Source of the DNA: an uncultured Alphaproteobacteria bacterium
GTDB taxonomy: Bacteria > Pseudomonadota > Alphaproteobacteria > Reyranellales > Reyranellaceae
DNA length: 19,426 nucleotides
Direction: 5' to 3'
NCBI GenBank assembly: GCA_903929895.1
Contig: CAIYWM010000224.1
Span: 1 to 19,426 of the forward strand
Part shown: piece after piece, positions 1 through 19,426 of the stretch
Numbering within the stretch: position 1 is the stretch's first letter
Layout of the letters: each line of letters starts with the position of its first letter
Notes under the pieces: generated by a model
The model's database searches: none
Seen by the model: only the letters and a program-made list of their open reading frames with translations
What the model was told of the DNA's origin: nothing
Made by a program: the position numbers and the translations under genes

Positions 1-1241
1 GGATGGCCGGTGACGTTGAACGGCGTGCGGGCCTGGCGCGGATAGGTGCGCTCGACCTCGGCCGTATCCTCGATGCGGCAGGCCGGGTCCATCGAGCTGG
101 CGCAGAGCAGCACGTCGACCTCGCGCAAGGCGGCCTCGACCTCGGCGATCATCTGCAGGCGGCGGCGGCTCGCCAGCATGTAGTCGCCCGCGCTCATGAA
201 GGCGCCGGCCATCAGGCGCTGACGACCCAGCTTCCCGTAGTCGCCGGGCCGCTCGCTGAGCCACGGTCCATGGATCGACCAGGCTTCGCTTTGCAGGATC
301 ACGCGGTTCACGGCGCCGAACTCGCCGAGGGTCGGCAACGTAATGTTGCGCACCTCGGCGCCCTCGACCTGCAAGCTGCGCGCGACATGCTCCAGTGCCG
401 CCGTGACCTCGGGATGGGCCGGCGTGTCGATCTCGTGGAAATGCCGCACGAAGCCCACGCGCAGTCCGCGGATGCCGCGGTCGAGCGCCGCCGCGTAGTG
501 ACCCTGCGATGCGGCCGCGCTACCGGGATCGCGCGGATCGTGGCCGGCGATGGCTTCCAGCATCAGCGCATTGTCGGCGACGGTGCGGGTCATCGGCCCG
601 ACATGATCGAGCGTGAAGGAGAGCGGGAAGACGCCGCGACGCGAGACCAGCCCATAGGTCGGCTTCAGGCCGACGATGCCGCAGCAGCTCGCCGGGTTGC
701 GCACGCTGCCGCCGGTGTCGGTGCCCAGCGCCATCGGGAACAGGCCGGCCGCCACGCCCGACCCGGAACCGGACGAGGAGCCGCCGGGATGATGATCGGT
801 GTTCCAGGGATTGCGCGCCGGCGGCCAGGGCAGGTCGAAGCTCGGCCCGCCGATGGCGAATTCGTGCGTGGAGAGCTTGCCCAGAACGATGGCGCCGGCA
901 CCGCGCAGCTTCTCGACGCAGACGGCGTCGGCGGTTGCCATATTGTCCTGCCGGACCTTCGAATGGCAGGTCGTCGGCAGGCCGGCGACGTCGATGATGT
1001 CCTTGATGCCGACCGGCACGCCGTGCAGCGGCCCGCGCAGCCGGCCCGACTGGGCCTCGGTTTCAGCGGCCAGGGCGGCCGCCATCGCGGCCTCGCCGTC
1101 GACGCGGATGAAGGCGTTGAGCTTGGGATCGAGTTGCTCGATGCGGTCGAGCAGCGCCTTGGTGAGATCGACGGGCGAAAGCTCCTTCGCGGCAATGGCG
1201 CGGGCGGCCGCGCCCACCGTCATCCAGTGCAGGTCGCTCAT
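1..1241 (-). CDS. Amidase (amidase-signature family), C-terminus cut off by window edge
   Basis: This is the N-terminal 413 residues of an amidase-signature hydrolase; the frame is still open at base 1. The Ser-cisSer-Lys triad is visible: K80 in GVPVGIKDIIDVAG, S155 in the GGSSSGSGSG loop and S179 in GTDTGGSVRNPAS. The spacings of 75 and 24 residues equal those I recall for fatty acid amide hydrolase. Such enzymes hydrolyse C-N bonds of amides, ureas or carboxybiuret-like compounds in the cytoplasm; the substrate cannot be read from the sequence. The ATG overlaps the stop of the small upstream gene by ATGA, so translation is probably coupled. A GatA role is less likely because no gatB or typical gatC is nearby, though the missing C-terminus prevents a full check. 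Confidence 0.9.
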   Translation of the reverse strand, partial: MSDLHWMTVGAAARAIAAKELSPVDLTKALLDRIEQLDPKLNAFIRVDGEAAMAAALAAETEAQSGRLRGPLHGVPVGIKDIIDVAGLPTTCHSKVRQDNMATADAVCVEKLRGAGAIVLGKLSTHEFAIGGPSFDLPWPPARNPWNTDHHPGGSSSGSGSGVAAGLFPMALGTDTGGSVRNPASCCGIVGLKPTYGLVSRRGVFPLSFTLDHVGPMTRTVADNALMLEAIAGHDPRDPGSAAASQGHYAAALDRGIRGLRVGFVRHFHEIDTPAHPEVTAALEHVARSLQVEGAEVRNITLPTLGEFGAVNRVILQSEAWSIHGPWLSERPGDYGKLGRQRLMAGAFMSAGDYMLASRRRLQMIAEVEAALREVDVLLCASSMDPACRIEDTAEVERTYPRQARTPFNVTGH

Positions 1242-1420
1242 AGCGTCGTCCCCGCCTTCATCGGCGGCCACGGCTCGGCCGTCGGATCGGCCGGGCGCTT
1301 GATCTTCTGTGCCACGTCGGCGGCCTGCTTGGCCGAGATCGCCACGTCGTCCGGAAATTCCGCCAGCGCCTTGGCGAGTCCGGCGCGCTTCGCCAGCACC
1401 TCAATCGTGTTGTTGTCCAC
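1238..1420 (-). CDS. Small AtzG/GatC-like partner of the amidase (60 aa)
   Basis: This is a 60-residue protein starting MDNNTIEVLAKRAGL. I chose the GTG at 1420 because GGAGAG lies five bases upstream; a longer in-frame reading to 1534 has no better site. It is predicted helical, with a helix around residues 4-20 and another around 28-40, and ends in a Pro/Trp-rich tail (EPWPPMK). The stop overlaps the amidase start by ATGA. Small helical proteins encoded just before amidases (AtzG/DUF4089-like, GatC-like) act as non-catalytic subunits that wrap around the amidase. Size, helices, charged Pro-rich tail and gene order fit that role, but I recognise no diagnostic motif, so the partner role is inference. 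Confidence 0.62.
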   Translation of the reverse strand: MDNNTIEVLAKRAGLAKALAEFPDDVAISAKQAADVAQKIKRPADPTAEPWPPMKAGTTL

Positions 1421-1449
1421 GGCATCTCTCCATCGTTCCGAAGGATGCA

Positions 1450-1464
1450 GGCACGAGTCGTGCC
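1450..1464. repeat. 15-bp perfect palindrome upstream of the small protein/amidase pair
   Basis: GGCACGA-G-TCGTGCC has seven-base arms around a single base. It sits in the 59-nt gap between the patatin stop and the GTG of the AtzG-like gene, about 30 bases before that start. It could be an operator for the amidase pair or a small hairpin with a three-base loop. No T tract follows it on the minus strand, so it is not an intrinsic terminator. Confidence 0.45.
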
Positions 1465-1479
1465 AGCCACATGCAGAGT

Positions 1480-2700
1480 TTAACGCGTCGGAACGGCGGT
1501 CGACGACCCCAGTCCCGGCGGCGCCTTGTGCCATGCGCGGCCCTCCACGATCTCCCGCACGCCGTATTCGTAGAGCGCGTTCATGTAGGCCTGGTCGAAT
1601 TCGCCCTTCTTGGGCGAATCGAAGTCCCGCCCGATGTAGGCGAGGTTGTAGTCGACCTTGTCGCGCAGCGAGACGAAGTAGGTCCGCAGCACATCGTTGA
1701 CGCCGCTGGCCGCCAGCATCGTCGCGATCGCGCGACCGGCGATGGTGATGGTGCGGCGCTCGGCCATCGCATAGTCCGGGTCGAGGCGGGCATTGCGGAT
1801 GATATAGGCGTAGCGCTCGCGCTTGATGTTGCTGGCGGACATGTCGATGGACGGCGGATAAAGGAAGAGCTGGGCGATGGCGCCGCCGTCGACATGCAGC
1901 TCCTGGTACTTCTTGCCGTCGAGCTCGACGTCGATCAGCACCGGCTGGAAGGCGCCGGGAATGGCCGCCGAGGCCCGCAGGATCTTGCGGAAGAGGTCGA
2001 GGGCGCCGGGATGGCCGCTGGCGGCGATGGCACCGATGTTCCAGATCACCGGCCGCTGGGCGTCGAGATCGGTCGTGCCGATCATCAGCAGCCGGCCCTT
2101 GTTGTATTCAGCGGCGATCGCGTCGAACATCTTCTGGTCGGCATACTTCGCGATGATCTGGGCGAGCGGCCCCGTGTCGGCCATGGCGTCGTCGAACAGG
2201 GCCGCCGTGAGGCCGCGCATGCGGAAGACCTTGTCCGGCGTCATGGTCGTGTAGACTTCGCGCAGCTGCGCATCGTAGTCCGAACCCAGGAAGGCGAAGG
2301 GCGCGATCAGTGCGCCGGTGCTGACGCCGGTGACCATCTTGAACGTCGGGCGCGTCCCGACGGCCGTCCAGCCGTTCATGATTCCGGCGCCGAAGGCACC
2401 GTTGTCACCACCGCCGGACACGGCGAGGAAATAGGCCGGTGGCGGCCGCGTCGGCATCTTCCCCTCGGCGCGCAGGGCGGCCGCTTCACGCACGCCCGAT
2501 TGCATACCCTCGTCGAGCATCGCCTTGGGATCGCCATCGGCATAGAAGCGCGCATTGGGAATGCCGAGCGGCATCGCGCGCACCGTGTCGACGCGCGGCA
2601 CCGCTTCTCCGCGTTCCGGAATCGAACAGCCCGTTCCGGCGAGGCAGACCGTTGCAGCGACAAGCACGAGCCAACGGCGGCCCATAAAATTCTTCGACAT
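1480..2700 (-). CDS. Patatin-like phospholipase, probably exported or lipid-anchored
   Basis: A 406-residue patatin-family serine lipase. The oxyanion loop is SGGGDNGAFGAG (near residues 95-106), the nucleophile is S127 in GVSTG, and the partner aspartate is D271 in VDGGA, so the Ser-Asp dyad is intact. The N-terminus (MSKNFMGRRWLVLVAATVCLAGTGC) is a signal peptide ending in a cysteine, but -3 to -1 read GTG rather than a canonical lipobox, so lipidation is uncertain. I chose ATG 2700 because GGAG lies five bases upstream; an in-frame GTG at 2721 would add seven residues. Such enzymes hydrolyse acyl ester bonds of phospholipids or neutral lipids. A role as PHB depolymerase is possible but unsupported. 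The gene follows rlmI by 25 nt. Confidence 0.87.
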   Translation of the reverse strand: MSKNFMGRRWLVLVAATVCLAGTGCSIPERGEAVPRVDTVRAMPLGIPNARFYADGDPKAMLDEGMQSGVREAAALRAEGKMPTRPPPAYFLAVSGGGDNGAFGAGIMNGWTAVGTRPTFKMVTGVSTGALIAPFAFLGSDYDAQLREVYTTMTPDKVFRMRGLTAALFDDAMADTGPLAQIIAKYADQKMFDAIAAEYNKGRLLMIGTTDLDAQRPVIWNIGAIAASGHPGALDLFRKILRASAAIPGAFQPVLIDVELDGKKYQELHVDGGAIAQLFLYPPSIDMSASNIKRERYAYIIRNARLDPDYAMAERRTITIAGRAIATMLAASGVNDVLRTYFVSLRDKVDYNLAYIGRDFDSPKKGEFDQAYMNALYEYGVREIVEGRAWHKAPPGLGSSTAVPTR

Positions 2701-2725
2701 CCCCTCTCCCCCCAAACTCACCTAG

Positions 2726-3910
2726 TCAGTCGAGTTGCAGCACCATGGCTTTCAGATAGGCCGTCTCGGGCAGGTTCGGATGAACCGGATGATCCAGCGC
2801 CGCGCCGCTGCTCAGCAGGATGCGGCCGCTCCGCTCGGCATCGCGCAGGCCGCGCCGGACCTGCTCGGCAAACAGCGGCGCATCGACGAGATGGGAGCAC
2901 GACGCCACGAAGAAGAAGCCGCCCTTGGTGACCAGCGGCGCCGCCAGACGCACCAGCTTGCGATAGCCCTGCGCGCCGGTCTTGAGGTCCTTGCGGCTCT
3001 TCACGAAGGCCGGCGGATCGCAGATCACGATCTCGTAGCTGCGCGGCTTCTCCTTCTCCAAGGTCTCGAACACTTCGCCCTTGCGGAAGGACACGATCTT
3101 GTCGACGCCGTTCAGCGCCGCCGCCTGCTGGGCCACGTTGAGGGCCGGCTGCGAACGATCGAGGCAGACCACGGACGTCGCCCCGCGCGTCGCCGCCAGG
3201 ACACCGAAGCCGCCGCTGTAACAATAGGCATCGAGGACGCGGGCGTCCTTCGCCAGCCCCGCCATGAAACGCCGGTTGTCGCGCTGGTCGTAGAACCAGC
3301 CGGTCTTCTGGCCCTCGGACAGATCGGCGACGAAACGCGCGTCGTTCTCGATCAGCTCGATGGTGCCGGCCTGGCCCTTGGCCACGACCACCTCGCGCGT
3401 CAGCCCTTCGAGCTCGCGCACCGGCGAATCGTTCTTGAGGATGATGGTCGTGGGCGAGAATTCGGCTTCGAGGGCCTCCAGCAGGACCGGCGTCAGCGCG
3501 TCCATGCCGGCGGTATTGACCTGCACCACGAAGGCATCGCCGAAGCGGTCGATGATCACGCCCGGCAGGCCGTCGGCCTCGGCATGGATCAACCGGTAAT
3601 AGGGCACGCCGATCAGCCGGTCGCGCAGCGCCGCCGCCTGGGTCAGGCGACGGCCGATGAACAGCGCATCGACCTGCGCTTCAGGGTTCGTGCTGAGAAC
3701 CCGCGCCGCGATCAGCGAATGCGGATTGAAGGTGATCAGGGCCAGGGCCTCGCCGCCCGGCGCCCGCAGGGTCGCCAGGCTGCCGACCGGAATCGCCTTG
3801 GCGTCGGCGTCCATCAGGATCTCGTTGGAGAAGGCCCAGGGATGGCCGGCGCGGACGCGGCGATCCTCGCCGGCGCGCAGGATGACGGTGGGGAGCTTCT
3901 TCAGGGCCAC
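2726..3910 (-). CDS. rlmI: 23S rRNA (cytosine-C5) methyltransferase, RlmI-like
   Basis: A 394-residue class I SAM methyltransferase, almost the length of E. coli RlmI (396). An N-terminal PUA-type RNA-binding region (about 1-75, with RAGEDRRVRAGHPWAFSNEI) is followed by a middle domain and a Rossmann domain. The latter has motif I at LDAYCYSGGFG, motif IV at VICDPPAFVKSR and a C-terminal ASCSH carrying the expected catalytic cysteine. The family makes m5C at position 1962 of 23S rRNA; the exact target here is inferred from similarity. I chose GTG 3910 because AGGAG sits eight bases upstream and the product then matches family length. It follows ggt with a two-base gap, so the two are very probably cotranscribed. 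Confidence 0.86.
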   Translation of the reverse strand: MALKKLPTVILRAGEDRRVRAGHPWAFSNEILMDADAKAIPVGSLATLRAPGGEALALITFNPHSLIAARVLSTNPEAQVDALFIGRRLTQAAALRDRLIGVPYYRLIHAEADGLPGVIIDRFGDAFVVQVNTAGMDALTPVLLEALEAEFSPTTIILKNDSPVRELEGLTREVVVAKGQAGTIELIENDARFVADLSEGQKTGWFYDQRDNRRFMAGLAKDARVLDAYCYSGGFGVLAATRGATSVVCLDRSQPALNVAQQAAALNGVDKIVSFRKGEVFETLEKEKPRSYEIVICDPPAFVKSRKDLKTGAQGYRKLVRLAAPLVTKGGFFFVASCSHLVDAPLFAEQVRRGLRDAERSGRILLSSGAALDHPVHPNLPETAYLKAMVLQLD

Positions 3911-3912
3911 TT

Positions 3913-5568
3913 CTATTCTCCTCGGGCGACGCCATCGCGCCGCGGATCGGCGCCACCCTCCCATCCGTCGCCACTGCGCCGGAGGGCGGTCAGGCCGCCT
4001 TCATGCCGGCGGACTTGTACTTCATGGCCCAGCGCGCGCAAGGCGGCCGCCTGGTCGGCGATCGGCGTCCCCTCCTCCAGCTCGGTCGCCCCGTTCAGGT
4101 TGATCACCCGCGGCAGGTCGACGGCGGCCTGGGCGGACAGGTCCCAGTCCAGCAGGCCGATCAGCGTCTGCAGCGTGTCGCCGATGATCCTGGCCCCGCC
4201 CGCCGAGCCCAGCGCCGCGACCAGTTTGCCCTCCCGGTCGAGGACGAAGGTCGGGGACATGGACGAGCGCGGACGCTTGCCCGGTTGCACGCGGTTGGCC
4301 ACAGGCTTGCCGTCGAGCTCAGGACGGGGCGCGAAGTCGGTGAGCTCGTTGTTCAGGAGGAAGCCGCGCACCATCATGTGGGCGCCGAACGGCGCCTCGA
4401 TCGTGGTGGTGAAGCTGACGGCATTGCCCCAGCGATCGACGATGCTGACATGGCTGGTGCCGCGCTCGACATAGCCCGGCGGCAGGCCGGGACCGACCCG
4501 GCCCATGCTGCGATCGGGCGACATCAGCTTGCGACGCTCCGCGAGATAATCAGGCGACAGCAGGCCGGCCACTGGCACGTCCACGAAGGCCGGGTCGGCG
4601 ACGTAACGATCGCGGTCGGCGAAGGCCAGCCGGCTCGCCTCGGCGATCAGATGGACGGCGCGAAGATCGTTGGGAGGATCGCGCTGGAGGTCGAAAGGCT
4701 GGATCAGCCCCAGCACCTGCAGGATCGCGATCCCACCGGACGAGGGTGGCGGCATGCCGCAGACGATCCAGAGGCGATAGGGCCCGCACACGGGCTCGCG
4801 CTTGATCGGTCTGTAGTCGGCAAGATCGGCGGCGGAAAGCGTGCCGGGCCGGGGATGGCTGCGCACGCGCTCGATCATCTCCGCCGCGACGGGACCTGCG
4901 TACATCACGCGCGCGCCCTGCCGCGCGATCAGATCCATCGTCTCGGCAAGCGCCGGATTGGCGATGCGCTCGCCCGGCTTGCGCGCAGACCCGTCACTCG
5001 CGAAGTAGATCTCGCGGATCGCCTGCTCCTCGCGTAGCGCCGGAATCCTCTGCAGCCACGCGGCGAGACGGGACGAGACCGGGAAGCCGTCGCGGGCGAT
5101 GGCGATCGCGGGGCCAAACAACTCGCTCCAGGCAAGCTTGCCCTTCTCCTTGTGCGCGAGTTCGAGCATCGCCACGAGGCCGGGAACGCCAACGGAAATG
5201 CCGGAGGCCACGGCTTCGCGGTACCCGAGGGGCTTGCCGTCGGCCGAAAGGAACATGGTCGGACTGGCGCCCGCCGGCGCCGTCTCGCGACCGTCGTAGA
5301 CGGCGATGGCCTGGCTGGTGCCGTCATAGTGCAGCAGGAAGCCGCCGCCGCCGATGCCCGAGGCGTGCGGCTCGACCACACCCAGCATCATCTGCACGGC
5401 GATCGCCGCATCGACGGCGGTGCCGCCGCGACGCAGAATCTCGAGTCCGGCCTCGACCGCCAGCGGATGGGCGGCCGCCACCATCGACTGCGGCGCCGCC
5501 TGCACCGACGGCACGCGGCAGGCCGCGACCAGCAGCAGCGCGACACCCAGCAGGCGACGCCCGATCAT
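3913..5568 (-). CDS. ggt: Gamma-glutamyltransferase precursor
   Basis: A 551-residue N-terminal nucleophile hydrolase that cleaves gamma-glutamyl bonds, for example of glutathione, in the periplasm. The processing and catalytic threonine is T371 in ERGTSHVSIVD, matching E. coli TTHYSVVD; cleavage there would give a large subunit of about 370 and a small subunit of about 181 residues. Other family marks are R94 (YDGRETAPAG, binds the gamma-Glu carboxylate), LLNNELTDF, PRSSMSPT (S435/S436) and GSAGGARII. The start at 5568 overlaps the tam stop by ATGA and is followed directly by a signal peptide; the frame stays open upstream only as a shadow of tam. The signal peptide ends LVAAC (C17), which satisfies a lipobox, so lipid anchoring is possible. 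Confidence 0.93.
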   Translation of the reverse strand: MIGRRLLGVALLLVAACRVPSVQAAPQSMVAAAHPLAVEAGLEILRRGGTAVDAAIAVQMMLGVVEPHASGIGGGGFLLHYDGTSQAIAVYDGRETAPAGASPTMFLSADGKPLGYREAVASGISVGVPGLVAMLELAHKEKGKLAWSELFGPAIAIARDGFPVSSRLAAWLQRIPALREEQAIREIYFASDGSARKPGERIANPALAETMDLIARQGARVMYAGPVAAEMIERVRSHPRPGTLSAADLADYRPIKREPVCGPYRLWIVCGMPPPSSGGIAILQVLGLIQPFDLQRDPPNDLRAVHLIAEASRLAFADRDRYVADPAFVDVPVAGLLSPDYLAERRKLMSPDRSMGRVGPGLPPGYVERGTSHVSIVDRWGNAVSFTTTIEAPFGAHMMVRGFLLNNELTDFAPRPELDGKPVANRVQPGKRPRSSMSPTFVLDREGKLVAALGSAGGARIIGDTLQTLIGLLDWDLSAQAAVDLPRVINLNGATELEEGTPIADQAAALRALGHEVQVRRHEGGLTALRRSGDGWEGGADPRRDGVARGE

Positions 5569-6368
5569 GCGCGGCGCGCCACGATGAAGAGACGGCGGAA
5601 GGGAAAGAGCGTGATGCCGTCGGGACGCGTCGGATAGGCTTTGCGCAGCAGCGCGGCATAGGCCTCGTAGAACGCAGTCCGCTCCGGCTCCTGCAGCAGC
5701 TCGAGATAGGGCCGCAGGCCGGTCGACGAAGTGAACTGCGCCACCGGATCCGTGCCGGTGAGAGGCTGCTGGTAGATCGTCTCCCAGACCTCGAGGTCCG
5801 AACAGAGCGGCTTCAGCACGTCGTAGTAGCGCCCGGGCTCCTCGACGCGGGCGATCGGGCGCACCTTGCTGAGCTGGTCGCGCCACGGACCGGCCTGCGC
5901 CGCTTCATGCATCGACGCGTGCGAGGGCGCCTCATGGTTGCGCGGCATCTGGATCGCGAGCTGGCCGCCGGGCGGCAGAAGCTTCAGCAATCCCGGGAAC
6001 ATGTCGATGTGTCCGTCGAGCCAGTGGTAGGCGGCGTTGCTGTAGAGGATGCCGGGCGGCGGGGTCGGCGCGAAATGCGCGAGATCGCCCTTGGCAAAGG
6101 TGATCCTCGCATCGACCGTCTGGCTGCGCGCCTTGGCGAGCATCTCCTCCGACGAATCGATGCCGATGACGGCAGCCTCGGGAAACCGCTCGGCAAGGAT
6201 GCGCGAGATGTTGCCCGCGCCGCAGCCCAGATCGTAGACCGCGTGCCCCGGCCGCGCGCCGTTGGCCGGATCGAGACGGCCCATCAAGTCGAGCGCGGGC
6301 CGCGTGCGATGATCGGCGAACTTCAGGTAGAGGTTGGCATCCCACACGGTGGATTTGGCGTCGCTCAC
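5565..6368 (-). CDS. tam: Trans-aconitate 2-methyltransferase
   Basis: A 267-residue cytoplasmic SAM methyltransferase very like E. coli Tam (252). It begins MSDAKSTVWDANLYLKFADHR, has motif I VYDLGCGAGNISRIL near residue 44, the acidic IGIDSSEEML at about 68-77, and ends with the family tail TGLRPYL and FRRLFIVARRA. Tam methylates trans-aconitate, a spontaneous isomer of the citric-acid-cycle intermediate cis-aconitate that inhibits aconitase. The GTG at 6368 has GGAG seven bases upstream and lies one base after the stop of the AhpD-like gene. The in-frame upstream extension of 12 residues overlaps that gene and is unlikely. Confidence 0.9.
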   Translation of the reverse strand: MSDAKSTVWDANLYLKFADHRTRPALDLMGRLDPANGARPGHAVYDLGCGAGNISRILAERFPEAAVIGIDSSEEMLAKARSQTVDARITFAKGDLAHFAPTPPPGILYSNAAYHWLDGHIDMFPGLLKLLPPGGQLAIQMPRNHEAPSHASMHEAAQAGPWRDQLSKVRPIARVEEPGRYYDVLKPLCSDLEVWETIYQQPLTGTDPVAQFTSSTGLRPYLELLQEPERTAFYEAYAALLRKAYPTRPDGITLFPFRRLFIVARRA

Positions 6369-6369
6369 G

Positions 6370-6768
6370 TCACTTCTCCTCGAAGGCCTCGTCGATCGGC
6401 ACACGATAGCCCGTCGCGATCTTGTTGCCCTTCTGCGCGGCCAGCACGACCGCCATGAACTCGTCGAACATCTCCTCGGTCATGCCCTTCCGGCGCGCCA
6501 TGTAGCCGTGCGAGTTGATGCAGTAGTCGCACTGGTTGGCGACCGACACGGCGAGATAGATCAATTCCTTGGTGAGACCGTCGAGCGCGCCCGGCGCCAT
6601 CACCGCCTTCATCTCGGCGGCGAAGCGCTCCATCGTGTCGGGATGGCGGGCCAGCGCCTTCCATACGTTGTTGATGCCCGCCGGATCGATGCCCCGCGCA
6701 GTGGCGATGCCCTCGACGACGGCCTTGGCCCGCGGGTTCATGTCCTCGTACTCGGTCAGCTTGGCCAT
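6370..6768 (-). CDS. Carboxymuconolactone decarboxylase / AhpD-like protein
   Basis: A 132-residue helical protein of the CMD/AhpD superfamily. The redox signature is intact: E68, C80-x-x-C83 and H87 in KELIYLAVSVANQCDYCINSH. This motif marks AhpD-type alkylhydroperoxidase or disulfide-relay members rather than true carboxymuconolactone decarboxylases. It probably acts as a small thiol oxidoreductase; the substrate is unknown. ATG 6768 has GGAG nine bases upstream, directly after the phaB terminator. It is the first gene of the left-hand minus-strand run and lies one base before tam. Confidence 0.88.
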   Translation of the reverse strand: MAKLTEYEDMNPRAKAVVEGIATARGIDPAGINNVWKALARHPDTMERFAAEMKAVMAPGALDGLTKELIYLAVSVANQCDYCINSHGYMARRKGMTEEMFDEFMAVVLAAQKGNKIATGYRVPIDEAFEEK

Positions 6769-6788
6769 GCGTGATTGCTCCAGGAACG

Positions 6789-6813
6789 AAAAGGGCCGGC
6801 GGTGTGCCGGCCC
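6789..6813 (-). terminator. Intrinsic terminator after phaB
   Basis: On the minus strand GGGCCGGC-ACACC-GCCGGCCC forms a perfect eight-base stem with a five-base loop, followed at once by TTTT. It lies 27 bases past the phaB stop and just before the ribosome site of the AhpD-like gene. It should end phaB transcripts and set the seven-gene left block apart, unless there is readthrough. Confidence 0.82.
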
Positions 6814-6840
6814 CCATCTTGGCTTTTCCAGGCCAGTTGG

Positions 6841-7566
6841 TCAGTACATATGCTGGCCGCCGTTGATCGACAGGGTCGAGCCGGTGATGAAGCCGGCATC
6901 GTCGGCGATCAGGAACATCACGCCGCGGCCGATCTCCTCGGCCTTGCCGAGCCGTCCGACCGGGATCTTGGCCACGATCTTCTCCAGCACGTTGGCCGGC
7001 ACCGCCGAGACCATGTCGGTGTCGGTGTAGCCCGGCGCGATGGCATTCACGGTGATGCCCTTGGGCGCGCCTTCCTGGGCCAGCGCCTTGGTGAAGCCGT
7101 GGATGCCCGACTTGGCGGCCGCATAGTTCACCTGACCGTACTGTCCACCCTGGCCGTTGATCGAGCCGATGTTGACGATGCGACCGAAGCCGCGCGCGTT
7201 CATGCCGTCCCACACCGCCTTGCTCATGTTGAAGCAGGAGCCGAGGTTGGTATCGATGACCGCCTCCCACATGTCGCGCGTGAGGCGGCGCATCGTGGAA
7301 TCGCGGGTGATGCCGGCATTGTTCACCAGGACTTCGACGGGCCCGAGATCCTTCTCGATCTCGGCCACGGCCTTCTGGCAGGCATCGAAACTGCCGACGT
7401 CGAACTTGTAGACGTTGATGCCATGCTCGGCCTTGAACTTGTTGGCGGCCTCGTCGTTGCCGGCGTAGGTCGCGGCGACCTTGTAGCCCTTGTCCTTCAA
7501 CATCCGGGAGATGGCGGCACCGATGCCACGTGTTCCACCCGTCACGACTGCTACCCGACCGGCCAT
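6841..7566 (-). CDS. phaB: Acetoacetyl-CoA reductase (PHB synthesis)
   Basis: A 241-residue short-chain dehydrogenase that reduces acetoacetyl-CoA to (R)-3-hydroxybutyryl-CoA with NADPH, the second step of PHB synthesis. It shows the nucleotide loop TGGTRGIG (residues 9-16), NNAG at 82-85, catalytic S135 in NIGSING, and Y148/K152 in NYAAAKSG. The PhaB-typical stretches GQGGQYGQVNY and NAIAPGYTDTDM separate it from FabG, as does the C-terminal INGGQHMY. ATG 7566 has a strong GGGAGG five bases upstream. It is a single-gene unit, bounded by a terminator downstream and a divergent MFS gene upstream, so it is not cotranscribed with phaA. Confidence 0.93.
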   Translation of the reverse strand: MAGRVAVVTGGTRGIGAAISRMLKDKGYKVAATYAGNDEAANKFKAEHGINVYKFDVGSFDACQKAVAEIEKDLGPVEVLVNNAGITRDSTMRRLTRDMWEAVIDTNLGSCFNMSKAVWDGMNARGFGRIVNIGSINGQGGQYGQVNYAAAKSGIHGFTKALAQEGAPKGITVNAIAPGYTDTDMVSAVPANVLEKIVAKIPVGRLGKAEEIGRGVMFLIADDAGFITGSTLSINGGQHMY

Positions 7567-7713
7567 TTTTTCCTCCCTTGGAGATGACGCCTCTGCAGTC
7601 TAGCCGGTTCTCCCCCATCGCAGGCAAGCGTCAGATTGATGTCGCCTCCCGGATCGAATTGAACGACGCCACCGGATAGAGCGTGCCGCCGTCACGGCTC
7701 TAGAAGCGGCGTC
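7567..7713. promoter_or_regulatory. Divergent intergenic region with nested inverted repeat at the MFS start
   Basis: This gap of 147 nt separates phaB (minus) from the MFS gene (plus). It must hold both promoters, but I see no convincing -35/-10 pair; TAGACT at 7597-7602 on the minus strand is a possible -10 for phaB. Next to the MFS start are two nested inverted repeats: outer GACGCC 7665-7670 with GGCGTC 7708-7713, inner TAGAGC 7677-7682 with GCTCTA 7697-7702. The outer right arm touches the ATG, so the element could be an operator or an RNA hairpin hiding the weak ribosome site. Confidence 0.5.
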
Positions 7714-8922
7714 ATGAAGCCCTTCACCGCCCTGCTAGGCGCCGCCGCCGGAACCCACGCCGCCGACCAGATGGCGCTCGCCACCCTTCCCCTGACTGCG
7801 ACCCTCGTCCTGGGCGCCGGTCCGGACCTGCTCGGCCTGCTGGTCGCCGCGCAGAGCGCCGCCTGGCTCTTGGTCTCCCTGCCGGCAGGCACCTGGATCG
7901 ACCGCATGCCGCGCCGCCGCATGCTGATCGTTGCGCTGGCGCTCGGTCTCACCGCCTCGATCGTTGCGGTTGCAGCAGCGGCCACAGGCTATGTCGTCCT
8001 GCTGGGCCTCGCCGCCATCGCCGGTGCGTCAGGCACCGTGGTCTATGTTCTGACCTCGGTCTCGCTATTGCCGAGCCTCGTGGCCCCCGGCGACCTGCCG
8101 CGCTCCAATGCGCGCCTCGAACTGGCGCGTGCCGTCGTCAGTCTCGCCGCCCCGTTCGTCGCCGGCCTGCTCGCCCAGCATCTGTCGCCCACCTGGGGCT
8201 ATGCGTTCGCAGCCCTGGGGGCCGCCCTGGCGCTGGTCTGCGTGCTCGCGTTGCCGGAAGGCACGGCCCCGACGACGGGTGCCGAGCGTCCGACCCTCGC
8301 CAGCGCCATCCTCGTCGGCACGGCCTTCGTCATCCGCAATGAGCTGCTGCGCGGCATCAGCCTCTGCGCGATCTTCTGGAACTTCGCCTTCTTCGCGCTG
8401 CTTGCCATCTGGGCGCCACTGGCGCTGGGACCGCTCGGCCTCGAGCCGGCGCATATGGGCCTCGCGCAATCGGCCTATGGGGCCGGGCTGATCCTGGGCG
8501 CGCTGGTGGCGCCGCTCTGCACCCGCCAACTGCCGCCGTTCGTGACCCTGATCTTTGGACCGGCCGTTTCGGTGGTCGCCGCCTTCCTGTTCCTGGCGGC
8601 CCCCTCGGGCCACGGCTTCGCCCTTACGGCCGCCGGCTATTTCCTGGTGGGCTTCGGGCCGATGCTGTGGCTGATCTGCCAGACGACGGTCCGCCAGCTC
8701 GTGACGCCCTCAGCCCTGATGGGCCGGGTCAACGCCACCGTCCAGACCGCGATCTACGGCGTGCGCCCCCTGGGCGCCCTGGCCGGTGGTCTGGTGGCGG
8801 CACAGGCCGGGATGCAAGCGGCCCTGCTGTTGATCGCCGTGGCGTTCGCGCTGTCGACCCTCGTCATCGTCCTGTCACCGCTGGCGCGCCTGCGCGTCCT
8901 GCCGGCACCAGCGACAGCCTGA
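7714..8922 (+). CDS. MFS transporter, EntS-like drug/siderophore exporter type
   Basis: A 402-residue, very hydrophobic protein with about 12 predicted membrane helices. Between helices 2 and 3 it carries MFS motif A (GTWIDRMPRRRM, residues 59-70). The overall pattern, with an N-terminal half, a charged loop near TAPTTGAERPT and a second half, resembles the MFS_3/EntS exporter group that extrudes small molecules using the proton gradient. Substrate unknown. ATG 7714 has only AGAAG upstream and abuts an inverted repeat. The lipoprotein gene follows after 50 nt in the same direction and may share its transcript. It separates phaB from phaA without an obvious metabolic link to them. Confidence 0.85.
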   Translation: MKPFTALLGAAAGTHAADQMALATLPLTATLVLGAGPDLLGLLVAAQSAAWLLVSLPAGTWIDRMPRRRMLIVALALGLTASIVAVAAAATGYVVLLGLAAIAGASGTVVYVLTSVSLLPSLVAPGDLPRSNARLELARAVVSLAAPFVAGLLAQHLSPTWGYAFAALGAALALVCVLALPEGTAPTTGAERPTLASAILVGTAFVIRNELLRGISLCAIFWNFAFFALLAIWAPLALGPLGLEPAHMGLAQSAYGAGLILGALVAPLCTRQLPPFVTLIFGPAVSVVAAFLFLAAPSGHGFALTAAGYFLVGFGPMLWLICQTTVRQLVTPSALMGRVNATVQTAIYGVRPLGALAGGLVAAQAGMQAALLLIAVAFALSTLVIVLSPLARLRVLPAPATA

Positions 8923-8972
8923 GGCTTGACCCGCAGGCCGGTCCGTCGGACTTTGCCGCCGGAGGTCGTTGC

Positions 8973-9410
8973 ATGATGAAGTTTCTAGGCGCCGCGTTGC
9001 TGGCGCTTTTCCTGTCCGCTTGCCAGAACTCGTCTTCGCCCTGGTATCAGGCCTATGGCACGGCTTCCTTCCCGGTTGCCAAGGACGGTATGGCAGCGCT
9101 CTACATCGTGCGCGACACCGCCCCGCCGGATGCGCAGAGCATCCTCATCTCCACGAGCCGCCATCCGGTCGGCGGGCTGACCGGCTCGACCTGGATGCGC
9201 CTGGACCTGCCGCCCAATCCCTACGACCTGCGCGCCTTCGGCAGCAGCGAGAGCACCGAGGTGATCATCACCGTCGTGGCGGGCGAGACGCGCTTCCTGC
9301 TGGCACAGCCCAAGGGAACCAACGATGCCGAGCTCCTGTGGCTTTCCCAGGAGGACGGGCGACGCCTCGTCCGGCAGGGCACGCAGGTCGGCACCTATTA
9401 CAATCCGTAG
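8973..9410 (+). CDS. Small lipoprotein, DUF2846-like
   Basis: A 145-residue lipoprotein. The signal peptide MMKFLGAALLALFLSAC has a canonical lipobox LSAC with the lipidated cysteine at C17. The mature part is rich in short beta strands (AALYIVRD, SILIST, WMRLDLPPNPYDLRAF, EVIITVVAGETRFLLAQ). This pattern of strand, small turn, PP/PG-x-Y-x-L strand and AG-x-x-YFL strand recalls DUF2846 lipoproteins, but I am not certain of the family. ATG 8973 has GGAGG seven bases upstream; a much longer open reading upstream overlaps the MFS gene and is a shadow. Function unknown. Confidence 0.78.
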   Translation: MMKFLGAALLALFLSACQNSSSPWYQAYGTASFPVAKDGMAALYIVRDTAPPDAQSILISTSRHPVGGLTGSTWMRLDLPPNPYDLRAFGSSESTEVIITVVAGETRFLLAQPKGTNDAELLWLSQEDGRRLVRQGTQVGTYYNP

Positions 9411-9438
9411 AATTCTCGCCGCCTCAAGTTCGGCCTCC

Positions 9439-9537
9439 CCCTCATCCTGAGAGGCTGGCCGGAAATGAACTGAATCGATCCAAGCACTTACCTCATCCTT
9501 CGAGACGCATCGCTGCGCGATGCTCCTCAGGCTGAGG
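9439..9537. repeat. Dispersed palindromic repeat: one complete and one partial copy
   Basis: At 9491-9537 lies an imperfect 47-bp palindrome. It begins CCTCATCCTTCGAGACGCA and ends TGCTCCTCAGGCTGAGG, with the inner arms GCATCGC/GCGATGC perfect. A half copy (CCTCATCCTGAG) lies at 9439-9450. I recall CCTCATCCT...AGGATGAGG elements as abundant intergenic repeats in Bradyrhizobium-like genomes, though I cannot search for that here. The two copies fill the gap between the convergent lipoprotein gene and phaA. The hairpin may also serve as a 3' end for the plus-strand transcript. Confidence 0.6.
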
Positions 9538-9548
9538 TTGTCGTAATG

Positions 9549-9578
9549 AAAACGCCCGAAGGAGCGATCCTTCGGGCG
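9549..9578 (-). terminator. Intrinsic terminator after phaA
   Basis: CGCCCGAAGGA (9553-9563) pairs perfectly over 11 bases with TCCTTCGGGCG (9568-9578) around a four-base loop. On the minus strand the stem is followed directly by TTTT (9552-9549). It lies 27 bases past the phaA stop. This is a strong rho-independent terminator for phaA. Confidence 0.88.
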
Positions 9579-9605
9579 ATTGAACTCTGAAGCGTCGAGC
9601 GAAGA

Positions 9606-11514
<1,909 letters not shown>

Positions 11515-11610
11515 CCCGGTGACTCGTCACTCCACGCACGACACAGCCCAATATCCGGGCTCATCGCCGTCGTGGCAACCCGACAGGCGCCAGCCCGGCG
11601 GATGCGCGCG

Positions 11611-12054
11611 TCACCTGGCCAGCCTGACGTCGATCGTAACGGATTGTCCGCCGACGACCTTGAACGCCGCTTCATCGAAGCGCGGTGCGCGCATCGTCGG
11701 CCGCGCATTGTTCGACACGCCCCAGGCTTCGGTGGGCATGCCGAGGAAGTTGGTGTCGGTCCGGCGGTTGCCGTTGAGATCATGCGATACCGAAACGGCG
11801 TAGGTGCCGTCGGGCAGGTTGGCATATCGGCAGCTCACGCCCTTCGGATCAGCAGGAAGCCAGAGAGCCGTGGCGCCCGAGTTGTCCATGGGAAAGCCGC
11901 GACCGTCGGGAAACAGCGCGCAGCCGATCGAGCCACGGGCTTCGCTGATGCCCGAGACATTGATCACGATATCGGCTGCGCGCGCATCGCTGGGCGTGCC
12001 CACCAACAACGCAACGGAGAGCAGGGAGTATAGGGAAAGGCTGCGGGAGAGCAT
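11611..12054 (-). CDS. DUF2141 exported protein
   Basis: A 147-residue periplasmic protein of the DUF2141 family. A signal peptide covers residues 1-26 (cleavage likely after SDARA). The mature part has the family stretches IGCALFPDGRGFP, CRYANLPDGTYAVSVSHDLNGNRRTDTN (given here as its conserved core, a Ca-loop-like DLNGN-x-x-TD), LGMPTEAWGVSNNARP and FDEAAF. It is predicted to be a beta-sandwich; the function of the family is not established. ATG 12054 has GAGG six bases upstream. Its promoter region carries two copies of a 15-bp dyad. Its 96-nt distance to tetR without a terminator allows cotranscription with tetR and phaA. Confidence 0.85.
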   Translation of the reverse strand: MLSRSLSLYSLLSVALLVGTPSDARAADIVINVSGISEARGSIGCALFPDGRGFPMDNSGATALWLPADPKGVSCRYANLPDGTYAVSVSHDLNGNRRTDTNFLGMPTEAWGVSNNARPTMRAPRFDEAAFKVVGGQSVTIDVRLAR

Positions 12055-12104
12055 GGACCACCTCGTCGCGAGAAAAGGAAACGGCCTGGCCTTGGAAGAC
12101 GTCC

Positions 12105-12154
12105 GGTTGACACCGTCTACTCATCCTAATCTCACACAGTAGACATCGTCAACC
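12105..12154 (-). promoter_or_regulatory. Promoter of the DUF2141 gene flanked by two matching operator dyads
   Basis: On the minus strand TTGACG (12152-12147) and TAGGAT (12128-12123), 18 bases apart, form a sigma-70-type promoter about 70 bases before the DUF2141 start. Two 15-bp dyads of form GT(T/A)GAC-nnn-GTC(T/A)AC flank it: 12139-12153 covers the -35 and 12106-12120 covers the predicted start site. Their centres are 33 bases apart, about three helical turns. The copies are inverted relative to each other, and 13 of 16 bases match. The right copy overlaps the stop codon of the acyltransferase gene. The shape is typical of TetR-family operators, and the nearby tetR is the obvious candidate. 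Confidence 0.68.
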
Positions 12155-13339
12155 TTTCCTGGAAACGGCTTCAGGTTCGGCCGCCCGGGCCGACGTTGCT
12201 GCCGCGCCTCTCATGCCGAACAACGGCCGCAGGAACCCGACCGGCCTGACAACGCCGACATAGAGCAGTGCGGTTCCAAGGAAGGTGACCAGGACCGCCG
12301 CGAAGAATCCCGCGACCGGCGGCACGTCGAGTTTCAACAGCCAATAGACGGCGATCACGGTCACGGTCTGGTGCAGCAGATAGAAGGGATAAACCGCCTC
12401 CGTCGCCTCGGTCAGGAAGGCCGGCCGTCGGTTCAGGTGGCGGTACGCGAAGCCGATGATGGCGAACAGCCACGCCATGACGTTGATCGCCGACAGCAGC
12501 GCAAAGAGCGGCCGAACCTCCGGCGGAATGGTCTCCCGGACGGTGCCGGCGAAGAAGCCGGTGTAGAGGATCGCGTACGCGAAGAGCCCGACGGCCAGCG
12601 AGAAGAAGCGTTGGCCCTGCAACGCCGTCAGAAGGTCGGACGATCCGAAGATGAAGGCGCCGTAGAGCAGCAGCGCGCCATAGGAGACGAGGCCGTGCCA
12701 GTCGCCGACCAGCCCGTTGACGTTCCACGAGATCGGCGCCAGCCAGAGGGTCGAGGCGGCGAGCGGCAGGACCATCAGCCACTGCAGGCCGAGGCGGGCG
12801 GCGATCCGGCCGGCCCGCGCAACGGCCGCCTGTCCCGACGCCGACCGCGCCCACAGGAAGACCGGCAGCAGCACCAGCGTCAGCACGAGGACGTAGGCCA
12901 GGAACCAGAGGTGATGCCAGCTCAGGTTGCCCTGCGGGTAGACGCCGTCGAAGGCGTGCGGCAGCCATTGCAGGAACGAGCCGGTGAACTGGCCGCGATA
13001 GAGCCGCTCCAGATAGACCTGCGGCGGCACGATCACGACCATGCCGAAGGCCAGCGGCAACGCCAGGCGCCTCAGGCGATCGCGGACGAACGCTCCCGGC
13101 GTGCGATCGCCGAGCGCCAGCATGATCGCCGCGCCCGAGACCAGGAAGATCAGCGGCATGCGCCAGCGGTTCAGGAACCGCATGGCCTCTCGCAGCCCTT
13201 CCAGGCTGTCGGGGCTGGTGACGTGCCAGCTCCAGCCCGACCAGGCCATGCCGGCGTGGTAGAAGATCAGAAGGCCGAAGGCGAGGACGCGAAGCCAGTC
13301 GAGATCGGCGCGGCGAGGGGCAAAGGCGACAGACTGCAT
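12149..13339 (-). CDS. Acyltransferase family 3 membrane protein (OpgC-like)
   Basis: A 396-residue integral membrane protein with about ten predicted helices, of the acyltransferase-3 family. The N-terminal signature RRADLDWLRVLAFGLLIFYHAGMAW holds the conserved histidine H28; WRMPLIFLVSGAA and LSWHHLWFLAYVL follow. Such enzymes move acyl groups (acetyl, succinyl) onto glycans, lipids or other exported molecules at the inner membrane. The substrate is unknown. The ATG 13339 has a weak ribosome site. The gene follows the LytTR regulator by 116 nt, and that gap carries three direct repeats likely to bind the regulator, so regulation by it is likely. Confidence 0.86.
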   Translation of the reverse strand: MQSVAFAPRRADLDWLRVLAFGLLIFYHAGMAWSGWSWHVTSPDSLEGLREAMRFLNRWRMPLIFLVSGAAIMLALGDRTPGAFVRDRLRRLALPLAFGMVVIVPPQVYLERLYRGQFTGSFLQWLPHAFDGVYPQGNLSWHHLWFLAYVLVLTLVLLPVFLWARSASGQAAVARAGRIAARLGLQWLMVLPLAASTLWLAPISWNVNGLVGDWHGLVSYGALLLYGAFIFGSSDLLTALQGQRFFSLAVGLFAYAILYTGFFAGTVRETIPPEVRPLFALLSAINVMAWLFAIIGFAYRHLNRRPAFLTEATEAVYPFYLLHQTVTVIAVYWLLKLDVPPVAGFFAAVLVTFLGTALLYVGVVRPVGFLRPLFGMRGAAATSARAAEPEAVSRKG

Positions 13340-13404
13340 GACGAGGTTCCGGGTGGCGGATGCCCTCGACTACCCTGCAAGTCTTTGAGTCCGCGCCGTT
13401 TTGT

Positions 13405-13455
13405 GACGACCGGTGCGTCCGGTGGGACGACCGGCAGGCGCCGTGGGACGTCCGG
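13405..13455. promoter_or_regulatory. Three 9-bp direct repeats at 21-bp period: probable LytTR binding array
   Basis: GACGACCGG at 13405-13413, GACGACCGG at 13426-13434 and GACGTCCGG at 13447-13455 are separated by exactly 12 bases each. LytTR regulators such as AgrA and ComE bind 9-bp direct repeats about 12 bases apart, and YpdB and BtsR sites also repeat at about 21 bases. The array is in the 116-nt gap between the LytTR gene stop and the acyltransferase start, 66-116 bases before that start, where an activator would bind. The match in spacing is direct; the binding is inferred. Confidence 0.7.
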
Positions 13456-14301
13456 TCAGGCCCGGACGGGGGCCAGGGCCTCGAATCGCTGGCGATAGCG
13501 CCGGCTCAGGTTCACTTCGGCGCCGCCCTGCAGGCGGATGCGCCAGTCGCCGCTTACCCAGGGCGTCACCTCGACGACCCGGGCGATGTTGACCAGGTGC
13601 GATTTGTGCACGCGCACGAAACGTTTCGGATCGAGCTCGCCTTCCAGCTTCGTGAGCGACGAGCGGATCTCGAAGGTCTCGTCGCCGACATGCAGCACGG
13701 CGTAATTGCCCGCGGCCTCGATCCAGTCGATGTCGGCGACCTCGACCATGATCTCGCGGCCCTTGCGGCGCACGACGAAGCGCTCGGGCAAGGGTTCGGC
13801 CGGCGGGTCCGACACCACGGCTGGTTCGGCGGCCACCGAAGGAGCCGGCCGCGTCAGATAATGACGCAGCGCCACGGCGCCAGCGCTCAGCAGGGCGTAG
13901 GCGATGATGTCCTTCGCGAATTCGTAGACCAACCGGTCGAGGGTGAGCGGAAAGCTGTGCGGCACGCCGACGATGCCGCCGAACCACAGGTACCTGAGCG
14001 CCGCCATGCCCAGCGTGTGGGCGATGCTGAACGGCACCACCGCCGCGACGTGGATCAGGAGATTGCGCCGATGGTCGGGGATCGGCCAGCGCCGGTGCAG
14101 CCAGTAGATCGCGGGCAGCAGGGCCGCGACGACGAGATGGCTGGACACCTGAATCGCCAGGACCGTGCCGTAGGCCATCGGAAAGCCGCGCGCGGCCTCG
14201 TTCGCCATCTCGACATGCGCATGGGCGAAGACGGAGACCGTCAGCAACGCCGCCCAGATCGCCGGCACGCGCCCGTCGAAGGACCTAGCCGGTGACGACA
14301 C
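13456..14301 (-). CDS. Membrane-bound LytTR family transcriptional regulator
   Basis: A 281-residue one-piece regulator. Four predicted membrane helices (about 12-28, 45-68, 80-105, 127-147) are followed by a Pro/Ala linker and a C-terminal LytTR DNA-binding domain (175-278: FVVRRKGREIMVEVADIDWIEAAGNYAVLHV, shown here in part as IDWIEAAGNYAVLHV, then RSSLTKLE, RFVRVHKSHLVN and LSRRY). There is no receiver domain, so the membrane part is the probable sensor. The GTG at 14301 overlaps the phaC stop by 17 bases and has no good ribosome site, which suggests coupling to phaC. The acyltransferase gene follows, preceded by a repeat array that fits LytTR binding. Confidence 0.87.
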   Translation of the reverse strand: MSSPARSFDGRVPAIWAALLTVSVFAHAHVEMANEAARGFPMAYGTVLAIQVSSHLVVAALLPAIYWLHRRWPIPDHRRNLLIHVAAVVPFSIAHTLGMAALRYLWFGGIVGVPHSFPLTLDRLVYEFAKDIIAYALLSAGAVALRHYLTRPAPSVAAEPAVVSDPPAEPLPERFVVRRKGREIMVEVADIDWIEAAGNYAVLHVGDETFEIRSSLTKLEGELDPKRFVRVHKSHLVNIARVVEVTPWVSGDWRIRLQGGAEVNLSRRYRQRFEALAPVRA

Positions 14302-15559
14302 GGGACCGCCGGACGGGGAGAGCGGAGATCCACTCGATCAGGGGGCTCCAGCACAGCTCGCGGGCGCGGCCGCTCACCACCATGCCGATATGGCCGAGCG
14401 GCAGGTCGATCCGCCTAGCATTCTTCAGGCCCCTCTTCGGGTCAGCCAGCGCGGCGGCCGACAGCGGCGGCACGATGCGGTCGCCCGAGGGGATCATGAC
14501 CAGCGACGGCACCTTGATCTTCGCGGGCACGATGCGACGTCCGCCGACGACCCACTTGTTGCTGCCCGGCGTATTGTCGCCGTACCAGTCGACGAGGCAC
14601 TCGCGCGCCGTCGGGCCGGCGAGCGGCGCGCCGCCGTTCAGCCAGTCCTCGAGCAGCACGAACTCCTTCGCATGCTCCCCCTGCGGGTCCATGCCGAGGA
14701 AGCGGCCGAACTTCTTCACCGAGAGCCAGGGATCGAGCGACCAGAACAGGGTCTGCAGGATGTCGACCGGCAGCTCGCCGACGCGATCGGCGAGCTGCGC
14801 CAGCAGCGGCCCCGTCGACAGCAGGAAAGCATGACCAGTGCGGTCGGCATGGAAATCCCACGGCGCCGCCATCAGCGCGAGACCGGCGACGCGGCGCGGC
14901 TTGCGCGCGGCCAGCGCCACGGTGAGCGTGCCGCCCATGCAATAACCCAGGACCGCCGGCGCCCGGCGGGCCCGCTTGGCCACGTAACCCAACGCCCGCT
15001 CGAGCCGCGCCACGTAAGCGGTGGTGTCGAAGCCGCGTTCTTCGTCGTTGGGCGTTCCCCAATCGACGAGATAGGGCCGCAGCCCCGCCGCCGCCATGGC
15101 GCGCAGCAGGCTCTTCTCTTCCGTGAGGTCGAGCACTTCCCAGCGATTGATCAGCGAGGGCACGACCAGCACGGCGCGCGCTCCGCGCTTGCGTGCGCCG
15201 CGATTCGTGGCGCCAAAATCGAGCAGGCGCGTGTTGCCCTCGCGCCAGACGGCGGGCGGATCGACGAGGGTGCGATGGACGTCGTTCCGTTGATAGGCGA
15301 GGACGCCATCGGCCAGCCGCTCCATGCGCCGGCGTATCTCGCGCTGCAGCGCCTGTTCGAACTGCCCGGCGCCCGACCGTGCTTCGAGAGCACCGATCTC
15401 CGGCAGGAGCGCCGCCAGCGACTCAGGAGGTTCGCGTGCGGGACTCGAGTTCTGCGAGCCGGGCTTCAAGAGCTTCCACGCGCTTTCGGAGCTCGCCCAG
15501 GTCATCAGGGCCGTTCCCAGATGGAGCGGCAGCGGACGGGGACCTAGTCGTGTCTGCAT
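14285..15559 (-). CDS. phaC: Polyhydroxyalkanoate synthase, class III-like catalytic subunit
   Basis: A 424-residue alpha/beta hydrolase-fold PHA synthase that polymerises (R)-3-hydroxybutyryl-CoA. The lipase-like box is GYCMGG with nucleophile C207, and D360 (SGDRIVPP) and H390 (LGHIGMV) complete the triad; WSPLIEWI is the usual C-terminal end. It lacks the long N-terminal domain of class I enzymes and resembles class III PhaC, which works with a PhaE subunit. ATG 15559 has GGGAG six bases upstream, but this start overlaps the PhaE-like gene by 137 bases; ATG 15505 (406 aa) is the alternative and has a weaker site. The PhaC core begins near QFEQALQREIRRR, after the overlap. Confidence 0.9.
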   Translation of the reverse strand: MQTRLGPRPLPLHLGTALMTWASSESAWKLLKPGSQNSSPAREPPESLAALLPEIGALEARSGAGQFEQALQREIRRRMERLADGVLAYQRNDVHRTLVDPPAVWREGNTRLLDFGATNRGARKRGARAVLVVPSLINRWEVLDLTEEKSLLRAMAAAGLRPYLVDWGTPNDEERGFDTTAYVARLERALGYVAKRARRAPAVLGYCMGGTLTVALAARKPRRVAGLALMAAPWDFHADRTGHAFLLSTGPLLAQLADRVGELPVDILQTLFWSLDPWLSVKKFGRFLGMDPQGEHAKEFVLLEDWLNGGAPLAGPTARECLVDWYGDNTPGSNKWVVGGRRIVPAKIKVPSLVMIPSGDRIVPPLSAAALADPKRGLKNARRIDLPLGHIGMVVSGRARELCWSPLIEWISALPVRRSRVVTG

Positions 15560-15767
15560 GGGACGCTCCCTGGGCAACCTGCAAGGCCGAAGCAACCTGG
15601 GCGTTCGCGGCCGCGAACAGACGGGCGATCTGCTCGGTCACCGCCTGATCCGACGCGAGCCCGGCCAGCTGGGCCTGCCACAGATCGAGATAGCGCCGGG
15701 CCAGCCTGTCGAATTCGGCGCTTGATCCGGTTGTACCGGCCGTCTTGTCGTCGTTTCCGGAGACCAT
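15423..15767 (-). CDS. Short PhaE-like PHA synthase subunit
   Basis: A protein of 114 residues (from ATG 15767) encoded directly before phaC and overlapping it out of frame. After a polar N-terminus comes a helical segment FDRLARRYLDLWQAQLAG, more helix to about residue 67, a Ser/Ala/Pro linker, and a C-terminal coiled coil DLGELRKRVEALEARLAEL. PhaE and PhaR(class IV) subunits end in a similar coil that contacts PhaC, but they are much longer (about 360 and 180-200 residues). Gene order and the coil suggest it is the synthase partner; a phasin-like protein is the alternative. Start uncertain: ATG 15785 and upstream TTG 15857 are in frame, and none has a clear ribosome site. Confidence 0.66.
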   Translation of the reverse strand: MVSGNDDKTAGTTGSSAEFDRLARRYLDLWQAQLAGLASDQAVTEQIARLFAAANAQVASALQVAQGASHADTTRSPSAAAPSGNGPDDLGELRKRVEALEARLAELESRTRTS

Positions 15768-15909
15768 GTCCGCAGTATAACGCATAGCCGCGCCAACGCT
15801 GCTTTCATCGGCGAAGGTTGCCTTGTCGCACTGCGGCATCGGCGCTAAGGTGGCCAACCCTGAGTAAACGAGCGTTCACAGCGCGCGGGAGCTAGAGGAG
15901 CGAAGCGTA
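15768..15909. promoter_or_regulatory. Divergent promoter region between the PhaE-like/phaC operon and phaR
   Basis: This 142-nt gap between diverging transcripts should hold the promoters of both sides and, from PhaR biology, a PhaR site. On the minus strand TATACT (15779-15774) is a good -10 only six bases from ATG 15767, which would give a leaderless message; no matching -35 is evident. On the plus side phaR has GAGGAG nine bases before its start. I saw no clear CTGC-n3-GCAG motif of the kind reported for PhaR in Paracoccus. Confidence 0.45.
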
Positions 15910-16554
15910 ATGGCCGACCAGGCAGTACCCGAAGGCGGACCGAAAGCGGCGCCGGTGGTGATCAAGAAGTACGCGAACAGACGGCTCTACAATACCGCGA
16001 CCTCGGCCTATGTGACGCTGGATCATCTGTCCCAGATGGTGAAGGACAAGACCGACTTCGTCGTCTACGACGCCAAGACCGGCGACGAGATCACGCGTTC
16101 CGTCCTGACGCAGATCATTTTCGAGGAAGAGAGCAAGGGCGGCCAGACTCTGCTGCCGATCCCCTTCCTGCGCCAGCTCATCTCCTTCTACGGCGACAGC
16201 CTGCAGGGCGTGGTGCCGCAGTATCTCGAGATGTCGATGACCCAGTTCGCGCGCAATCAGGACCAGATGCGCCGCTACATGCAGAACGCCTTCGGCTTCA
16301 ATCCGTTCCAGCAATTCGAGTCGATGGGCAAGCAGAACATGGCGATGTTCGAGAACGCCATGCGCATGTTCAATCCGTTCGGCACCGGGCCCGGCGGCCA
16401 GCCCGGTGGACAGGCCCCCCCGCCGGCGGCCAACGGCCATGAACCGCCCAAGGCAGAGACCTCGGCGCCCACCGGCGATGCCGCGATCGACGACCTCAAG
16501 CGCAAGCTCGACGAGTTGCAGAGCCAGCTCGCGGAACTCGGCAAGAAGCCCTGA
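15910..16554 (+). CDS. phaR: Polyhydroxyalkanoate synthesis repressor PhaR
   Basis: A 214-residue regulator. The N-terminal PHB_acc_N domain (about 16-76) has the hallmark IKKYANRRLYNTATSAYVTL and FVVYDAKTGDEITRSVLTQII; the granule-binding PHB_acc region follows (about 80-120, LLPIPFLRQLISFYGDSLQG). A Pro/Gly-rich stretch leads to a C-terminal coil DLKRKLDELQSQLAEL. PhaR binds PHB granules and, when free, represses phasin and PHA genes and often itself. Start ATG 15910 with GAGGAG nine bases upstream. It diverges from the PhaE-like/phaC operon. The C-terminal coil resembles that of the divergent PhaE-like protein. Confidence 0.94.
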   Translation: MADQAVPEGGPKAAPVVIKKYANRRLYNTATSAYVTLDHLSQMVKDKTDFVVYDAKTGDEITRSVLTQIIFEEESKGGQTLLPIPFLRQLISFYGDSLQGVVPQYLEMSMTQFARNQDQMRRYMQNAFGFNPFQQFESMGKQNMAMFENAMRMFNPFGTGPGGQPGGQAPPPAANGHEPPKAETSAPTGDAAIDDLKRKLDELQSQLAELGKKP

Positions 16555-16561
16555 CGTCTCG

Positions 16562-16750
16562 ATGACGCCGTCGCCATCGTCCATGGTCCGTCGCGTGATG
16601 TCGCCCTGCATCGGCATCTGCAAGCTCGACCAGAAGAGCGGCTTGTGCCTGGGCTGCAAGCGCACGATCGACGAGATCGGCCGCTGGGCCATGCTTGACG
16701 ACCCGTCACGCCAGGCCATCGTCGACCAGCTGCCGACACGGACGCTCTGA
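16562..16750 (+). CDS. DUF1289 small cysteine protein
   Basis: A 62-residue protein with the DUF1289 pattern SPCIGICKLD and GLCLGCKRTIDEIGRWAML. Four cysteines (C16, C20, C29, C32) are spaced for a metal or iron-sulfur site, although the ligand is unproven. It starts seven bases after the phaR stop and has no strong ribosome site, so it is probably translated by coupling with phaR. ATG 16583 and 16598 are possible shorter starts, all before the cysteines. The role of the family is unknown. Confidence 0.85.
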   Translation: MTPSPSSMVRRVMSPCIGICKLDQKSGLCLGCKRTIDEIGRWAMLDDPSRQAIVDQLPTRTL

Positions 16751-16764
16751 GCGCGAAAGTCTTT

Positions 16765-16837
16765 GCTGGGAGCGCGCCACTCCAGTGGCGCTCATGCTCA
16801 TGAAAATGACGCGCCACTGGTGTGGCGCGCTCCCAGC
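16765..16837. repeat. Large near-perfect inverted repeat with palindromic arms
   Basis: Arms 16765-16791 and 16811-16837 are 27 bases long and pair at 26 positions around a 19-base loop. Each arm is itself close to a palindrome (GCGCCACT-CC-AGTGGCGC in the left arm). The element fills the gap between the convergent DUF1289 and crotonase genes. It can act as a two-way transcript end, but no T tract follows. The self-similar structure suggests a REP-like or small non-coding mobile repeat present elsewhere in the genome. Confidence 0.75.
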
Positions 16838-16845
16838 GATGACTC

Positions 16846-17655
16846 TTAGCGTCCCTTGAACACCGGCTTGCGCTTCTCGCGAAAGGCCGACGTTCCTTCC
16901 TTGTAGTCCTCCGTCAGGCCGGTCAGCACGTTCTGGTCGGCGTCCATGTGGCTGCCGAGATCGTCGAGCGCATGGGCGAGGCGGTTGACCGTGGTCTTGG
17001 TCATGCGCACCGGAATGGGCGGCTGGCGGGCGATGCGCTCGGCGAAGGCCATCGACGCGGCGAGCGCCTGGCCATCCTCCACGACCGTCTCGACGAGTCC
17101 CCAGTCCAGCGCCTCCGCCGCACCGATCCGGTCCGACGCCAGGATCACCGCCTGTTTGGTGCGCGCCGGGCCCATCAGCGCCAGCATGCGCGGGATCGAG
17201 CCCCAGCTCATGTTCATGCCGAGTTCGATCTCGGGAATGCGGAAATGGGCCGAGCGGCCGCAGGTGCGGAAGTCGAGCGACACGACCAGCGCCGCGCCAC
17301 CGCCGATGCAGTGGCCCTCGATCGCGGCAATGGTCACCTGGTCCATGTCCTGCCACGCCTTGCACATCTTCGGTCCCAGGCGCTGGCGATGGATGCGCTC
17401 GCCGATCGGCAGGCCGTCGCGGGCGCGCCCGTCGCCATCCTTGAGGTCGAAGCCGGCTGAGAACGCTTTCGCCGAACCCGTCAGGATCACGACCGAGGTC
17501 TCGAGATCGTCCTCGAACTCACGCGGCACGTCGCGCAGCTCGCGCATCGCCTGCTGGCTCAGCGCATTGATGTTGTCGCCGCGATCGAAGCGCACGACGG
17601 CGATGCGCCCCTGCGGCCCCAGCCCCTTCTCGATCTTCACGAACTGACGGTCCAT
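16846..17655 (-). CDS. Enoyl-CoA hydratase/isomerase family protein, one catalytic Glu missing
   Basis: A crotonase-fold protein of 269 residues. Oxyanion-hole elements are present: FSAGFDLKDG and EGHCIGGGAAL. Of the two glutamates of enoyl-CoA hydratase, the second is kept (E142, IPEIELG) but the first is alanine (A122, in GGGAAL where hydratases have GGGCEL); the 20-residue spacing confirms the alignment. It may thus be an isomerase, hydrolase or other acyl-CoA enzyme rather than a hydratase. I chose ATG 17655; GGAGG lies 11 bases upstream, while ATG 17664 is only two bases from it. It is divergent from the D-aminopeptidase-like gene by a short gap. Confidence 0.87.
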   Translation of the reverse strand: MDRQFVKIEKGLGPQGRIAVVRFDRGDNINALSQQAMRELRDVPREFEDDLETSVVILTGSAKAFSAGFDLKDGDGRARDGLPIGERIHRQRLGPKMCKAWQDMDQVTIAAIEGHCIGGGAALVVSLDFRTCGRSAHFRIPEIELGMNMSWGSIPRMLALMGPARTKQAVILASDRIGAAEALDWGLVETVVEDGQALAASMAFAERIARQPPIPVRMTKTTVNRLAHALDDLGSHMDADQNVLTGLTEDYKEGTSAFREKRKPVFKGR

Positions 17656-17664
17656 CGCGCGCAT

Positions 17665-17735
17665 TCCCTCCGTATTTCGCGCGAGCCTAACTGCTCGCCT
17701 TTACAAGGGCGAGCCGCTTCGATTGACTGGCCTGC
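17665..17735. promoter_or_regulatory. Short divergent promoter region with a 7-bp inverted repeat
   Basis: The gap between the crotonase gene (minus) and the serine hydrolase gene (plus) is 71-80 nt, depending on the crotonase start. GCTCGCC at 17693-17699 pairs with GGCGAGC at 17708-17714 around eight bases. It lies about 21 bases before the plus-strand start and could be an operator shared by both promoters. I see no clear -35/-10 pair. Confidence 0.4.
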
Positions 17736-19340
17736 ATGTCGAAAGCCATCGAGTCCACCGTCTTCGAGCGGCGCGTCAACGCGTTGTTTGCCCCTTACAC
17801 CAAGCCCGGTTCGCCGGGCGCCGTCGTCGGCGTGATGCGCGACGGCGAGATCGAGTTCTGCAAGGGCTTCGGCCTGGCCAGCATCGAGCTCGGCGTCCCG
17901 ATCCGTCCCGACACCCGCTTTCGCATCGCCTCCGTAAGCAAGCAGTTCACGGTGACGGCCGCCCTCATGCTGGCGGCCGAGGGCAAACTCAAGCTCTCCG
18001 GTCCGCCGCACAAGTATCTCCCCGAGCTGCCGCCGCTGCCGGTCACGATCGACCAGATGATGCGCAATTCGAGCGGCCTGCCCGACTTCCTCGAGCTGCT
18101 GCGGCTGGGCGGCCATGGACTGGACAAGCCGGCGCGCGCCGAAGACCTGTTCGATGCCTGCACCCGCAACCGGCACCTCAATTTCGCGCCGGGCAGCCGC
18201 TTCCTCTACAGCAACACCAACTTCCTGCTGCTCGGCCTGATCGTCGAGAAGCTCGCGAAGAAGAAGCTCGGCGAGGTGCTGGCCGAACGCATCTTCAAGC
18301 CGCTCGGCATGGCGCACACGTCACTCGTGGCCGAGATCGATGCGGTGATCCCGAACCTCGCCACCGGCTATCTCGGCGACCGCGAGCAGGGCTTCCGCCG
18401 CGCCGCGCACGCCTATCCGCAGGGCGGCGAAGGCGGGCTCACCTCGACCGTCGAGGACCTGCTGATCTGGAGCCAGCATTTCGACAAGCCCTTCCTGGGC
18501 AAGACGATCCCGGCGCAGCTCACGGCCATCGCGGGCCTCACCGGCGGCCACGCCAACAACTACCGCCGTGGCGTCGCCGTCGAGGAGTTGCGCGGCCTGC
18601 AGACGGTCGGCCACGGTGGCCTGTGGCCGGGCTTCCGCACGGAATTCCTGCGCGTGCCCAAGGCCGGTCTCACGGTCGTGGTGATCGCCAACCTGGGCAG
18701 CATCGATCCGTGGCGACGCGCCCGCACGATCGCTGCGCTCGCCCTCGAGGGCGACAGGCGGATGAAGCCCGCGCTGGCCCCGATCACGGCGGCCGAGATC
18801 AAGCCGCTCGCCGGGACCTGGTTCAATGCAGGCGAGCCATCGCTGTTCGACCTGGCGTGGCGCAACGGCGAGGCCACCGTGACGCAGAACGGCCTGCCGT
18901 TCGCGCTGGGCCGCCGCGCCGGCGGCTGGCTGGCGGCCGAACGCGGCTCCTACGAGTTCGCCCTGAAGCCTGGTCCCAAGGGCACGCTGAAGGTCGATCT
19001 CGGCGCGGGCCGCATCCTGACGTTCAACAAGATGGGCAAGCGCGCCGCGGTGCCGGCCGACCTCGCCGGGACCTACGTCTCGTCCGACTGCGCCGCCGTG
19101 TGGCGCATCACCCGCGACGGCGGGGACTGGAAGATGGAAGTCGGCGGACCGCTGATCTCGGGCGGTGCGCCGTGGATCGTGCGCGGCCTCGATGCCGACA
19201 CGGTCGAGGTGGAATCGCCGGGCAGCTGGATCAAGGCCACCCAGCTCGCCCATCTGGTCCGCGACCGCGACGGCCGGATCGTCGCACTCGAGGTCTCGAC
19301 CGGCCGCATCAAGAAGATGCGGTTCGATCGCGAGGATTGA
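17736..19340 (+). CDS. Serine hydrolase of the beta-lactamase/D-aminopeptidase (DAP) type
   Basis: A 534-residue penicillin-recognising enzyme. The SxxK motif is S66-V-S-K69, YxN is Y158-S-N160, and the third motif is H293-G-G. After the catalytic domain (about 1-350) come two tandem beta-rich domains (LAGTWFNAGEPS... from about 366 and LAGTYVSSDCAA... from about 447). This three-domain layout, the length and the lack of a signal peptide match Ochrobactrum anthropi D-aminopeptidase (520 aa), which removes N-terminal D-amino acids in the cytoplasm; SVSKQFT, GYLGDREQGF and GHGG have close counterparts there. Esterase or another beta-lactamase-fold activity remains possible. The ribosome site is weak. 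Confidence 0.85.
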   Translation: MSKAIESTVFERRVNALFAPYTKPGSPGAVVGVMRDGEIEFCKGFGLASIELGVPIRPDTRFRIASVSKQFTVTAALMLAAEGKLKLSGPPHKYLPELPPLPVTIDQMMRNSSGLPDFLELLRLGGHGLDKPARAEDLFDACTRNRHLNFAPGSRFLYSNTNFLLLGLIVEKLAKKKLGEVLAERIFKPLGMAHTSLVAEIDAVIPNLATGYLGDREQGFRRAAHAYPQGGEGGLTSTVEDLLIWSQHFDKPFLGKTIPAQLTAIAGLTGGHANNYRRGVAVEELRGLQTVGHGGLWPGFRTEFLRVPKAGLTVVVIANLGSIDPWRRARTIAALALEGDRRMKPALAPITAAEIKPLAGTWFNAGEPSLFDLAWRNGEATVTQNGLPFALGRRAGGWLAAERGSYEFALKPGPKGTLKVDLGAGRILTFNKMGKRAAVPADLAGTYVSSDCAAVWRITRDGGDWKMEVGGPLISGGAPWIVRGLDADTVEVESPGSWIKATQLAHLVRDRDGRIVALEVSTGRIKKMRFDRED

Positions 19341-19352
19341 GCTTTCGGACTC

Positions 19353-19418
19353 TTCCCCTTTGCGGACTCCGCAAAGGGGAAGTGCCCTCGTCTTGCGAGG
19401 GCGATGGGGTCATGCCCC
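19353..19418 (+). terminator. Row of hairpins after the serine hydrolase gene
   Basis: TTCCCCTTTGCGG (19353-19365) pairs perfectly over 13 bases with 19369-19381 around ACT. It is followed by GCCCTCG-TCTTG-CGAGGGC (19384-19402) and a small GGGG-TCATG-CCCC (19406-19418). No T tract follows within the window, so termination is likely but not of the classic form. The row may also be a dispersed repeat cluster cut by the window edge. Confidence 0.55.
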
Positions 19419-19426
19419 CTCCGCCC

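Follow-up and report, generated by a model that had tools for sequence, protein, structure and literature searches.

Membrane-anchored LytTR one-component regulators are already known from CoxC and HigX, and triplet operators from CoxC and RcoM1; the features given here are those described in the accessible parts of the cited sources. CoxC of Afipia carboxidovorans is an MHYT-LytTR protein with three direct repeats. It has a seven-helix MHYT gas sensor and a TTNNNGCN core, its operator overlaps the -35 element, and it represses the cox genes (PMC11347149). RcoM1 of Paraburkholderia xenovorans is distinguished by a heme sensor domain, a TTCNNGCA core and CO metabolism genes as targets (PMC11347149). 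HigX of Caulobacter crescentus reportedly prefers the unspaced inverted repeat ATGTTASC-GSTACCAT, not direct repeats, and has a COG4188 hydrolase as neighbour (PMC13384398). The LytTR Regulatory Systems (LRS; HdrRM and BrsRM) consist of two proteins, with the membrane part as a protein of its own, and they control the transcription of their own operon (PMC6193735). AlgR of Pseudomonas aeruginosa is a two-component response regulator, and a direct-repeat arrangement with 12-bp spacing is not obligatory for its sites (PMC4064291). In general, transcription factors that act on DNA while anchored in the membrane have been described as widespread (PMC10269533).

A literature search on LytTR proteins with three direct repeats yielded CoxC only. 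Searches on LytTR with acyltransferase (3) and on Reyranella regulators yielded no description of the module, the operator or the oxidoreductase output reported below, and the word acyltransferase occurs 0 times in the main text of the HigX paper (PMC13384398). Here we describe a three-site array. Sequence comparison makes it very likely that this array serves as operator for the LytTR protein encoded next to it, a presumed four-helix membrane protein of the one-component kind that probably acts as an activator.

Results

The array and its neighbouring genes

The array is flanked by lytTR and acyltransferase-3 (AT3) genes that stand in tandem in a Reyranella-like genome; among the named close relatives of this genome are Reyranella massiliensis 521, R. 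aquatilis and R. soli. On the plus strand, the 9-mers GACGACCGG (13405-13413), GACGACCGG (13426-13434) and GACGTCCGG (13447-13455) are separated by 12-bp spacers and follow an exact 21-bp period. The initial annotation had given these positions and this period, and re-reading of the window (the whole 19,426-nucleotide stretch that was analysed) confirmed both. The LytTR-type geometry that it had recognized, three 9-bp direct repeats with 12-bp spacers, was likewise found. As to its remark that three sites are unusual, there are precedents in CoxC (three direct repeats) and RcoM1 (triplet) (PMC11347149). As expected of a LytTR-family direct-repeat operator, the repeats are about 12 bp apart and the core resembles a proven LytTR site.

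The genes on either side are encoded by the minus strand, so that the array is to be read as CCGGACGTC-N12-CCGGTCGTC-N12-CCGGTCGTCACAA. It runs from the lytTR stop codon (13456-13458) towards the AT3 start codon (first base 13339). LytTR-type site 1, CCGGACGTC, is promoter-distal and abuts the lytTR stop codon (13447..13455, minus strand). Site 2 is CCGGTCGTC (13426..13434, minus strand), extended to GCCGGTCGTCCCA in the alignment, and the promoter-proximal site 3 is again CCGGTCGTC (13405..13413, minus strand). Site 3 carries a conserved ACAA tail (13401..13404, minus strand; 92-97% per column in 72 arrays), and from the end of this tail to the AT3 start codon there are 61 bp. A lone GACGTCCGG occurs additionally at 12098 in the window.

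The lytTR gene (13456..14301, minus strand, GTG start) encodes a one-component regulator of 281 aa. A Pfam scan placed the LytTR domain (PF04397, E=8.5e-24) at residues 184-275, with no second Pfam domain and no match to the MHYT sensor domain (PF03707). The AlphaFold2 model, built from 46 sequences, had a mean pLDDT of 85.8. It predicted four long N-terminal helices (residues 11-37, 44-71, 78-111 and 121-150) and a linker at residues 155-167 with pLDDT below 50. The C-terminal fold matches solved LytTR domains, for example 3d6w and AgrA chains, and the fold search with the model gave credible matches for the LytTR domain only. Thus the LytTR protein with four helices and without receiver domain, as initially described, was recovered by the Pfam scan and by structure prediction. 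The four N-terminal helices would span the membrane.

The target gene AT3 (12149..13339, minus strand) encodes an acyltransferase-3 protein of 396 aa (PF01757, E=9.3e-27). It is distant to MdoC/OpgC and scored 91 bits against the PRK03854 MdoC profile, under the cut-off of 338. The lytTR-AT3 pair is framed by two further minus-strand genes. One encodes a PhaC class III-like alpha/beta hydrolase (14285..15595; TIGR01836, 156.6 bits, under the cut-off of 365.3), and its 3' end overlaps the lytTR start. The other encodes a thiolase (9606..10949; PF00108/PF02803), presumably of the PhaA type. The pair thus sits inside a PHA-type locus (9606-15595) with PhaC-like hydrolase, TetR and thiolase genes.

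Conservation in the genus

Shuffling and comparison were used to ask whether the repeats might have arisen by chance, or have no regulatory role, in the GC-rich DNA between the genes. Single 9-mers with one mismatch are indeed frequent in the GC-rich window (31 found, 22.5 expected). The spaced pair GACGWCCGG-N12-GACGWCCGG, however, matched twice in the window and in 0 of 200 dinucleotide shuffles, and the two matches in the window are the only perfect ones in the source genome. With 1-2 mismatches the pair is frequent there: 19 matches were counted in total, and 76 for the reversed control. Because this loose pattern was uninformative, a longer pattern ending in CACAA was used for the comparison of genomes.

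This pattern, CCGGTCGTC-N12-CCGGTCGTCACAA with at most 3 mismatches over 22 specified bases, detected the array in 60 of 65 genomes of the genus. The reversed control matched 39 places over the 65 genomes, and ten isolated 3-mismatch places of the genus-wide search were left out of the array counts. We aligned 72 arrays; two incidental ones (L103, L104) and one from outside the genus (L136, from G037) were then left out, which gave 69 genus arrays. In these, the sites averaged 1.66 bits per column versus 0.76 for the spacers (Mann-Whitney over columns, p=2e-6, n=69, relatedness uncorrected). Over all 72 arrays, the mean was 1.14 bits per column for site 1, 1.86 for site 2 and 1.84 for site 3. 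Site 1 matched at least 7/9 bases in 55/69 genus arrays and fewer than 7/9 in 14/69, and its best offset was exactly -21 in 65/69. The lytTR ortholog was also found in 60/65 genus genomes, partial and at contig ends in G029 and G033. The comparison with relatives that had been suggested at the outset therefore found repeats and period conserved; the exceptions are G024 and G087, in which lytTR adjoins AT3 without an array and an array stands at an unlinked BBE gene (see below).

Arrays persist in five genera of the family; a sixth genus (G037) shows two sites, and other families contain related arrays. Together, the shuffles, the genus-wide conservation and the stronger conservation of site columns than of spacer columns rule out a chance repeat as far as sequence can tell, and we give that explanation practically no weight. 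A riboswitch or other RNA element was set aside because the sites keep their sequence and DNA phase while the spacers vary.

Attachment of the array to target genes

Sorting the genus arrays by downstream gene revealed two targets: AT3 in 38/69 and a gene for an FAD/BBE oxidoreductase (BBE) in 31/69. The BBE protein has about 594 aa, with FAD_binding_4 and BBE domains in the one member scanned with Pfam and an N-terminus that looks twin-arginine-like by eye. Two arrays (L080, L134) were assigned to BBE from their listed proteins. Counted by genome (n=60), array-led targets were AT3 alone in 29, BBE alone in 23 and both in 8.

The array stands behind lytTR on the same stretch in 55/69 cases, at a distance of at most 100 bp in 49 of those 55. 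No lytTR was present on the array stretch in 14/69, 12 of them at BBE; three of these 14 (L079, L095, L088) are near contig ends. In G021 and G075 two arrays occur in series, in the order lytTR, array, BBE, array, AT3. In G066, G074 and G078 there is no array beside lytTR, and a BBE gene elsewhere has one. Against the pattern, the BBE genes of G009 and G013 lack an array; they lie close behind another gene. Five AT3 paralogues of 41-45% identity had no array in front. One pair matching 15/18 bases (L145) lies about 300 bp from an AT3 paralogue, on the opposite strand. G016 lacks lytTR, and its BBE gene has no array in front.

Judged by these placements, the array belongs to the target genes rather than to a genomic place. 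This attachment and its conservation in relatives support the initial reading of the array as an operator belonging to the AT3 gene. The circuit is not self-contained as had been suggested, given the 31/69 genus arrays that precede a BBE gene, 12 of them unlinked to lytTR.

Some single loci deviated in other ways. In G031 (L085/L017) lytTR is separated from the array by about 690 bp, and behind the lytTR stop codon stands a single site-like CCGGTCGTC. The AT3 matches at G084:C115 and G088:C342 have one in-frame TAG each, from decay of the copies or assembly errors. At G027:C121, G002:C27 and G074:C372 a second BBE gene stands in tandem behind the array-bearing one; in the stretches fetched, an array of its own was not seen.

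Relation of array and regulator

We then asked which protein reads the array. Among 51 high-quality family genomes (44 of the genus, 7 of other genera), 48 had both lytTR and array and 3 had neither (Fisher 4.8e-5, relatedness uncorrected, n=51). The three genomes with neither (G005, G016, G072) may form one clade. Among less complete genomes, both parts were absent from G080, G091 and G097; G091 and G097 had single 3-mismatch places only. In G070 (60% complete) lytTR was present and the array was not found.

Instead of the lytTR protein, a different transcription factor could bind the array, either a LytTR paralogue or an unrelated regulator, with lytTR as a mere neighbour. Many genomes do encode 2-3 LytTR-domain proteins, and G007 (73% complete) has the array and another LytTR protein, with no lytTR ortholog found. 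HigX, moreover, reportedly uses another motif, according to the accessible part of PMC13384398. In eight array-bearing genomes (G010, G019, G066, G073, G077, G081, G082, G085), however, the lytTR ortholog is the sole LytTR-domain protein, and G072 and G080 have another LytTR protein and no array. Joint presence or absence in 51/51 high-quality genomes, the related arrays of distant lytTR homologs at their own AT3 partner, and the match of the array core to a site of the LytTR-family protein AlgR at 8/9 bases also speak against a different reader, which we regard as quite improbable. Genome comparison has established the array and its period as well as the link of the array to target genes and the joint occurrence with lytTR; that the lytTR protein binds the array is our inference.

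Arrays beyond the genus

In family genomes of other genera with lytTR, a three-site array was found directly before the AT3 ortholog in 8/8, and the lytTR match lay between 3 bp and about 6.2 kb from site 1. The interval between lytTR and the array contains a sugar-type ABC transporter (Pfam) in G096 and similar reading frames in G098. G037, from another family of the same order, has two sites at the equivalent place. A search of 289 genomes sampled from the class yielded no match below 3 mismatches outside the family. Two of the class-wide 3-mismatch places adjoin distant lytTR homologs (G249, G041).

Outside the order, 11 full-length lytTR homologs were collected, defined by a query match starting no later than residue 66 and extending to at least residue 271. 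Six of the 11, from five families, are oriented divergently to an AT3 gene with 32-37% identity; the divergent lytTR homologs in these five other alphaproteobacterial families have 29-37% identity. For the remaining 5/11, no AT3 was present in the stretch fetched. A relaxed scan for CCGNTCGTC pairs at 20-22 bp revealed arrays in 5/6 divergent gaps or at the lytTR edge, reading towards AT3; placement at the edge depends on start codons that are uncertain. In the sixth gap (L208), weaker sites at about 20 bp were seen by eye. A seventh homolog (L260) has a site pair near the lytTR start and no AT3 match in 5 kb. Applied to the 27 class loci (90,475 bp), the relaxed scan returned 7 hits, of which 6 were at these gaps, and ten Markov resamples of the loci gave 0, 0, 3, 0, 2, 0, 0, 1, 0 and 0 hits. 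In L210, L211, L213 and L217 the sites follow at 21 and then 30 or 31 bp (L211 and L213 belong to one genus). The 21 + 30/31-bp steps likewise keep the helical phase.

The lytTR-AT3 gap of G051 (L217/L273) holds four site-like 9-mers at offsets -150, -129, -120 and -99, with two AT3 matches in tandem. Genes for PQQ-dependent dehydrogenases were observed beside AT3 in L253 (G096) and beside lytTR homologs in L266 (G214) and L267 (G167).

Promoter and sign of regulation

Between array and AT3, the alignment revealed a conserved core-promoter-like block (13370..13388, minus strand; columns +46..+64) with TCAA (13388-13385), TTG (13380-13378) and TAG (13372-13370). The conserved TA at columns +62/+63 presumably represents -12/-11 of a weak -10 box. 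No sigma-70 consensus pair was found at the block; it has a -10 candidate without a -35 partner, and the fit by eye to an alphaproteobacterial -35/-10 consensus was partial only. TCAA-N4-TTG, between site 3 and TAG at 13370-13388 and in the same columns of relatives, is a near inverted repeat. It may be the site of a second regulator or part of an unusual promoter.

With the -10 box placed in this way, about 9 bp separate the end of site 3 from the nominal -35 hexamer downstream of it. Activation of target transcription is favoured, to a degree somewhat better than even, because site 3 is placed like the sites of LRS activators and a -35 consensus is missing; the latter suits an activator-dependent promoter. 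The same regulator and operator could also serve repression, in which the membrane LytTR protein would block AT3/BBE until release by a signal, similar to CoxC at PcoxB. For CoxC, which is also a membrane LytTR protein and has three direct repeats, repression has been described (PMC11347149), and where a consensus -35 is missing, steric overlap with the promoter is possible. The CoxC operator overlaps the -35 element, however, unlike the placing deduced for this array; the distance of about 9 bp is close to the roughly 10 bp of LRS activators in the accessible part of PMC6193735, and the missing -35 also fits an activator-dependent promoter. Repression is therefore the less likely sign, with perhaps a one-in-three standing at best.

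Discussion

With activation as the preferred sign, the following mechanism can be proposed. The four-helix bundle would hold the LytTR transcription factor in the membrane, and the LytTR domain would dock on three 9-bp sites that lie on one helix face in 21-bp steps. The docked domain would then be positioned upstream of the weak promoter and switch on AT3. In many relatives the FAD/BBE oxidoreductase gene would be switched on too, or instead. The helix bundle probably senses the state of the membrane or envelope; it would respond to such a cue and remain in the membrane while the protein is bound to DNA. BBE and the PQQ dehydrogenases beside related loci hint at extracellular carbohydrate chemistry. 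The initial annotation had proposed membrane sensing and control over the acylation of an exported molecule, which the circuit may perform.

We tentatively put forward, at slightly less than even confidence, a previously undescribed module spread over several alphaproteobacterial families. Its parts would be AT3, a LytTR protein in the membrane with four helices, and an operator of three direct repeats in fixed helical phase. The operator would travel with its targets through rearrangements, and in one genus it would have gained a second output, the secreted-type oxidase BBE. Phase would be kept by 21+21-bp steps in Reyranella and kin and by 21+30/31-bp steps in other families. The regulator would need neither receiver nor partner while acting at the membrane, and it would link a signal from the envelope to the acylation and oxidation of an envelope or extracellular carbohydrate.

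To our knowledge, few membrane-bound DNA-reading transcription factors have a defined operator and target. The putative module brings together a sharply delimited operator of three sites, two families of target genes and many naturally occurring arrangements (adjacent, displaced, unlinked and divergent), so that binding, phasing and the sign of regulation are directly testable. Two enzyme families, AT3 and BBE, gain a shared candidate regulator. The findings also raise the question of whether the inverted-repeat motif of HigX holds for the wider four-helix group.

The comparison with known systems, again as far as the accessible parts of the sources describe them, gives a mixed picture. The site of AlgR, CCGTTCGTC, is identical to CCGGTCGTC at 8/9 bases (PMC4064291), and it is present exactly in the distant arrays L211, L213 and L260. 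With the LRS, the locus shares a membrane partner and a LytTR domain, together with direct repeats mostly 12 bp apart (PMC6193735); LRS repeats lie upstream of -35, as the sites here would with the presumed -10 box. In the LRS, the gene for a separate membrane protein directly follows that of a soluble LytTR protein and the repeats precede the regulator operon. Unlike this, predicted helices and LytTR domain are in one protein here, the array lies behind lytTR, and the next gene is AT3. Autoregulation is possible in the distant families, where the arrays lie between divergent lytTR and AT3 genes. RcoM1 has in common with our locus a direct-repeat triplet at 12-13-bp spacing that is read by a LytTR domain (PMC11347149). 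HigX is likewise alphaproteobacterial, has the same layout of four-helix bundle, linker and LytTR domain, and acts on envelope-related targets (PMC13384398); its reported unspaced inverted-repeat motif differs from the array here, which consists of direct repeats of another sequence. CoxC shares the membrane-anchored one-component LytTR design, the three direct repeats about two helical turns apart and the alphaproteobacterial origin (PMC11347149). In contrast to CoxC, the system described here has four predicted helices in the regulator, a CCGGTCGTC core in the operator and AT3/BBE targets.
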